Shown here: piece by piece, positions 1 to 64,000 of the stretch
How the letters are laid out: every line of letters begins with the position of its first letter
How positions within the stretch are numbered: the stretch's first letter is position 1
NCBI GenBank assembly: GCA_938027685.1
Contig: CALJAM010000026.1
Location: 62,001 to 126,000 of the forward strand
Direction of reading: 5' to 3'
DNA length: 64,000 nt
Source: an uncultured Bryobacteraceae bacterium
GTDB lineage: Bacteria; Acidobacteriota; Terriglobia; Bryobacterales; Bryobacteraceae
Notes under the pieces: model-generated
The model's database searches: none
Told to the model about the DNA's origin: nothing
The model's input: the letters and a program-made list of their open reading frames with translations, nothing else
Position numbers and translations under genes: made by a program

Positions 1-856
1 CTCGTAGCCGAACCTCTCGTAACGGCCGTCTGGGAGGGGGCGCAGTGAAGCCCTGCGTATAGGGCCGGCTGGGTCGACTCGTTCGTATTCCCCGCCGAAG
101 TGTGATTGCACCGGAAGATCCCCCGTTTCGAGCACCGCGCGCCGCACGTTAGCCGGATTCTTGTTCTTGAGGATGGGTGCGTCGAGGCAGGCCTTCAGGT
201 GAGGCGAATCGACCTCGCGGATCATGCGTAGCATCTGCCGGTAGTTGTCGATCAGGGGCTTGTGATGGTGAAGCGCCGGCGTGACGCCGAAATCGCCGGC
301 GTAACGCGCCGCCTCGACCAGGCACTGGCGGCACCACTGCCAAGCCTGCTCCACCGGCACGCCCTCGTGCGCCGCATCCCAGGTGCGCCGGGCCACGTCG
401 TAGCGGCCGCCGCCTTGGGGCGCCTTCACGGCCCCCGGCCACGCCGGAAAGAACGCGCAGGACGCGTGCGCTGAAGTCGGCCGTCATGCGGATCATCTCG
501 CGCACCCAGGCGAGTTGCGCCTCGCGGTGTTCGGGGATGGAGCTACTGAAGTCGGTATTAGCCGCCACACCCGCAATCGCGATCCCACGGTCCTCGGCGT
601 ATTGTCGCAGCTTGCGGCAACGCTCGGTCGTCCAGAGCAGGGGGCACCCGTGCGGGCGTTTGCCGTCGGTTTCGATTCCCTGGTAGCCGAAACGGCGCGC
701 CCGCTCGACGAGCCGCTCCCACGTCAGCGCTTCGCCGCGATACCACAGCCCGAGATACGTGATGCTATAAAGGCCGATCTTGATCTCTGCGGGCGGAGGC
801 GGAGCGGCGGCGGCCGTTGCGCCCAAGAGTTGCCGCCGTGTGAAGTCGCGCGGCAT
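1..856 (-). CDS. Tat-exported sugar phosphate isomerase/epimerase (TIM barrel), frameshifted and cut by the window edge
   Basis: The N-terminus carries TRRQLLGATAAAA, a Tat-like export signal (RR then an Ala-rich stretch), followed by a xylose-isomerase-like TIM-barrel start (IKIGLYSITY, GYQGIETDG). The first frame is convincing to about position 452. It then turns into Arg/Gly-rich nonsense and stops at 149. One frame over, from about 450 down to position 1, the translation resumes sensibly: FFPAWPGAVKAPQGGG, then LHHHKPLIDNYRQML and LKACLDAPILKNKNPANV, with no stop before the edge. One extra C near 451 explains the break. It is either a genuine frameshift mutation or a base-call error. The substrate is unknown; this exported family is common in Acidobacteriota and Planctomycetota (family knowledge). 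Confidence 0.75.
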
Positions 857-948
857 GGCCTAACCTCGATGCCTGCCATCCCAGCCCGGACCTGTGCCCC
901 GAGCGACCGCCGCCGGCAGGCTGGAAGGCCGAGACGACCTTGCAGAAG

Positions 949-2010
949 CTACAACGTACGCGTGATCTTGGTGAGACCTGCGGGGCGGTCGGGATCCAAA
1001 CCCTTCTGCTCGGCGAGCGCACAGGCAAACAGTTGCGCGGGGACAACGTACGGGATGGGCGTGTAAATGTCCGCGGGCAAGGATCTTCCGTGCAGCTTGT
1101 CCAGCGCGAGACGGATCAGGCAGCGAGCGCGCCGGTCGACTTCCCGGTTCGATCGGTCCGTGATCACCAGCGTTTCGGCGCCGCGCTTGGCCAGCTTGTC
1201 CAGCAGGTCGCGCATGGCGCGCCATGTCGGGCCGGGCGGGGCGAACACGAAAACCGGAAAAGACCTTTCCACCATGGCGATGGGCCCATGCAGGAAGTCG
1301 GCCGAGGAGAAACCCTCGGCCACAACCGCACAGGTCTCCATGAGCTTCAGGCTGAACTCGAGGGCATTGGCGTAGTTCAGGCCGCGCCCTACGATCGCGA
1401 CGTCGTTCATGAAACGATACCGCACGGCTAGCTGCCGGATCTCCGGCTCCGTTTCGAGCGCGGCCGCGGCCAATCCAGGCAAGCGCCTCAGGTCGTCCGG
1501 ATTGATGCGGGCGCCGAGGGCCCAGGCGAGCAGGTAGAGCGCCATCAGTTGTCCGGTATAGGTCTTGGTCGCAGCGATGCTACGCTCTCGCCCCGCGTGC
1601 ACCAGGACCACGTGCTCGGCGATCCGCGCCAGGCTGCTCCGCGCCTGGTTCGTGATGCCCACGGTCATGGCGCCCAGTTCTTTCGCGCGCTCGAGGACGA
1701 AATTCGTGTCCGTGGATTCGCCGGACTGGGAAATGGCCACCACGAGCGATCCCTCCAGGCGCGGCTTGGCGGCGTACACAGTAAAGACCGAGGGCGCGGC
1801 CAGAGCGCAGGGGATCCCGGTGGCGATTTCCAGCAGGTAACGACCGAAATGGGCCGCGTTGTCAGAGGTGCCGCGCGCTGCGAGCAGCACGAAGCGGGGG
1901 CGCTCCCTCTCAAACAGCCTTCGCAGTGCGTCCAGCCGCGGCAACTCACGCGCCAACGTGCGTTCCAGCGCCGCCGGCTGCTCACGGATCTCATCCAGCA
2001 TGCGGGACAT
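949..2010 (-). CDS. SIS-domain protein, GlmS-isomerase-like (AgaS/GlmS type), no glutaminase domain
   Basis: The 353-residue protein has two SIS sugar-isomerase domains. The first has AARGTSDNAAHFGRYLLE and VAISQSGESTDTN; the second has VGRGLNYANALEFSLKLMET and FLHGPIAMVE. It matches the isomerase half of glucosamine-6-phosphate synthase but lacks the N-terminal glutaminase Cys domain. It probably acts on an amino-sugar phosphate as a deaminase/isomerase; the exact substrate cannot be read from sequence. The reading frame is open to a TTG at 2046 that overlaps the folP stop. The ATG at 2010 is preferred because GGAGG lies at 2020-2016, five bases upstream. It follows folP and precedes the sugar isomerase on the same strand. 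Confidence 0.85.
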   Translation of the reverse strand: MSRMLDEIREQPAALERTLARELPRLDALRRLFERERPRFVLLAARGTSDNAAHFGRYLLEIATGIPCALAAPSVFTVYAAKPRLEGSLVVAISQSGESTDTNFVLERAKELGAMTVGITNQARSSLARIAEHVVLVHAGRERSIAATKTYTGQLMALYLLAWALGARINPDDLRRLPGLAAAALETEPEIRQLAVRYRFMNDVAIVGRGLNYANALEFSLKLMETCAVVAEGFSSADFLHGPIAMVERSFPVFVFAPPGPTWRAMRDLLDKLAKRGAETLVITDRSNREVDRRARCLIRLALDKLHGRSLPADIYTPIPYVVPAQLFACALAEQKGLDPDRPAGLTKITRTL

Positions 2011-2042
2011 GTCTGCCTCCAATCGCCAGGGCGACGTGCACT

Positions 2043-2897
2043 TCAATCTTCGGGGCGATTGCGCAACACCGCGTCCGCCACCGTGATGACGGCGCGCATC
2101 TGCCGAACGTCGTGCACGCGCACCAAGTGAGCGCCGCCCAGGATGGCCGCCGTGACCGCTGCCGCCGTCGCGAACAGCGTGCCCTCCTCCGTCTTTTGCG
2201 CCAGGAACGACTTGCGCGAGGGCCCTACCAGCACAGGGAGCTTCAAGCGCGCCATCTCGGGCAGGCGCGCCAGGATCTCCGAATTCTGCTCGCCGCGTTT
2301 GCCGAAGCCGATGCCTGGATCCACGACGATGCGCGACCGGTCCACCCCCGCGCGCACCGCACGGTGCACGGCTGCTTCGAGGTCGTGCAGGATCGTCGCC
2401 ATGGGATCGGGCAATGGGGGCAGCTTGGCCCAGGTTTCCGGGGTGCCGCGCATGTGATTGAGGACCAGGCCTGCATCGTAGCGGGCCACCACGCGCGCTA
2501 GTTGCGGATCGAAGGTGAGCCCGCTGGGGTCGTTGATGATTTCGGCGCCCAACTTGAGAGCATGCTCGGCCACTCCCGATTTGTACGTGTCTACCGAAAT
2601 GGGCACCGTGAGCTTTCCCCGCAGCCGCTTCAGCACGGGAATCAAACGACGCTTTTCCTCCGCCTCGGAGATGCGGCTCGAGCCGGGCCGCGTGGACTCG
2701 GCCCCGATATCCACGATGTCAGCGCCCTCTTCTTCCAGCTCGAGGGCGCGGGCGTACGCGCGATCGGGATCGAGGTAGCGCCCGCCGTCGGAAAACGAAT
2801 CCGGGGTGACGTTGAGCACACCCATGATGAGCGTGCGCTCCCCGAGCGGGAACTCGCGTTGCTTCAGCTTCCAAAGCAGGCGCGGGCGCGTGAACAT
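2043..2897 (-). CDS. folP: Dihydropteroate synthase
   Basis: It condenses 6-hydroxymethyl-7,8-dihydropterin pyrophosphate with p-aminobenzoate in cytoplasmic folate synthesis. The 284-residue length is normal for the family. Pterin-binding motifs appear in order: GVLNVTPDSFSDGG near residue 26, DIGAESTRPG, SVDTYK, INDPSG, DPGIGFGK and GPSRKSF. Its start shares one base with the stop of the upstream GNAT gene (TGATG), so the two are probably translationally coupled. The SIS gene follows directly. Other folate genes are not nearby. Confidence 0.96.
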   Translation of the reverse strand: MFTRPRLLWKLKQREFPLGERTLIMGVLNVTPDSFSDGGRYLDPDRAYARALELEEEGADIVDIGAESTRPGSSRISEAEEKRRLIPVLKRLRGKLTVPISVDTYKSGVAEHALKLGAEIINDPSGLTFDPQLARVVARYDAGLVLNHMRGTPETWAKLPPLPDPMATILHDLEAAVHRAVRAGVDRSRIVVDPGIGFGKRGEQNSEILARLPEMARLKLPVLVGPSRKSFLAQKTEEGTLFATAAAVTAAILGGAHLVRVHDVRQMRAVITVADAVLRNRPED

Positions 2898-3733
2898 CAG
2901 CCGAACTCGAAACCGGCGATTCCGTACACCAACTGGTCGTTGTGGGCAGGCGGGGGCCAGTCACCCACGCCCCGCAACGACATGCGAACAAGCCGCCGCC
3001 GGGGCTGGAATCCGTATGCGCGGGCCAGATCCACAGCGGCTCGATTTGCCGGTAGCAGGTCCCAATAGACGGGCTCGCCGGCATGGCGGGCCAGAAACCA
3101 TTCGAGCAGCCGGGCGGCTGCCTCAGGCGAGCGGCTGACGCACGGACCAAAATAGAACGCGTTCGAACCCGGGCGGCCCATGGCGTAGCCGGATCCGCGC
3201 CACGAGACCGCCTCCCAGTGCGCCAGGCGCACCAGCAGGCTGCGACGGTCGGCTCCGAAGGCTTCGCGATCCAGCCGCTCGTCCAACTCGAAAGGAAGGA
3301 TACCCGCGGGTTCGGCAGACGGGGCGCGCGCCGGCGCCGCCCAGCGCTCAACGATCGCCTCGTCTTCGAAGCCTAGGCGCAAGTAAAGCGGCCGGCCCAT
3401 GTCGGTGGCATCCAGCTTGATCCAGCGGACCTGCTTTGCGCGGAGCCAATCCAGCGCGTGCTCCATCAGCCGCCGGGCGAAGCCGCGACCACGATACTCC
3501 GGATCGGTCAATACCATTCCGATCCAGGCCAGCTCCACCCCGTAGCGAACGGCCGTCGCGGTGGATACAAGCTTGCCGTCCGCCTCCAGCCCGAAACACC
3601 CCTCCGGCTCCAGCTCCATCAGGTTCAGCCAATCCTGCTCGGTTTGGTTCCAGCCCGCGGCCTCCTTCAGGCGCATGGCCTGCGGGACGTCGTCTTGGCG
3701 TAGGGGCCGAATCAGCACGCCACCCGTTTCCAT
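2897..3733 (-). CDS. GNAT N-acetyltransferase with a second C-terminal GNAT-like domain
   Basis: The protein has 278 residues. Residues 1-140 form a GNAT domain with the acetyl-CoA loop motif [17 protein letters not shown] and the downstream [10 protein letters not shown]. Residues 145-275 form a second acetyltransferase-like half with [10 protein letters not shown] and [20 protein letters not shown]. This is the YitI/Acetyltransf_18 layout. The acceptor substrate is unknown. The start ATG lies inside the end of tyrS (22-base overlap, different frame), and the stop overlaps the folP start by one base. This is a tightly packed tyrS-GNAT-folP unit. Confidence 0.85.
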
Positions 3734-4917
3734 TTCCGGCCCACGCGAATCGTGAGGCAGCCGCCCGCGCTGTCTGGATAGCGCAGATCGCTCCAGCGCT
3801 CGCCGTTGATCTCGACGGCGCCGGCCTTGATCTTGCGGACGGCGTCGCTGACCGAGTCGGCCAGTCCCACGCGCGCCAGCAGCTTGTCTACCCGCAATTC
3901 TCCGCCGGACCGCACGTCGGGCGGCAAGGCTACCGTCTCTACGTCGGAGGGAACTTCGCCCCGCCGCACCACGCGGTTGAACTCCTCGGCCGCGCGGCCA
4001 GCCTCCTCGGCCGAGTGGAAGTCGGTCACGATGGTGCGCGCCAGGTCCATCTTGACCTGCATGGGATGGAGCTCCCCGCGTTCCACACGGGCCCGCATGA
4101 TCTGAATCTCGTCTGCGCTGCGGTCGGTCAGCAGCTCCCAGTAGCGCCACATCAGCTCGTCGCTGATGGACATCAACTTGGCGAACATCTGCTCGGGCGG
4201 CTCCGTGATGCCCACGTAATTGCCCAGCGACTTGGACATTTTCTGCACGCCGTCGAGCCCTTCCAGCAACGGCGTGGTGGCCACGATCTGGGGCCGCTGC
4301 CCGTAATCCTTCTGGATTTCCCGCCCCACCAGCAGATTGAACTTCTGATCCGTTCCGCCCAGTTCCACATCGGCCTGCAGCACGACGGAATCGTAGGCCT
4401 GGGCCAGCGGGTAGAGCAGTTCGTGTACGGAAATGGGCGAGCCCTCGCGGAATCGTTTGGCGAAATCGTCGCGCTCGAGCAGGCGGGCCACCGTGTAGCG
4501 AGCGCACAGGCGGATCATGTCTTCGAAGCTGAGCGCATCGAGCCACTCGCTGTTGAAGCGGACCTCGGTTTTCTGCGGATCGAGAATCTTGAAGACCTGC
4601 CGGCGGTAGGTCTCCGCATTGCGCTCGATTTCGTCGCGCGTCATGGGCGGACGCGTAACGTTGCGCCCCGTCGGGTCACCGATCCGCCCCGTGCCGTCGC
4701 CGATGAGGAAAATCACGTGGTGGCCGAGATCCTGGAAGTGCTTCATCTTGCGCAGCAGCACGGTATGGCCCAGGTGCAGGTCCGGCGCCGTCGGATCGAA
4801 GCCCGCCTTGACCCGCAGGGGCCGTCCCTCGGCGAGCCGCTCGCGCAGCTCTTCCTCGCGGATCAATTCGGCCAGGCCCTTTTTCAGGTACCGCAGCTGC
4901 TCCTCGAGGGAAAGCAC
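3712..4917 (-). CDS. tyrS: Tyrosyl-tRNA synthetase
   Basis: It charges tRNA-Tyr in the cytoplasm. The class I signatures are intact: HLGH in [18 protein letters not shown] near residue 42 and KMSKS in [13 protein letters not shown] near residue 228. A C-terminal S4 RNA-binding domain ([19 protein letters not shown]) is present. At 401 residues it fits the TyrZ-type family with KMSKS rather than KFGKT. The start is GTG at 4917. An ATG within the upstream TATAATG is out of frame. Confidence 0.96.
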
Positions 4918-4923
4918 TTACTC

Positions 4924-4929
4924 ATTATA
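4924..4929 (-). promoter_or_regulatory. Perfect -10 box (TATAAT) immediately before tyrS
   Basis: TATAAT on the minus strand ends six bases before the tyrS GTG. A transcript starting about 6-7 bases downstream would begin at or next to the start codon, so this would be a leaderless mRNA. No convincing -35 or Shine-Dalgarno is visible in the 38-base gap after the upstream permease gene. Confidence 0.5.
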
Positions 4930-4955
4930 GAGATGCGCGGCCGCGGCCCGCCCGC

Positions 4956-6188
4956 TCACTCGTACCGCAGGGCCTCCGCCGGCGCGATCCGCGTCGCACT
5001 GCGCGAAGGATACAGCGTCGCTACGTAGCCGACCAGAAGTGCGGCCGCGGCCACCCAGATGCTGTCCGTCCAGCGGGGTTCGAAGGGGACGTAACTTAGC
5101 GAGTAGATCTCCTCATCCAGTCGGACCCAGCGGTGCCGGTCCGCCAGCCAGCAGAGCAGGTGGCCGGCGGCCAGCCCCAGCGCCGTGCCCACGCCCGCGA
5201 TGGTCAGCCCCTGGAAGACGAAGATGCGACGGATCTGCTCGCGCCGCGCTCCCATGGACATCAACACGGCGATGTCGCGGTATTTCTCCATCACCATCAT
5301 GGTCAGCGTGATGAGAATATTCAGCGCGGCCACCAGTTCGATCAGGCCGATCGTGATGGCGGTCACCGTCCGCTCCATGCGCAGGGCGTTGAAGATTTGC
5401 CGATTCTGCTCCATCCAGTTCGTGGCCGCCAGTCTGGGACCCGCCAACTGCTCGGCGGCGCGGCTGACTTCCGGGGCACGATAAATGTCGTCCAGCCTGA
5501 GCTCGATCGCGTTGACTACGTCTTTTAGGGAGAGGATCTGTTGCGCAGCCTCCAGCGTGGTGAAGGCCCAGCCCGCATCGAAATCGTAGAGGCCGGTCTC
5601 GAAGATGCCGACCACGCGAAAGCGCACCGTCTTCGGACGCGGGCCGAAAGGCGTCAGCTCCCCTTGGGGGCTCATCACCGTGGCTATGCTGTTCAGTAGC
5701 AGACCGGTTTTCTGGGCGAGCCGGGAGCCGACGATCAGCCCCGGGTAGCCTTGGGCGTTGGCCAGCGCCTCGGCCGAACCCTGCCGCAGGTTGCGCAGTA
5801 CGTCGCCGGTTTCCAGCTCCTGGGCCAGGTTCACGCCCTTGAGCACGGCGCCCTCCGAGTGGATGCCCGTGAGGAACACCTGCCCGTAAAGCGCAGGGGC
5901 CGCGGCGCGCACGTGCGGTAGGCCGCGCAGCTTGGCGACCAGTTCCTGCCAGTCCTCGATCCCATAGAGCGGCTCGCGCTCCAGGATCGTTACGTGCGCC
6001 GTGGCGCCGAGCAAGCTGCGCTGGAGCGTGTTGCGAAAGCCGTTGTTGATGGCCAGCGCAATGATCAGCGCCATCACCCCCGCCGCCACGCCGAGCACCG
6101 AAATCACCGTAATGACCGAAATCACCGCCTGCTTGCGCCGGGCCTTCAGGTAACGGAGGGCGACGAAGAACTCGAAGCGGCGTTTCAC
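4956..6188 (-). CDS. LolC/LolE-type ABC transporter permease
   Basis: The 410-residue inner-membrane protein has the LolC/E/MacB layout. An N-terminal helix (SVITVISVLGVAAGVMALIIALAI) follows FEFFVALRYLKARRKQ. A large periplasmic domain comes next, then three C-terminal helices, ending in YPSRSATRIAPAEALRYE. The family extracts lipoproteins from the inner membrane for outer-membrane delivery together with an ATPase (LolD). No ATPase gene is in the window. The GTG at 6188 is chosen because family similarity begins there; longer in-frame starts would lie inside lysS. It begins eight bases after the lysS stop. Confidence 0.88.
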   Translation of the reverse strand: MKRRFEFFVALRYLKARRKQAVISVITVISVLGVAAGVMALIIALAINNGFRNTLQRSLLGATAHVTILEREPLYGIEDWQELVAKLRGLPHVRAAAPALYGQVFLTGIHSEGAVLKGVNLAQELETGDVLRNLRQGSAEALANAQGYPGLIVGSRLAQKTGLLLNSIATVMSPQGELTPFGPRPKTVRFRVVGIFETGLYDFDAGWAFTTLEAAQQILSLKDVVNAIELRLDDIYRAPEVSRAAEQLAGPRLAATNWMEQNRQIFNALRMERTVTAITIGLIELVAALNILITLTMMVMEKYRDIAVLMSMGARREQIRRIFVFQGLTIAGVGTALGLAAGHLLCWLADRHRWVRLDEEIYSLSYVPFEPRWTDSIWVAAAALLVGYVATLYPSRSATRIAPAEALRYE

Positions 6189-6196
6189 GGTTTGCG

Positions 6197-7699
6197 TTAG
6201 CGATCCAACTCGCGCAGGCGGTCCGCTAGGCCGATAGGGCCTTCGGGGCGCAGCAGCGGGAAAAGGATGACCTCGCGGATGGAGGAGGCCCCGGCCAGCA
6301 GCATGGTCAGCCGGTCGATACCGATGCCCTCGCCTCCCGTGGGGGGCATGCCGTAGCACAGGGCGCGCAGGAAGTCTTCGTCCATCTGGTGCGCCTCTTC
6401 GTCGCCCCGCGCGCGCATGCGCAGCTGCTCGTCGAACCGCCGTCGCTGCTCCTGCGGATCGTTCAGCTCGCTGTACGCGTTGGCCACCTCCATGCCGCCG
6501 ATGATGATCTCGAAGCGCTCGGCGAAGTCGGGCTCATCCGGCTTGGATTTGGCCAGAGGCGAGGTCTCGACCGGGAAGTCGTAGATGATGGTCGGCTGAA
6601 TGAGCTGCTCTTCGACCACGCGCTCGAAGATGTCCACCAAGGCCTCGCCGGGCGTGGCGCGCGTGGAATGACGGCTCAACCAGCCGGGATCACGTACGTC
6701 GTCGAGCGTGGGGCGGCCCGGGCCGCGCCAGAACTCGACGACGGCCTCGCGCATGGAGTAGCGGGAGAGCCGGCTGAAGTCGAGCCGGTGGCCTTCGTAT
6801 TCGACCACCGTGCTGCCGGTGGCGTCCAGCGCCGCCTGCCGCAGCAGTTCCTCGGAGAGATCCATCAGGCCGCGGTAGTCCGTGTAGGCCTGGTAGAACT
6901 CGAGCATGGTGAATTCGGGGTTATGGTGCGTGGATATGCCCTCGTTGCGGAAGTTCCGATTGATCTCGAAGACGCGGTCGAAGCCGCCCACGATGAGCCG
7001 CTTCAGGTAGAGTTCAGGCGCGATGCGCAAATAAAGGTCGATGTCGAGCGCGTTGTGGTGAGTCACGAAGGGACGGGCTGCCGCGCCGCCGTACAGCGGC
7101 TGCATCATGGGCGTCTCGACTTCCATGAAACCGCGCTTCTCGAGCTGACGGCGCAGGCTCGAGATCAGCCGGCTGCGAATGAGAAAGATGCGGCGTACTT
7201 CGGGATTGGCGATCAGATCCAGGTACCGCTGGCGATACCGCGTTTCCACATCTTCGAGGCCGTGCCACTTCTCGGGCATCGAAAGCAGCGTTTTGGCCAG
7301 AAATTCCAGCCGTTCCACGTGCACGGTGAGCTCGCCGGTGCGCGTGCGGAACAGGTAGCCTTCGGCGCCGATGATGTCGCCCGGTTCCAGCATGCGGAAG
7401 AGTTTGTAATCGCGTTCGCTCACCGCGTCGCTGCGCACGTAGATCTGCAGTCGCTCGCCCTCCTGCATGAGGTGGGCGAAGCCGGCGCGGCCCATCAGGC
7501 GAAGGGTATGGATGCGCCCGCAGACGCGCACCTGGACGCGGGGCTCGAGCTCCTCGGCGCTCTTGTCGCCCCAATGGCGGCGGATCTCACCCAGCGTATG
7601 GGTAAAATCGAAGCGGCGCCCGTAAGGCTCGTAACCCAGCTCCCGAATCTGGCGGACCTTTTCCAGACGTTGCGCAAGCAGTTCGAATTCGAGCGACAA
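6197..7699 (-). CDS. lysS: Lysyl-tRNA synthetase, class II
   Basis: The cytoplasmic enzyme charges tRNA-Lys. It has 500 residues, the usual length. An N-terminal OB-fold anticodon-binding domain (VQVRVCGRIHTLRLMGRAGFAHL) precedes the class II core, with motif 2 FRNEGISTHHNPEFTMLEF and motif 3 GIGIDRLTMLLAG near the C-terminus. The LolC/E permease follows eight bases later, so the two are probably cotranscribed. Confidence 0.97.
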   Translation of the reverse strand: MSLEFELLAQRLEKVRQIRELGYEPYGRRFDFTHTLGEIRRHWGDKSAEELEPRVQVRVCGRIHTLRLMGRAGFAHLMQEGERLQIYVRSDAVSERDYKLFRMLEPGDIIGAEGYLFRTRTGELTVHVERLEFLAKTLLSMPEKWHGLEDVETRYRQRYLDLIANPEVRRIFLIRSRLISSLRRQLEKRGFMEVETPMMQPLYGGAAARPFVTHHNALDIDLYLRIAPELYLKRLIVGGFDRVFEINRNFRNEGISTHHNPEFTMLEFYQAYTDYRGLMDLSEELLRQAALDATGSTVVEYEGHRLDFSRLSRYSMREAVVEFWRGPGRPTLDDVRDPGWLSRHSTRATPGEALVDIFERVVEEQLIQPTIIYDFPVETSPLAKSKPDEPDFAERFEIIIGGMEVANAYSELNDPQEQRRRFDEQLRMRARGDEEAHQMDEDFLRALCYGMPPTGGEGIGIDRLTMLLAGASSIREVILFPLLRPEGPIGLADRLRELDR

Positions 7700-7738
7700 G
7701 CGGATTCTCCTCAGAGCGGCGGGCGTCCGAATGCTTCA

Positions 7739-7745
7739 TTATAAT
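7739..7745. promoter_or_regulatory. Overlapping divergent -10 boxes between lysS and the GT2 gene
   Basis: The string ATTATAAT reads as TATAAT on both strands (plus 7740-7745, minus 7744-7739). On the plus strand it lies six bases before the TTG of the glycosyltransferase, implying a leaderless message. On the minus strand it lies about 39 bases before lysS. No good -35 element is visible on either side. Confidence 0.4.
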
Positions 7746-7751
7746 TGAACG

Positions 7752-8501
7752 TTGCCTTTTCTCTCGGTCATTATTCCGGCCTTCAACGAAGAAGCTCGCC
7801 TGCCGGCGACGCTGCACGCCATCATCGAGTATCTCGAGCAGGCCTGTCCGAGAGCTTACGAGATTCTGGTAGTGGACGACGGCTCTTCGGATCGCACCGC
7901 CGCGCTCGCCGAGGAGATCTCCCGGCAACACGCCCAGGTACGGGTGCTGCGCAACCCGGGCAATCGCGGCAAAGGATACTCGGTGCGTCACGGAATGCTG
8001 GAGGCGCGCGGAGAGTGGGCGCTGTTCACCGATGCCGATCTTTCCGCTCCCATCGAGGAACTGGAGAAGTTGCGCGCGGCCGCCGAACGGGAACGTGCGG
8101 CCATCGCCATCGGCTCGCGAGCGCTCGACCGCTCGTTGATCGGCGTCCATCAGCCGTGGTGGCGGGAATGGGCGGGCCGCATCTTCAATCGCATCATGCG
8201 CGTCGTGGTCGGCTTGCCCTTTCGCGATACGCAGTGTGGCTTCAAGCTCTTTCGTCGCGATGCCCTGGAGGCCATCTTCCCGAAGCAGCGCATCGAACGC
8301 TTCGGCTTCGACGTGGAAGTGCTCTATCTGGCGCGCAAGCTGGGATTCAAGACCGTGGAAGTCCCCGTGCGCTGGAACCACGCCGAGGGGACGCGCGTCA
8401 GCATGCTGCGCGACAGCCTGGACATGTTTCTCGATCTGCTGCGCGTGCGCTGGTGGTGGCGCCGCGGGCTCTACCGGCGGGCCGCGAACACGAACAAGTG
8501 A
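7752..8501 (+). CDS. Family 2 glycosyltransferase, dolichyl/polyprenyl-phosphate hexose synthase type
   Basis: The 249-residue GT-A enzyme has VIIPAFNEEARLPATL at the N-terminus, VVDDGSSDRT, and FTDADLSAP, which carries the metal-binding DxD. Later come RDTQCGFKLFRRDA and ERFGFDVEVLYLARKLG, typical of ALG5/DPM1-like enzymes that load glucose or mannose onto a polyprenyl phosphate. No membrane helices are seen, so it is probably peripheral. A TGA at 7746-7748 leaves TTG at 7752 as the best start. It abuts a TATAAT box with no Shine-Dalgarno. Confidence 0.9.
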   Translation: MPFLSVIIPAFNEEARLPATLHAIIEYLEQACPRAYEILVVDDGSSDRTAALAEEISRQHAQVRVLRNPGNRGKGYSVRHGMLEARGEWALFTDADLSAPIEELEKLRAAAERERAAIAIGSRALDRSLIGVHQPWWREWAGRIFNRIMRVVVGLPFRDTQCGFKLFRRDALEAIFPKQRIERFGFDVEVLYLARKLGFKTVEVPVRWNHAEGTRVSMLRDSLDMFLDLLRVRWWWRRGLYRRAANTNK

Positions 8502-8558
8502 GGATTGGCGCGCCGAGCCGGCCAGGCTTTGGTTCCCGAAACATCGCTTGAGGGGCGC

Positions 8559-9230
8559 TCAGCGGCGAACGATCACTTCGCGCAGGTGATCGCGCGTCAG
8601 GAAGAACTTGAGCGCCTGCGCGTCGCGGAACAGCCTCTCGATTCCGCGGTTGTTGAACAGCTGGGCGGGAGTGCGCATGGCGCGCAGAGAGAGCAAAAGG
8701 CTGTCAGGCCCGCTGATGCGGTAGTGGTATACGGGTACGAGCTCGACGTGTTCGTCGGCGTGGAAGATGGCCAGCAAGTATCCGCCCGGCTTGACGATCT
8801 TCTTCAAGCGGGCCAGCACCGCTTCGAGCAGCGGCGGGGCTAGGTACTCGAGCATGTCCCACAGCAGGGCCCCGTCAAAGCTGCCGGGCGCGAACTCAAG
8901 GGTGAAGGCCAAAAAGCGCTCGGCTCGTGCAGGATCCTGTTGGGCCCTGTACCAGTCGCCCGGCCCGAAGTGCATCTCCAAAAGCTGGTAGAAGTCCTCC
9001 GAATAGAGGCGGCTTCCTAAGCTGGTGATGAAGTTCACATTGGCCTGCGACGCCCCCGCCCAGTCGAGCACGCTCAAACCCGGCTGATTGCCGAGGCACT
9101 GGAAGAACTCGGCGAGCCCGTGGCTGCGGCGGGAGTACACCTGCCCGCTGGCGAGGGCCGCGCCGGAGCCCGGGGCGGCTTTCTGCTCCGGGCCGTGGCG
9201 AGGCGCTGACTTCGCGCGGTCCCGGAACAA
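8559..9230 (-). CDS. SAM-dependent methyltransferase-like protein
   Basis: The 223-residue protein has a Rossmann-like methyltransferase layout. LSVLDWAGASQANVNFITSLG stands where motif I normally is, FDGALLWDMLEYL is post-I/II-like, and IVKPGGYLLAIFHAD is a good motif III. The Gly-rich loop is atypical (DWAGAS instead of DxGxGxG), so activity is uncertain. The TTG start at 9230 is supported by GGAGAAGGG just upstream. It follows the bactofilin gene by 14 bases, so the two are probably coexpressed. The substrate is unknown. Confidence 0.65.
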   Translation of the reverse strand: MFRDRAKSAPRHGPEQKAAPGSGAALASGQVYSRRSHGLAEFFQCLGNQPGLSVLDWAGASQANVNFITSLGSRLYSEDFYQLLEMHFGPGDWYRAQQDPARAERFLAFTLEFAPGSFDGALLWDMLEYLAPPLLEAVLARLKKIVKPGGYLLAIFHADEHVELVPVYHYRISGPDSLLLSLRAMRTPAQLFNNRGIERLFRDAQALKFFLTRDHLREVIVRR

Positions 9231-9244
9231 TCCCTTCTCCGAAC

Positions 9245-9799
9245 TCAGCGTTTGGGTTCGCCCGGCGAGTTCGCAGCGACGGACGCGGCCTGCGGGACGG
9301 GCGCGGCCTGTGTTGCGGGCGCGGCCGCGCGCGCGGGCTGCTGGGGCGCCTGCGGTTTGGCCTGCTCACGCACGATGTCAATGCTGCCCTTGAAGTAGGC
9401 GCCGTCCTCGATCATGATGCGACCCGTCTTGATGTCCCCCACCAGGCGGGCCTCCTTGCGAATGTCGATCTTCTCGGAGGCTTCCACGTTCCCGTTGACC
9501 GATCCCAGCACCACGACCTCGCGAGCCTTGACGCTGGCCTGTAGCCGTCCGTGCGGGCCGACGGTCAGGCGGTGTTCGGGCACTTCCACCGTGCCCTCGA
9601 TCTCCCCGTCCAGATACAGGTCTTCGCGGCTGAAGATTTGTCCCTTGATCTTGACCGACTTACCAATGGCAGCGACGCCGCGCGGCAATTCGGGTTCGCT
9701 CGGCTTGACCGGAGCGGGAGGCTGTGGCTCACGCACCGGCTCGGGCGCGGGCGGGCTGGCGGCTTTGGCAGACAACTCTTCGTCTCGACGTTTCCACAT
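9245..9799 (-). CDS. Bactofilin family cytoskeletal protein
   Basis: Bactofilins polymerise into membrane-associated filaments that scaffold cell-wall and shape enzymes. In this 184-residue protein, residues 45-145 hold the beta-helical core: GKSVKIKGQIFSREDLYLDG, EGTVEVPEHRLTVG, VVVLGSVNGNVEASEKIDI and ARLVGDIKTGRIMIEDGAYF. Pro/Ala-rich, low-complexity tails flank it on both sides, as is common in the family. The ATG at 9799 is preferred over an upstream in-frame start because AGGAG precedes it and a -10 box lies at 9847-9842. Confidence 0.92.
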   Translation of the reverse strand: MWKRRDEELSAKAASPPAPEPVREPQPPAPVKPSEPELPRGVAAIGKSVKIKGQIFSREDLYLDGEIEGTVEVPEHRLTVGPHGRLQASVKAREVVVLGSVNGNVEASEKIDIRKEARLVGDIKTGRIMIEDGAYFKGSIDIVREQAKPQAPQQPARAAAPATQAAPVPQAASVAANSPGEPKR

Positions 9800-9836
9800 G
9801 GTCTGAGGGCTCCTGGATGGCCGATCGGGCCAACGT

Positions 9837-9850
9837 CCTATACTATAAGG
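9837..9850. promoter_or_regulatory. Divergent -10 region between bactofilin and the MBL hydrolase
   Basis: CCTATACTATAAGG gives TATACT on the plus strand (9839-9844) toward the hydrolase ATG at 9885. It gives TATAGT on the minus strand (9847-9842) toward the bactofilin ATG at 9799. Leaders would be about 35 bases each way. No strong -35 was recognised. Confidence 0.4.
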
Positions 9851-9884
9851 CAGCTGCGGCGCAAGGCAATGCCGCCGATCCCGC

Positions 9885-10736
9885 ATGGCCGAAAGCGTGA
9901 CTCAGCTTAGCCTTACGATCCTTTCCGATAACGTCGTGCGCGAGCCCGAGCTGCTCGGCGAGTGGGGCTGGGCAGTCTGGATCGAAGCCGACGGCCATCG
10001 CATCCTGTTCGATACCGGGGCCGGCCGTGTGCTGGAGCACAACGCACGCCGCCTCCATGTCCCCGTTGAGAGCGCCCAGTCCGTCGTGCTCAGCCACGGC
10101 CACAACGATCATACCGGAGGACTCGTAGCCGCCCTGAGCCGCGAGCAGCGCCCCGAGGTCTGGATGCATCCCGCCGCGTTCCAGCCTAAGTTTGCGCGTC
10201 GCGAAGGCGCGCCCGCGCGGGCGATCGGGTTGCCCGGTTTAAACGAGGAAGGCGTCCGCATGCGCGCCCGACGTCTGCACCCGTGTGAGAAGCCCGCGGC
10301 CATCGCGCCCGGCATCTGGCTGACCGGCCAGATTCCGCGTCGCAACCACTTCGAGGACACCGGCGGACCCTTCTTCCTCGACGAAGCGTGCTGCCGGCCG
10401 GATCCGCTGGTCGACGATCTGGCTCTCTGGATCGAGACCCGGCGCGGCCTGATCGTGGTGCTGGGCTGCTGCCACTCCGGAGCGGTCAACACTTTAAATT
10501 ACATTCGCGAGTTGCGGCCGCAGTTCCCCATTCACGCCTTGATCGGCGGCCTGCATCTGGTGCGAGCCACACCCGAACGCATGGCAAAGACGCTGGAGGC
10601 GCTCGCGCGCTTCGAACCTACGTTGATCGTTCCCGCCCACTGCACGGGCTGGAAGGCCACCCTCGAGCTCGCCAACTGCTTCCCGGGTCGCGTCGAGGAA
10701 TCTGCCGTCGGCAAGTGTTTCCGTTTCGACTCCTGA
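9885..10736 (+). CDS. MBL-fold metallo-hydrolase
   Basis: The 283-residue protein has the metallo-beta-lactamase signature HGHNDHTGG near residue 69. ILFDTGAG precedes it and later metal-ligand regions follow (LGCCHSGAVN, LIGGLHL, IVPAHCTGW). The overall pattern resembles MBL proteins annotated as RF-aminobenzene phosphate synthase-like or MBL flavin-independent hydrolases. The substrate is not determinable. It is divergent from bactofilin and followed by an SDR gene 58 bases later. Confidence 0.85.
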   Translation: MAESVTQLSLTILSDNVVREPELLGEWGWAVWIEADGHRILFDTGAGRVLEHNARRLHVPVESAQSVVLSHGHNDHTGGLVAALSREQRPEVWMHPAAFQPKFARREGAPARAIGLPGLNEEGVRMRARRLHPCEKPAAIAPGIWLTGQIPRRNHFEDTGGPFFLDEACCRPDPLVDDLALWIETRRGLIVVLGCCHSGAVNTLNYIRELRPQFPIHALIGGLHLVRATPERMAKTLEALARFEPTLIVPAHCTGWKATLELANCFPGRVEESAVGKCFRFDS

Positions 10737-10794
10737 GCGGCGCCGGCAGCGCCCGTGGTGTGCGGGTGTAATCTCACTGTGGGAGGGAAGCCGA

Positions 10795-11583
10795 GTGCGT
10801 CTTGATTTCACTGGCCAGACGGTCGTGGTGACCGGCGGCGCGAATGGCATCGGGTTGGCGACGGCGCGAGCTTTCATCGCCGCCAACGCGTCGGTTTGGA
10901 TCTTCGATTTACCCGGCGAGCGCCCCGAGGCGGTGGCGAGCGGTATCGGAGCCCGAGGCATCGTCGCCGACGTCACGGACCGCTCTTCTCTGGAAGCCGC
11001 TTTCGATTTGACCGGTCCTCCGCACGTTGTGGTGGCTAACGCGGGCATCGGGGAGTTCCGCCGGCTTGAAGAAACTTCCGAGGACTTCTGGAACCACACC
11101 CTCGCCGTCAATCTGACAGGCGTCTTTCTGACCCTGCAAACTGCGGCCGCGCGCATGAAACCGTTGCGCCGCGGCTCGATTGTGATTATGGCCTCCACCA
11201 ATTCCTACGACGGCGAAGCAGGGTTCCTCGCTTACAACGCCAGCAAAGCCGGGCTGCTCGGCATCGTGCACACCGCGGCCAACGAGCTAGGGCCGTACGG
11301 GATCCGCGTGAACGCCGTCTGCCCCGGTTTGATCCGTACCCGGCTGACCGAGGCCCTCTTTCGCGATCCGGCTCTCGCCAAACCTTATTTCCAGCACATT
11401 CCCCTGGGGCGCGGAGGAACGCCCGAAGAGGTCGCGGCGGCCGTCCTGTTCCTGGCTTCTGAGGCGGCCGGCTACATCACCGGCGCCACGCTGTTGGTGG
11501 ACGGCGGGCAGATGGCCGCCAAGTACGGCACATGGAATGAAGCCGCGGCTGAGTTCGCCGGTGATCGCTGGCGGTTGCGGTAA
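10795..11583 (+). CDS. Short-chain dehydrogenase/reductase
   Basis: A classical SDR of 262 residues. The NAD(P)-binding TGGANGIG is near residue 12, NAGIG near 82, a Ser in IVIMASTNS, and the catalytic YNASK near 147. The C-terminal LFLASEAAGYITGATLLVDGG is typical. Asp/Leu after the second strand (WIFDLPG) favours NAD. GTG is the start, with GGGAGGGAAG nine bases upstream. The substrate is unknown, but a sugar or polyol is plausible given the neighbouring ADP-ribosylglycohydrolase. Confidence 0.92.
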   Translation: MRLDFTGQTVVVTGGANGIGLATARAFIAANASVWIFDLPGERPEAVASGIGARGIVADVTDRSSLEAAFDLTGPPHVVVANAGIGEFRRLEETSEDFWNHTLAVNLTGVFLTLQTAAARMKPLRRGSIVIMASTNSYDGEAGFLAYNASKAGLLGIVHTAANELGPYGIRVNAVCPGLIRTRLTEALFRDPALAKPYFQHIPLGRGGTPEEVAAAVLFLASEAAGYITGATLLVDGGQMAAKYGTWNEAAAEFAGDRWRLR

Positions 11584-11662
11584 ACCTGCGGGGCGTCGGT
11601 CGGCAACGGCGCGGCCGGCGGCCGCGGTGGGATAAGATCAAGACTCGAATGGGTGAGGCATC

Positions 11663-13192
11663 ATGACGAGAAGGGTTATGTTGGGCCTTGTGGCCGCGCT
11701 CGCGGCGAACCCTCAACCGCGGGCCTCCCGCGAGATCACCGTTTCAGCGCTACGCGATAAGATCGCAGGCGGCTGGGCCGGACAAATGATCGGCGTCAGC
11801 TTCGGCGCGCCTACGGAGTTCCGTGCGCTCGGCCGCATCCTCGAAGAGGAACTGCCCCCGTGGCAGCCCGAGCGGGTGCGCAACGCGCTCGATCAGGACG
11901 ACCTCTACGTGGACATGACCCTTGCACGCGTCCTCGACGAGAAGGGCCTCGACGCCACCACGGAAGATTTCGCGCAAGCTTTTCGCGAAACGCGCTATCG
12001 GCTATGGCACGCCAACCTGGCGGCGCGCCGCAACCTGCGCCGGGGCATTCCGGCGGCGATGGCCGGGCACCCGCTTTACAATGCGCACGCCAACGATATC
12101 GACTTCCAGATCGAAGCCGACTTCATCGGCCTGATGTGTCCGGGCCTTTATCGGCAGTCCAATCGCATCGCCGAACGCGCCGGGCGGGTCATGAACTACG
12201 GCGACGGCATCTACGGGGGCATGTTCGTCTCCGGTATGTACGCGGCGGCCTTTTTCGAACGCGACCCGCAGCGCATCGTCGAAACGGGTCTGGCCTGTAT
12301 TCCCCCGCGCAGCTCCTACGCGCGTCTGATCACGGATGTGCTCACCTGGCGACGGCTCTATCCCGACGACTGGAAGAAAGTCTGGCGGCTCATCGAGGAG
12401 AAGTGGAACGTGAACGACCCCTGCCCAGCGGGCGCGCTGAGGCCGTTTAACATTGACGCCAAGCTCAACGGCGCCTACATTGCGCTGGGCCTACTCTATG
12501 GGGGCGGCGATTTCGGACGCACCATTGAGATCGCGACGCGCGCGGGACAGGACTCCGACTGCAACCCGGCCAGCGCCGGGGGCATCCTGGGCGTGATGCT
12601 GGGCTACGAAGCCATCCCCGAGTTCTGGAAGAGCGGCATCCCCGCGATCGCGCGCGAAAAGTTTCGCCACACGGACTACTCGTTCGAAAGCATCGTCGAG
12701 AGCACGCTGCGGCGGGCCGTCGCGCTCATCGAACGGACGGGTGGGAGACGCGAGGGTGATCGCCTGCTGGTCCGCACCGAAAGTCCCCGACCGCCCAAGC
12801 TCGAGCGTTGGGATTACGGCATCGTGGCGGAGCGCATCCCGGTCGAAGACTCCCGCTGGAGCTTCCGCGGGGCCTGGCGCACCGAGAAAGACCAGCGGCT
12901 GAGTTCCGAAGAAGGCGCCGAGGCCTCCATCCGTTTCCGCGGCACGGGGGCGATCGTCGTCGGACCGTACCTGGCCCAGGGCGGCCGGGCTGACGTTTTT
13001 CTCGACGGCAGGCTCCACCGTACCGTGGACGTCTGCTCCGATGAGGATGCAACCAAGCGTGACGAGGCCGTTTGGCACGTCTACGGCCTGAAGAACGCCG
13101 AGCACGAGGTCCGCCTGGTCGTCCGCGGCGAGCCTTACGAACCGTGCCGCGGTGCGGAGGTGGGTGTGAGCGCGCTGGTCGTCTTTCGCTGA
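11663..13192 (+). CDS. Exported ADP-ribosylglycohydrolase-family protein
   Basis: The 509-residue protein starts with a short signal-like segment (RRVMLGLVAALAA). Residues 25-360 match the ADP-ribosylglycohydrolase fold: GGWAGQMIGVSFG, DQDDLYVDMTL, NYGDGIYGGMF, and the metal-binding GQDSDCNPASAGGILGVMLGY. The last 130 residues form a beta-rich extension (IRFRGTGAIVVGPYLAQGG, ADVFLDGRLHRTVDV) resembling a carbohydrate-binding or galactose-binding-like domain. In this exported form the substrate is likely a glycoside or nucleoside-like compound rather than ADP-ribosyl protein (inference). Confidence 0.85.
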   Translation: MTRRVMLGLVAALAANPQPRASREITVSALRDKIAGGWAGQMIGVSFGAPTEFRALGRILEEELPPWQPERVRNALDQDDLYVDMTLARVLDEKGLDATTEDFAQAFRETRYRLWHANLAARRNLRRGIPAAMAGHPLYNAHANDIDFQIEADFIGLMCPGLYRQSNRIAERAGRVMNYGDGIYGGMFVSGMYAAAFFERDPQRIVETGLACIPPRSSYARLITDVLTWRRLYPDDWKKVWRLIEEKWNVNDPCPAGALRPFNIDAKLNGAYIALGLLYGGGDFGRTIEIATRAGQDSDCNPASAGGILGVMLGYEAIPEFWKSGIPAIAREKFRHTDYSFESIVESTLRRAVALIERTGGRREGDRLLVRTESPRPPKLERWDYGIVAERIPVEDSRWSFRGAWRTEKDQRLSSEEGAEASIRFRGTGAIVVGPYLAQGGRADVFLDGRLHRTVDVCSDEDATKRDEAVWHVYGLKNAEHEVRLVVRGEPYEPCRGAEVGVSALVVFR

Positions 13193-13261
13193 GGGCGCTC
13201 CCGGAGGTTGTCGGCGTTTACGCTCGCCGCACGGGACATGCCTCGGGCCGCTCGGCCGCCG

Positions 13262-14092
13262 CTACGGCGTCCGGCCCGTAGCGTCCAAGGGAGAATTGTC
13301 CCGACCGCCACGAGCGCCCGACCTGACCCGGCCGCGCAACAGCAGCCACACGCCTGCGGCGACGAGCCCCAGGGCGATCCATTGCTCCAGGTAGAAGGGG
13401 CCCATAGTGGGGTTCAGCTCGTCGTGGGCGCGCACGAACTCGATGAAGAAGCGCGCGCTCGAGTAGAGCACAAGATACAGGCCGAGGATCGCTCCGGGCG
13501 TGTGAGGTCGCAGGTAGCGGCGGTACAGAACGACGAAGATAACGGCCTCGGCCAGAGCTTCGTAAAGTTGCGTAGGATGCAGGGGACGCCCTAAAGGCGT
13601 TCCGAAAAGCTCATGGGAAGTGGGGTTGGTGAACGTGACCGCCCAGGGCAGCTGCGTCTCGATGCCCCAGCAGCAGCCCGCCGCGAAGCAACCCAACCGC
13701 CCGATGGCATGGCCGAGAGCGATGCCCGGCGCATAAACATCGGCCGCCTGCCACCCCGGCAGGCGCGTGCGCCGAATGTACCATGCGGCGACCAACAAGG
13801 CGGCGATAAGCCCCCCGTAGAAGATCCCGCCCGCCTGAAGCGTGGAGAGGCTGAAGATCTCCCGAGGTCGGGCCGAATAATACTTCCAGTCGATAAGGAC
13901 CAGCATGACCTTAGCGCCGACGATGCCCGCGATCGCCGAATAAATGCCGAGGTTGAGTATGAGATCGCGATTCAGGCCGGCCCGCCGGGCCAGCCGTCCG
14001 GCGAGCCAGAGGCCGCTTAGAAAGCCCACCGTCACAAGGAGGCCGTAGGTGGGCAGGAAGAAATCGCCGATCCGTACCAGTGAGGGCAACAT
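13262..14092 (-). CDS. lgt: Prolipoprotein diacylglyceryl transferase
   Basis: This inner-membrane enzyme transfers diacylglycerol to the lipobox Cys, the first step of lipoprotein maturation. The 276-residue multispanning protein has the Lgt signature GHAIGRLGCFAAGCCWG, HPTQLYEALAEAV and ARFFIEFVRAHDE. Its ATG follows directly after the lspA stop, so two successive steps of lipoprotein processing are encoded in one ileS-lspA-lgt operon. Substrates in this window include Pal and possibly one CHAT protein. Confidence 0.96.
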   Translation of the reverse strand: MLPSLVRIGDFFLPTYGLLVTVGFLSGLWLAGRLARRAGLNRDLILNLGIYSAIAGIVGAKVMLVLIDWKYYSARPREIFSLSTLQAGGIFYGGLIAALLVAAWYIRRTRLPGWQAADVYAPGIALGHAIGRLGCFAAGCCWGIETQLPWAVTFTNPTSHELFGTPLGRPLHPTQLYEALAEAVIFVVLYRRYLRPHTPGAILGLYLVLYSSARFFIEFVRAHDELNPTMGPFYLEQWIALGLVAAGVWLLLRGRVRSGARGGRDNSPLDATGRTP

Positions 14093-14581
14093 TCAGGCTT
14101 CCCGCTTACTCGCGTGCGAGCGCCACAGATCGAGTACGATCAGCGCGGCGCCAAGGCTGATGGCGCTGTCGGCGATGTTGAACGCCGGCCAGCGGAACCG
14201 TCCCAGGTAGAATTCGAGAAAATCGGTCACCTCGCCCCTGATCAGGCGGTCAAAGAGGTTTCCCAGCGCGCCCCCAAGCATGAGGGCGAGCGCCCAGTGC
14301 GAAAGGCCGGCCGGCTGCGGCGATCTCCACAGCAGCACCGCGAGCAGCACCACGGCCAGCACAGAAAGGCCGACCAGCAGAACCGACCGCCATCCCGGGT
14401 CCGCAGAGGCCAACAAACTGAATGCCGCACCGGGGTTGCGCGTATGGACGATGTGGAAGAAGCCGGGGATGACGACAATCGTTTCCCAGGGCGCCACGCG
14501 GCTCTCGATGAAGGCCTTGGTGAGCCGGTCCAACAAGAAGACGGCGCCTGCCGCCACCAGCGCCGCCCGGCGGAGATCCAT
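14093..14581 (-). CDS. lspA: Lipoprotein signal peptidase (signal peptidase II)
   Basis: The 162-residue aspartyl membrane peptidase cleaves prolipoprotein signal peptides after Lgt acts. It has four hydrophobic helices, DRLTKAF near the N-terminus, HTRNPGAAFSLL, and the catalytic regions GNLFDRLIRGEVTDFL and FNIADSAISLG, each with an Asp. It starts two bases after the ileS stop; the ileS-lspA pairing is a common bacterial arrangement. Confidence 0.96.
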   Translation of the reverse strand: MDLRRAALVAAGAVFLLDRLTKAFIESRVAPWETIVVIPGFFHIVHTRNPGAAFSLLASADPGWRSVLLVGLSVLAVVLLAVLLWRSPQPAGLSHWALALMLGGALGNLFDRLIRGEVTDFLEFYLGRFRWPAFNIADSAISLGAALIVLDLWRSHASKREA

Positions 14582-14582
14582 T

Positions 14583-17402
14583 TCAGCCCTTCAGAATCTC
14601 GGTGACTGCTTCCGCGCAAGCCGGGCAGATCGTCGGCCAGGCAGGATGGGCGCCAATCTCGGTCGAATATTTCCAGCAGCGCTCGCACTTGCGGCCGGCG
14701 GCCCGCTCCACCTCCACTTCCAGTTCTCCTGACTTCTGCTCCACAGAAACCTGGGAAACGATGAAGAGGGCGGGCAACTGGTCTGCGTATTCGGCCAGCA
14801 GCGGGTACCAATCACCATCGGCCCGCAGGAGCACGCGAGCCTCGAGCGGGGCTCCGATCGCCTTGTCCTGCCGTGCCTCCTCGAGCCGCTTCAGGACGGC
14901 GTCGCGAACCTCCAGCAGGCGATCCCAGTTGCGCGCCCGGAGACGGCTACGCTCGTCCAAACCCTCGGTCAGTTCCTGGGGCTCGGGGAACAGCGTAAGG
15001 TGCACGCTTTCGGGCGCGCCGGCGGGTTTGGTCAGGTGGCCCCAGACTTCTTCGGTCGTGAAGACCAGTATCGGCGCCAGCAGGCGCACCAGGGCGTAAG
15101 TGAGCCGCCACAACGCCGTCTGAGCGCTGCGCCGCGCGTGCGAGCGCGGCGCGGCCGTGTAAAGCCGGTCCTTGAGGACATCGAAATAAAGCGCGCTCAG
15201 ATCCGTGGTGGCGAAGTTGTAGGCCGCGTGATAAACGCGGTGGAAGGCAAACTCCTCGTAGAAGGCCCGGCAGCTCCGCACCAGCTCTTCGGCGCGGAAC
15301 AGGATCCACTGGTCCATCTCGAGCAACTCTTGCGCGGGCACCGCGTCACGCGCGGGATCGAAGTCCGCCAGATTGCCCAGGGCCCAGCGGAACGTGTTTC
15401 GCAGCTTGCGATATGCCTCGGCCAGCCGCGTCAGGATGGTGTCGGAAATGCGCGCGTCCTCGGTGAATTCGACCGAAGCCACCCACAGGCGCAAGACTTC
15501 GGCGCCATAGCGGTTGATGATCTCCTCCGGCGCAATGTAATTGCCGAGCGACTTGGACATGGCCCGGCCCTCGGCGTCCAGAATCCAGCCGTGGGAGGCG
15601 CATTGCCGGTAGGGCGCACGACCTCGCAGGCCCACCGCCACCAGCAGCGACGAGTGGAACCAGCCCCGATACTGATCGCCGCCCTCGATGTAGAGATCCG
15701 ACGGCCAAGGCAGGCCATAGGTCTCGTTCAGCACGGCCAGGTGGCTCGAGCCGGAATCGAACCACACGTCCAGGATGTCGTCCTCCTTCCGGAAGGATTG
15801 CCCGCCGCAGCGCGGACAACGCACCTCGGGGCCGAGCAGCTCAGCAGCACTGCGTTCGTACCAGACGTCTGCCGAGTGTTGCTCGAACAGATCCACGACA
15901 CGATCGAGGAGGCGGCGGTCGGTCAGGATCTCGCCGCAACTCTCGCAATAGAAGACGACGATCGGCACGCCCCAGACGCGCTGACGCGAGATGCACCAAT
16001 CGGGGCGGTTGGCGATCATATTCGCGATGCGCTCCTCGCCCCATGCCGGCAGCCACCGCACTTCGCGGATCGCCTCCAGGGCGCGCTGGCGCAACCCGTT
16101 GCGCTCCATGCCGATAAACCACTGCTCGGTGGCGCGGAAGATGGTGGGGTTGTGGCAACGCCAGCAGTGCGGGTAACTGTGCTCGACCGTCTCCTCGGCC
16201 AGCAGCGCCCCGCGTTCCCGTAAGAGGCTGGTCACGACCGGGTTCGCCTCCCAGACCGTTTTGCCGATGAGAACCTCGGGTAGAGTTCCTGCCGCTCCCT
16301 CGGCGTGGAAGAACTCGCCCGTGGGCCCTACGGGGCAATAGGTGGGGATGCCGTACTGCTGACATGTGAGGTAGTCCTCGTGGCCATGGCCCGGCGCCGT
16401 GTGCACCGCGCCCGTGCCCTGCTCCAGCGTGACGTACTCGGCCAGCACGCCCACCGAATCGCGCTCGATGAAAGGATGGCGGAAGACGGTTCCTTCCAAC
16501 TTGCGGCCGCTGATCCGCGCCAGCTCCTGCGCTCGACTCCAACCGCATTTTGCGGCTGTCGCCTCGACCAGCGGGGCGGCCACCAAATACACGCCGTCGT
16601 CGGTCTCGACAGCGGCATACTCGAAATCGGGGTGGAAGGCGATCGCCATGTTGGCGGGAATGGTCCAGGGCGTCGTAGTCCAGATCAGGCCCCAAACCCT
16701 GCGGCCCGCCAGCACAGGATCCAACCGGGCCGGATCCGAAACCAGCGCAAAGCGAACCCAGATCGAAGGGCTGGTGTGGTTCTCGTACTCGACCTCGGCC
16801 TCCGCCAGAGCCGTGCGGCAGTGAATGCACCAGTGAACGGGCTTCAGTCCTTTATACACGTAGCCGCGATCCAGGAACTCGACGAAGGCCCGGGCGATCG
16901 CCGCCTGGTACTGCGGACTCATCGTCAGGTAGGGATCGTCCCAGCGGCCGAAGACGCCCAGTCGCTTGAAGTCGCGGCGCTGTACCTCGACCCAGTATTC
17001 GGCGTAACGCCGGCACTCGCGCCGGATCTCGACCGGGCTCATTTGAGCCTTACGTGGTCCCAGTTCGCTGTCCACCTTGATTTCGATCGGCAGCCCGTGG
17101 CAGTCCCAGCCGGGCACGAAGGGGGCGTCAAAGCCCGCCATGCTCTTGGACTTGACGATGAAATCCTTAAGGATCTTGTTGAAGGCGGTGCCGGCGTGAA
17201 TCGTGCCGTTGGCGTAAGGCGGGCCGTCATGGAGCACAAACAGCGGTCGCCCTGCGCGTGCGCGGCGGATTTTTTCATATAACCGCTCGCTTTCCCATCG
17301 CTCGAGCATGCGCGGCTCCATGCGCGGCAGATCCGCCTTCATGGGAAACGACGTGCGCGGCAGGTTGACGGTCTTTTTCAAGTCCAGGCGATCCGGTTGC
17401 AT
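14583..17402 (-). CDS. ileS: Isoleucyl-tRNA synthetase
   Basis: The 939-residue class I enzyme charges tRNA-Ile and edits mischarged Val. Visible parts are the N-terminal [20 protein letters not shown], the [15 protein letters not shown] loop, the editing domain, and a C-terminal zinc knuckle (CERCWKYS and CPACAEAV). The HIGH element reads HAGT, with Thr at the fourth position; this is directly visible and unusual. The ATG at 17402 is chosen because family similarity starts there and a TATAAT lies just upstream. Longer in-frame starts carry no recognisable sequence. Confidence 0.96.
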
Positions 17403-17421
17403 CGTAGAGGGGGAGAAGACC

Positions 17422-17427
17422 ATTATA
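17422..17427 (-). promoter_or_regulatory. -10 box (TATAAT) upstream of ileS
   Basis: Perfect TATAAT on the minus strand ends 19 bases before the ileS ATG, giving a predicted leader of about 13 bases. The leader is C-rich and contains no Shine-Dalgarno. No -35 is obvious in the GC-rich upstream sequence. Confidence 0.5.
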
Positions 17428-17493
17428 GCGGGGCATCCGCGCGCGCCCGCTATCGGCGGCCGAATGGTGAGAAGGCCGGACTCCGATGCCCGC

Positions 17494-17880
17494 TCAAGCG
17501 CTGCCGGCTGCCATCCCCTTTTGCAAGGCCCGCTCCACGGCCTGACAAAGGTCCCTGGGAGTGAAGGGCTTGCTGAGGATGGCGTCTCCGGCAAAGTCGC
17601 CCTGGCCAGGCGATGCGGCCGACATGATGATCAGCTTAGGGGCCGGGTGTTCGCTTTGCACCTTCTGAAGCCATTCGCGATCCTCGACCTCGACGGTGGA
17701 GGCATCAACAAGCACCAATGAAATCGGATTCCTCGAGCGACGGCACAGGCGCGTGGCTTGCCGGAGGCTGCGGGCGCACAGCACTCGGTAGCCCTCCCGC
17801 GTCAGGATCACGCGGACGAGCTGAAGAATTTGCGGTTCTTGGTCGATCACTAGAATTACGGGAGTCGTTGCGTCAAGCAT
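17494..17880 (-). CDS. Stand-alone response-regulator receiver domain protein
   Basis: The 128-residue CheY-like protein has [15 protein letters not shown] (acidic pocket), LVLVDAST holding the likely phospho-acceptor Asp, LIIMSAAS, and the conserved Lys in [11 protein letters not shown]. No output domain is present. The ATG at 17880 is preferred over an upstream start at 17925 because GGGAG lies just before it and the fold starts there. No histidine kinase lies nearby, so its partner is unknown. Confidence 0.8.
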
Positions 17881-17969
17881 GACGGGCTCCCACGCCATCG
17901 CTTCCCCGGCAATCGCCAGTCTCATGCGCCCCTCGTACCCTTGCGTCTGCGGGGTCGGTTCGCCGGCGA

Positions 17970-18019
17970 GCGAGTCGCGAAAGCCGGCCGTCCCGCACCA
18001 GCCAGGCCCCGCGACTCGC
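17970..18019. repeat. Perfect 10-bp inverted repeat in the 342-base gene-free stretch upstream of the receiver gene
   Basis: GCGAGTCGCG (17970-17979) and CGCGACTCGC (18010-18019) are perfect inverted copies around a 30-base loop that itself holds GGCC/GGCC pairs. Next to it, minus-strand GGGGGCTTCGCCC would form a UUCG-capped stem. The stretch 17881-18222 contains no credible gene. The density of GC stems suggests a structured leader or small RNA, but no known riboswitch consensus was recognised. Confidence 0.45.
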
Positions 18020-18222
18020 TATGCCCCGGGCGAAGCCCCCGTCGCTACCGAGGTCACGGCCGCCAGGCTTAAGGCCCGGCTCCTCGCACCCGCCACCCTT
18101 CCCCGCTCAAGGGCGGCTGGCGTCCTTCGCAACCTCAATCGAGCGGAGTCCGTAAGAACCGTGATCGAGGGGCGCCCAACGTTACACGAAACCCACATAG
18201 TGGCCTGGGCTCCCCGTTTTTC

Positions 18223-20694
18223 TCAGAAAGGTTTGGCCCGCACGTAAAGCTGAAAGGGAGCCCAGTAGTACGGCTTGCTCCACGCGGTGCGACCGGCGAT
18301 CAGTGCGAGTTTCGCCGCCCGCAGGGCTTCCGCCGGGGAAAGGCCGCGCGCAAGCCCTTGATACAGTAGCCCCATCAGTTCGGCGGTGGAATCATCGTGA
18401 ACGTCCCATAAGCTCGCGATCACGTTGCTCGCACCGGCCAGCAGAAAGGCCCATGCAAAGCCCACAAGGCCTTCGCCCGCGTAGACGCGCGAGCCGGCGC
18501 CGCGGCATGCCGATAGCGTCACCAGACGAGCGCCTAACGGCTCCTGGATGACCTCGCGCGCGTACAACTTCCATCCCTGCGCTTCCGGCGCCAGGACGAC
18601 GGCCGAATCCAGAGGGTTCTCCGCGCTGGCCTCCGCGTGGGCCGCGAAATGGATGAGAGAGAACCGACGGGGCCGGCTGGCTCGATACACGGAGGGACGG
18701 GCTTCCTTGCCTCGGACCACATGAACGACGCCGGGAGGCAGAGCCTGCTCGATGCTGCGGATCTCCTGCTCGACCGCAGGCAGACGCGGGAAACGCCGGC
18801 CGACCGGCGGGGGATCACCGATCAACAGCAGGCTCTGGCCGCCCGTCGCCCGCTCGTCGGAGTGTTGCGCCAACAAGGCCAGCGACGGCGAAACGCACAG
18901 TACGACATCCTCGATCCAATACCGCGAGCGGCCTTCGCCCACGACCAGCGTCTCCAAATTGATCTCGTGCAAAGGCCCGTCCGGAACAACGATCACTCGC
19001 CTCCGTCCGGCCAGCTCGCTTTTGAGAGGTGCCGCTACGGCCTGGTAAAGTTCGCGCGGGGCACGTGCTCCCTCCAAGAAATCACGCATCCCCTCTGCCG
19101 CGGTCCGCGTCGCGTGCGCCATGCGTCGGATCTCCCCTCCCGGGGCGAGACTGAACGCCTTGATGGTACGCTCGCGCACGACCCACGCGAACGAGCGCTT
19201 CGGCGCGACCCAGTAGGAAACCAACGCTGCACCGAGGCGTTCCGCCAGACGCTGGTAGGTTGCGGCGCCCGGAACCGCGCCGCTGCTGCCCAGGCCCAGC
19301 TTCGCCAGCAGCACACGTGCGCGGCTCGCTTCCGCCACCTCGAGGGCGCGCTCCACTTTACCCGAGCTCATCAGGTAGTCTACGTACTCCTCGTACAGCC
19401 GACGCGCACGCGCTTGAAAGCTGAGCTTCCATTCTTCGCGGCTCAGGGTGGTCCGCCTTTGCTCGAGCAATCGCGCCGCCCGGGCGAAGTGCTCTTCGGC
19501 CTCGGCCCAGCGCCGGCTTGCCCCGCAGAGCGCGGCGAGCCCCGCGTGCGCGCTCCACACCACGTCGGGTTCCTCCGCCGGCGCCGCTGACGCAAGCACG
19601 TCGCGGAAGCCTTGTTCGGCCTCTTGCGCCTGGCCTCGCGCGGCGAGGATCCGCGCCCGCCACAGCCGCGACCATATTCCCGCATCGCGCGTCGGAACAC
19701 GCGGAGCGAGCGCGAGCGCCTCGCGATTCCACGACTCCGCCTCCTCCAGGGCGCCTCGATCCAGCGCCAGCTCCGTCAATCGGTTCAGCCACATCAAGGT
19801 GAAATAGGCAGTCTCCAGACGCCGGGAAACGGCCAGCGCCTCGCGGTAACAGGCGGCCGCGGCCGCGTGCTCATGTTGAAGGTGGCGGACCTCGCCCAGG
19901 TTGCCCAGCCAGACCTGCTGCGCGATGGGATCCCCCAATTGGCCGAGCAGCCGGGTAGCCTCGGCCAGCAACACCGCGGCGCGTTCGTAATCGCCCAAGC
20001 CTGCGTGGCAGCGGCCGAGATTGCCCAAAGTGTTGGCATAGAAACGCCGCGCTCCCGCCGCCTGCGCCAGCCGCAAGGCCTCTTCGAAGTACGGAATGGC
20101 CTCATCGTAGCGGGAACTGTTGATGCGCGCGAAGCCGCGATTGCCGTTGGCGGCGGCTTCCAGATACGGATCCCCTATCCGCCGCGCAACCTCCAACGCA
20201 TCGCGATAGGCGGCATCCGCGCTGTCGAACTCCCCGCATCGCGCCAGGGTGGATCCGCGCCAAAGCTGCACTTCGGCTGCTAGATCGGGCTGATCGACGC
20301 GGCGGGCAGCTTCCAGCGCCTCGTCCAAAAGCTGGCGCGATCCGAGGTAGTCGGCTAGCAGAAAGCGCGCCCGACCCAGGCACATCAGCCGGCGCGCTCG
20401 GTGAACAGCGAATGCCTCCCCGGCCGGCGGCTCCTCCTCGAGCAGGTCGAGCACCTCGCGCCCTTTGCCCTGATACGCGAGGATCTGCGCCCGCAGCAAC
20501 CGAAACTCCCAGTGGGAGGGCGTCGCGGGTCGTTTACGCCACCGCGCCCACCCCTGGTCCGCTAGCGCCAGTGCTCGGTTCAGATCGCCTTGGCGCATCT
20601 GGTGGCGGACGCGGTCCGCCAGCGCCCGTGCCGATCGTTCGCTTTCGAGCGCTCCGCAGCCGCCGAATCCCAAAAGCTGGAGGCCGACGACAAT
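18223..20694 (-). CDS. TPR-CHAT caspase-like protein (module A)
   Basis: A protein of about 823 residues. The N-terminus has a hydrophobic export-like segment ending in LLGFGGCG, a possible lipoprotein box. About ten TPR-like helical repeats follow, residues 25-430 (for example ANGNRGFARINSSRYDEAI). The last 300 residues are a CHAT domain: IVVPDGPLHEINLETL, the candidate catalytic His in HFAAHAEAS near 686, and Cys in LSACRGAG near 730, then GEGLVGFAWAFLLAGASNVIASLW. The start is uncertain: no ATG, GTG or TTG fits the end of the preceding gene. An ATT at 20694 and an upstream GTG at 20811 are alternatives. It is the last gene of the sigma/anti-sigma operon. Confidence 0.88.
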   Translation of the reverse strand: MVVGLQLLGFGGCGALESERSARALADRVRHQMRQGDLNRALALADQGWARWRKRPATPSHWEFRLLRAQILAYQGKGREVLDLLEEEPPAGEAFAVHRARRLMCLGRARFLLADYLGSRQLLDEALEAARRVDQPDLAAEVQLWRGSTLARCGEFDSADAAYRDALEVARRIGDPYLEAAANGNRGFARINSSRYDEAIPYFEEALRLAQAAGARRFYANTLGNLGRCHAGLGDYERAAVLLAEATRLLGQLGDPIAQQVWLGNLGEVRHLQHEHAAAAACYREALAVSRRLETAYFTLMWLNRLTELALDRGALEEAESWNREALALAPRVPTRDAGIWSRLWRARILAARGQAQEAEQGFRDVLASAAPAEEPDVVWSAHAGLAALCGASRRWAEAEEHFARAARLLEQRRTTLSREEWKLSFQARARRLYEEYVDYLMSSGKVERALEVAEASRARVLLAKLGLGSSGAVPGAATYQRLAERLGAALVSYWVAPKRSFAWVVRERTIKAFSLAPGGEIRRMAHATRTAAEGMRDFLEGARAPRELYQAVAAPLKSELAGRRRVIVVPDGPLHEINLETLVVGEGRSRYWIEDVVLCVSPSLALLAQHSDERATGGQSLLLIGDPPPVGRRFPRLPAVEQEIRSIEQALPPGVVHVVRGKEARPSVYRASRPRRFSLIHFAAHAEASAENPLDSAVVLAPEAQGWKLYAREVIQEPLGARLVTLSACRGAGSRVYAGEGLVGFAWAFLLAGASNVIASLWDVHDDSTAELMGLLYQGLARGLSPAEALRAAKLALIAGRTAWSKPYYWAPFQLYVRAKPF

Positions 20695-21401
20695 TACGGA
20701 TAATCGTGGCCGTCCGCCTCCAGGGCGGCGACCTCGAGCTCCCCCTCGGCGGGGCTGCCGAGCTTCAGACGCAGCATGGTGAGGCCTTGTCGGTACGGTG
20801 CAGCCGACCACTCGCAGAAGTATACCCGCCCTAAGTCGGCATGGTCCAGGTAGCCGTGATCCCACTCGTCGAACTTGAGCAACTCGTGCCTGGCCAGCGA
20901 GTGGCGAATACAGCCCCGGTTTTCACGCAGCTCCTTGCGGGCATTCCGCAGGTCTGCGTATTTCGAGGCGGCGCGGCTGAGCTCGTGATCGATTGCGATC
21001 ACGAGTTCAGCACCGCCCAGCGACAGGCCGGTGAAACCGCTGCCTGTGCTGTCGATCTCCGGCAAGCCGCTGCGCGTATGAACGATCGTCAGCGCTGCGA
21101 CGATTTCTTCCACACGCAGCACGTCGACCACGTTCAAGCCACGCACGCGCACTTTGAGCTCGGTGCGGCGCTCCCCGGCCCCGATTTCGAAGCCCGCCGC
21201 CGAGCACTCGGCCTCCTTGTAACTGACCAGCGGGCGCCCGGTTTCCGGGTCGCTCAGGCTGTACGGTCCCGAACGGACGCCGGCCCGACCTCCGATGCTC
21301 GGCAGCACGCAGGCGCAGTGATCGGCAACAGAGCTAGACACCGGCCTACGGAGGTACCCGGCGATGGCGAGAGCATGGCCGTGATAAATGAAGCGCGGCA
21401 T
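20694..21401 (-). CDS. Unknown 235-residue protein between anti-sigma and CHAT genes
   Basis: I do not recognise a firm family. It begins FIYHGHALAIAGYLRRP and has LPSIGGRAG, a beta-rich middle (TELKVRVRGLNVVDVLRVEEIVAAL), and STGSGFTGLSLGGAELVI, reminiscent of choice-of-anchor-type beta-sandwich proteins. The C-terminal half is charged (KYADLRNARKELRENRG) and ends in a region with DEWDHGYLDHADLG. No signal peptide or membrane helix is seen. AGGAGG lies 13 bases before the ATG. Its position between anti-sigma and CHAT genes makes it a candidate substrate, sensor or partner of the CHAT protein (inference from synteny). Confidence 0.6.
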   Translation of the reverse strand: MPRFIYHGHALAIAGYLRRPVSSSVADHCACVLPSIGGRAGVRSGPYSLSDPETGRPLVSYKEAECSAAGFEIGAGERRTELKVRVRGLNVVDVLRVEEIVAALTIVHTRSGLPEIDSTGSGFTGLSLGGAELVIAIDHELSRAASKYADLRNARKELRENRGCIRHSLARHELLKFDEWDHGYLDHADLGRVYFCEWSAAPYRQGLTMLRLKLGSPAEGELEVAALEADGHDYP

Positions 21402-21418
21402 AGAACGAACCGTTCCTC

Positions 21419-22072
21419 CTATTCGACGCGGATCACGAACTCAAAGCGGGCGATCTCTGCCCCGGGATCGGCCGCGCTTCGCAGCACGAGCGTGTAGTTT
21501 CCCGAGCGAAGCAAAGCCCGCGGCAGCAGCAGATGAAGCGGTTCGCCGGGGCGCGCAGGAGCGCTCGCCTCGACCGTCGCCGAGCGGCGACCGGAGGCCT
21601 CCCAGAGTTCGCAGCGATAGGCCTCGTGAGCGGCCGTGGGCGGCAAGTCGACCGCAAGACCGAGAAACTGCCGACCGGCGGGCAACACGATCTGCTGCTC
21701 TTCGCCGCGAACTACCGGGCGCAGGAACACCGCCGTGTAGCCTTGCGGCGCGCGCAACGCGGCGATCTCCCGTTCCAACGCCGGAATGCGCACCACCTTC
21801 CAGTAAAGTGCAAACGCCCCCAGGACTAGGCCCGCGGCCAGCGCCAGTGCCCGAAGCCACAAACGGGCAGCGGGCGACCGCTGCCTGCCGCCTTCTTGCT
21901 CACGCAACAGCGCACGGAGGTTCACCAGGGCGGCCGCGCAGGCGCGCACATCGCGGGCGCACTCGACGCACTCGAAAAAGTGCTCCTCGAAGGCTTCGCA
22001 CTCCTGCCGGCTGAGTTCGCCGAGCACGTATCGCTCGGCCGCCTGGCTGGCAACCGCTTCCTGATGGTCCAT
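21419..22072 (-). CDS. Membrane-anchored zinc-finger anti-sigma factor (module A)
   Basis: 217 residues. The N-terminal 60 residues form a ZAS-type anti-sigma domain with HxxxCxxC in EEHFFECVECARD. One transmembrane helix (LWLRALALAAGLVLGAFALYW) follows, then a coiled segment, then a beta-rich extracytoplasmic domain (YRCELWEASGR, LHLLLPRALLRSGNYTLVL). It would hold the adjacent sigma factor at the membrane and sense a periplasmic signal. The ATG at 22072 is eight bases past the sigma stop; the longer frame upstream overlaps sigma codons and lacks family similarity. Confidence 0.82.
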   Translation of the reverse strand: MDHQEAVASQAAERYVLGELSRQECEAFEEHFFECVECARDVRACAAALVNLRALLREQEGGRQRSPAARLWLRALALAAGLVLGAFALYWKVVRIPALEREIAALRAPQGYTAVFLRPVVRGEEQQIVLPAGRQFLGLAVDLPPTAAHEAYRCELWEASGRRSATVEASAPARPGEPLHLLLPRALLRSGNYTLVLRSAADPGAEIARFEFVIRVE

Positions 22073-22079
22073 GGGCGCC

Positions 22080-22718
22080 CTACCTATCCGTGATCTCCGC
22101 GGCGGGAGACGTTTCACCGCCGGCACCTGGCCGGCCGCCGCTCGGCTGGGGCCCGAGGCCCTGTTCGGTTTCCAGTGCGCGTCTGAGCCGCCTTTTGGCG
22201 CGCCAAAGCACGACGCGGAGATAGTCCGCACTGAGGCCTAGTTCCGAGCAGACCTGTCGGCGATCCCGCTCCTCCAGGAACACCAGCCGCAGCGCCTTTT
22301 GTTCCAGGTGGCTCAATTGCTCGAGCGCTGCCCCGACCGCCTGCTTCAGCTCTTCCCGCACCAGGCCCTCGTCGAGCAACATGCGGTAACCGGGCACCGA
22401 GCCAAGCTGACTCGCCCCGGACGGCTGCTCCTTCCTAAGATATTCCGCTAAGACCCGACGACAGACCGAGTACACGAAAGATCCCAGCCGATCCGGTCTC
22501 TCCAGCCCACCCTGGCGCCGCAATAGCTGGAAGACACGCAGAAACGTCTCCTGCGTGACGTCCTCGACCAACCTCGAGTTCCCGGTCCGCGCGAGGACCA
22601 CCAGCCGGATCAATTGCGCGAAATGGCGGACGAAGTGCGCTTCGGCCGAGGCCTCGCCGGCAAGAAGCCTCTCCAGATACTCGGCGTCGAAAACCGGCTC
22701 GCTGAGCGGCGCTCCCAA
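22080..22718 (-). CDS. ECF-type sigma-70 family factor (module A)
   Basis: About 212 residues. Region 2 includes FAQLIRLVVLARTGN, LVEDVTQETFLRVFQLL and LGSFVYSVCRRVLAEYLRK. Region 4 is a helix-turn-helix in EQKALRLVFLEERDRR, VCSELGLSADYLRVVLWRAKRRLRRAL. There is no sigma-1.1 or region 3. Two TTG starts are possible: 22760, and 22718, which lies 12 bases after a TATACT box (22736-22731) and is preferred here. It is the first gene of a four-gene operon with anti-sigma, the unknown protein and CHAT. Confidence 0.85.
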   Translation of the reverse strand: MGAPLSEPVFDAEYLERLLAGEASAEAHFVRHFAQLIRLVVLARTGNSRLVEDVTQETFLRVFQLLRRQGGLERPDRLGSFVYSVCRRVLAEYLRKEQPSGASQLGSVPGYRMLLDEGLVREELKQAVGAALEQLSHLEQKALRLVFLEERDRRQVCSELGLSADYLRVVLWRAKRRLRRALETEQGLGPQPSGGRPGAGGETSPAAEITDR

Positions 22719-22804
22719 GGCGTGCGCTTCAGTATATCGGTGGACCAGGGTCCTGCGCAAGGGCGGAATCCCAGCCCGTCGCTGTCAGGTTAGCGCGATC
22801 GCCA

Positions 22805-22839
22805 CCGGAGCCCCGGGGCCGCGACAGGCGGGGCTCCGG
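22805..22839. repeat. 11-bp inverted repeat between sigma A and clpX
   Basis: CCGGAGCCCCG and CGGGGCTCCGG form a perfect 11-bp inverted repeat with a 13-base loop. It lies about 90 bases upstream of the sigma gene start and about 165 bases before the clpX promoter, in the 22761-23092 divergent intergenic stretch. No T-tract follows, so it is more likely an operator or structured leader than an intrinsic terminator. Confidence 0.45.
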
Positions 22840-23004
22840 AGGCCGCCGACGTCGGCCGCGTGCCCGTGCTCCGGGCTGTGGTTCAGCTTGGCCAACAACC
22901 GTCGTAACCGGTCACGCCGCCTCGCCCCATTCCGGCGACCGGACGACCTTGAGCGGCGGGCTCAACCCGCGCCTCCGCGGTGAACAACAATAGCGCGCAC
23001 CTCG

Positions 23005-23033
23005 TTGCCACCCGCCCGGGATCCGGCGATAAT
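23005..23033 (+). promoter_or_regulatory. Sigma-70-type promoter of clpX
   Basis: TTGCCA (23005-23010) and GATAAT (23028-23033) are separated by exactly 17 bases. Transcription would start near 23040, giving a leader of about 50 bases before the clpX GTG at 23093. Confidence 0.6.
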
Positions 23034-23092
23034 AGAAGCAGGCCAATGACCATGATGCGGCCCGCCCAAGGGAGCGGCCGGGGAGAACGAAG

Positions 23093-24352
<1,260 letters not shown>

Positions 24353-24489
24353 AGACCCGCGGGCCGGGATGCTGCGGCGCCCGGAGCCGGCCGGTCCCGG
24401 TCGCCCGGGGGGCGGGACGCTAAAGCGTTTAAAGGCCGGCGAGCAGGTGCTCCGACAGCAACGGGGCGGGCCGACGCAGAGTAGCAATC

Positions 24490-26907
24490 ATGCTTTCCTC
24501 CAAGGAGAAATCCGAAACCCGGCGTTTGCCGATGATGCCCGTGCGGGACGTGGTGATCTTCCCGCACATGATGACGCCCTTCGTCGTCGGGCGCGAATCC
24601 AGCGTCCGCGCGCTCGAGGAGGCGCTGGCCACCGACAAGAAGATTTTTTTGGCCACCCAGCACGACGCCACGGTGGACGAGCCGCGGCCGGACGAGATCT
24701 ACCAGGTCGGGACCATCGTCAACATCGTGCAGAGCCTGCGCCTGCCCGACGGCAATATCAAGGTGCTGGTGGAGGGTCTCGAACGGGCCCGCATCGTTTC
24801 GGTCACCGACGAAGAGGGTTTCTTCCGCGCTGTCGTGCGGACCTTCCAGTTCCGGATCGAGCCCGGCCCTCAGTTGGATGCCCTCATCGCGCGCGTGACC
24901 TCGCTGTTTGAGCAGTACGTCAAGCTCAGCCAGAACGTCAACTACGAGACGATGGTCGCAGCCATCCGGGTCGATGATCCCGGTCGCTTGGCCGACACCG
25001 TCGCCGCCAACCTCCAGCTCACCATCGAGGAAAAGCAGGAGTTGCTGGAGATTTTCGATCCGATCGAGCGGTTGAATCGCATCGCGGACATGCTCGACAT
25101 CGAGATCGAAAAACTCAACGTGGACCGCGCCATCCAGGGCCGCGTCAAGCGTCAGATGGAACGCGCCCAGAAAGAGTATTACCTCAACGAGAAGATCAAA
25201 GCCATCCAGAAGGAACTGGGGCGCGGCGAGAAGAGCGAGATCGACGAGCTGAAAAAGAAGATCGAAGCGGCCGGCATGACCAAGGACGCTTACGAGAAGG
25301 CCATGGCGGAGCTCAGGCGGCTGGAAAACATGCCGCCCATGTCGGCCGAATCCACTGTCTCGCGCAACTATCTGGAGTGGCTGCTGGCCGTGCCCTGGAA
25401 GCAGCGCACGCGTGAAATCCGCGATCTGAAATACGCCGAAAAGGTTCTCGACGAAGATCACTACGGGTTGGAGAAAGTCAAGGAACGCATCCTCGAGTTC
25501 CTGGCCGTCCGGCGCCTGGTCAAGCAGCCCAAGGGCTCGATCCTCTGCTTCGTAGGCCCTCCCGGCGTAGGCAAGACCTCGCTGGGCATGTCCATCGCTC
25601 GCGCCACCGGGCGCAAGTTCGTGCGCCTTTCGCTGGGCGGGGTGCGCGACGAAGCTGAGATCCGCGGCCACCGCCGCACCTACATCGGCGCACTGCCCGG
25701 GCAGATCATCCAGATGATGCGCAAGGCCGGCACGCGCAACCCGGTCTTCATGCTGGATGAAGTGGACAAGATGTCCATGGACTTCCGCGGCGATCCCTCC
25801 GCCGCGTTGCTCGAGGTGCTCGATCCGGAACAGAACTACATGTTCATGGATCACTACCTCGACGTGGAGTACGACCTGAGCCAAGTCTTCTTCATCTGCA
25901 CGGCGAACGTATTGCACACGGTGCCCCCGGCCCTACAGGACCGCATGGAGGTGATCCGCCTTTCCGGCTACACCGAGCCGGAAAAGCTCGAGATCGCCAA
26001 GCGCTTCCTGGTGCCCAAGCAGATGAAGCAGACCGGTCTGACGCCGCAGATGGTCGAGTTCACCGAGGAGGGCCTGCTGCGGATCATCCGCTACTACACG
26101 CGCGAGGCGGGCGTGCGCAACCTGGAGCGCGAGATCGGCAACATCTGTCGGAAGGTGGCGCGCGCGGTGGTCAACGCGCGCAGCAGCAAGCCGCGCCAGG
26201 ACCCGCCCAAGGTCATCGTCGATGCCGAAGCCGTCACCCGCTTCTTGGGGCCGGAGAAGTTCCGCGATCTGGAGGCCGAGAAGCGTAACGAGATCGGCGC
26301 TGCCGTGGGACTGGCCTGGACCGAGGTCGGCGGCCAGCTGCTCACCACGGAAGCCATCATCATGGACGGCAAGGGCAAGCTGATCACCACCGGCAAGCTG
26401 GGCGACGTTATGCAGGAATCGGCGCAGGCCGCCATGAGTTACATCCGCTCGCGGGCGCAGATGCTGGGGCTGCCGCGTGATTTCTACCGCCACATCGACA
26501 TACACGTGCACGTGCCCGAAGGCGCCATCCCCAAGGACGGGCCTTCGGCCGGAATCACTATCGCCACGGCCATCGTGAGCGCGCTCACCAAAGTTCCCGT
26601 GCGCGGCGACGTGGCCATGACCGGGGAGATCACGCTGCGCGGGAAGGTCCTGCCCATCGGCGGCCTGAAGGAGAAACTTTTGGCGGCGCATCGCCACGGC
26701 ATTGTGGAGGCCGTGCTGCCGAGGGGCAACGAGAAGGACTTGCCCGACATCCCCGAAAACATCCGCAATCAGCTGAAGCTGCACTTCGTCGAGTCCATGG
26801 ACGAGGTGCTCAAGATCGCACTGGAGCGGGAGCTGCCCGCCGTGCCGCTGCCCGCTCCCCCGCCGGTGGACATGGTTGTCCAGGCGAGCGAGGAGCCGCT
26901 GCACTAA
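24490..26907 (+). CDS. lon: ATP-dependent protease Lon
   Basis: Homohexameric cytoplasmic serine-lysine protease for damaged and regulatory proteins, 805 residues. The N-terminal LON substrate domain starts [19 protein letters not shown]. Coiled helices follow, then AAA+ with Walker [12 protein letters not shown] near 355 and Walker B in [10 protein letters not shown]. The C-terminal protease domain has catalytic Ser in [10 protein letters not shown] near 685 and Lys in [13 protein letters not shown]. It follows clpX at 137 bases, a usual proteostasis grouping. Confidence 0.97.
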
Positions 26908-26958
26908 GGTTTCGGGTCGCGCTTCGGCGAGCCGGGCGCGACCCAAGGAGTGACTGCC

Positions 26959-28482
26959 TTGTCGAACGAAGTCCTGAACCGCGAAAACAAGTCCAATCCG
27001 ACTCCGACGCAGGAGACCCCACCGGCTCCTGCTCCTGTGGCGCCCCCGCAAGAGAAGCCTGCCCAGACGGGCGCGGTCGAGGCCAGGCCCGCGCCGCCCG
27101 ATGCGCGGCCGGCGTCCGGCTCCGCTGCCGAAACCAAGACGGCCGAGCCTGCCCCCGCCCAGCCTACACAAGCCAAGCGCAAGCAGGCCGAAAAGCCGGC
27201 CAACAAGGAAGCCGGCACAACCACCGCGCCTTCACTCGATCTCAAGGTCCTCAAGGACATGAGCATCCAGCAGCTCAACCAGATCGCCAAGGATCTGGGC
27301 ATCACGGGAGCTGCCGGCATGCGCAAGCAGGAGCTCATCTTCAAGATCCTCCAAGCGCAGGCGGAAAAAGCCGGGCTCATCTTTTCCGAGGGCGTGCTCG
27401 AGTGCCTGCCTGACGGCTTCGGTTTCCTGCGGGCGCCCGAGTACAACTACCTGCCCGGGCCCGACGACGTCTACGTCTCGCCCTCTCAGATCCGCCGGTT
27501 CGATCTGCGCACCGGCGACACCATCTCGGGCCAGATCCGCCCGCCCAAGGAGGGCGAACGCTATTTCGCCCTCATCAAGGTCGACGCGATCAACTTCGAG
27601 CCGCCTGAAGAGGCGCGCACCAAGATCTTCTTCGACAACCTCACCCCGCTCTATCCGAATCAGCGCATCCGCCTGGAGACTACCCGCGACAACTATTCCG
27701 GTCGCATCATGGACCTGCTGACGCCCATCGGCAAGGGCCAGCGCGGATTGATCGTGGCCCCGCCGCGCACCGGCAAGACCATGCTCCTGCAATCCATCGC
27801 CAACTCGATCACCACCAACCACCCTGAGATCATCCTCATTGTTCTGCTCATTGATGAGCGGCCCGAAGAGGTGACCGACATGCAACGCTCGGTCAAGGGC
27901 GAGGTCATCTCTTCGACGTTCGACGAGCCGGCCTCGCGGCACGTGCAGGTGGCCGAGATGGTGATCGAGAAAGCCAAGCGCCTGGTCGAGCACAAGCGCG
28001 ACGTAGTCATCCTGTTGGACTCGATCACGCGGCTGGCGCGGGCTTACAACACCATCGTGCCGCCCTCGGGCAAGGTGCTCTCGGGCGGCGTGGACTCGAA
28101 CGCCCTGCAGCGGCCTAAGCGCTTCTTCGGCGCCGCGCGCAACGTGGAGGAGGGCGGTTCGTTGACCATCATCGCGACCGCGCTGATCGACACCGGCAGC
28201 CGGATGGACGACGTGATCTTCGAAGAGTTCAAAGGCACGGGCAACATGGAGATCCACCTGGACCGCCGTCTGGTGGACAAGCGCATCTTCCCGGCCATCG
28301 ACATCCACAAGAGCGGAACGCGCAAGGAAGAGTTGCTCCAACCCAAGGAGGAACTGAATCGCGTCTGGGTGCTCCGCAAGGTGCTCGCGCCCCTGTCGCC
28401 TGTCGAGGCCATGGAACTGCTTCTGGACAAACTCTCGAAGACGCGCAATAACGCGGAGTTCCTGGCCTCCATGAGCAGTTGA
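26959..28482 (+). CDS. rho: Transcription termination factor Rho with a long N-terminal extension
   Basis: RNA-dependent ATPase helicase that terminates transcription; about 507 residues against about 420 in E. coli. Residues 1-85 are a Pro/Ala/Lys/Glu-rich disordered extension. After it come the Rho_N helical domain ([15 protein letters not shown]), the cold-shock RNA-binding domain ([19 protein letters not shown]), and the ATPase core ([58 protein letters not shown]). TTG at 26959 has AAGGAG eight bases upstream; the GTG at 26950 overlaps that element and is less likely. Confidence 0.95.
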
Positions 28483-28515
28483 GCGCGGTCGGCGTCACGT
28501 TCCGGATACGCGGGC

Positions 28516-28737
28516 ATGGCGGGCAAACGAACGGGTTGGGCGTTGGTGGCCCGCTACAGCGGGCTCGCGTTCCTGCTGCCTGCCACCACCTTCGCGGGCT
28601 ACGTGATCGGCTGGCTGCTCGATCGCCTCTTTCGGACCCGCTTCCTCTACTTGGTCTTCCTGCTGTTCGGCATAGCGGGCGGCTTCATGGAACTGTTGCG
28701 TACCCTGCGGCGGGATATCGAGGATGAGCGAAGCTGA
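28516..28737 (+). CDS. atpZ: AtpZ-type F0F1-associated small membrane protein
   Basis: The 73-residue protein has two transmembrane helices (YSGLAFLLPATTFAGYVIGW and FLYLVFLLFGIAGGFMELL) joined by LLDRLFRTR, the AtpZ/AtpI family pattern. The family helps assemble the c-ring or transport Mg2+ for ATP synthase. It opens the atp cluster and its end overlaps the next gene by 14 bases. Confidence 0.8.
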   Translation: MAGKRTGWALVARYSGLAFLLPATTFAGYVIGWLLDRLFRTRFLYLVFLLFGIAGGFMELLRTLRRDIEDERS

Positions 28738-29110
28738 GGCGTTGCGCGTCGAGCAGGCGCTCGTGCGGATCCGGCGATTGATGGCGGGCCTGGCCCTCGC
28801 AGGCACGGCTGTGACGCTCGCGATCAAAGGCCCAGCTTGGGGGGGCGGCTTCCTGGCCGGGGCGCTGGCCGCCATCGCCAACTTTCGCTGGCTGGAACAG
28901 ATCGCCGGCGGCCTGGCCTCGGGGCGCGGCGCCAGGCGCGTGCGCTGGGCCGTTCTGTTCGGCATGCGTTACGTGGTCTTGGGCGCGGCCGCTTATGTTA
29001 TAGTGAAACTGTTTGGCATCAGCGGGCTGGCGATCCTGGCGGGCCTGCTTGTAGCCGCCGCCGCCGTGCTGGCGGAAATGCTGTACGAACTTCTCCATGC
29101 AGGAACATGA
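28724..29110 (+). CDS. atpI: ATP synthase subunit I-like membrane protein
   Basis: The 128-residue protein has four hydrophobic helices (LMAGLALAGTAVTLAI, WGGGFLAGALAAIANFRWL, VLFGMRYVVLGAAAYVIV, LAILAGLLVAAAAVLAEML). The pattern and position before atpB fit the AtpI/ATP-synthase-I family. It overlaps atpZ upstream and atpB downstream (14 bases each), indicating translational coupling. Confidence 0.75.
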   Translation: MSEAEALRVEQALVRIRRLMAGLALAGTAVTLAIKGPAWGGGFLAGALAAIANFRWLEQIAGGLASGRGARRVRWAVLFGMRYVVLGAAAYVIVKLFGISGLAILAGLLVAAAAVLAEMLYELLHAGT

Positions 29111-29837
29111 ACTCTGGTTGACGCGCCTGTTTAACGACCATCTGGCCGGCGTCGCCAACACCATCCTGAGCTGGGTCGGACTGGAAGCGCGCGAGCCCTC
29201 CCGGCCGTGGACGAACTTCATCACGATGCAGATCCTGGTCGCGGCGATCATCATGGTGTTGTTCGCATGGCTGAGGCGCCGGCTCTCGGTAGACCGCCCC
29301 GGTAAGCTCCAGCACTGCTTCGAAATCATTTACAACTTCCTGCGCGGCCAGGCCGACGAAGTAGTGGGGCACGCGGGGCGCGCTCATCTGCCTTTCTTCG
29401 GCACCATCTTTCTTTTCATCCTGTTTTCCAACCTCTTGGGGATTGTTCCCGGCTTCGAATCCCCGACCATGTTCCCCTACGTGCCGGCGGGCTGTGCGAT
29501 TGCCGCCTTTCTCTTCTACCATTGGGCGGGCATTCGGGCGCACGGCCTGGGTCGTTACCTGGCGCACTTCGCCGGGCCGGTGCCGCTGATGGCGCCGATC
29601 ATGATCCCCATCGAGGTGGTCAGTCATCTTGGCCGGCCACTTTCTCTCACCGTGCGTCTTTTCGCCAACATGTACGCCGGCGAGCAGGTGACGCTGGTCT
29701 TCATCAGCCTGTCGTATCTGGTGGTGCCGGCCCTGTTCATGGGTCTGCACGTGTTCGTGGCGTTCCTTCAGGCTTATGTTTTCGCGCTGCTGACCATGGT
29801 GTACGTCGCCGGGGCGGTCGCGCACGAGGAGCATTGA
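29097..29837 (+). CDS. atpB: F0F1 ATP synthase subunit a
   Basis: Stator proton-channel subunit in the inner membrane, 246 residues with five or six helices. The essential Arg lies in RPLSLTVRLFANMYAGEQV, and PFFGTIFLFILFSNLLGIVPGF is typical of subunit a. It sits in the order atpZ-atpI-atpB-atpE. The F1 and b/delta genes are not in the window, so the synthase is encoded in at least two loci. Confidence 0.96.
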   Translation: MQEHELWLTRLFNDHLAGVANTILSWVGLEAREPSRPWTNFITMQILVAAIIMVLFAWLRRRLSVDRPGKLQHCFEIIYNFLRGQADEVVGHAGRAHLPFFGTIFLFILFSNLLGIVPGFESPTMFPYVPAGCAIAAFLFYHWAGIRAHGLGRYLAHFAGPVPLMAPIMIPIEVVSHLGRPLSLTVRLFANMYAGEQVTLVFISLSYLVVPALFMGLHVFVAFLQAYVFALLTMVYVAGAVAHEEH

Positions 29838-29869
29838 TCCCGGATTGATCGCTCTCCAGTGTGAGCCCG

Positions 29870-29895
29870 TCCCGCCGGACGCTGCGAGGGCGGGA
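29870..29895 (+). other. Intercistronic hairpin before atpE
   Basis: TCCCGCC (29870-29876) and GGCGGGA (29889-29895) are perfect inverted copies with a 12-base loop in the 97-base gap between atpB and atpE. No U-tract follows. It could protect or process the downstream mRNA and help overexpress subunit c. Confidence 0.35.
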
Positions 29896-29934
29896 ACCAC
29901 CTCCTGGGAGCAATTTCATAGATAGGAGAGACGC

Positions 29935-30243
29935 ATGACAGCCAGGAAGGTAGTCTTGCTGCTGGTGCTGCTAGCCTTTGCAGCGCCGGTCTTCGCCCAG
30001 GCGCCGGGCGCCGGGCAGCCCGATACCAAGTGGATCTGGATCACATCCGGATTCTCCATGGCCATCGCTTCGGCCGGCTGCGGTATCGCGCAGGCGAAAG
30101 CGGTAGCAGCTTCTGCGGAGGCGATGGGACGCAATCCGGGAGCGGCGGCTGCCATCCGCTTCGCCCTGGTGCTCGGCCTCGTTCTGATCGAATCGTTGGC
30201 CTTGTACACCCTGGTGATCATCTTCGCCAAGGTGACCGCGTGA
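29935..30243 (+). CDS. atpE: F0F1 ATP synthase subunit c with N-terminal signal-like extension
   Basis: The 102-residue c-ring subunit is longer than the usual 75-85 because of an N-terminal segment ending VFAQAPG, which looks like a cleavable signal peptide. Helix 1 contains AGCGIAQAKAVAASAEAMGRNPGA and helix 2 has LGLVLIESLALYTLVIIF with the ion-carrying Glu. Gln in helix 1 and Glu-Ser...Tyr in helix 2 match part of the Na+-binding set known from Ilyobacter, but Leu replaces the key Thr, so H+ is equally likely. AGGAGA lies a few bases before the ATG. Confidence 0.93.
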   Translation: MTARKVVLLLVLLAFAAPVFAQAPGAGQPDTKWIWITSGFSMAIASAGCGIAQAKAVAASAEAMGRNPGAAAAIRFALVLGLVLIESLALYTLVIIFAKVTA

Positions 30244-30251
30244 GTGCGAGA

Positions 30252-30276
30252 GGGGGAGCCCAGGAGGTGCTCCCCC
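30252..30276 (+). other. Terminator-like hairpin with a Shine-Dalgarno in its loop, between atpE and the DapA-family gene
   Basis: GGGGGAGC and GCTCCCCC pair over 8 bp around the nine-base loop CCAGGAGGT. TGATTTG follows instead of a true U-tract, so termination would be weak. The loop exposes AGGAGG, the only Shine-Dalgarno before the next gene, suggesting coupled control of readthrough and translation. Confidence 0.5.
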
Positions 30277-30289
30277 TGATTTGCCCCCC

Positions 30290-31177
30290 ATGATCAACCT
30301 GCAGGGCATCTTCCCCCCCATCACCACTCCTTTCGACGCCGACGGCGAGCTGTTCCGGCTCAAGCTCAAGCACAACATCGAGCGGTGGAATCAGACGGCC
30401 TTGGCCGGGTACGTCGTCTGCGGCTCCACCGGCGAGAGCGTCATGCTGAGCTTCGAAGAGAAGTTGCGGCTGTGGGAGTGGGCCGCCGAGTTCGCCGCCC
30501 CGGACAAGCTGCTGATCGCCGGCACGGGCATGGAGAGCGTCCGCGAGACGGTGGAACTGACGAACCGCGCGGCGGCAATCGGCTACCGCGCGGCGATGGT
30601 CCGCACCCCGCACTACTACAAGAACCTGCTCGCCAACCCGGACGCGCAGATTTTGTATTTCCGGGCGGTGGCGGACCAGGCGCGCATCCCCATCATGATT
30701 TACAACTGGCCACAGGCGACCGGGCTTGACATCGCAGCCGAGGCCGTAGCCGTGCTCTCCGAGCACCCCAACATCATCGCGATCAAGGAGAGCTCGGGCA
30801 ACCTCGAAAAAGTCATGCGCATGATCCGGGAGGTCCGCCCGGGGTTCCAGGTGCTGGTGGGCTCGGCTCCCACTCTGTACCCCTCGCTCCTGGTCGGGGC
30901 AGCAGGGGCCGTGCTGGCCTTCGCCAACGCCGCGCCGCTGGCTACGCTGGCCGTCTGGGAGGCCGTGCGTACGCGCGAATACGAAGCGGCCCGGGACTGG
31001 CAGAACCGCATTTCTCACGCGGCTACCCTGGTTACAACGGTCTATGGTGTTCCCGGCCTCAAGTACGCGATGGATCTGAAGGGATACTATGGCGGTCCTC
31101 CGCGACTCCCTCTGACGCCGCCTGGTCCCGAAGCGAGGCTTCGCATCGAGGAGGCCTTCCGGGACCTGAAGGGCTGA
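30290..31177 (+). CDS. Dihydrodipicolinate synthase/N-acetylneuraminate lyase family aldolase
   Basis: Class I aldolase of the DapA superfamily, 295 residues. It shows GIFPPITTPFDADGEL, CGSTGESVMLSFEEK (the GxxGE loop), the catalytic Tyr in PIMIYNWPQATG, and the Schiff-base Lys in IIAIKESSGNL near residue 163. It may be lysine-pathway DapA or a sugar-acid/KDG-type lyase; sequence alone does not settle this. ATG at 30290 is used; a TTG at 30281 is nearer the AGGAGG (30262-30267) and is a real alternative. Confidence 0.88.
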   Translation: MINLQGIFPPITTPFDADGELFRLKLKHNIERWNQTALAGYVVCGSTGESVMLSFEEKLRLWEWAAEFAAPDKLLIAGTGMESVRETVELTNRAAAIGYRAAMVRTPHYYKNLLANPDAQILYFRAVADQARIPIMIYNWPQATGLDIAAEAVAVLSEHPNIIAIKESSGNLEKVMRMIREVRPGFQVLVGSAPTLYPSLLVGAAGAVLAFANAAPLATLAVWEAVRTREYEAARDWQNRISHAATLVTTVYGVPGLKYAMDLKGYYGGPPRLPLTPPGPEARLRIEEAFRDLKG

Positions 31178-31228
31178 CGCAGCGGGCCCGCGTGCATCGG
31201 CCTTCCCCGCCCACGCATCTGAAAGGGT

Positions 31229-31819
31229 ATGAAACGGGGCAACGTCTTACCTGCCGCTTTGCTGCTCAGCGCTACGCTGGCGGCCCAAGAATGGGAGATT
31301 GACAGCGCGCACTCCTCGGTGCAGTTCGCGGTCCGCCACATGATGGTCGCCACCGTCCGTGGCCAGTTCGGCAAGCTGACGGGCAAGGTTCGCTGGGATC
31401 CGAACAAGCCGTCCGAGGCCGGCGTTGTCGCCCAGGTGGAGGTGGCCTCGATAGACACGCGCGAGCCCAAGCGGGACGCGCACCTTCGCAGCGCCGACTT
31501 CTTCGATGCGGAGAAGTTTCCCACCATGAGCTTCCGTTCCACGTCGCTCACGCCTGCCGGCCCCGGCCGTCACAAGCTCACGGGCGAGCTGACGATTCGG
31601 GGCGTGACTAGGCCAGTGGTTTTCGACGTGGAAGGTCCCGGCCAGCCCGTCAAGGGCATGCGCGGTGAGCTGCGCACAGGCGCGACTGCTACGGCGAAGA
31701 TCAACCGCAAGGACTTCGGGATCACGTGGAATCGCGTCCTGGACGGCGGCGGCGTGGTCGTCGGCGATGAAGTCCTGGTCACCGTTGAGGTGGCGCTCGT
31801 GCAGAACCCCGTCAAATAG
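31229..31819 (+). CDS. Exported YceI-family lipocalin-like protein
   Basis: The 196-residue protein has an N-terminal signal peptide (KRGNVLPAALLLSATLAAQ) followed by the YceI beta-barrel: WEIDSAHSSVQFAVRHMMV, VEVASIDTREPKRDAHLRS, FFDAEKFPTMSFRST and RPVVFDVEG. The family binds polyisoprenoids or other amphiphiles in the periplasm. It is followed 118 bases later by a sigma factor gene; no tight coupling is visible. Confidence 0.92.
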   Translation: MKRGNVLPAALLLSATLAAQEWEIDSAHSSVQFAVRHMMVATVRGQFGKLTGKVRWDPNKPSEAGVVAQVEVASIDTREPKRDAHLRSADFFDAEKFPTMSFRSTSLTPAGPGRHKLTGELTIRGVTRPVVFDVEGPGQPVKGMRGELRTGATATAKINRKDFGITWNRVLDGGGVVVGDEVLVTVEVALVQNPVK

Positions 31820-31878
31820 CAGGGGCTGCCGCGTCCCATCCGTCGGGAACCCGCCTAGGTTTTCCGGTGTCCAACCAG

Positions 31879-31907
31879 TTGCGGGAGGGCGCGGTTCCTG
31901 CTAGTGT
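31879..31907 (+). promoter_or_regulatory. Possible promoter of the second sigma/anti-sigma pair
   Basis: TTGCGG and TAGTGT are separated by 17 bases, about 30 bases upstream of the sigma GTG. The match is modest and an autoregulated ECF promoter is not excluded. Confidence 0.3.
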
Positions 31908-31937
31908 GAAGGTGGATTCGCCGCGTGAGGCGTCACC

Positions 31938-32618
31938 GTGAGGAGCAGGATTACGCAGCTTGAGAGGCCCGAAGTTTGGGACGCGCCGGGGCAGGAGGAA
32001 CCGGCCGAATGGGACGAAAGCCGGCTGCTGGAAGGTTTGCGCCGGGGATCGGAGGAAGCCTACGAGGCCCTGATCCGGCAATTTCAGCAGCCGATTTATA
32101 ACTTGGTCTATCGGCTCCTGGATGACCCTTCCGAAGCCGGTGACGTGGTCCAGGAGGTTTTTCTGAAGATTTTCCGCAAGGTGGGGTCCTTTCGAGGCGA
32201 AAGTAGCCTACGGACCTGGATCTATCGCGTCGCCGTCAACCAGGCTTACAACCACCAGCGGTGGTTCAACCGTCACCGCCGGTCGGAAGTGGAACTGGAA
32301 AGGACCGAGCCCGCGACCTCCGGCTACACTGACAGGATTCCCGATCGGGGACCTTCCCCGTTCGATTACGCGCTCGAACACGAACAGCAAGCCCTCATAC
32401 AGGCAGCACTGGCCCGCCTGAACCCCAGCTTCCGGGCGGCTGTGGTCCTGCGGGACATTGAGGACTTGAGCTACGAGGAGATCGCCGAGATTCTCCAGGT
32501 AGCTTTGGGAACGGTCAAATCGCGGATCCAGCGCGGGCGCGAAGCCCTGCGTCGGGATCTGGCGGAGCGGTTGGAGCCCGAACCGAGCTTTAGCTGGACA
32601 CCGGAGCCAGCACAGTGA
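31938..32618 (+). CDS. ECF RNA polymerase sigma factor, RpoE/SigW type
   Basis: The 226-residue protein has a clear region 2 (EEAYEALIRQFQQPIYNLVYR, DVVQEVFLKIFRKVGSFRG, LRTWIYRVAVNQAYNHQRW) and region 4 (LNPSFRAAVVLRDIEDLS, YEEIAEILQVALGTVKSRIQ). Compared with the CHAT-linked factors it is a conventional RpoE-like protein. GTG is the start. The anti-sigma gene begins four bases after its stop, so the two form an operon. Confidence 0.93.
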   Translation: MRSRITQLERPEVWDAPGQEEPAEWDESRLLEGLRRGSEEAYEALIRQFQQPIYNLVYRLLDDPSEAGDVVQEVFLKIFRKVGSFRGESSLRTWIYRVAVNQAYNHQRWFNRHRRSEVELERTEPATSGYTDRIPDRGPSPFDYALEHEQQALIQAALARLNPSFRAAVVLRDIEDLSYEEIAEILQVALGTVKSRIQRGREALRRDLAERLEPEPSFSWTPEPAQ

Positions 32619-32622
32619 CGCC

Positions 32623-33315
32623 ATGAATTGTCAGCAGGTGCGAGCTTGGTTGTCGGAATACCTGGACGGCAGGCTGCCGGAGACCGAGTACCGGCTCGTT
32701 GCCTCCCATCTGGAGGAGTGCTGGAGCTGCGCATCCGTTTGCGGGCAGACGCGACGCCTCCGGGAAAGCTTGCGGAGGCTCCCGACGCCGACGCCGCCGC
32801 CTGAGCTGACCAGCGCGCTGCTGGTCCTGGCCTCGCGCGAGCGCGCGCGGCGCATGGTCTTTAGCGGACCGCGGTCCCTGGTCGCCCATGTTGCCGACCG
32901 GGTCAGGTTCTGGGCCGAGAACATCATGGGCCCGGTGGCGCTGCCCGCTGCGGGTGGTCTGCTGTCGGCTTTGATCCTCTTCAGCATGCTGGTGCCTAGC
33001 GTGCTCTTTTTGCGCTCGCCAGGCAATGACGTACCGCTGGTGGGTCTCGTTCAGGACGCGGCGGTCGCAACCCCCGCCCCCTTCGGATTCGAGGGAGGCG
33101 ACTTCATTCTCGAGGTAACTGTGGACAGGTACGGACGCATGGTGGATTACTCGATCGCTGAGGGTCATCGGCTGATCGAAAACCCGCGATTGCGGCGGTC
33201 CATCGAGAACTACGTCCTGTTCACGGGTTTCCGACCGGCCACCGCGTTCGGCCAGCCTACGTACGGGAAGGTGACGGTCTCCTTTAGCCGTTACCGGTTC
33301 GACGTAGGCAGCTAA
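32623..33315 (+). CDS. Membrane anti-sigma factor with a TonB-C-like extracytoplasmic domain
   Basis: 230 residues. The N-terminal zinc anti-sigma motif HxxxCxxC is in ASHLEECWSCASVC. After a helical linker there is one transmembrane helix (GGLLSALILFSMLVPSVLFL). Residues 155-225 (ILEVTVDRYGRMVDYSIAEG, NYVLFTGFRPATAFGQPT, GKVTVSFSRYRF) match the TonB/TolA C-terminal beta-alpha-beta pattern. It probably sequesters the preceding sigma factor; the periplasmic domain may sense envelope state. It precedes rsmA on the same strand. Confidence 0.85.
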   Translation: MNCQQVRAWLSEYLDGRLPETEYRLVASHLEECWSCASVCGQTRRLRESLRRLPTPTPPPELTSALLVLASRERARRMVFSGPRSLVAHVADRVRFWAENIMGPVALPAAGGLLSALILFSMLVPSVLFLRSPGNDVPLVGLVQDAAVATPAPFGFEGGDFILEVTVDRYGRMVDYSIAEGHRLIENPRLRRSIENYVLFTGFRPATAFGQPTYGKVTVSFSRYRFDVGS

Positions 33316-33331
33316 GCCGCACAGGCGACGG

Positions 33332-34090
33332 GTGCCGCGCAGGCTCGGGCAGCACTTTCTGCACAGGCGCGACCTGCTCGAACGCATTGCTCAGGCAGCC
33401 TGCCCGGAGGCAGAACCCCTGGTCGTTGAGATCGGCGCAGGCCGCGGCGCCCTCACCGAGCACTTGCTTCCTCGCTGCCGCCGCCTGATTGCCATCGAAC
33501 TGGACGCGGAACTGGCGACCGCGCTCCAGCGCCGCTTCGGGCAACAGCCCGAGCTGGAAATCATCCGCGGCGACGTCCTCGCTGTGGACCTCGCGCAATG
33601 GGGGCCGGCGGTGGTCGCCGGCAATATCCCGTACTACATCAGCTCCCCTATCCTCGAGCGCGTGCTGGGACTCGGACCGCTGCTCAGGCGCGCCGTGCTT
33701 CTGCTCCAGCGCGAAGTCGCCCAGCGGATTGCAGCGCGCCCCGGCGGGCGTGAGTATGGCCTCCTCAGCGTGTACGCGCAACTGGTGGCGGAACCGGAGA
33801 TTCTCTTCCTTGTACCGCCCTCGGCCTTTTCGCCCCCTCCAAAGGTGGAATCCGCTGTGTTAAGACTGACGCCGCGCCAGCGGCTCCTGCTCGAGTGGAA
33901 TGCACTGCCGGGCTTCCTGGAGTTCGCAGGCCGCTGTTTCCGGTTCAAACGTCGCACCCTGCGCAATAACCTGGCAGGCCTTTATCCCGCGTCCGTACTC
34001 GATGGGCTGCCCGAGTCCCGGCTGCGCGCCGAGCAGCTTCCGCCGGACGCCTTGGTGCACCTGTATCGGAAGCTGAATCCGCGGGCCTAA
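33332..34090 (+). CDS. rsmA: 16S rRNA dimethyladenosine transferase (KsgA)
   Basis: It dimethylates A1518 and A1519 of 16S rRNA during small-subunit maturation. The 252-residue protein has RLGQHFLHRRDLLERI at the N-terminus, SAM motif I EIGAGRGALTEHLL, DVLAVDL, and the catalytic NIPYYISSPI motif. FSPPPKVESAVLRL is typical. GTG is the start, 16 bases after the anti-sigma stop. Confidence 0.95.
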   Translation: MPRRLGQHFLHRRDLLERIAQAACPEAEPLVVEIGAGRGALTEHLLPRCRRLIAIELDAELATALQRRFGQQPELEIIRGDVLAVDLAQWGPAVVAGNIPYYISSPILERVLGLGPLLRRAVLLLQREVAQRIAARPGGREYGLLSVYAQLVAEPEILFLVPPSAFSPPPKVESAVLRLTPRQRLLLEWNALPGFLEFAGRCFRFKRRTLRNNLAGLYPASVLDGLPESRLRAEQLPPDALVHLYRKLNPRA

Positions 34091-34102
34091 GAAGGCCAAA
34101 GC

Positions 34103-34108
34103 TATACT
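34103..34108 (+). promoter_or_regulatory. -10-like box (TATACT) nine bases before gltX
   Basis: TATACT is followed by nine bases and the gltX ATG, with no Shine-Dalgarno in between. This predicts a nearly leaderless transcript. Confidence 0.45.
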
Positions 34109-34117
34109 GGATTTTTA

Positions 34118-35536
34118 ATGCCTCGCTTGCGTTTTGCCCCTTCGCCGACGGGATTCCTGCACATCGGCAGCGCGCGCACCTACATCTTCAACTGGCTCTA
34201 TGCGCGGCGGCATCGCGGCACCATGATCCTGCGCATCGACGACACGGACGTGGAGCGGAACACCCCGGAATCGCTGGCTTCCATCTTCGACGGACTGAGC
34301 TGGTTGGAGCTGCAATGGGACGAGCTGTATCACCAGTCCGAACGTCTCGATCTCCACCGCAAACTGGCGTACTCGCTGCTCGAGCGGGGTTTTGCCTATC
34401 GAGATTTCACTCCGGCCGCCGCCGAACCCGAAGAGAAGTCACAAGGCGGCCCCTGGCTGTTCAATCCCGGGATGCGCGAGCTGTCGCGTGAGGAAAGCGA
34501 TCGGCGCGCGGCCGCAGGCGAACCGTTCGTGATCCGCTTCCGCGTGCCGCGCGATCCGCCGGTCACGCTGCGCTTTCGAGACCTCGTGTATGGCGAGCAG
34601 CAGAAGTCCACGGCTGATATCGAGGACTTCGCCCTACTGCGCAGCGACGGCAGGCCCACCTACCACCTGGCCTCCTGCGCCGACGACATCGAGATGAAGA
34701 TCACGCATATCGTGCGGGGTCAGGACCACCTGACCAATACGTTCAAGCACCTGCTCATCTTTGAGGCGGCCGGCGCGCCCTTGCCCGAATTCGCTCACCT
34801 GCCGTTGCTGGTGGCGCCCGACGGCTCCAAGCTTTCCAAACGGCGCCATGGGGCCGTGGTCAGCGTCACCACGTACCGCGACGCCGGCTTCCTGCCGCAC
34901 GCCTTTGTCAACTTCCTCTGTCTGCTGGGCTGGTCGCCCAAGGACAACCGCGAGCAGATGACGCGGGAGGAGCTTATCGAGGCCTTCTCCTTCGAAGGCA
35001 TCAATCGCTCGAACGCTGTCGTCAACTTCCGCGAGGACGACCCCTTCGATCCGAAGGCCGTCTGGCTCAACGCCCAGCACCTGCGCTCGATGCCCGTCCG
35101 TCAGCTCGCCCCTTACGTACGGCAGACGCTGGAGAAGGCGGGCCTCACGATTCCCTACGACGAGGATCGTTTTCTGCACGTGGTGGAGGTCATCCGTACC
35201 CGCTATTTCGTGCTGACCGATTTCGTCACGCGCGGCCGCGCCTACTTCAGTGACGATTACCCCATCACGCCCGAGGCCCTGCAGAAACTCGACGAGCCCG
35301 GCGCGCGCGCTCTGCTCCGGGAGCTGGCCGACCGCCTGGAGGCCTGCCCCGAGTTCACCGAAGCCGGCGTGGAACGTGAACTGCGCGGGCTTGCCGCCGA
35401 GCGCGGGGTCAAGGCGGGCTTGATCATCAACGCCGCCCGAGCCATTCTTACCGGGCAGACGGTCGGGCCCAGCGCCTTTACGGTGTTTGTGCTCCTCGGG
35501 CGCGAGCGGGTGCTGGAGCGCCTGCGTCGCGCTTGA
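34118..35536 (+). CDS. gltX: Glutamyl-tRNA synthetase
   Basis: Class I synthetase, 472 residues. The HIGH-type element is in PSPTGFLHIGSARTYIFNWL, and KLSKRRHGA is the KMSKS equivalent near residue 243. IRGQDHLTNT-like sequence (HIVRGQDHLTNTFKH) and the C-terminal all-helical anticodon-binding domain are present. Whether it is discriminating or also charges tRNA-Gln is not visible; no gatCAB operon is in the window apart from an unlinked GatA-like amidase. Confidence 0.95.
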   Translation: MPRLRFAPSPTGFLHIGSARTYIFNWLYARRHRGTMILRIDDTDVERNTPESLASIFDGLSWLELQWDELYHQSERLDLHRKLAYSLLERGFAYRDFTPAAAEPEEKSQGGPWLFNPGMRELSREESDRRAAAGEPFVIRFRVPRDPPVTLRFRDLVYGEQQKSTADIEDFALLRSDGRPTYHLASCADDIEMKITHIVRGQDHLTNTFKHLLIFEAAGAPLPEFAHLPLLVAPDGSKLSKRRHGAVVSVTTYRDAGFLPHAFVNFLCLLGWSPKDNREQMTREELIEAFSFEGINRSNAVVNFREDDPFDPKAVWLNAQHLRSMPVRQLAPYVRQTLEKAGLTIPYDEDRFLHVVEVIRTRYFVLTDFVTRGRAYFSDDYPITPEALQKLDEPGARALLRELADRLEACPEFTEAGVERELRGLAAERGVKAGLIINAARAILTGQTVGPSAFTVFVLLGRERVLERLRRA

Positions 35537-35664
35537 TCACGAGGTGCGGTCGGCGTATTGCACTCAGCGATGAAAATGGATACTCGGAGGCCTGCCTCTA
35601 GCCCGAAGTGGACGGCAACGGGACCTGTCCGGCCTACAAGCGCCACAGCCACGGAGGTTACTCC

Positions 35665-36936
35665 ATGAGTCGCCTCGTTCCCCCGCACGGAAGCCCCGTA
35701 TTGCGGCCCCTGCTGGTCGAAAGCGAGGCCCGAGAGGAAGAGCTGAAAAGGGCTGCGCGGCTGAAGAAGATACCCATGAGCAGCCGCGAAACCAGCGATC
35801 TGCTCATGATGGGCATCGGCGCTTTCACGCCCCTTGAGGGCTTCATGGGTTACGACGACTGGAAGGGCTGTTGCGAAAGCTTGAGCCTGCCCAGCTACGG
35901 CGGCCTGTTCTGGCCTGTTCCCATCACGCTCTCCTGCGACGAGGAGCTCGCTTCATCGCTCGTCCCGGGAGAGGAGGCCGCGCTTTGGGACGCGGAAACC
36001 GAAAGCCTCGTGGGCCTCATCCGCGTCCGCGAGAAATACCGCATCGACAAGCAGTACGAGTGTCGCGAGGTTTTCCGCACCGCCGATCCGGCCCATCCCG
36101 GCGTCCGCAAGGTCCTGATGCAGGGTCCCGTGAACGTCGCCGGCCCCGTCCGCGTTCTTTCCGAGCTTCATTACCCCCAGGCTTTTGCAGGGATTTACCA
36201 GAGGCCCGCGGAAGCGCGCAGAATTTTCGAGCAGCGGGGTTGGAGCACGGTGGCCGCCCTTCAGCTCCGCAACCCCATGCACAACTCCCATGCCTACCTG
36301 GCGTGGATCGCCATCGAAATCTGCGACGGCGTTTACATCCACCAGTTGATCGGCAAGCTCAAGGAGGGCGACATCCCGGCCGAGGTGCGCGTGCGTGCGG
36401 TCGAGGCCCTGGTGAACAAATACTTTCGCAAGGACCGCGTGGTGCAGGGCGGCTACCCCATGGAGATGCGCTACGCGGGGCCCCGCGAGGCGCTGCTGCA
36501 CGCCGTCTTTCGACAGAACTACGGCTGCTCGCACTTGATCGTGGGTCGCGACCATGCGGGCGTGGGCAACTACTACGGCCCCTTCGACGCGCAAAGGATC
36601 TTCGATGAGATCCCGCCGGATGCCTTGGCGATCCGCCCGCTCTGCATGGACTGGACTTTTTACTGCTACGAGTGCGGCTCGATGGCCTCCATGAAGACCT
36701 GTCCTCATGACTCCGAGGCGGTCATCGACGAGAACGGGCAGTATCGCGGCGGGGCGCGCCTGCTGCTATCGGGCACCCTGCTGCGCAAGTTGCTGAGCGA
36801 AGGCAAAGCGGTGCCGCCGGAATTCTCACGCCCGGAGGTGATTGCGATCCTGCGCGAGTACTACGATTCCCTGCACCGGCGCCCGCCCGAGCGCGACGCC
36901 GTCGGCTCCGGCTCCGCCGCCGCAGCCTTATCCTAA
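35665..36936 (+). CDS. sat: Sulfate adenylyltransferase (ATP sulfurylase), homo-oligomeric type
   Basis: It activates sulfate to adenosine 5'-phosphosulfate, or runs in reverse. The 423-residue protein has the PUA-like N-terminal domain ([15 protein letters not shown]), the nucleotide motif [13 protein letters not shown] with the two His, and [24 protein letters not shown] is also typical. ATG 35665 has GGAGG seven bases upstream; longer in-frame starts lie in unrelated sequence. APS reductase and kinase genes are not nearby, so its pathway direction cannot be told. Confidence 0.94.
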
Positions 36937-36948
36937 GCAAGGAGCGGC

Positions 36949-38091
36949 ATGGCGCGCGCGTGGGAAAGTCTGGATATCGCCGAACTGTGCCGCCGCGCCC
37001 AGCGGTTCGAGCACGTGCTCGAGGAGGCGCGCCGCCGCGTCGAGCAACGCCGAGGGCGGATCGCGTGGTATCCCTACCGCTCGCTGAGCGGCCTGAGCCT
37101 GATCGAGAAGCTGCTCACCGGCCCGTGGCGTCGCCTGCTGGCGCTGGCGGGCGATGATCCGGTGCTCGATCTGGGCTGCGCCGACGGAGAGCTGGCCTTC
37201 TTTCTGGAGTCGCTCGGACTGCGGGTCCATGCGGTGGATTACCCGGAGACGAATGCGAACGGCATGGAGGGCGTGCGCGCGCTAAAGGAAGAACTGGGCT
37301 CCTCGGTCGAGATTCTGGGCACGGATCTGGACGCGCAATTCCGGCTGCCCGGTCACCGTTACGGATTGGCCTTCTTCCTGGGCACGCTCTACCACCTCAA
37401 GAATCCCTACTACGCGATGGAGACCCTTGCCGGCTGCGCGCGCTACTGCGTGCTCAGCACGCGGATCGCCGCCTTCGCTGCCGACCGCAAGACTCCGATC
37501 CGTCACCTGCCGGTCGCCTGGTTGCTACGCGAAGGGGAAGCCAACCAGGACTGGACCAATTACTGGGTCTTCTCAGAGGCAGGGCTGCGCCTGTTGCTCG
37601 AGCGCACGGGTTGGCGCGTACTCGCCTTCGCAACGTTCGGCAGCAGCCGGTCCGACCCGGTGACGGCGGAGGGTGACGAGCGCGCCTTCTGTCTTCTCAA
37701 GAGCGTGCCGCTCGAAAGGCAGGGGGAGATCGAGTTCCTGCACGGCTGGCACCAGCTCGAATACGGCTGCTGGCGCTGGACGGAGCGCGAGTTCGCGGTC
37801 CTGGCTCCGCTACCTGCCTCGATGCGTCCGATGCTCAAGCTGCGCTTTTTCCTGCCGGAGCTGGTTATCCAGAAGGTCGGTCCGCTGACGCTGGCCGCTT
37901 GGGTGGATGAGCGGCCGCTCGCCAGCGAAACATACGCCGAACCGGGGGAGCACGTTTACGTCCGGGGTTTGGTGGGCGGTCCGACCGATCAACGCGTGCG
38001 CATCGAGTTTCGGCTGGACCGGGCGCTGCCGCCCGACGACACAGACCCCCGCGAGCGGGGCATCATCGTCTCCTCGCTGACCATCGAATAG
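36949..38091 (+). CDS. Class I SAM-dependent methyltransferase with a C-terminal beta-rich domain
   Basis: The 380-residue protein has a methyltransferase core with motif I VLDLGCADGELAFFLESLG near residue 68, motif II-like DYPETNANGM, and FFLGTLYHLKNPYYAMETL. This resembles the TylF/CmoB-like DUF1698 type. The last 130 residues are a separate domain (LKLRFFLPELVIQKVG, RVRIEFRLDRALPP) of unknown role, which may bind carbohydrate. It follows sat by 12 bases and may be coexpressed. The substrate is unknown. Confidence 0.78.
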   Translation: MARAWESLDIAELCRRAQRFEHVLEEARRRVEQRRGRIAWYPYRSLSGLSLIEKLLTGPWRRLLALAGDDPVLDLGCADGELAFFLESLGLRVHAVDYPETNANGMEGVRALKEELGSSVEILGTDLDAQFRLPGHRYGLAFFLGTLYHLKNPYYAMETLAGCARYCVLSTRIAAFAADRKTPIRHLPVAWLLREGEANQDWTNYWVFSEAGLRLLLERTGWRVLAFATFGSSRSDPVTAEGDERAFCLLKSVPLERQGEIEFLHGWHQLEYGCWRWTEREFAVLAPLPASMRPMLKLRFFLPELVIQKVGPLTLAAWVDERPLASETYAEPGEHVYVRGLVGGPTDQRVRIEFRLDRALPPDDTDPRERGIIVSSLTIE

Positions 38092-38107
38092 CGCGCCAAG
38101 TCCGGTT

Positions 38108-40453
38108 TCACCGGCCCAGCCCGATGCGGCAGAGGTGTTCTTGATAGACGCGCCGCTCCTGCTCCACGTAGGCGCGGTTGCGCCGCGTCAGTTCATCGAA
38201 ATCCACCAGGTGCGCATCGAACTCCGGTCCATCGACGCAGGCGAATTTCACCTTGTCGCCAACGGTCACGCGGCAGCCGCCGCACATGCCGGTCCCGTCC
38301 ACCATGATCGGATTCAGGCTGGCGAAGGTCTTGACGCCCCATTGCTTGGTCAGATCGGCGGCAGCACGCATCATGGGAATCGGTCCGATGACGTGAACGG
38401 CGCCCAAGGGCTCGGGATGGGAGGCTCGCCAGTGCCGCATCAGGTCCACCACCGTTCCGTGGAAGCCGAACGAGCCATCGTCGGTCGCCCACAACACTTC
38501 GTCGGCTGCCTCGCGCAGTTCGTCTTCGAGGATCATCAGATCGCGCGAGCGCGCCCCGCAGAGCGCGGTGACAAAGTTGCCCGCCTCGCGGAAGGCGCGC
38601 GCCACGGGCAGCACCTCCGCGACTCCGACGCCGCCGGCGACGCAAAGCACTCGGCCCAGATGCTCCACCGTGGCGGGCGAGCCCAACGGGCCAAGTACGT
38701 CCGCCATCGTCTGGCCGGGTTCCAGATCTGCCGTGATGCGTGAGGTCTTGCCCACCGCCTGTACGACGAGCACGATCGTGCCGCGTCGGGCATCCCCCGC
38801 CACCAGGGTGAGCGGAATGCGCTCGCTTTCCGGCGTGGGCCTCACGATGACGAACTGCCCCGGCTTCCAGCGCGCCGCCACCGCCGGCGCCTCCAGTTCC
38901 AGTCGGGAAATGTCCGGGGTCAGCCGGCGCTTGTCCACGATGCGGAAAGGCTGCGGCCGCAAAATCGCGGGCAACTCCTTGGGCATTGGTCGGGACTCCG
39001 CCGCTCTCTCTGCCTGGAGCACCTGATCGATCGCCTGAGCGGCGGCTCGGCCGTCGCGCATGGCCAGGATCACCGTGGAGCCGCCCCGCACGACATCTCC
39101 GCCCGCGAAAACGCGAGGCAGGCTCGTGCGCCCGGATTCGTCCACCAAGATCTTGCCCCGTTTCGTCACCAATTCGGGCGTGACGCGCTGCACGGTGGGG
39201 TTCGGGCTTTGACCGATCGCCATCACGATCGTGTCCACCGGCAGACGGAACTCCGAGCCCGGGATGGGGATGGGCGCCGGGCGGCCGGTTTCATCGGGTT
39301 CGCCCAGGCGCATGCGGATGCACTCCACCTCGCGCACGAAACCGTTCTCGTCACCCAGGATGCGCACCGGCACCGCTAGGAACTCGAATTTGACGCCTTC
39401 CTCTTCGGCGTGCTCGACCTCCTCGGCGCGCGCCCGCAACTCAGCGCGCCCCCGCCGGAACATGATGATGGCTTCGCTGCCCAGCCGCAGCGCCCAGCGC
39501 GCCGCGTCCATGGCCGAATTGCCGCCCCCGACGACGATCGTGCGCGCGCCCACGCGCACCGGCGTGTCCGACGCCGGGAACGCGTAGGCCTTCATCAAGT
39601 TGATGCGTGTCAGGAACTCATTGGCGGTGTAAACGCCGATCAGGTTCTCGCCCGGGATGCCCATCAGGTGCGGCAGACCCGCGCCAGTGCCCAGAAAGAC
39701 AGCGTCGAATCCGGCTTCGAAAAGCTCTTGCAGCGAGCAGGTCTTGCCCACGATGAAGTCCGTGAGGAACTCGACACCCATCGCGCGCAAGTGGTCCAGT
39801 TCCTCGCGAATGATGTCGCGCGGCAGGCGGAAAGGCGGGATTCCGTAAGCCAGCACGCCCCCCAACTCATGCAACGCCTCGAGGATGGTGACTTTGTAGC
39901 CCTTGCGGACCAGGTCGAAGGCCGTAATCAGGGATGCGGGGCCGCTGCCGACCAGCGCCACGCGCATGCCGTTCCACGGGGGCACGGGAGGCAGCCGCGA
40001 CTCGCCCGCCTGCCGGTAGTAATCCGCAGCAAACCGCTCCAGCGCGCCGATAGCGACCGGTTGCAGCTTGGTCTTCGGGCTGCCGAGCAGGCACTCCTTC
40101 TCGCAGTAAAGCTCCTTCTGGCAGACGCGCCCGCAAATGCCGGGGAAGGGGCTTTGCTCGAAAATCTTCTCGGCAGCGCCCAGGTAATCGCCTTCCACAA
40201 TGCGCGCAATGAAGCTCTTGATGTCGATGTGCAGGGGACACCCCTCGACGCACTTGGGTTCCCTGCAATCCAGACAGCGCAGGGCTTCGGCGCGCGCCTG
40301 CTCGAGCGTGAAACCCAAAGCCACCTCCAGCGAGGTCGTGCGTCGAAGACGGTCCTCGAGCAGAGGCATCTGCTGCCTGGGAGCCTTGGGCGTTCTCTTG
40401 ATGCGTGTTGCGACCGCCGGGTCGGCAGGAGCTGGGCTTTGAGGGGAATTCAT
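38108..40453 (-). CDS. One-chain NfnB-NfnA-like NADPH/ferredoxin flavoprotein (GltD domain + DHODB domain)
   Basis: 781 residues. Residues 20-475 are a GltD/NfnB-type half with CLDCREPKCVEGCPLHIDI and CGRVCQKELYCEKECLL (two 4Fe-4S clusters), VALVGSGPASL (FAD) and TIVVGGGNSAMDAAR (NADPH). Residues 500-780 are a DHODB/NfnA-type FAD-NAD reductase (GQFVIVRPTPESERIPLTL, VAGGVGVAEVLP) ending with a 2Fe-2S site (GTGMCGGCRVTVG, FACVDGPEF). NfnAB couples NADPH, NADH and ferredoxin by electron bifurcation. Domain order here is large half first. Ric is upstream on the same strand. Confidence 0.9.
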   Translation of the reverse strand: MNSPQSPAPADPAVATRIKRTPKAPRQQMPLLEDRLRRTTSLEVALGFTLEQARAEALRCLDCREPKCVEGCPLHIDIKSFIARIVEGDYLGAAEKIFEQSPFPGICGRVCQKELYCEKECLLGSPKTKLQPVAIGALERFAADYYRQAGESRLPPVPPWNGMRVALVGSGPASLITAFDLVRKGYKVTILEALHELGGVLAYGIPPFRLPRDIIREELDHLRAMGVEFLTDFIVGKTCSLQELFEAGFDAVFLGTGAGLPHLMGIPGENLIGVYTANEFLTRINLMKAYAFPASDTPVRVGARTIVVGGGNSAMDAARWALRLGSEAIIMFRRGRAELRARAEEVEHAEEEGVKFEFLAVPVRILGDENGFVREVECIRMRLGEPDETGRPAPIPIPGSEFRLPVDTIVMAIGQSPNPTVQRVTPELVTKRGKILVDESGRTSLPRVFAGGDVVRGGSTVILAMRDGRAAAQAIDQVLQAERAAESRPMPKELPAILRPQPFRIVDKRRLTPDISRLELEAPAVAARWKPGQFVIVRPTPESERIPLTLVAGDARRGTIVLVVQAVGKTSRITADLEPGQTMADVLGPLGSPATVEHLGRVLCVAGGVGVAEVLPVARAFREAGNFVTALCGARSRDLMILEDELREAADEVLWATDDGSFGFHGTVVDLMRHWRASHPEPLGAVHVIGPIPMMRAAADLTKQWGVKTFASLNPIMVDGTGMCGGCRVTVGDKVKFACVDGPEFDAHLVDFDELTRRNRAYVEQERRVYQEHLCRIGLGR

Positions 40454-40514
40454 AGCCGAAACTCCATTCTAACCGCAGCACCGCCGCCGGCGCGTCGCGA
40501 GGCGGCCTGACGCT

Positions 40515-41243
40515 TCAGCTCTCGATCCCGGAAGCTTCGAGAGCGGCGGCGCGCGGGAAGAGGATGTTGTTCTCCAAATGGATGTGCTGCTTGAGGTCGG
40601 CCTCCAGCTGCCGAAGACCGGCGTAAAGCGCCTGCCACGTCGCGCAGGCGTCGGGAGGCAACGTGTAATTGTTCGTAATTTCACGCATGCGGGCAAGGGC
40701 ATGCGCGGCGTTATCGTGCTCGAAGCGCATCACACGGATGGGATTGTTGACGCTGCCGAACGGCGCGGGCGGCGCGGGGCGGCCCTGAGCAGCCGCTTGC
40801 TCCATCAGGCGAACGGCCGGGAAAAGGATCATTTCCTCCTTGTGGAGATGGGCGTAAAGCTCATCCTGCAGCCCGCGGTAGACCTGCTCCAACTCCCTCA
40901 GCATCTCCCCATGCTTTTCCCCGTGGGCCTCGAGGGTGCGGGTCAGGCGGTTCTCGAGCGCAGGCAGTTCCGCCCGGAGGTACTCGTGGTGTTGCTCGAG
41001 GATGTGATCGATGAGCTCGCCTAACGGGGCTCGAAACCAGTCCTTGGGAGACGACGGCGAGCTCGACGCCGCGGCCTCCAGTCGAGCGACGACCTCTTCG
41101 ACGGCAAGCCCCCGTGCAGCGCAGGCTCGGTCCAAAGGCTGGTCACCCCCGCAACAGTAGTCGATACCCAGGCCCTCCAGAATCGGGATCGCGGCAGGCG
41201 TTTCGGCGGCGATCTGTCCGACGGGCTTCGTGATCAGACTCAT
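40515..41243 (-). CDS. ric: Iron-sulfur cluster repair di-iron protein (Ric/YtfE/ScdA)
   Basis: Cytoplasmic hemerythrin-like protein that repairs Fe-S clusters after nitrosative or oxidative damage. The 242-residue protein has the N-terminal ScdA_N domain (IPILEGLGIDYCCGGDQPL) and the di-iron hemerythrin domain with ligands in HHEYLRAELP, HGEMLRELEQ, HLHKEEMILFPAV, RFEHDNAAHALARM and HIHLENNILFPRA. ATG 41243 has GGAGG six bases upstream. It precedes the Nfn-like gene and diverges from the MtrCAB operon; Ric likely protects the Fe-S clusters next door. Confidence 0.94.
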   Translation of the reverse strand: MSLITKPVGQIAAETPAAIPILEGLGIDYCCGGDQPLDRACAARGLAVEEVVARLEAAASSSPSSPKDWFRAPLGELIDHILEQHHEYLRAELPALENRLTRTLEAHGEKHGEMLRELEQVYRGLQDELYAHLHKEEMILFPAVRLMEQAAAQGRPAPPAPFGSVNNPIRVMRFEHDNAAHALARMREITNNYTLPPDACATWQALYAGLRQLEADLKQHIHLENNILFPRAAALEASGIES

Positions 41244-41335
41244 CGTGACCTCCGTGCTCAGGCCGCTGGGGAGCACCCCCGGCGGCGCATAGGCTTCGGT
41301 GCTTTTGAGCATAGCCCCTTTGTTGGCAAGAGGTC

Positions 41336-41351
41336 TGTGACGACGGTCACG
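41336..41351. promoter_or_regulatory. CRP/FNR-family-like palindrome between ric and the MtrCAB operon
   Basis: TGTGA-N6-TCACG contains a perfect GTGAC-N4-GTCAC inverted repeat. It lies about 94 bases upstream of ric and 187 bases upstream of the cytochrome start in a 293-base divergent region with no gene. Crp/Fnr/Dnr-type regulators bind such palindromes and often control ric and respiratory genes; binding here is inferred. Confidence 0.45.
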
Positions 41352-41472
41352 GGGTTGTTGAAATCCGCCATGGAGGAATTTGACGCACCCTACGGGATTT
41401 CACCCACTGACCAAGACCCATCAGGTCTAAAATGCCCCATCTATGCATTGATCATTCGCTGATCTACAGTTT

Positions 41473-41510
41473 GGTCCCTTGACTGCAAAAGGGGACCGAT
41501 GGGTTATACT
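41473..41510 (+). promoter_or_regulatory. Promoter region of the MtrCAB operon with an overlapping inverted repeat
   Basis: TATACT (41505-41510) is a good -10 box. TTGACT (41479-41484) is a good -35 hexamer but sits 20 bases away, longer than ideal. The -35 lies in the loop of GGTCCC (41473-41478) / GGGACC (41492-41497). GGAGGGCG precedes the ATG at 41537. Confidence 0.4.
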
Positions 41511-41536
41511 TTCTGAGAATTGGAGGGCGCCCGGCC

Positions 41537-43582
41537 ATGTCACTCCTCTCGAACTTGGGCAGCAGGTTCCGGACGGTGATTGCACTGGTAGCCGTCATCG
41601 GCGCTGCGATCCTATTGAGCAGCTCGGAAAAGCCCGCGTACACTGAGCAGGTCAAGGCCTTTTACGCCGACCCGAGTCTGGTGAATTTTGTGCGCCCTGG
41701 ACTGCTGATCAAGATCCTGTCGGCCTCCATCGAGTCTGACGGCACGATCAAGGCGCGATTCAAGCTGACCGACCCGCGCGGACTGCCGCTGGACATGGAC
41801 GGCGTGACCACGCCCGGCCCCATCTCGGTTCGCCTGGTCGCCGCCTACATTCCCAAGGGGCAGGCCCAGTACGTGGCTTACACAACGCGCGTGCAGACCA
41901 GCCCCATCACAGGTGTCAGCGCCACCCAGGCCCACTACGATGTGGGAGGCGCCTTTACCAAGGTCGCCGAAGGCGAGTACGTTTACACCTTCCGCACTAA
42001 GGCTCCGGCCGATTTCGACCGCAGCGCCACACACGCCATCGGCGCTTGGGCCGCCCGCAACCTCGCCGAGTTCGACTTGCAATCGATCATCAACTACGAC
42101 GACGACGTGTACACTTGGGTGCCCGACGGCTCCAGGGTCACGGTTGTCCGGGACGTCATCCGGACCGAAACCTGTAACAAGTGTCACGATCCCCTCTCGG
42201 CCCACGACAATCGACGGAGCATGCAGTTGTGCGTGCTTTGCCACACTCCTCAGACGATCGATCCGGACACCGGCGAGAGCATGGACATGCCGGTGCTGAC
42301 GCATCGCATCCATATGGGCAGCAGTCTGCCCAGCGTGAGGGCGGGCAAGCCGTACCGTGTCGTCGGATTCCAACAGCGCGTGTTCGACTACTCAACCGTC
42401 GTCTTCCCGGCCGATGCACGCAACTGCACCTTCTGCCATGAACAAAACACGGGCGCCGCGCAGGCGAACGCCTTCCTGAAACCCAGCCGCGCCGCCTGCG
42501 GCTCCTGCCACGACAACGTCAACTTCCAGACCGGCGAGAACCACGCCAATCTGCCGCAGCTCAGCGACAACATGTGCGGCACGTGCCACGTTCCGCAGGG
42601 CGAGCTGGAGTTCGATCTCTCGATCCTGGGGGCGCACACCATCCCCCGCTTCTCGCGCGATCTGCCCGGCGTGGTTTTCGAAATTCTGCGCGTGACCGAC
42701 GGCTCGGCGGGCAAGCGCCCCACCGTGACGTTCACCGTGAAGGAGCGCAGCGGCAAGCCGATTCCGCTTTCCGAGATGAGCCGCCTGGCGCTGGTGCTGG
42801 CTGGTCCCACGACGGATTATTCCAGCTACGTCAGCGAAGATGCGCTTCGATCGAGCTGCGGGCCGGACGGGACTTGCACGTACACCTTCAACTACACGAT
42901 TCCCGCCACTGCTAAAGGGACCTACGCTATCGGCATCGAAGGCTACCGGACTATGTATTTGCTGGCGGGCACGCGGCGGGAGCGGAGCGTACGCGATGCG
43001 GGCGCCAACAAGGTGGTCTACTTCTCGGTGGATGGTTCGCCCGTGGCTCCGCGCCGCGAGGTGGTCAGCCTGGCCAAGTGCAACAACTGCCACTTCAGCC
43101 TGAGCCTGCACGGCGACAACCGCAACCGAATCGAGCAGTGCGTGCTTTGCCACAATCCGACCATGACGGATCGGAGCACCCGCCCGGCCGCTCTGCTGCC
43201 TGCGCAGACCATCGACATGAGGCACATGGTGCACCGCATCCACCTGGGCGAGCACAACGAGTACGAGTACACGATTCACGGCCGGACGAGACTGTACGAT
43301 TACAGCTATGTGCGCTATCCCGGGGACCTGCGCAGCTGCGACCGCTGCCATGTGAACGGCTCCGAGAACCTGCCGCTGCGCGCGGGGCTGCTGCCGGTGA
43401 CCAGCCCGCGCACGCTCATCGATCCGATGGGGCCGGCGACCGCGGCTTGTCTCGGCTGCCACACGAGCGTGGCGGCGGCCGCCCACGCGTTGACGAATAC
43501 TTCGGACAAGCTCGGTGAGGCCTGTGCCGCCTGCCATGGGGCCAACAGCGAGTTTTCCGTCCGGCGGGTGCATGCGCGCTGA
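41537..43582 (+). CDS. mtrC: OmcA/MtrC-family decahaem c-type cytochrome (cell-surface)
   Basis: 681 residues with an N-terminal signal/anchor (TVIALVAVIGAAILLSS) and exactly ten CxxCH sites between about residues 212 and 670: CNKCH, CVLCH, CTFCH, CGSCH, CGTCH, then CNNCH, CVLCH, CDRCH, CLGCH, CAACH. The two pentahaem halves are separated by beta domains (for example VVFEILRVTDGSAGKRPTVT), as in OmcA/MtrC. It would face outside and pass electrons to minerals, electrodes or partners. DmsE/MtrA and MtrB follow in the same operon. The gene name is by family, not strict orthology. Confidence 0.92.
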   Translation: MSLLSNLGSRFRTVIALVAVIGAAILLSSSEKPAYTEQVKAFYADPSLVNFVRPGLLIKILSASIESDGTIKARFKLTDPRGLPLDMDGVTTPGPISVRLVAAYIPKGQAQYVAYTTRVQTSPITGVSATQAHYDVGGAFTKVAEGEYVYTFRTKAPADFDRSATHAIGAWAARNLAEFDLQSIINYDDDVYTWVPDGSRVTVVRDVIRTETCNKCHDPLSAHDNRRSMQLCVLCHTPQTIDPDTGESMDMPVLTHRIHMGSSLPSVRAGKPYRVVGFQQRVFDYSTVVFPADARNCTFCHEQNTGAAQANAFLKPSRAACGSCHDNVNFQTGENHANLPQLSDNMCGTCHVPQGELEFDLSILGAHTIPRFSRDLPGVVFEILRVTDGSAGKRPTVTFTVKERSGKPIPLSEMSRLALVLAGPTTDYSSYVSEDALRSSCGPDGTCTYTFNYTIPATAKGTYAIGIEGYRTMYLLAGTRRERSVRDAGANKVVYFSVDGSPVAPRREVVSLAKCNNCHFSLSLHGDNRNRIEQCVLCHNPTMTDRSTRPAALLPAQTIDMRHMVHRIHLGEHNEYEYTIHGRTRLYDYSYVRYPGDLRSCDRCHVNGSENLPLRAGLLPVTSPRTLIDPMGPATAACLGCHTSVAAAAHALTNTSDKLGEACAACHGANSEFSVRRVHAR

Positions 43583-43610
43583 TTCGGGCTCGCACCCGGG
43601 AGACGGAACG

Positions 43611-44579
43611 ATGCGCCGGCCGCCGCGGAGCCCACAGACGACCCACACTCCTCCTCCGCTAAACCGGGGGCTTATCCTCCGCAGCCCCCGTACCGTCCTC
43701 GCCTCCGCGGCGGCCGTGCTGCTTGTCGTTGTGAGCGCTTCACCTCAAACTCAGGCGCCCAAAGCAGCCGAATACGCCGGCTCGGAGATCTGCGCTGCCT
43801 GCCACGACGAGCTGGCGAAGAATTTCCGCAAGAGTCCTCACCAGAAGGCGGAAACACGCGGCGATTGGAAAGGGCGAGCCTGCGAGGCCTGTCATGGACC
43901 GGGCGCCAAACACGCCGAGTCCGGGTCGGCTGCCGACATCGTCAATCCGGCCAAACTCGCGCCGCTTGCGTCCGAGCAGACATGCCTGGCCTGCCACGGC
44001 GCCCAGCCCTCGCAACGCTGGCGGGCTTCGAACGCTCACAGCCGCAACCAGGTTCCCTGTGTGGCTTGCCACACGGTGCACGGCTCGACGCAGCAGCTCA
44101 CGTTGAAGGTCGCCACCCTGACTAACCGCCGGTGCGCGAGCTGCCATGCCGCCGAATGGGCTCAGTTCCAGCAGCCGCACACCCATCGCCTGCGGGAGGG
44201 CGCCATGAGCTGCGCCGATTGCCACGACCCGCACGGCAACAACCGGCCGCGTTCCTTGCAACTCGTTTCGGCGAACGAACCCGGCTGCCTGCGTTGCCAT
44301 GGCGACAAGCGGGGGCCCTTCCCCTTCGAACATCCCCCGATGCGACTGGAAGGTTGTCAGGCATGCCACGAGCCCCATGGCTCCCGCAATCCGAGAATGT
44401 TGGTTCGCGCCGAGGTGCGCTTCCTGTGCCTCGAGTGTCACTCGAACGTGGGGTCGCGGCCTGCCCTGGGCGGCATTCCGCCGGCTCTGCACGATCTCGA
44501 GAGCCCGCGCTATCGCAACTGTACGATATGCCACTCCAGGATTCACGGGTCGTTCGTCAGCCGGGGGTTCCTGCGATGA
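43611..44579 (+). CDS. mtrA: DmsE/MtrA-family periplasmic decahaem cytochrome
   Basis: 322 residues with a signal helix (VLASAAAVLLVVVSAS) and ten CxxCH motifs: CAACH, CEACH, CLACH, CVACH, CASCH, CADCH, CLRCH, CQACH, CLECH, CTICH. This matches MtrA/DmsE/PioA, which forms a haem wire through the MtrB barrel. ATG 43611 has GGGAG nine bases upstream; the longer frame overlaps the preceding gene. Its stop overlaps the mtrB start by four bases (ATGA). Confidence 0.93.
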   Translation: MRRPPRSPQTTHTPPPLNRGLILRSPRTVLASAAAVLLVVVSASPQTQAPKAAEYAGSEICAACHDELAKNFRKSPHQKAETRGDWKGRACEACHGPGAKHAESGSAADIVNPAKLAPLASEQTCLACHGAQPSQRWRASNAHSRNQVPCVACHTVHGSTQQLTLKVATLTNRRCASCHAAEWAQFQQPHTHRLREGAMSCADCHDPHGNNRPRSLQLVSANEPGCLRCHGDKRGPFPFEHPPMRLEGCQACHEPHGSRNPRMLVRAEVRFLCLECHSNVGSRPALGGIPPALHDLESPRYRNCTICHSRIHGSFVSRGFLR

Positions 44580-46528
44580 AGCGCCTGCTTTGGTCCATTC
44601 CTCTCTCGCTCCTTCTGGGCCAGGACCCTACCCAGGAAAAGCAGCCTGCGCCGGCGCGGGAGCAACCTCTAAGCGGACAATTGGATTTCGGCTACCGCGT
44701 CCTGAGCGGCGTGGGCGGCGACTTTCAGACGTATCGCAGCGTGGTGAACCTGGGCGAGGGCCCGAAATTATTCGGTCTAGACGCCGCTTGGGTGGATCCC
44801 TCCGGTCGCCTCTTCGACCGCATGGACCTGCGCATGAACTCCTGGGGCGGCGACCCCTACAACACTGCCCGCCTTGACATCGGCCGCTCCCACGCCTGGC
44901 GATTCACAGCCGACTACCGCAACATCCAGTACTTCAATTTCCTGCCTTCTTTTGCCGATCCGACCATCGAGCGCGGCGTCCTGCTGAATCAGCGAGCGCT
45001 CGACTCCTACCGCCGGGCGACGGACCTCGAACTGACGCTGCTGCCCGACCGGCGGATCGTGCCGTATGTCGCCTACAGCCGCAACTCCTCGCGCGGGCGG
45101 GGCGTGACCACGTTCGTGCTGGACGCCAACGAGTACCCCGTGCCGCACATGTTGCGCGATCACAGCGACAACGTCCGAGGCGGCGTGCGCCTGGAGTGGC
45201 CGCGCTGGCAACTGCACCTGGAGGGCGGCGGCATCACCTATCACATCGATCAGCAGGTTTACACGGGGCCCGATCGGAACTTCGGCAACATTCTGCGCCC
45301 GATCCTGGGTCAATCCTTGTTTCTGGACCGCGGCAATCAGTCCCTCGATATACGAGGATCGAGCCGCTTCGCGCGCGGCTCTTTCCGTTGGACTCCTGCC
45401 GGCTGGGCCGATCTGGCGGGCCAGTTCCAGTTCAGTCAGCCTGACAACAGGACCCGGTACGAACAGAACAACTCCGGAAACTTCGTGAATTTCGCTCTGC
45501 TCCGTTTTTACACTGCGGAGCTGATTTCCGCCGAGGCTCGCGCGCGGCAACCCCACAGCTCCGCCAGCCTCGGCGTCGAGCTGCGTCCCCTGCGCCGAGT
45601 CCGCATCGTCGAGAACTGGCTGACGGATCGGTTGCACGACGCGGGCTTCGCCTTGCTCACCGACCGTCTGTTCGCGGGAGAGCGGACGCTCGATGCGCGC
45701 ACGCTGGCCGCTGCCGAAAAGCTGGTCCTCAATTACAACCAGCAGGAGTTGGCCATTCTCGTCGAGGCCGCGCGCGGCCTTACCTTGCGCGCGGGTCACC
45801 GTTTCGTTTGGGGTGACGCGGCCACGCCTTCGCCTCTGATCGTGCTGCCGGGGCCCTTGCCCAAGCCGGAGTTACGCCGGCATGTGGCTTTGGCCGGTGG
45901 CAGTTTCCTCGCAGGGCGCCGCCTGAGGATCAACGCCGATCTGGAAGCATCGCCCGGCGACCGCTCTTACTTCCGCACGAGCTTGCATCAGTATCAGCGA
46001 GGCAAGGTTCGGGCGCGTTACCAGATCCACCAATCGCTGCTGTTCACGGCCAACTTCAGCGTCCTGAACAACCAGAACCCGACACCCGGCATCGCGTACG
46101 ATTTCCTGAGCCGCCAGAATTCGACCGGTCTTCAGTGGACGCCCGGCGGCGGCAAATGGTTGAACCTGCTTGCCGAATACACCCGTTTCACGCTGCGCTC
46201 AGACCTGACGTATCGCGATCCCGCGACCCTGCGCAGCGAGCTCTCCGCCTACCGCGATAACGGCCACGCCGGAACGGGCTTGCTCGAGGTGGGACTGCCC
46301 GGACGCGGCGTCGTGCTGCCTCGCATCACTCTGGGCGGCTCGCTCGTCGCATCCACGGGGACGCGTCCTGCGCGTTATTACCAGCCCACGGGGCGGCTGG
46401 TGATACCCTTCGGTCGATACGGGCAATGGTACGGCGAATGGCGCTGGTACGCGCTGACGCAGCCGCTGTACCTGTATGAAGGCTTCCGCAACCACCAGTT
46501 CGTCACCGGGCTACGTCTGACGATGTAG
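44576..46528 (+). CDS. mtrB: MtrB/PioB-family outer-membrane beta-barrel
   Basis: 650 residues with a signal segment (LLWSIPLSLLLGQ) and then alternating aromatic/hydrophobic beta strands to the C-terminus. The DFGYRVLSGVGGDFQTYRSV start is the MtrB/PioB hallmark, and the protein ends with strand HQFVTGLRLTM. It sheathes the MtrA-like haem wire so electrons cross the outer membrane. No Cys is seen, so the CxxC of Shewanella MtrB is absent. ATG 44576 is set by the four-base overlap with mtrA. Confidence 0.9.
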   Translation: MKRLLWSIPLSLLLGQDPTQEKQPAPAREQPLSGQLDFGYRVLSGVGGDFQTYRSVVNLGEGPKLFGLDAAWVDPSGRLFDRMDLRMNSWGGDPYNTARLDIGRSHAWRFTADYRNIQYFNFLPSFADPTIERGVLLNQRALDSYRRATDLELTLLPDRRIVPYVAYSRNSSRGRGVTTFVLDANEYPVPHMLRDHSDNVRGGVRLEWPRWQLHLEGGGITYHIDQQVYTGPDRNFGNILRPILGQSLFLDRGNQSLDIRGSSRFARGSFRWTPAGWADLAGQFQFSQPDNRTRYEQNNSGNFVNFALLRFYTAELISAEARARQPHSSASLGVELRPLRRVRIVENWLTDRLHDAGFALLTDRLFAGERTLDARTLAAAEKLVLNYNQQELAILVEAARGLTLRAGHRFVWGDAATPSPLIVLPGPLPKPELRRHVALAGGSFLAGRRLRINADLEASPGDRSYFRTSLHQYQRGKVRARYQIHQSLLFTANFSVLNNQNPTPGIAYDFLSRQNSTGLQWTPGGGKWLNLLAEYTRFTLRSDLTYRDPATLRSELSAYRDNGHAGTGLLEVGLPGRGVVLPRITLGGSLVASTGTRPARYYQPTGRLVIPFGRYGQWYGEWRWYALTQPLYLYEGFRNHQFVTGLRLTM

Positions 46529-47672
46529 CGGCCTCCGCACCCCGCCCCGCGGCTACCCGAGACACGGCCCGCACCAGCCGTCGATAGGGAATTTCCTCGA
46601 GCGACGCGAAGCTCAGCCATTCGCCTTCGCGCCGGCTGGAATAAAACCAGCGGGTTAACAAGGCTAGGTGTTCTTCGCGCCGCCGGAGCGGCAGTCGCAC
46701 CGGCGCAAGCTCGCGTACGATTTCACGCAAGCGGTGGTCCAGCGACTGACCTGCCCCCGCTTCGGGACGGCAGTCGAGCGTGCGCGGAGCCTGCCAGCAT
46801 CCACCGATCAGGAACCACAGCAAAACCACCCCGGGCTGCGCCGCGGGCGTGATGGCCACGCCGTGCAAGCGCTCGAGATCGGCTGCCAAATCTCCGCGCA
46901 GGCGTAGCGTCTCCTCAACCTTCACGATGCGTCTGTGCTGCCGTGCAGCTTCTTCGAAGTTGCACTCCAGGCTTAGCCGGTCCCTGGCCGAAACCAGCGT
47001 GTTGAGCAGCGATTGCCCCTGCGTGCGGAAAAATTCCAGCACGCGCTCGATCTCCGCGCGATACTCCGCTTGTGTCACGACCTGCTGGCAGGGGCGCAGA
47101 CACAGGTTCATTTCCCCATAAATGCATCCGGGATGCGAAGGTGACGGGCTGAGATCTTCCTCGCAGCGACGCATTTGAAAGAGGTCGAGGAAACGGTTGC
47201 GGAAGTTCTCCGCCGCCGCGCGCGTGGGGAAGGGTCCGTAATAGAGCGCCGGGGCAGCGCTCAGCCGGGTGGTGATCTGGCTGCGGGGGAAGGGATTGCT
47301 TAGGGCGATTTTAAGAAACGGAGGAGGCCGAAGCTTGAGCCGAACCCGGTAGTCCTCCGGGAAGTGCCGCACCGCCAGGTCGTAGAGCACCAGCGCCGCT
47401 TCCAGGCCCGAGCCCACCAGCCAGTAGTTGACGCGCCGGGCGACCTCGCGTAGATTGAGCAAGCGGCTGGGCGCCGCATCGACTCTGAGAAGGCGGCGCA
47501 AACGCCGCCGGAGCAACTGGGTTCGGCTTAGGTAGGGTGTTCCGCCCGTCTCGATCAGGAACACGGCCGGTCGGTCGGGGAGCCCGTTGAGGAGGAGATC
47601 CCACTGTTCGGGTGCACCGGCGAGTTCGACCTGCTCCGGCTCCCGCGCAAACATGCCCGCGCCGTCCTCCAT
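46503..47672 (-). CDS. UvrC-like protein lacking both nuclease active sites
   Basis: 389 residues, compared with about 600 for UvrC. The N-terminus aligns with the GIY-YIG domain, but the signature is replaced by AVFLIETGGTPYLSRT. The region with YYGPFPTRAAAENFRNRFLDLFQMRRCEED and CIYGEMNLCLRPC is strongly UvrC-like, followed by a UVR helical hairpin (RDRLSLECNFEEAARQHRRIV). The RNase H-like and HhH parts are missing. It may bind UvrB or DNA without cutting (inference). It overlaps the amidase stop by one base and overlaps the end of mtrB tail to tail. Confidence 0.75.
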   Translation of the reverse strand: MEDGAGMFAREPEQVELAGAPEQWDLLLNGLPDRPAVFLIETGGTPYLSRTQLLRRRLRRLLRVDAAPSRLLNLREVARRVNYWLVGSGLEAALVLYDLAVRHFPEDYRVRLKLRPPPFLKIALSNPFPRSQITTRLSAAPALYYGPFPTRAAAENFRNRFLDLFQMRRCEEDLSPSPSHPGCIYGEMNLCLRPCQQVVTQAEYRAEIERVLEFFRTQGQSLLNTLVSARDRLSLECNFEEAARQHRRIVKVEETLRLRGDLAADLERLHGVAITPAAQPGVVLLWFLIGGCWQAPRTLDCRPEAGAGQSLDHRLREIVRELAPVRLPLRRREEHLALLTRWFYSSRREGEWLSFASLEEIPYRRLVRAVSRVAAGRGAEAATSSDVAR

Positions 47673-49111
47673 TAGGCCGGGGCGAGCGAAGGCGGGCGGC
47701 GGCGATGCCAATCGGTCACGCGCTGGAACTCGCGGCCCACAGCCAGCAGCGTGTTCTCGGAGAAGGGCCGGCCCACGAGCTGTATCGCGATCGGCAGGCC
47801 TGCAGCAAAACCGCACGGCAGCACCAGCGCAGGCAGACCGGCGAGATTGCCCGCCGCGCCCACGTCACTCAGGCCGCGATCCTTCGGCCGGGACGCCGAG
47901 GTTCGCGGGCGGTCGAGCGGCTCGTTGATTTTCGAGGCCGGCCCAGGCCGCGCAGGTGAAACCAGCAGGTCTACCTCCGCAAAGAGCTTGCGCAACTCTT
48001 CCTGGATAAGGCGACGGATGCGCATCGCACGCAGATAGTCCTTGGCGGGTATTTCAAGGCCTGCCTTTAGGCCGGCGATCTGCTTGTGGTCGGCGAGTTC
48101 GTTGACGCGCCCGCTCGAGACGAGCTCTTCGAACGCCGCCGATCCTTCCGTATCGATGATCAGGCCCGCGACAGCCGAATAGGGAAAATCGGGCAGCCGC
48201 ACTTCGCGAACCTGCAGACCCAACCCGCGCAGGGTCTCGAAAGCCCTGAGGAAGTCCGGACGGGCCTCCGGCTCGGCCCACTCCTGAAAATCTACCGGGG
48301 CAAAACCGAGTCGCAATTCCTTGAGCGGGCGGGCGTACTGTGGGGCGTAGTAAAAACTCTTTCCTGCCGAGCCCGGGTCCTGCGAGTCGCCGCCCGAAAT
48401 GACTTGGAGAACGAGACCGCAATCCTCCGCTGAGCGGGCCATGGGGCCGATTTTGTCCATCGTCCAGGAAAGCGCCATGGCGCCGTGGCGGCTGACTAAG
48501 CCGTAAGTGGGACGCAGCCCGGTAACGCCGCAGTAGGCGGCGGGCGTCACGATGGACCCCCAGGTCTCCGACCCCAGAGCGAACGGAACCAGGCCCGCGG
48601 CCACCGCCGCGCCCGAACCGCTCGAGGAGCCTCCCGCCCACCGGCTGGTGTCCCAGGGGTTCAGGCACGGTCCGTGCAGCGAAGCGGACGCCCACCGGTA
48701 GCCGCCCCCGCCCGCCAGTTCGATCATCGTCAGCTTGCCGATGAGGACGGCGCCCACACGCTCTAGTTTGCGGAGCACCGTCGCAGTGTAATTGAAGGTC
48801 TGCCCGGCATAGGGCCTTGCACCCCACGTCGTGGGTCTGCCGGCCACGCTGAGCAGGTCCTTGGCTCCGTAGGGGATCCCTTGCAAAGGCCCGCGCAGGC
48901 GCCCGCGCCTGATTTCCTCGTCGGCCCTTCGCGCCTGCTCAAGAGCTGTGTCCCGTAGCGAAAGGGCCAGGGCATTGTAGCGCGGGCCCAGAGCCTCCAG
49001 GCGATCCAGGAAGGCCCGCGCCAGCTCGGCGGCCGAAAACTCGCGGCGCCTGAGACGGGCGTTCAGCTCGGAAATGGTCGCGAAAAAGATATCCTCGCTA
49101 AAAGCGGCCAT
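47672..49111 (-). CDS. Amidase-signature-family hydrolase (GatA-like)
   Basis: 479-residue Ser-cisSer-Lys amidase. The catalytic Lys is in IPYGAKDLLSVAG, the Gly/Ser-rich signature is WAGGSSSGSGAAVAAGLVPFALGSETWGSI with both Ser, and GVTGLRPTYGLVSRHGAM follows. No GatB/GatC is nearby, so it is more likely a stand-alone amidase than part of tRNA transamidation. ATG 49111 overlaps the stop of a tiny upstream gene (TGATG); a GTG at 49114 is possible. Confidence 0.9.
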   Translation of the reverse strand: MAAFSEDIFFATISELNARLRRREFSAAELARAFLDRLEALGPRYNALALSLRDTALEQARRADEEIRRGRLRGPLQGIPYGAKDLLSVAGRPTTWGARPYAGQTFNYTATVLRKLERVGAVLIGKLTMIELAGGGGYRWASASLHGPCLNPWDTSRWAGGSSSGSGAAVAAGLVPFALGSETWGSIVTPAAYCGVTGLRPTYGLVSRHGAMALSWTMDKIGPMARSAEDCGLVLQVISGGDSQDPGSAGKSFYYAPQYARPLKELRLGFAPVDFQEWAEPEARPDFLRAFETLRGLGLQVREVRLPDFPYSAVAGLIIDTEGSAAFEELVSSGRVNELADHKQIAGLKAGLEIPAKDYLRAMRIRRLIQEELRKLFAEVDLLVSPARPGPASKINEPLDRPRTSASRPKDRGLSDVGAAGNLAGLPALVLPCGFAAGLPIAIQLVGRPFSENTLLAVGREFQRVTDWHRRRPPSLAPA

Positions 49112-49311
49112 CACGAAGCCCGAAACTGGAACGCCGGTTCCGTCTGGGCGGGCACCGGGACCTTGGCGAGGACCTCCGCGTTGCGGCGAATCCGGTCTCT
49201 TGCCGCTGCGAGCAACTGCTCCTGGGTTTGCGGCGGTTGTGATGTTTCCTGAGGCCGCGCGACAGCCGGCGCCATCAGCAAGCCTGACAATTGGCGACGC
49301 GTCAGTTGCAT
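49111..49311 (-). CDS. Small exported protein coupled to the amidase
   Basis: 66 residues: LTRRQLSGLLMAPAVA resembles a short Tat signal. A charged, Gln-rich helical tail follows (TQEQLLAAARDRIRRNAEVL). It has a purine-rich GAGGGG ribosome site and a TATAAT box upstream, and its stop overlaps the amidase start. No family was recognised. It may tether or export-assist the amidase, but that is speculation. Confidence 0.55.
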   Translation of the reverse strand: MQLTRRQLSGLLMAPAVARPQETSQPPQTQEQLLAAARDRIRRNAEVLAKVPVPAQTEPAFQFRAS

Positions 49312-49326
49312 ATCGGTCCCCTCGCC

Positions 49327-49332
49327 ATTATA
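49327..49332 (-). promoter_or_regulatory. -10 box (TATAAT) of the small-protein/amidase/UvrC-like operon
   Basis: TATAAT on the minus strand lies 15 bases before the ATG at 49311 and just after the aroDE stop. It gives this three-gene unit its own promoter. Confidence 0.45.
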
Positions 49333-49337
49333 AAGAT

Positions 49338-50840
49338 TCAGCGTTTCTCGAGCGCCTCGCGCGCGGCTCTCTCCATCGCCGCCCGGGGAGCGGGTTGGCC
49401 GGTCCAGATCTCGAACTGCCGGGCCGCCTGCTCGTTGAACATTTCCAGCCCGCAGATGACCTGCTTGCCCTGCTCGCGGGCGCGCCGCAACAGGGTGGTC
49501 TCGGGCGGATTGTACACCATGTCGAAAACGATTTCGGCCGGAATCCGGTCGGCAAAGAAGCACTCCTCGACTTTTGGGTACATGCCCAGCGGCGTAGCAT
49601 GGATCAGCACGTCGAAGTACCGTTGCTCGAGTTGCTCGCGCACCAGCGGCTCGGCTCCACACGCGCGGGCCAGCGCGCGTACCCGATCCGGGTTACGGCC
49701 GACGATGGAAACCCTGGCTCCCGCCTCCGCCAGCGTAAACGCCGCCCCGCGGGCCGCGCCGCCGTTGCCCACCAACAGCACTGAAGCGCCGGCCAAACGG
49801 ATGCGCCTTTCGAGCGGAACGCGAACGCCATCCATGTCGGTGTTCGTACCGCGCCACCGCAGGCCGCGGCGCCAGACGGTATTCACCGCTCCGATGCGTC
49901 GAGCCACCGGGTCCACCCAATCCAAGTATCTGAGGATTTTCTGCTTGTGCGGAATGGTTACGCTGAAACCTGTGACGCCGAGATTTTCGGCCAACTTCAT
50001 GAAGTCGCGCAATTGCCCGGCGGGCACGTGGAAGGGAAGATAAACGGCGTCGAGCCGGCGCTGATGAAAGGCACGGTTGTGGACCGCCGGGGAGATGGAG
50101 TGGCCGATGGGATCCCCGATCACACCGTAAATCTTCGTCTTGCGCGAAAGCTTCTCGATGCGGAACAGGTTACGCAGCTGCCGTGCGGAGACCTGTCCGG
50201 CTGCGGTCCCCTCGGCCGCGCTGGGCGCCGCATACGTGTAACGGCTGCCAAAGGCGGGCCCAAGCACGCGCGAGGGGAAACCCGTCTGTCCCATGGCCAG
50301 CACCACCAGCGGCACGCGGGGATGCTCCCTGGCGAGTGCCAGCACTCGATAGTTATCCGATGGTTTGCGCGCCGTGGTGACGATCTTATAGAGGTCCGCC
50401 GGAATGCGCGTCAGCCGCCTGAGCACCGGCTCCAGCGCAGGAGTGCTCTCGAAATGATGGTACGAGATGAATAGCTGCGCGCGGTCGCGAAAGCCGGCCA
50501 GAGCGGACGGGTTGACCTCAGCCGACTCGATTTCGACGTCAACCGCCTGAGCACCCGCCTTGACCGCGGCCTCCAGGATCCGCAACTGTTCTTCGTGGCT
50601 GCCGTTGAAGCGTCCGTGATTCTGACGCCGCCTGCAAGTGGCCAATATGATGCACTCCGGGTTTTCGTCGAGGAAACGGCGGATCAGGGCAACGCCCTGC
50701 CGGGGCTCGGGAAGGTAGTCGAGGCGGAACTCCAGGAAAGTCTCCCCCTGCTCGACCTCGCGGCGAGCGTGCTCCAGGAGCTTGTCGGCGCTTTCGAAAC
50801 CCAGGGCCACGGCTATGCGCGGCAATCGCAAAGGCGGCAT
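49338..50840 (-). CDS. aroDE: Bifunctional 3-dehydroquinate dehydratase/shikimate dehydrogenase
   Basis: 500 residues fuse two shikimate-pathway steps. Residues 1-215 are type I dehydroquinase with EFRLDYLP, the catalytic His region SYHHFEST, and the Schiff-base Lys in DLYKIVTTARK. Residues 235-500 are AroE with IGDPIGHSISPAVHNRAF, VTIPHKQK, GTNTDMDGV and the NADP loop LVGNGGAARGAA. The plant enzyme has the same order. It is downstream of cpoB on the same strand. Confidence 0.95.
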   Translation of the reverse strand: MPPLRLPRIAVALGFESADKLLEHARREVEQGETFLEFRLDYLPEPRQGVALIRRFLDENPECIILATCRRRQNHGRFNGSHEEQLRILEAAVKAGAQAVDVEIESAEVNPSALAGFRDRAQLFISYHHFESTPALEPVLRRLTRIPADLYKIVTTARKPSDNYRVLALAREHPRVPLVVLAMGQTGFPSRVLGPAFGSRYTYAAPSAAEGTAAGQVSARQLRNLFRIEKLSRKTKIYGVIGDPIGHSISPAVHNRAFHQRRLDAVYLPFHVPAGQLRDFMKLAENLGVTGFSVTIPHKQKILRYLDWVDPVARRIGAVNTVWRRGLRWRGTNTDMDGVRVPLERRIRLAGASVLLVGNGGAARGAAFTLAEAGARVSIVGRNPDRVRALARACGAEPLVREQLEQRYFDVLIHATPLGMYPKVEECFFADRIPAEIVFDMVYNPPETTLLRRAREQGKQVICGLEMFNEQAARQFEIWTGQPAPRAAMERAAREALEKR

Positions 50841-50900
50841 GGGCGAGCGTGTTTTACGATACCACGGCTGCGGGTTGAGGCGGGAGCGGGAGGCGAGACG

Positions 50901-51779
50901 TCAGGAATTCCTCTTCCGCTTGCTGGGTGCGGTGGCCGGCAGCCCCATCTCCTTCAGGCGGGCACGAGCTTTCGCTGCCAGCTCCGAAGCCGGCCATCGT
51001 GCGATGATCGCGCGGAATTCTTCGGCCGCCTGCGTGCGCTGGCCCATCTTCAGCAGCGTCTGACCCTTCATATACATGGCGTCGCGCGTCTTGACGTTCT
51101 CGGGATACTTTTCCAGCACGAGATCGAAGGCGCGCAGCGCCGCGTCCAGTTCGCCCCGGTTGTAGTAAATCTCGCCGATGTAGTATTGGGCGTTGGGCGC
51201 CGTCTCCGTGGAGCCGAAGTATTTGAGATAATCCGTGAACTCCTGCAACGCGAGGTCGTAATTACCCGCGTTCATGTCGCGCATCGCTGCCGCGTACAGC
51301 GACTCCGCCGTCACGCCGGGCGGGGGACCGAAGGCGCCGGCGGGAGGAGGGGCGGGCGGGGCCTGTAGGACCTTGATGGTGTTGCCCAGATCCACGATGC
51401 GTTGCTCGAGCTTGCCCATGCGAACGTTCAGGTCGGAGATGGCTTCACGCAAGCCCTGGAATTCGGTCGCCATCTGATCGACTTTGCTGGAGGCGGTAGC
51501 CACCGGCTGCACGAGGCTCTTCTCCTGTTCCCGCAGGCGCTCGCGCACGTTGTTTTCGAGCACCGCCATCGTGGTGTTGACTTTGTTGACGCCGTCGAGA
51601 GCCTGCTGCACTAGGACGCGCAGCGCCGTGAGATTCTCGTCCAGCGAGCGCTGCATTTGTCTGACCTGATCGCCCAGCAACGCCACGTCACGCTGCAGCT
51701 CGCGGATCTCCCGGCTCTGCGCCAAAGACGTTGCGACGCCCAAGAGCGCCAATATTGCAGTGCACACCAATCGCCTCAT
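50901..51779 (-). CDS. cpoB: Tol-Pal system protein YbgF/CpoB
   Basis: Periplasmic coordinator of peptidoglycan synthesis and outer-membrane constriction. 292 residues: a signal peptide (RRLVCTAILALLGVATSLAQ), a coiled coil (LQRDVALLGDQVRQMQRSL), a Pro-rich linker, and C-terminal TPRs (AESLYAAAMRDMNAGNYDLA, NAQYYIGEIYYNRGELDAAL). The C-terminal GQRTQAAEEFRAII region is typical. It closes the tol cluster. Confidence 0.92.
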   Translation of the reverse strand: MRRLVCTAILALLGVATSLAQSREIRELQRDVALLGDQVRQMQRSLDENLTALRVLVQQALDGVNKVNTTMAVLENNVRERLREQEKSLVQPVATASSKVDQMATEFQGLREAISDLNVRMGKLEQRIVDLGNTIKVLQAPPAPPPAGAFGPPPGVTAESLYAAAMRDMNAGNYDLALQEFTDYLKYFGSTETAPNAQYYIGEIYYNRGELDAALRAFDLVLEKYPENVKTRDAMYMKGQTLLKMGQRTQAAEEFRAIIARWPASELAAKARARLKEMGLPATAPSKRKRNS

Positions 51780-51884
51780 CGCCTCTCAGCTCCTGCCTGC
51801 CGCCCAGGACCCCCCGGGCTTCCATCCGGCTCGTTCTGCCGAAAGCGGGGATCGCCCCCGCGGCGATCCCCGCCGCGAACTGGA

Positions 51885-52664
51885 TCAGGTTCCGGGCACG
51901 AAGTGCACGCGCCGGTTCTTCTGCCAGCACTCCTCGTTGGATTCAGTGCACTGCGGGCGCTCCTTGCCGTAGCTGACCGTCTTCAGCTTGTCGGCCGGAA
52001 CGCCGAGCTGCACCAGGAATTCCTTCGCCGAGGTCGCGCGGCGGTCCCCCAGACCCATGTTGTACTCGGCCGAACCTCGCTCGTCGCAGTGACCTTCGAT
52101 CACGACCGTGGCGTCGGGGAACTCCTGGAATATGCGCCTGAGCGCATCCGCATTGCGCGTCAGCGTAGCGCGTGCATCTTCGCGAATGTCGCTCTTGTCG
52201 AAGTCAAAGTACGCGTCCTGAACCTCGCTCGCCAACACCTCCGCCAGAGACTTCTTGGGCGGAGGCGGAGGAGGCGGCGGAGGAGGGGCAGGCGCGGTGA
52301 CGGTTACTGTAGCGGAAGAGGTGGCCGTGCCTCCGGGGCCCGTGGCGGTTAGCGTGTACGTGGTCGTGCTGCTCGGGAACACCTGGCGAGTCCCTGAAGT
52401 CGCCACCGGCCCGATCCCTGGCTCGATCGACACATCCGTCGCGTCGCTCACCAGCCAGCGCAACGTGGACGACTGGCCGCGCTCGATCGTGCTGGGCTCC
52501 GCCACGAACTGCTGAATGGTCGGAGCCTTGGGCGGCGGTGGCGCGGGCTGTTCAGGCGGCGGAGGTGGTGGCGGCGGAGGTGGTGGAGCCTTCTTCTTGC
52601 AGCCGGCCACGAACAGCAGCAAGGACAAACTCAACACAGCGGTCGGAATGCTTCGCGTGTTCAT
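51885..52664 (-). CDS. pal: Peptidoglycan-associated lipoprotein Pal with an inserted Ig/PKD-like domain
   Basis: 259 residues. The signal peptide ends in lipobox LFVAGC, cleaved by the Lgt/LspA products encoded in this window. A poly-Pro stretch follows, then an Ig/PKD-like domain (IERGQSSTLRWLVSDATDVS), another poly-Pro, and the OmpA-like peptidoglycan-binding domain (YFDFDKSDIREDARATL, GHCDERGSAEYNMGLGDRR). The middle domain is not in classical Pal. ATG 52664 is set by the signal peptide and GGAGG upstream. Confidence 0.94.
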   Translation of the reverse strand: MNTRSIPTAVLSLSLLLFVAGCKKKAPPPPPPPPPPPEQPAPPPPKAPTIQQFVAEPSTIERGQSSTLRWLVSDATDVSIEPGIGPVATSGTRQVFPSSTTTYTLTATGPGGTATSSATVTVTAPAPPPPPPPPPPKKSLAEVLASEVQDAYFDFDKSDIREDARATLTRNADALRRIFQEFPDATVVIEGHCDERGSAEYNMGLGDRRATSAKEFLVQLGVPADKLKTVSYGKERPQCTESNEECWQKNRRVHFVPGT

Positions 52665-52707
52665 CCTGAACTTCGCCTCCCAAACGCAAGAGTTCGCACT
52701 TCCCAAT

Positions 52708-54069
52708 TCAGTTTAAACCCTTGGCCCATACCGGCATGGTGTTGCGGCCTTGGGTGGTCAACTGCCGTACTTGAGTCCCATCGGCCAGCATCGTGTAGAT
52801 CTGCGGCGTCCCACTACGAGTCGAACTGAACGCGATGTGCCGGCCATCCGGGGCCCAACTAGGATTTTCGTTTCGGCCCGTGCCGTGCGTCAACTGGTCA
52901 AAGCGGCCCGTGGCCACATCCATGATAAAGATGTTGAAGTTTCCCGGCGCGTAGCCCCGCGTCCATGCAAAAGCAATATGCTGGCCGTCCGGATGCCAGC
53001 TCGGGTTGGACGCGTAGCCCTCGCCGTCCGTCAGCCGCCGCACGTCGCCACCGTCCAGATTCATGCGGTAAATCTGATGGGGACCGCCGCGCCCGGAAAC
53101 GAACACGATTTCGGCCCCGGTCTTCGGATTCACCTTGGGCTCGACCTCGATGGCGCGCACGAACGACAGCCTGCGCAGCCCGCTGCCATCCACGTTGGCT
53201 ATGTGAATCTGCGGCCATCCGTCCACCGAGGCCGAGAAGACGATGCGCTGCCCGTCCGGCGTGAACGAGGGCGTGCCCACCATCGAAGAGACCGGATTGT
53301 AAAAAGGCAACTGCCTGCCGGTCTCCAAAGACTGCAGCAGGATCCTCGGATTGCCCTTGGCGTACGTGGTGAACGCCAGGATCCTCCCATCGGGTGACAC
53401 TGCGGGCATGGTCGAAACTGAATTATAATAGGTCACCTGCTTCTGGTTGGAGCCGTCCGGGTCCATCACCCAGATTTCCTTCACCCCTGGGCGGCGCTCC
53501 GAGACGAAGTAGATCTTACTGCCCGCAAGGCTCACGCCGCCGAACTGCCGCAAAATGTCGGCCGCGAACTCGTGCGCGACCTGGCGCGCGCCCGCTTCAT
53601 CGAGCGTCCCGAGGTAGGTCTTACCGAACACCTGCGCCGAAGCGGGATCCGGCAGCGAGGTATTGTACAGCCAGCCGAAGAAAACGAATCGATCGGCTTG
53701 GACCCCCGCATAACCGAAAGCCAGATAGTTGGCGTTCACCGGCGGATCGGCCCAGTCGCGCAGCCACAGCCCGAGCGTGGCCGGGTCACGGCGACCCGGC
53801 GCAGGACGGCGCAGGTCTTCGGGGCGCTGAGGGAACAGTAAGGGATAAAGGCTCTTGGGCGCCATGTCGAACAGCCCGGAACCTTCCAGATCGCTCCACA
53901 GCGTCCGGTTGAAGACCTGCATGAGGGGCTGCGCCTCTCCCGAGCCCCGCAGCTCGGGGACGGCGATGCGCGTACGATCGCCCTTCGTGATCTTGATGAT
54001 CACGTCCTGGGCGCCAAGCAGCCAACCCAAGAGGAAACACACACTGGCCACGAGCAGTGTCTTCTTCAT
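52708..54069 (-). CDS. tolB: Tol-Pal system beta-propeller protein TolB
   Basis: Periplasmic propeller that binds Pal and TolA. 453 residues: a signal peptide (LLVASVCFLLGWLLGAQ), an N-terminal alpha/beta domain, then six WD-like PD40 repeats such as GRILAFTTYAKGNPRI, GQRIVFSASVDGWPQI and GRHIAFSSTRSGTPQIYTM. It lies five bases after the TonB/TolA gene start region and before pal. Confidence 0.95.
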   Translation of the reverse strand: MKKTLLVASVCFLLGWLLGAQDVIIKITKGDRTRIAVPELRGSGEAQPLMQVFNRTLWSDLEGSGLFDMAPKSLYPLLFPQRPEDLRRPAPGRRDPATLGLWLRDWADPPVNANYLAFGYAGVQADRFVFFGWLYNTSLPDPASAQVFGKTYLGTLDEAGARQVAHEFAADILRQFGGVSLAGSKIYFVSERRPGVKEIWVMDPDGSNQKQVTYYNSVSTMPAVSPDGRILAFTTYAKGNPRILLQSLETGRQLPFYNPVSSMVGTPSFTPDGQRIVFSASVDGWPQIHIANVDGSGLRRLSFVRAIEVEPKVNPKTGAEIVFVSGRGGPHQIYRMNLDGGDVRRLTDGEGYASNPSWHPDGQHIAFAWTRGYAPGNFNIFIMDVATGRFDQLTHGTGRNENPSWAPDGRHIAFSSTRSGTPQIYTMLADGTQVRQLTTQGRNTMPVWAKGLN

Positions 54070-54073
54070 CGGA

Positions 54074-54865
54074 TCATCGTTTCAGTTGGAACCAAATTTC
54101 GACCCGCGCCTCGTCGCGCTCGAAGCCCGCAGGCAGCGGCGGGAAGGGACTGGCAAGGTAAATGGCCCGCTGCGCCGAATAGTCCAGGGTGCGGTTGCCG
54201 CTGCTCTGCACGATCGTCACGTTGCGCACCTGCCCATTCCGAAGAATATCAAAGGTCACGATCACCGGGGGAGCCGTGGTGATGCGCGGATCCACTTCGG
54301 AGGTATCCCACTTCTGCGCGACACGGGTTTCGATCAGATCGCGATACCAGCCGTAGCGCTGACCGAAGGCGCTTCCGGGCCCCATCCCCACGCCGCCTGC
54401 GCCGGCCTGCGCGCCGAACAGCGGGGAACTCAGCGCCTGACCGGACTGACTATAAAGCTGGTGCGGCCGATCCTGCACCCACGGCCTTTCGATCGGGCGC
54501 CGACGCGCCACTTCGGGCCGGGCTTTCTCGGCCTTGCGCGCCGGGATCTCGATGGCGTCCTTGGGCGGCGCAGGCTTAGCCTTCGGCGCCTGCGGCTTCG
54601 GAGGCGCGGGCACGCGCGAGACCGTGTCTTCTGCTACAGGATTTACGCGCCCTGAACGCGCGGGTAAGGGGATCTGCCGCACGGGTGTGACGGCCACCGA
54701 ACCGCCTCCGAGAGCATGGGGCGTTCCCCACAGGACCCGGCCGCTCTCGCCCAACGAGTGAAATACGAACAACGCCGTGAACACCGCCGCATGTGCGGCC
54801 AGCGAAGCCGCCAGCCATGCCCGCAGAGGCTCCCGCTGTTCGAACCAGTCCGTTCGTGCGTTCAT
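54074..54865 (-). CDS. tolA: TolA/TonB-family energy-transducing protein
   Basis: 263 residues with an N-terminal membrane anchor (LAASLAAHAAVFTALFVF). A Pro/Lys-rich periplasmic spacer (PKPQAPKAKPAPPK) leads to a TonB-type C-terminal domain (ILRNGQVRNVTIVQSSGN, AIYLASPFPPLP, EIWFQLKR). Its place between tolR and tolB indicates a TolA role, although the fold is TonB-like. Confidence 0.88.
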   Translation of the reverse strand: MNARTDWFEQREPLRAWLAASLAAHAAVFTALFVFHSLGESGRVLWGTPHALGGGSVAVTPVRQIPLPARSGRVNPVAEDTVSRVPAPPKPQAPKAKPAPPKDAIEIPARKAEKARPEVARRRPIERPWVQDRPHQLYSQSGQALSSPLFGAQAGAGGVGMGPGSAFGQRYGWYRDLIETRVAQKWDTSEVDPRITTAPPVIVTFDILRNGQVRNVTIVQSSGNRTLDYSAQRAIYLASPFPPLPAGFERDEARVEIWFQLKR

Positions 54866-54896
54866 GCCAACCCGCGCGTCCAGGGATGCCGACGAC

Positions 54897-55343
54897 TCAC
54901 TGCTGTCTGGGACGTTCCGCTTCGTCCACCGGTTGCGTGACCATGTTCACGGCCAACTTCGCTTCACCGAGCTCGCTGATGACCTGCGCAATCACGTCCC
55001 AGATCGTGTCCTTGTCCGCACGCACGTAGACCTCGTGCACTCCGGCGAACCGTTTCCGGATCTCCCCGGCCAACACGTTGATGTTGATCGGATCTTGGTT
55101 CAGGTACAGCTCGCCGTTCTTGGTGATCGTCACTACGGGAAGGTCCTTCGCACTATCTTTGGTCTGGCGGACGCGCGGCACGTCCACTTCCAGCCCGAAT
55201 TCCATCACGTGCGCCGTGATCATGAAAATCACCAACAGCACGAGCATGATATCGACCAGGGGCACCACGTTGATGTCGGACATCGACGACAGGCGGCCCC
55301 GGGAACGCCCGCCCCAGCCGTTGCCGCCGGTGGAGAAGGCCAT
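54897..55343 (-). CDS. tolR: TolR/ExbD-family proton-channel subunit
   Basis: 148 residues with one N-terminal transmembrane helix carrying the proton-binding Asp (DINVVPLVDIMLVLLVIFMI) and a periplasmic domain (VYVRADKDTIWDVIAQVISE). It acts with TolQ to energise TolA. It starts three bases after the tolQ stop. Confidence 0.95.
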   Translation of the reverse strand: MAFSTGGNGWGGRSRGRLSSMSDINVVPLVDIMLVLLVIFMITAHVMEFGLEVDVPRVRQTKDSAKDLPVVTITKNGELYLNQDPININVLAGEIRKRFAGVHEVYVRADKDTIWDVIAQVISELGEAKLAVNMVTQPVDEAERPRQQ

Positions 55344-55346
55344 GAG

Positions 55347-56033
55347 TTAACCCTCGAAGCTGCGGTCGGCTGCGTTCATGAACTCCAGAGCGAAGTCCTC
55401 CATGCGCGCTCCGAGCTCGCGAATCACGTGGCCGAAGTAGTTGTAGAAGATCGCGGCGGGAATCGCCGCCGCCAGTCCCATGGCCGTTGCCACCAGGGCC
55501 TCCGAGATGCCCGGCGCCACCGCCCGCAGGCTCGCACTGCCCGCCATGGCTAAGCCCTGGAAAGCGTCAATGATGCCCCACACCGTACCGAACAGGCCAA
55601 TGAATGGCGTCACCGAGGCGGTGGTCGCCAGCCAATTCATGTTCCGCTCCAGCCGCGTGATCTCTTCGGAGATGCCTAGCTGCAAGGCGCGCTCCAGGGC
55701 CGCCTTGTTGCTCACGGTGCCGCGCGCCTTGACCTGCCGTACGACCTCCTGGTAGCCGAAATCGAATACCGAAGCAAGCGGGCAGGGACGGAACTGCTCG
55801 CTGGCCAGAGCGATCTGGTCCAACCCGTTGGCCTTCCGGAAAGCCCGCAGGAACCTCACGTTGGCCAGCCGCACCCTGCGAAACTGCGACCACTTCTGGA
55901 AGATGATCGCCCAACTGAAGACGGAAAAAAGCAGCAGGATGATGAGCACCGCCAGCGGCAGCGGCTGCGCTCGCCGGATAAGCGTCCAAATGCTGACCTG
56001 CAACCAGAGACCGACCGCTGGCGCCGCGCTCAA
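55347..56033 (-). CDS. tolQ: TolQ/ExbB/MotA-family proton-channel subunit
   Basis: 228 residues with three helices: LAVLIILLLFSVFSWAIIF near the N-terminus, then WLATTASVTPFIGLFGTVWG and VATAMGLAAAIPAAIFYNYF. These match the TolQ/ExbB channel. It opens the tolQ-tolR-tolA-tolB-pal-cpoB cluster, which drives outer-membrane constriction and integrity. Confidence 0.95.
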   Translation of the reverse strand: MSAAPAVGLWLQVSIWTLIRRAQPLPLAVLIILLLFSVFSWAIIFQKWSQFRRVRLANVRFLRAFRKANGLDQIALASEQFRPCPLASVFDFGYQEVVRQVKARGTVSNKAALERALQLGISEEITRLERNMNWLATTASVTPFIGLFGTVWGIIDAFQGLAMAGSASLRAVAPGISEALVATAMGLAAAIPAAIFYNYFGHVIRELGARMEDFALEFMNAADRSFEG

Positions 56034-56122
56034 GCCATCTCCTTTCCTCTAACTTGTATCATAACCAAGCCCTCCGTCCCCCGCGGCGGGCCCCGCTTGC
56101 GGGCGCGTGAACGCAAGTCGCG

Positions 56123-56128
56123 TATAAT
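56123..56128 (+). promoter_or_regulatory. -10 box (TATAAT) eight bases before recN
   Basis: Perfect TATAAT followed by eight bases and the recN ATG; no Shine-Dalgarno fits between. A leaderless transcript is predicted. TTGCGG 19 bases upstream is a weak -35 candidate. Confidence 0.5.
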
Positions 56129-56136
56129 TTCGCTGG

Positions 56137-57822
56137 ATGTTACTCGAGCTCGTGGTGGAAAACTACGCCGTCATCGAACGCGTGCGAGTGCGCTTCCACC
56201 CAGGGCTGAACCTGCTCACGGGCGAGACCGGCAGCGGCAAGTCCATCGTGGTCGATGCGCTGGGGCTCTTGCTTGGCGCGCGCGCTTACCCTGAAGTCGT
56301 CCGCAGCGGCGCCCGGCGTGCCCGCGTCGCCGGCATCTTCGAAGTGCCGGCGGATCCCGAGCTCCAGAAGATCCTCCAGGAGGCCGGCATCGAGGCCGAA
56401 GACGGCGAGCTGCTGCTGGAGCGCGAGATCCTCGCCGAGGGCAAGTCCCGGGCCTTCGCCGGCAGCCGTCCCGTGACCGCTGCCTTGCTCCGCGACATCG
56501 GCTCGCACCTTGCCGATATCCACGGGCAGCACGAACAGCAGCGGCTTTTCCAACCCGACACCCAGCTCGCACTTCTCGATGCGTTCGCCGGATTGCAGGA
56601 GCTCCGGGATCGCATGGCCGGCCTGTACCGGCAGTGGCGGACGACTGTGGGAGCGCTTGCTGACCTGGAGAAATCCGAGCAGGAAAAGTTACGCCTCGCA
56701 GACCTGTGGGCCTTCCAGATGCGCGAGATCAGCGAGGCTGGCCCCAAGCCCGGCGAGGACGTGGCGCTTGAGCAGGAGCGGCGCGTTTTGCAGAACGTCG
56801 CCCGCCTCCAAGAGCACGCCGGCGCCGCTTTCGACGCTCTCTACGAGTCGCCCGACTCGGCTCTCACGCGCACCCGACAGGCGCTGCGCCGGCTCGAGGA
56901 GCTGGCGCGCATCGACGCTTCGCTGGAGCCCGCACGCGACGAACTGCGTCAGGCCGAGATCGCCATCGAAGAGGCCTCTTACGCCTTGCGCGATTACCTC
57001 TCGCGCCTGGAAGCCAATCCAGCGCGGCTCGAGCAGGTGGAAAGCCGTCTGGCCGTGCTCGAAAAGCTAAAGCGCAAGTACGGCAGCACGCTGGACGAGG
57101 TTCTCTCCTACCAGCAGGAGCTCTCGCGTCGCTTGGAGGCGCTGGAAAGTGCGGAGGAGCGCAAGACCGCTCTGGTGCGGGAGCGGGACCGGCTAGCCGC
57201 CGAATTCGCCGCCGCTGCGGCGGAAGCCAGCTCCCAGCGACAAGCGGCCGCTCGCAGGCTCGCCAGGCGCATGGAGGCGGAACTCGGAGCGCTCGCCATG
57301 CCGGGCGCGCTGTTCCGTATCGAACTGCGGCAGGTCGCCTGGCACGAGTATGGCCGGGACGCCGTCGAGTTCTTGATCGCCGCCAACCCCGGCGAGGAAC
57401 CAAGACCCCTGGAAAAAGTAGCCTCGGGCGGCGAGCTTTCCCGCATTGCGCTCGCCCTCCGCACCTGCATCGGAGCGGTAGCCCGATCCGGCGCGTCTCA
57501 AGCTCGCACGCTGGTTTTTGACGAGGTGGACTCCGGCATTGGGGGACGCGTAGCGGAAACCGTGGGCCGCCGCCTCAAGCAACTGGCCGCGCAGTACCAG
57601 GTCCTGTGCGTGACTCACCTCCCCCAGATCGCCAGCTTTGCCGATCATCACTACTACGTGGAAAAGCAGGAAAGCGGCGGCCGCGCGTTCGCTTCGGTGC
57701 GGGAGCTCGATGAGGCTGAGCGCGCCCGCGAGATCGGTCGAATGCTCAGCGGCGAGCGCGTAACGCCCGAGGCTCTACGCCATGCCGAACGGCTGCTGAA
57801 AATGGCGCGCAGCCGTGATTGA
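56137..57822 (+). CDS. recN: DNA repair protein RecN
   Basis: SMC-like ATPase acting in double-strand-break repair, 561 residues. The N-terminal Walker A is GETGSGKSIVVDAL with ENYAVIERVRVRFHPGLN before it, followed by a long coiled coil, the ABC signature VASGGELSRIALALR, and Walker B region LVFDEVDSGIGGRVAETV. Its stop abuts the stop of the opposite-strand anti-sigma gene. Confidence 0.96.
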   Translation: MLLELVVENYAVIERVRVRFHPGLNLLTGETGSGKSIVVDALGLLLGARAYPEVVRSGARRARVAGIFEVPADPELQKILQEAGIEAEDGELLLEREILAEGKSRAFAGSRPVTAALLRDIGSHLADIHGQHEQQRLFQPDTQLALLDAFAGLQELRDRMAGLYRQWRTTVGALADLEKSEQEKLRLADLWAFQMREISEAGPKPGEDVALEQERRVLQNVARLQEHAGAAFDALYESPDSALTRTRQALRRLEELARIDASLEPARDELRQAEIAIEEASYALRDYLSRLEANPARLEQVESRLAVLEKLKRKYGSTLDEVLSYQQELSRRLEALESAEERKTALVRERDRLAAEFAAAAAEASSQRQAAARRLARRMEAELGALAMPGALFRIELRQVAWHEYGRDAVEFLIAANPGEEPRPLEKVASGGELSRIALALRTCIGAVARSGASQARTLVFDEVDSGIGGRVAETVGRRLKQLAAQYQVLCVTHLPQIASFADHHYYVEKQESGGRAFASVRELDEAERAREIGRMLSGERVTPEALRHAERLLKMARSRD

Positions 57823-58461
57823 TCAGCGGACCCGTAAAGCGAACTCACGCAGCAGAGGAGCGCCCGGCGCGAGTCCGTAAAGCCTGACCCAGTAAGCGCC
57901 CGGGGAGAAGCCTTCCACGCGCACCTGCGGCCCTTCGCTCTGTTGAAGAACGCGGCTCCGGATCAGTACGCGCCCCGCCGTGTCCACGACCTCGACGCGG
58001 CAGCAATCGTCGCCACCGAGGCCTGCCGGATCCCAGGCAAGCTGCAACGGTCGGTCCGCCGGGGCAGCGACGAACATTTCTGGCTCGAACGCCCGGTGCG
58101 TGCGCAGCAGGATCGTAACCGGCTGTGCGGCCCGCTGGCGCGGTTCCAGCAGCAGCCTGGGGATGAGGACCAGCAACAGAACCGCGGCGGCAGCAGCAAC
58201 CCACCGGAGTGCCCGCGGGTCGAGCCAGCGCTGCACCCTGCCCAGGAGGAGCTGCCATCGGGGCGGCGGCGCCTCTCGCCATTGGCGCGCCGCCTCGCGC
58301 ATCACGGCGATGAACTCGTCGGTTTCCTGAAGCCGGTCCTGGCAAGTCGCGCAAATCAGTAGGTGCTCTTCGAGCTCCGCGGCCTGCTCCTCCGGCATCG
58401 ACCCCAGCGCGTATTGCTCCAGCGCATCCTCGGACGGATGATTCTGCGTTTGGTGGGCCAT
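57823..58461 (-). CDS. Membrane-anchored zinc-finger anti-sigma factor (module B)
   Basis: 212 residues with the same plan as its module A counterpart. The HxxxCxxC zinc motif is in EEHLLICATCQD. One transmembrane helix (LRWVAAAAAVLLLVLIPRLL) leads to an extracytoplasmic beta-rich domain (CRVEVVDTAGRVLIRSR, VEGFSPGAYWVRLYGLAPG). It is the last gene of CHAT-sigma-anti-sigma and presumably holds the sigma factor of this operon. Confidence 0.85.
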   Translation of the reverse strand: MAHQTQNHPSEDALEQYALGSMPEEQAAELEEHLLICATCQDRLQETDEFIAVMREAARQWREAPPPRWQLLLGRVQRWLDPRALRWVAAAAAVLLLVLIPRLLLEPRQRAAQPVTILLRTHRAFEPEMFVAAPADRPLQLAWDPAGLGGDDCCRVEVVDTAGRVLIRSRVLQQSEGPQVRVEGFSPGAYWVRLYGLAPGAPLLREFALRVR

Positions 58462-58520
58462 CGTTCCCTCCCCCGGCGCTCCGTGACAGGCTACGCCAGG
58501 TTGGCGCCTCCCTTTGAACC

Positions 58521-59216
58521 TTAGTGCCCCGGCTCCGGCGATTCTCTCCGCCCCACGAAGGGAATTTTCGGTTTCAGGCGTCGCTTCCCTAGTTCTCCGA
58601 AGCGCGCTTTGGCGCGCGACTTGAGCAGGCGGAACTGGGTTTCGGTGAGCTTCATTTCCCGGCAGATCTGCTGTTGGGATTGCCCTAGCAGGTAAAAGCG
58701 GGTCAGAATTTCGCGATCGCGGTGGGATATGCTTTCCAGCACCTTCATCATGATCTCGACTTTCTGCCGGGCCAGCAGTTGCTGTTCGGGGTTGCTGCGG
58801 CTGTCCGAGATGGGCATACCGGGGTGAAGCTCGGTCTGGCCGCGACGGGTTTGGACCGCCCGTTCGATATAAGCTGCAACCTGTCGCCGGACCACAGTGC
58901 GCACAAAGCCCATCAGGCGTTCGGGTTCGCGCAGCTCACCTCGCTGAATGGCCTGGACCACGATCAAGAACGTGTCGTGGACGCGGTCGTCCAGTTCTTC
59001 GGGACCGATCTGGCGACACAGATAAAAGCGCACCCCGCGCGCGAAAACGGCGTAAAGTTGCTCCATGCCGGCAGGGTCCCCTCGTCGGATACGCTCCACC
59101 AAATCCGCCCACTGGGTGGGGCAAGCCGAAGCCTCTGCGCGCGGAACTCCTTCCAGATGGCCTCCCACGCTTGTCGCGCCCAAGGGGTTTTCGTCGTGGT
59201 TAGGCACGTTCTCCAT
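58521..59216 (-). CDS. Sigma-70 family factor (module B)
   Basis: 231 residues. Region 2 has MEQLYAVFARGVRFYLCRQ, LDDRVHDTFLIVVQAIQRG and LMGFVRTVVRRQVAAYIERA. Region 4 has SISHRDREILTRFYLLGQS, QQQICREMKLTETQFRLLKSRA. The basic C-terminal tail is unusual (GKRRLKPKIPFVGRRE). ATG 59216 lies 23 bases after the CHAT stop; a longer upstream frame overlaps CHAT and shows no sigma similarity. Confidence 0.85.
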   Translation of the reverse strand: MENVPNHDENPLGATSVGGHLEGVPRAEASACPTQWADLVERIRRGDPAGMEQLYAVFARGVRFYLCRQIGPEELDDRVHDTFLIVVQAIQRGELREPERLMGFVRTVVRRQVAAYIERAVQTRRGQTELHPGMPISDSRSNPEQQLLARQKVEIMMKVLESISHRDREILTRFYLLGQSQQQICREMKLTETQFRLLKSRAKARFGELGKRRLKPKIPFVGRRESPEPGH

Positions 59217-59239
59217 GAGCCAAGCCCGGCGAACACCGT

Positions 59240-61687
59240 CTATGGTACGCCGATCAACACGTAGCCTGCCCAATAGTCGGGGCGCGCGCGCCAGTCTTTG
59301 CGCGAGAGCATCTCTACCTGCGCCTGTTGTAAGGCGAAAGCCGGGGCTCTCGATCCGTAACCGCCGAGCGCGCCCAGGTGCCTGTAAAAGCTTGAAAAAA
59401 GTTCTCCTTCGTCGTCGGGAACAGGCCAGAGGCTGGCTACGACTGCTCGCGAGCCGGCGAGCAGCCAGGCTCGGGTAAGGCCGAGCAGGCCAGCCCCCGG
59501 CAGCACGGCTGCGCGCGCAGAGCGGCAACCGCTGAGCACCACCAGCCGCGGCGCGGGCCGAAGGCCGCGAATCACCTCCGGACCCACAAGTTCTGGTTTC
59601 CCATCGGGGTCCAGGCTGAGCGCAATCGAAATCCGTTCGTGTTCAGCGTCGGTACTCACCACGTGACCGGCGAAGTGCAGCACCGTAGGCCGGTTGGCCA
59701 ATGCCGCCCGCAAAGTCTCCCCGGCGGCTTTCGGGCCCTCCAGGACTAACGACGGCTTTCCCCAGGCGAGAGCGCAGGCTCGCACCTCGCGACTTGTCCC
59801 TGGCAACCGCGGCAGTTCGAGCAGCGGGCTGCCCGCCCGGGCCCGCGGCAGCAGCCAGCGGCCTCGGTCCCCGCGAACTTCCGCAACGTAGGCCGCCCAA
59901 CGAGCGTCCGCACGGTTGTACACCGCGTCCGCCACCCCCAGAAACAGGCCGCTCCACGAGCCCTTCTGCACCGGTCGCAGCACGTCTGCACCTGGAACGA
60001 TCTGTATTACCCGCTGCTCAACCAGGTATGTCGTGCAATCCCCCCGCTTTTCGACCGGAAGCGCCGCGAACGGCACCAGAAATAAGTCGGCGTCCAACCC
60101 CAGGAACCACGTCCGCTTGCCCAAAACTTCCGGGCTGAGGCCTCCGAACAGGTACCGATAGAGTTGAACGCCTGCTTCGAGCGAGCCTCGGGGATTCTGC
60201 CAAACCTGATCCGTAAACGATGAGGCGGCGCGAGCTATGTCGGCGTGGGGCGCCAGGACATCGAGGCGCAGCTGGCGATCGGTCACGCTCCAGCGGTAGC
60301 TGCCCCCAGGGCCGACCTGCAGGGCCAGATAAGCTTCGTCTTTCCCGAGGGAACGTTGCAGACGAGTCAGCAAGGGAGCGCCGCGCTCCCAGCGAAAGCT
60401 CGTTGCCGCTTCGGAGCGCAATCCCTCGCGGATTTCCAGCTCGACTAGCTTCCGACGCAGTTCGGCCAGGCGCGCCGGACGCGCCGCCCCCCCGTCAGTC
60501 GCTTGAGCCAGTTCGAGTGAATGCAGCTCGCGCAGGAGCTCACCATAAGCGGGCGGCGGGGAACGCCCTTCGCCCGCCTCCAGGCGGGCACGCAGGCTCG
60601 CCGCCCGGTTCTCCTCGGCGGCCTCCAGCGCCTCACGGGCCAGAGCTGGGCTGTTGCGGCGGATGGCGAGGGTCGCCGCGGTCTCCGCTAGGGCTGCGTA
60701 AAGCTGGTGCAAGGTCGCATCCACCGGAACAGCCAGCGCTTCCGCGGGCAGCGCTTCCAACCGCCAACGGCGCGCCAAGTCGGCCGCGCGGCGCAGATCC
60801 GCCATCGCCTCCTCGTACTTGTGTCTGCGCGCGCGCAGCTTGCCCCGCTCGTAATACAACGACCACGGAGGCAGGCGTAGCGAAGCACGCGCGGCCGACT
60901 CCAACGCAAGGTCCATGAAACGTTCCGCCGCGGCCAGATCCCCCTTGACGCCGTGTATCAACGCCAGCGCCCGATAAACGAGGTAAGGATCGGCCACGCC
61001 CATCAAGCGATGCAACCGGTAAGCCTCCAGCGCAGCCGTCTCTGCCTCCGCCAAACGCCCGGCCCGCAGATACTCGTGGGCCGTAAGGCGCCAGATCTGC
61101 GTCAGCACGGCGATATTCCCTCGCAGGTCTGCAACTCTAGCGGCCTCGTCGAACAAAGGCAGGGCGGCATCGAGGTCTCCCTGCAATGCACGCAACGAAG
61201 CGGCCCGGAGGAGTAGCTGGGGATCCTGCAGGGATGCGCGACGGGCCAGCCGGAGGGCGCGTTCAGATTCCGCACTCGCAGTGCGCAACTCTCCAGTCTG
61301 AGCGTAGAGTGTGGCGACGTTGCCCGAGACGACGGCCGCGGTCTGCCAGTCGCCTGCGCGCTCGGCCAGGTCGCGCGCCTCAAGATATGCCTGGATGGCG
61401 TCCCGGAATTGAAACGCCGCCAGCCACGCGGCGCCGACGTTATTCAGGCATTGCGCCTGGAAGTCCTTGCGGCCCAGACGCCCCGCCTGTCTTGCCGCGA
61501 CGGTGAAAGCAGCCGCCGCTTCTTCATAACGGCCCGCCTCGAAGGCGGTCGCGCCCCACGCCCACAAGCGCGCCACAAGAGCGGGGCTGGCTTCAGGCTC
61601 CTTCAGCGTAATTCGAAAACGGTCGCCTGCGCCTGCCGTCAGGAACGCCAGACACGAAACAGCCACCGCGGCGGCGGTCGGTCGCAT
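59240..61687 (-). CDS. Exported TPR-CHAT caspase-like protein (module B)
   Basis: 815 residues. A signal peptide (RPTAAAVAVSCLAFLTAGAG) precedes TPR-like helices up to about residue 400 (for example WGATAFEAGRYEEAAAAFTV and IQAYLEARDLAERAGDW). The CHAT domain follows: FLGLDADLFLVPFAALPVE, candidate His in VLHFAGHVVST near 675 and Cys in LVVLSGCRSAR near 721, then GAGLLGLTRAWLLAGSRAVVASLW. It is the first gene of its operon. No Cas protein is near, so it is not type III-E CRISPR. Confidence 0.9.
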   Translation of the reverse strand: MRPTAAAVAVSCLAFLTAGAGDRFRITLKEPEASPALVARLWAWGATAFEAGRYEEAAAAFTVAARQAGRLGRKDFQAQCLNNVGAAWLAAFQFRDAIQAYLEARDLAERAGDWQTAAVVSGNVATLYAQTGELRTASAESERALRLARRASLQDPQLLLRAASLRALQGDLDAALPLFDEAARVADLRGNIAVLTQIWRLTAHEYLRAGRLAEAETAALEAYRLHRLMGVADPYLVYRALALIHGVKGDLAAAERFMDLALESAARASLRLPPWSLYYERGKLRARRHKYEEAMADLRRAADLARRWRLEALPAEALAVPVDATLHQLYAALAETAATLAIRRNSPALAREALEAAEENRAASLRARLEAGEGRSPPPAYGELLRELHSLELAQATDGGAARPARLAELRRKLVELEIREGLRSEAATSFRWERGAPLLTRLQRSLGKDEAYLALQVGPGGSYRWSVTDRQLRLDVLAPHADIARAASSFTDQVWQNPRGSLEAGVQLYRYLFGGLSPEVLGKRTWFLGLDADLFLVPFAALPVEKRGDCTTYLVEQRVIQIVPGADVLRPVQKGSWSGLFLGVADAVYNRADARWAAYVAEVRGDRGRWLLPRARAGSPLLELPRLPGTSREVRACALAWGKPSLVLEGPKAAGETLRAALANRPTVLHFAGHVVSTDAEHERISIALSLDPDGKPELVGPEVIRGLRPAPRLVVLSGCRSARAAVLPGAGLLGLTRAWLLAGSRAVVASLWPVPDDEGELFSSFYRHLGALGGYGSRAPAFALQQAQVEMLSRKDWRARPDYWAGYVLIGVP

Positions 61688-61723
61688 GGGTCTCGGGGGA
61701 GCGGCAGAACGCTAGGGCTGGCG

Positions 61724-61771
61724 TTCCTTGGGAGTACACGTGGCAGTCTTACTCCCAGTACTCCCAAGGAA
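61724..61771. repeat. 14-bp perfect inverted repeat upstream of the CHAT-B operon
   Basis: TTCCTTGGGAGTAC (61724-61737) and GTACTCCCAAGGAA (61758-61771) are perfect inverted copies with a 20-base spacer holding another ACTCCCA. The nearer arm ends 37 bases before the CHAT ATG and the far arm touches the predicted -10 box. It could be an operator with two half-sites or a 5' leader hairpin. Confidence 0.7.
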
Positions 61772-61779
61772 TCATACCA
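61771..61779 (-). promoter_or_regulatory. Extended -10 promoter (TGGTATGAT) of the CHAT-B operon
   Basis: TGGTATGAT is a good extended -10 on the minus strand; TTGCCA lies 19 bases further upstream. Transcription would start near 61764, within the inverted-repeat arm, so a protein bound there would block initiation. Confidence 0.4.
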
Positions 61780-61871
61780 GAATCGGCCGTGTCCATGGCA
61801 ACCTCCCTGCGGAGGTCTGTGACCAACTCCCGTGCGGCCCGTCACGCACGATCTTTCTGCATTAAGCTCTG

Positions 61872-61922
61872 TTAGTCAACGGGCGGCGGAGGGATGATAA
61901 TGATGATGGGCTCGGGGTCCAT
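61872..61922 (-). other. Possible 16-residue peptide ORF
   Basis: ATG-initiated MDPEPIIIIIPPPPVD, with GAGGT five bases before the ATG. It lies in the otherwise gene-free 61688-62199 stretch. The hydrophobic-Ile plus poly-Pro composition is odd, but there is no further support that it is translated. Confidence 0.2.
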
Positions 61923-62143
61923 CCCGCACCTCGGGAGCCACCGGCTTCCGCCTGCCCACGGGTTCGCCTGCCCGCAACAGCCGGGCTGGATCCCCCTGAG
62001 CGGCGGAAGAGCCTGTCGTCTCCCGGCCCGAGGTTAGAGCTTCAGAGCCGGCCGCAGCCCCGCAGCACAGCTTGAAGTGCTTGAAACTGGGAGGGAAAAG
62101 CTGGACAGGTCTGCGTGAACGGCGTCGAGGGACGGCCCCGCGC

Positions 62144-62191
62144 AAAAAGAAAAGGGCCCGCGCCGCAGCGCCGCGCGACGCGAGCCCTTTT
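62144..62191 (-). terminator. Rho-independent terminator of the TonB-dependent receptor
   Basis: On the minus strand, AAAAGGGC, a GC-rich loop region with further CGCG pairs, and GGCCCTTTT followed by CTTTTT form an intrinsic terminator nine bases after the receptor stop. It is the clearest terminator in the window. Confidence 0.8.
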
Positions 62192-62199
62192 GTCGCCGG

Positions 62200-64000
62200 T
62201 TACCAGTTCAGGTGCAGCACCAGCTTGATGAACCTCGGCAGGTTGGCCTGCCGCGGACTGAGCTGAGCGAAAGCCGGGCTGGTTACGTCGACCGAAGCGA
62301 TGTCATTGAACCAGGGATGGTTCATCATGTTGATCATCTCGAAGCGGAACTGGAGCTTCACGCGTTCGGTTAACGGAAAGTACTTCGAAAGCGAGGTATC
62401 CCAGTTCTGGTAGCCGGGGCGCCTGACGTCGCTGAACAGATACGGGAAGGTGCGAAACTCGTACGTTAGGTTCGGTACGGGTACGCGTCGGCCCGTGGCA
62501 GGATCGTCCCAAAGCGAAGTGTTGAACCACCGGGTGCGCGAAGGGTTCTCCAGCTTCGCACTGCCCGGCCGCACCTGCGGTGCGTTGGGGTAAGTCGAAA
62601 CCCAGCCGCTTTGGTAAGTCACGTCATAATTGATTTGCCAGCCGCCTATGATTTGATTCAGCCAACCGGGCACATTCGCGCCCAGAGCGCGGCCTCGCCC
62701 AAAGGGAAGCTCGTAAATGCCCACGATGACCCACTTCTGGGGCGCGTCAATGTCTTGGTTGGACTCCTTGATCAGCGGCGTATCCTTCCAGCGCGCCAGT
62801 TGGAAGTCCTGAGCGTTCAGCGCACGGATCTGCTGGAGGTTTTTGCCGATATTGTAACTGGAAAGGAAGCTCAGACCGTGCGAGAGGCGCTTGGTCACCT
62901 TGATCGCCATGCCGTGATACTGGTTACGCCCGATCGGCACGTTGTTCAAGGTGACGCCGCTGTAATGCGGATAGGCTCGCCACAGCACCTGCCGCTGTAC
63001 GGTCGCGCCGTTCAAAGCGGCATTGTTCGGGATCAACCCCGCCATGGGATTCGGAACCTGGGCGGTGTAATAGGCGACGTCGATCGCCCCGGTAGCCGTG
63101 CGACGTTCCATTTCGTTCGCCGGTATGTAGTTCAGGCCGAAGCTGGCGGCCACCGCGCGCGTGATGTTCGAACTATAACCGATTTCGAACAGGACGTCGC
63201 CGGGGAGCTCCCGCTGAATGTCGAAGGAGTACTGATGGCTGTACGGGAGCCCGCGCTTTCGCATGTGGCTGGGCACACCCTCGCCCAGAAAGCTTGCTGC
63301 CCCCTGGCTGGTGCCGATAGGGTCGAGCAGCTTACCGCCATACGTCACGAAAGGATTGGCGGTCTTCAGTCCCGGCACGGGACGCAAACCGTCCGTGGTC
63401 ACGACCGCGTTCGTTGTGCGACTGAAACCCGCCGTCGATCCCGAAGTATCGTCCCCGGTATAATACAGGCCGTAGCCGCCCCGGATCACCATCTTCTCGG
63501 TCACGCGATAGGCCAGACCGATGCGCGGCTGCCAGTTGTTCCGATCTGCATCGAGCAACGTCCGGGGTTGGCCTTCGAAGCCGGCAAAGCGGATCTGACC
63601 CTTCAGATCCAAGCCCTTGACTCTATCCGCAATGGGACTGGGGGCGTAAAGATCCAGCCCGTTGACCTGGCGGTTGAACCGCTCCAGGTTGCCGGTTTCC
63701 AGATCCCACCTGAGGCCCAGGTTCATGGTCAATCGCGACGTAATCTTCCAGTCGTCCTGAATGAACCCGGCGTAGTAGAAATGGCGATAAGCTGGGTCGA
63801 TGTTCTTTTCGACGCGCGCAATCGTCGGCAGGCCGAGCAGCATAGTGGCCAAACCGTTGCCCGAGACGGCATCGGCGCGCTGCGCGTTAGCTTGGGTCCA
63901 ATTCCTGCCGAAATAAAAGTACCCGGAGGGATAGCCTCGGCCGGAATCATTTCGATTATATTGTCGAGCCTCGACGCCGAATTTCAAGAAATGGCGTCCG
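62200..64000 (-). CDS. TonB-dependent receptor, Oar-like, C-terminal part (cut by window edge)
   Basis: Outer-membrane beta-barrel of at least 600 residues, open through the right edge (the frame continues upstream as GRHFLKFGVEA). Typical Oar/Acidobacteriota features are FYYAGFIQDDWKITSRLTMNLGLRWD, PRIGLAYRVTEKMVIRGGYG, YKVTKRLSHGLSFLSSYN-like strands, QFRFEMINMMNHPWFN and the final strand PRFIKLVLHLNW. The N-terminal carboxypeptidase-regulatory and plug domains lie outside the window. The transported substrate is unknown. Confidence 0.9.
   Translation of the reverse strand, partial: GRHFLKFGVEARQYNRNDSGRGYPSGYFYFGRNWTQANAQRADAVSGNGLATMLLGLPTIARVEKNIDPAYRHFYYAGFIQDDWKITSRLTMNLGLRWDLETGNLERFNRQVNGLDLYAPSPIADRVKGLDLKGQIRFAGFEGQPRTLLDADRNNWQPRIGLAYRVTEKMVIRGGYGLYYTGDDTSGSTAGFSRTTNAVVTTDGLRPVPGLKTANPFVTYGGKLLDPIGTSQGAASFLGEGVPSHMRKRGLPYSHQYSFDIQRELPGDVLFEIGYSSNITRAVAASFGLNYIPANEMERRTATGAIDVAYYTAQVPNPMAGLIPNNAALNGATVQRQVLWRAYPHYSGVTLNNVPIGRNQYHGMAIKVTKRLSHGLSFLSSYNIGKNLQQIRALNAQDFQLARWKDTPLIKESNQDIDAPQKWVIVGIYELPFGRGRALGANVPGWLNQIIGGWQINYDVTYQSGWVSTYPNAPQVRPGSAKLENPSRTRWFNTSLWDDPATGRRVPVPNLTYEFRTFPYLFSDVRRPGYQNWDTSLSKYFPLTERVKLQFRFEMINMMNHPWFNDIASVDVTSPAFAQLSPRQANLPRFIKLVLHLNW

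Follow-up and report, generated by a model that had tools for sequence, protein, structure and literature searches.

A conserved four-gene cassette of sigma factor, ZAS anti-sigma, beta protein and TPR-CHAT protein in Acidobacteriota, possibly an envelope signalling unit

RseA/RpoE-type pathways, in which site-1 proteases such as DegS take part, place a sigma factor under periplasmic control through a single-pass anti-sigma factor with an outer domain. Links between CHAT proteins and sigma factors have precedents in type III-E CRISPR and in the Myxococcus protein DdvA. In the former, Csx29 cleaves Csx30, the inhibitor of CASP-sigma (PMC10028731, in which RseA/RpoE-type periplasmic control is also discussed). 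DdvA is a transmembrane anti-sigma factor of Myxococcus xanthus, and DdvS becomes active once DdvA is inactivated (PMC4374960); DdvS in turn controls a CBASS/CRISPR island (PMC12288465). A further protease, CalpL, is a Lon/SAVED protein that responds to cyclic oligoadenylate (PMC11417357, PMC12751052). Here we analyse a CHAT-sigma cassette of which we found no description in the open-access literature.

The window, a 64,000-nt stretch of DNA from an uncultured Bryobacteraceae bacterium, carries on its minus strand (18223-22760) the four neighbouring genes that a preliminary description had reported, and gene calls and profile matches confirm them all. The ECF sigma factor (22080..22760; its start codon is uncertain, TTG at 22760 being the first candidate) scored 65.7 bits against the sigma70-ECF model TIGR02937, for which the cut-off is 42.9, and 33.5 bits against Sigma70_r2. 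The ZAS anti-sigma factor (21419..22072) matched zf-HC2 at 23.6 bits against a cut-off of 22.2 and has one membrane helix, assigned by eye, followed by an outer C-terminal domain. Its H, C, C zinc motif is invariant in 74/74 relatives, and the outer domain contains a conserved Arg-Gly (63/75 and 64/75 relatives) that may be a structural feature. The remaining genes encode a 235-aa protein (20694..21401) and a predicted TPR-CHAT protease (18223..20865). The order of the genes is as first described, with short gaps or overlaps, but the CHAT gene does not start after the gene for the 235-aa protein; it begins inside it. The same window also holds another sigma/ZAS/CHAT set, which has no 235-aa protein.

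Conserved synteny of CHAT with ZAS and sigma had been proposed as a test of the arrangement, and it held in two sets of loci. The first comprised the initial 18 homologues of the 235-aa protein, retrieved with this protein alone; each lay immediately before a CHAT gene and was accompanied by ZAS, so the arrangement is not due to chance, and the order sigma-ZAS-235-CHAT was found in 16 of the 18 loci. In the second set, of 68 non-duplicate loci, the full order was present in 63; of the five loci that deviate, four are contig ends. Two loci (L025 and L026) retain 235-CHAT-ZAS with no sigma factor detected. ZAS and CHAT are separate genes in every locus surveyed, and a comparison of neighbours across loci revealed no fifth common gene; some cassettes have an MliC gene next to them. 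Judged by gene order, the cassette is a conserved four-gene unit, and its named carriers, among them the cultured Edaphobacter lichenicola, are all Acidobacteriota. The cassette was found in soil Acidobacteria. It had been described as lacking CRISPR, and indeed no CRISPR-like repeats were found between 12000 and 30000 of the window and PADLOC gave no cas match for the four proteins. A phage-defence identity of these proteins was rejected, PADLOC having returned only weak, generic TPR and BovA matches.

If GTG 20865 is the start codon, the CHAT protein has 880 aa and its gene overlaps that of the 235-aa protein by 172 nt (20694..20865), the two being read in different frames (CHAT in -1); GTG 20811 is an alternative start. 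The CHAT frame is open for at least 66 codons into the 235-aa gene in 45/52 loci, against 7.6 expected, and in a second sample this was true of 43/45 loci, against 4.1 expected. The CHAT start codon is selected at a site that is synonymous for the 235-aa protein, and is often preceded by a Shine-Dalgarno-like stretch. Because no start codon lies close to the signal segment of CHAT, we considered a programmed -1 frameshift that would fuse CHAT to the 235-aa protein. In nearly all loci, however, the -1 frame extends open far upstream and starts with a selected codon, often after the Shine-Dalgarno-like stretch, and the frameshift was rejected for this reason. Re-initiation at non-standard codons at the 235-aa stop was rejected on the same grounds. 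Going by the reading frames, the CHAT gene thus begins within the 235-aa gene, and approximately 70-100 codons, across which the CHAT frame is kept open throughout the group, are dual-coding. This feature is new, and quite apart from that it is unusual for a same-strand overlap of such length to be conserved along with a start codon under selection.

TPR and CHAT were the only domains found in the CHAT protein, the latter matching PF12770 at 193.8 bits (curated cut-off 24, E 6e-57). Its best Foldseek match is DdvA (rank 1, E 1.9e-15; PDB 8rot, 8rw5), which also comes first when the CHAT domain is compared by profile and which retains the aligned His and Cys; Csx29 matches as well (8eey, E 4e-15). 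The match to DdvA lends support to the earlier pairing of CHAT with a membrane anti-sigma factor. Loss of the catalytic residues among homologues had been named as grounds for doubt, and we found the opposite: the predicted catalytic His743 (codon 18637..18639) is His in 78/78 and Cys787 (codon 18505..18507) is Cys in 79/79 aligned homologues. One may postulate that the CHAT protein makes no use of protease activity here and, as a sensor or scaffold in the periplasm, binds the ZAS-sigma complex and so makes it more or less stable; its TPR superhelix is a module for binding, and DdvA, the best match in fold, is named as an anti-sigma factor and not as a protease. Against this scenario, His and Cys are invariant in some 80 proteins whose identity to the window protein is only 29-40%, and we consider it improbable. 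As regards location, the CHAT protein has a hydrophobic segment ending in a lipobox-type Cys (LSVIVVGLQLLGFGGC, 20656..20703), features shared by CHAT in 71/77 loci, and on this basis it is predicted to be periplasmic, as the preliminary description had suggested. A stretch of 55-90 aa that precedes the segment in many loci complicates its reading as a lipoprotein.

The 235-aa protein was modelled by AlphaFold as a compact all-beta fold (pLDDT 88.7, with only residues 151-153 below 50). It appears to be a distant relative of choice-of-anchor P proteins: NF040603 was matched by 12/17 of its relatives, several above the cut-off of 27 (39.5, 39.0 and 28.6 bits), with the window copy at 11.8 bits. 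No match was found in Pfam or PADLOC, no match to Csx30, and no solved fold relative at E<=1e-3 in PDB or BFVD. The N-termini begin directly with the domain, with no export signal or surface anchor, and export was rejected, as no signal peptide was seen. The protein should therefore sit in a different compartment from CHAT, and the suggestion that it is a CHAT substrate is not supported. The same consideration bears on a scenario in which CHAT cleaves the 235-aa protein as a Csx30-like partner of sigma or anti-sigma. Although no two genes of the cassette are more tightly linked than those for the 235-aa protein and CHAT, which overlap and are hardly ever apart, and Csx29, which has a close fold, cleaves the CASP-sigma inhibitor Csx30 (PMC10028731), a dedicated ZAS anti-sigma factor is already present, the model of the 235-aa protein is compact, and the two proteins are predicted to lie on different sides of the membrane; we regard this possibility as very improbable.

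An exact promoter, GAAACG-N16-CACTA, occurs in ~60% of cassettes, before sigma or ZAS or in a divergent position; in two samples the exact motif, at spacer 16 only, was present in 39/68 and 43/65 relatives. The cassette in the window has no exact copy, and matches to it with 2 mismatches are at chance level. From the placement of the motif, sigma appears to turn on its own cassette, which is likewise new, though the window's own copy is without the exact motif. In 23 and 28 cassettes of the two samples the promoter is directly before ZAS-235-CHAT, so that CHAT itself seems to be a target of sigma, no less an output than an input. The preliminary description had cast CHAT as an input to sigma; its synteny and membrane side hold, but the apparent place of CHAT among the sigma targets had been missed, as had the long overlap of the genes. 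An alternative is that CHAT and the 235-aa protein are not the sensor but output, induced by sigma and acting on envelope targets, while the ZAS outer domain would detect the signal and be cut by general site-1/site-2 proteases. ZAS does have its own outer domain, and in some genomes nearly all exact promoter copies are at the cassette, so its product must matter. Against this, the known sigma-linked CHAT proteins act upstream of sigma (Csx29, PMC10028731; DdvA is itself an anti-sigma factor), and CHAT stays with ZAS in the two loci where sigma is missing; we consider this alternative unlikely, if worth serious attention.

The reading we tentatively prefer, at a little under an even chance, is that the cassette works as an autonomous unit of envelope signalling that amplifies itself, with CHAT acting on ZAS. 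ZAS would hold the ECF sigma factor at the inner membrane, and the exported TPR-CHAT protein, anchored on the periplasmic side, would use its TPR superhelix to sense either a signal or a partner and would then act on the ZAS outer domain, most likely by a cut near the membrane, to release sigma. Sigma would then transcribe from GAAACG-N16-CACTA before itself, before ZAS-235-CHAT and at neighbouring genes, such that its activity would raise both protease and inhibitor; the 235-aa protein would remain cytoplasmic as part of the response and, as CHAT initiates inside its gene, would be made in amounts coupled to those of CHAT. Sequence comparison shows that the four genes form a conserved unit, that the dyad is invariant, that CHAT has an export/lipobox segment and an internal start, and that (the window copy excepted) the promoter is directed at the cassette itself; beyond these, we infer the cleavage of ZAS, the signal and the role of the 235-aa protein.

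We favour this signalling unit because of the conserved gene order, the invariant His and Cys, the lipobox segment, the ZAS helix and outer Arg-Gly, the best fold match to DdvA, whose inactivation makes DdvS active, the promoter placement, the scarcity of exact promoter copies elsewhere in several genomes and the second sigma/ZAS/CHAT set. It is weakened, however, in that a gene under sigma control may be nothing but output, the Arg-Gly could have a structural role, the pre-segment stretch complicates the lipoprotein reading, the window is without an exact promoter and two loci are without a detected sigma factor. The more specific proposition that the anti-sigma factor, as a protein of its own, is cut by a caspase-like protease anchored in the membrane, that the main target of the released sigma is the cassette, which makes the switch self-amplifying, and that the protease gene starts inside that of its beta partner, with ~70-100 codons read in two frames across Acidobacteriota, is possible but doubtful. 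The cassette makes it possible to test whether a CHAT protease can act at site 1 in an ECF pathway, at what position the anti-sigma factor is cut and what TPR-CHAT proteins sense outside the membrane.

Craspase and CalpL had been offered as models. The tie between CHAT and sigma stands, but the nearest relative is DdvA, with which the cassette shares an ECF sigma factor, a membrane anti-sigma factor and a TPR-CHAT fold adjoining the sigma factor. In DdvA the CHAT-bearing chain is itself the anti-sigma factor, whereas the cassette has ZAS and CHAT as two proteins and adds a beta protein in whose gene CHAT starts. In type III-E CASP/Craspase (Csx29, Csx30, CASP-sigma), too, a TPR-CHAT protease is linked genetically with a sigma factor and its inhibitor; the cassette CHAT differs in its membrane/lipobox segment, with no adjoining CRISPR array or Csx30 match. 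CalpL/CalpT/CalpS works similarly, through protease-controlled sigma release, but CalpL is Lon/SAVED, domains not found in the TPR-bearing cassette CHAT, and choice-of-anchor P proteins (NF040603) differ from the 235-aa protein, which has neither signal peptide nor anchor. With RseA/RpoE the cassette shares a single-pass anti-sigma factor with an outer domain; in place of DegS, the candidate site-1 protease would be the CHAT protein encoded in the cassette itself. Cleavage of the anti-sigma factor by CHAT is plausible. The cassette is a widespread, CRISPR-independent form of CHAT-sigma pairing, with split proteins, a strictly conserved dyad and a defined promoter.

The cassette consists of four minus-strand genes in the order ECF sigma factor (22080-22760), zinc-type anti-sigma factor (ZAS, 21419-22072), a 235-aa protein without a Pfam match (20694-21401) and a TPR-CHAT protease (18223-20865); family models confirm the sigma factor, the ZAS and the CHAT. 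Using the 235-aa protein alone as query against a sample of 396 genomes, we obtained matches in 18 other Acidobacteriota genomes, all 18 of which carried CHAT directly downstream of the homologue together with a ZAS, and 16 of which kept the window's gene order. Among 299 genomes of the class, 76 contained the family in a profile search, with the full order in nearly all neighbourhoods fetched from them. When named genomes were scanned separately, 80 loci came up, every one from Acidobacteriota, among them Edaphobacter, Granulicella, Occallatibacter, Terracidiphilus and Bryobacterales. With 12 duplicates set aside, 68 loci remained (the second set; the first was sampled earlier), of which 63 had the sigma-ZAS-235-CHAT order, the five exceptions being four contig ends and one locus, L239, without CHAT. 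No fifth gene was common to the compared neighbourhoods, save for local synteny between close relatives. Judged by gene order, sigma-ZAS-235-CHAT is a conserved unit.

Some variants and neighbours were also observed. Two loci (L025 and L026) have a rearranged 235-CHAT-ZAS cassette with no sigma factor detected nearby. At L142 (5078-6001) a relative of the 235-aa protein stands as an orphan, with no CHAT, in a genome where a complete cassette is present as well. Divergent from and adjoining the window cassette, ORFs on the plus strand resemble clpX and lon by eye (23093-26907), a neighbourhood not common to the other loci compared. Elsewhere in the window are an OmcA/MtrC family decaheme cytochrome (41537-43582, plus strand; 511 bits versus 209) and module B (57823-61687, minus strand), a second set in the order CHAT, sigma, ZAS, without the 235-aa protein. 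The CHAT of module B has a Sec-type signal peptide, and its gene and that of the cassette CHAT are the only two CHAT genes found in this genome.

The His743-Cys787 dyad of the cassette CHAT is invariant across about 80 proteins, homologues only 29-40% identical to the window copy. Its AlphaFold model is confident (pLDDT 89.6), and among solved structures DdvA, a transmembrane anti-sigma factor, ranked first, followed by Csx29 of Craspase and separase; DdvA also came first when only the CHAT domain was compared, by profile, and the aligned His and Cys are kept in it. In 71 of 77 loci CHAT has a hydrophobic segment with a lipobox-type Cys after it (LSVIVVGLQLLGFGGC in the window), and its predicted location is therefore the periplasmic side. 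The 235-aa protein is modelled as all-beta (pLDDT 88.7), and neither solved structures nor viral ones gave a match at E<=1e-3; a choice-of-anchor P model was matched by 12 of 17 relatives and not by the window copy. As it has no signal peptide, this protein should be cytoplasmic and is therefore unlikely to serve a periplasmic CHAT as substrate, a role the preliminary description had entertained.

Relative to the 235-aa gene, CHAT is read in the -1 frame at most loci; its hydrophobic segment starts close to where the 235-aa gene has its stop codon, often without a nearby start codon. Upstream, the -1 frame stays free of stop codons over 66 codons or more in 45 of the 52 loci of this kind in the first set and in 43 of 45 in the second, versus 7.6 and 4.1 expected from synonymous shuffling of the 235-aa gene's codons, a control internal to each sequence, although the loci are related by descent and hence not independent events. 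Fewer of the loci with CHAT in another frame were open that far: 1 of 17 and 4 of 9 in the first set, 4 of 16 in the second. The open frame usually opens with an ATG, GTG or TTG whose first base is the one immediately preceding a conserved Cys or Trp codon. Ahead of the Cys codon, 17 of 36 loci have A as that base where 4.8 would be expected, and rare codons, CTA, GTA and ATA among them, often supply it. Given a frame kept open upstream and a start codon with enriched A, sequence evidence places the start of CHAT within the 235-aa gene. Such a start gives CHAT an N-terminal extension, which is basic and whose sequence is not conserved. In the window the start is likely the GTG at 20865, an overlap of 172 nt.

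A recurring box pair upstream of sigma was resolved as GAAACG-N16-CACTA; ECF promoters typically carry AAC in the upstream box. Among 68 cassettes of the first set, 17 had the motif with a 16-nt spacer upstream of sigma, 15 had it divergently and 23 had it between sigma and ZAS, while spacers of 12-15 and 17-20 nt gave 0-1 occurrences each. Of the 65 cassettes examined in the second set, 43 had the 16-nt form, versus single cases at 15 and 17. By its placement the promoter appears self-directed, the cassette sigma acting on its own cassette. Genome-wide counts cover exact copies only, so that mismatched sites would escape, and these were few: the cassette is the site of both copies in genome G591 and of two out of three in G147 and in G103, and searched genomes without the cassette had 0-2. 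The exact motif is absent from the window's own cassette and members of its family often carry it with one mismatch, so the window sigma may recognise a variant promoter.

Most promoter targets are not recognised defence genes. One lineage, f91, has 7-14 exact copies per genome, with recurring targets in a family of 69-72-aa proteins, always at a distance of exactly 21 nt from the site (L183, L188, L287, L291), and in PilZ-type proteins (L191, L195, L290, L294). Near cassettes, the motif also precedes an MliC-type lysozyme inhibitor (L033, 2490-2873), which hints at envelope or lysozyme stress, and a phage-type lysozyme (L108, 2795-3504; PF00959, 166 bits). A CapV-like patatin (L184, 1545-2561; the same gene at L299, 4042-5061; PADLOC phospholipase effectors, E 1e-73) has a site 21 nt before it, found in one genome only, and no cyclase gene was seen beside it. 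By eye, a GAAACG-N16-CACTA site also stands before an MliC-type gene downstream of CHAT at L034, L037, L038 and L039. A small conserved protein (xxFVAKP...) without a Pfam match stands behind divergent promoters at L103, L105, L110, L111, L116, L117, L123, L146 and L147, and sites at L031 (about 2142) and L104 (771-2972) precede long related proteins of about 740 aa with an NPNYFGNL motif and no matching Pfam family.

The most likely mechanism is one in which ZAS would hold sigma until CHAT acts, from outside the membrane, on the outer domain of ZAS; the sigma so released would then raise cassette expression in a self-amplifying manner. What we infer beyond the sequence is cleavage and its site, the signal, and what the 235-aa protein does; the Arg-Gly of ZAS, conserved at 63 and 64 of 75, is only a candidate cut site. 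In the main rival, CHAT and the 235-aa protein would instead serve as the output, with ZAS being cut by other proteases.

The closest known system to the cassette is DdvA/DdvS of Myxococcus xanthus, in which the sigma factor DdvS becomes active once DdvA is inactivated (PMC4374960) and governs a defence island that carries CBASS and CRISPR (PMC12288465). The cassette falls outside the definition of DdvA because its anti-sigma and CHAT are separate proteins, and outside that of Craspase because no CRISPR array adjoins it and no Csx30 was found; what it has in common with both is that CHAT is linked to a sigma/anti-sigma pair.
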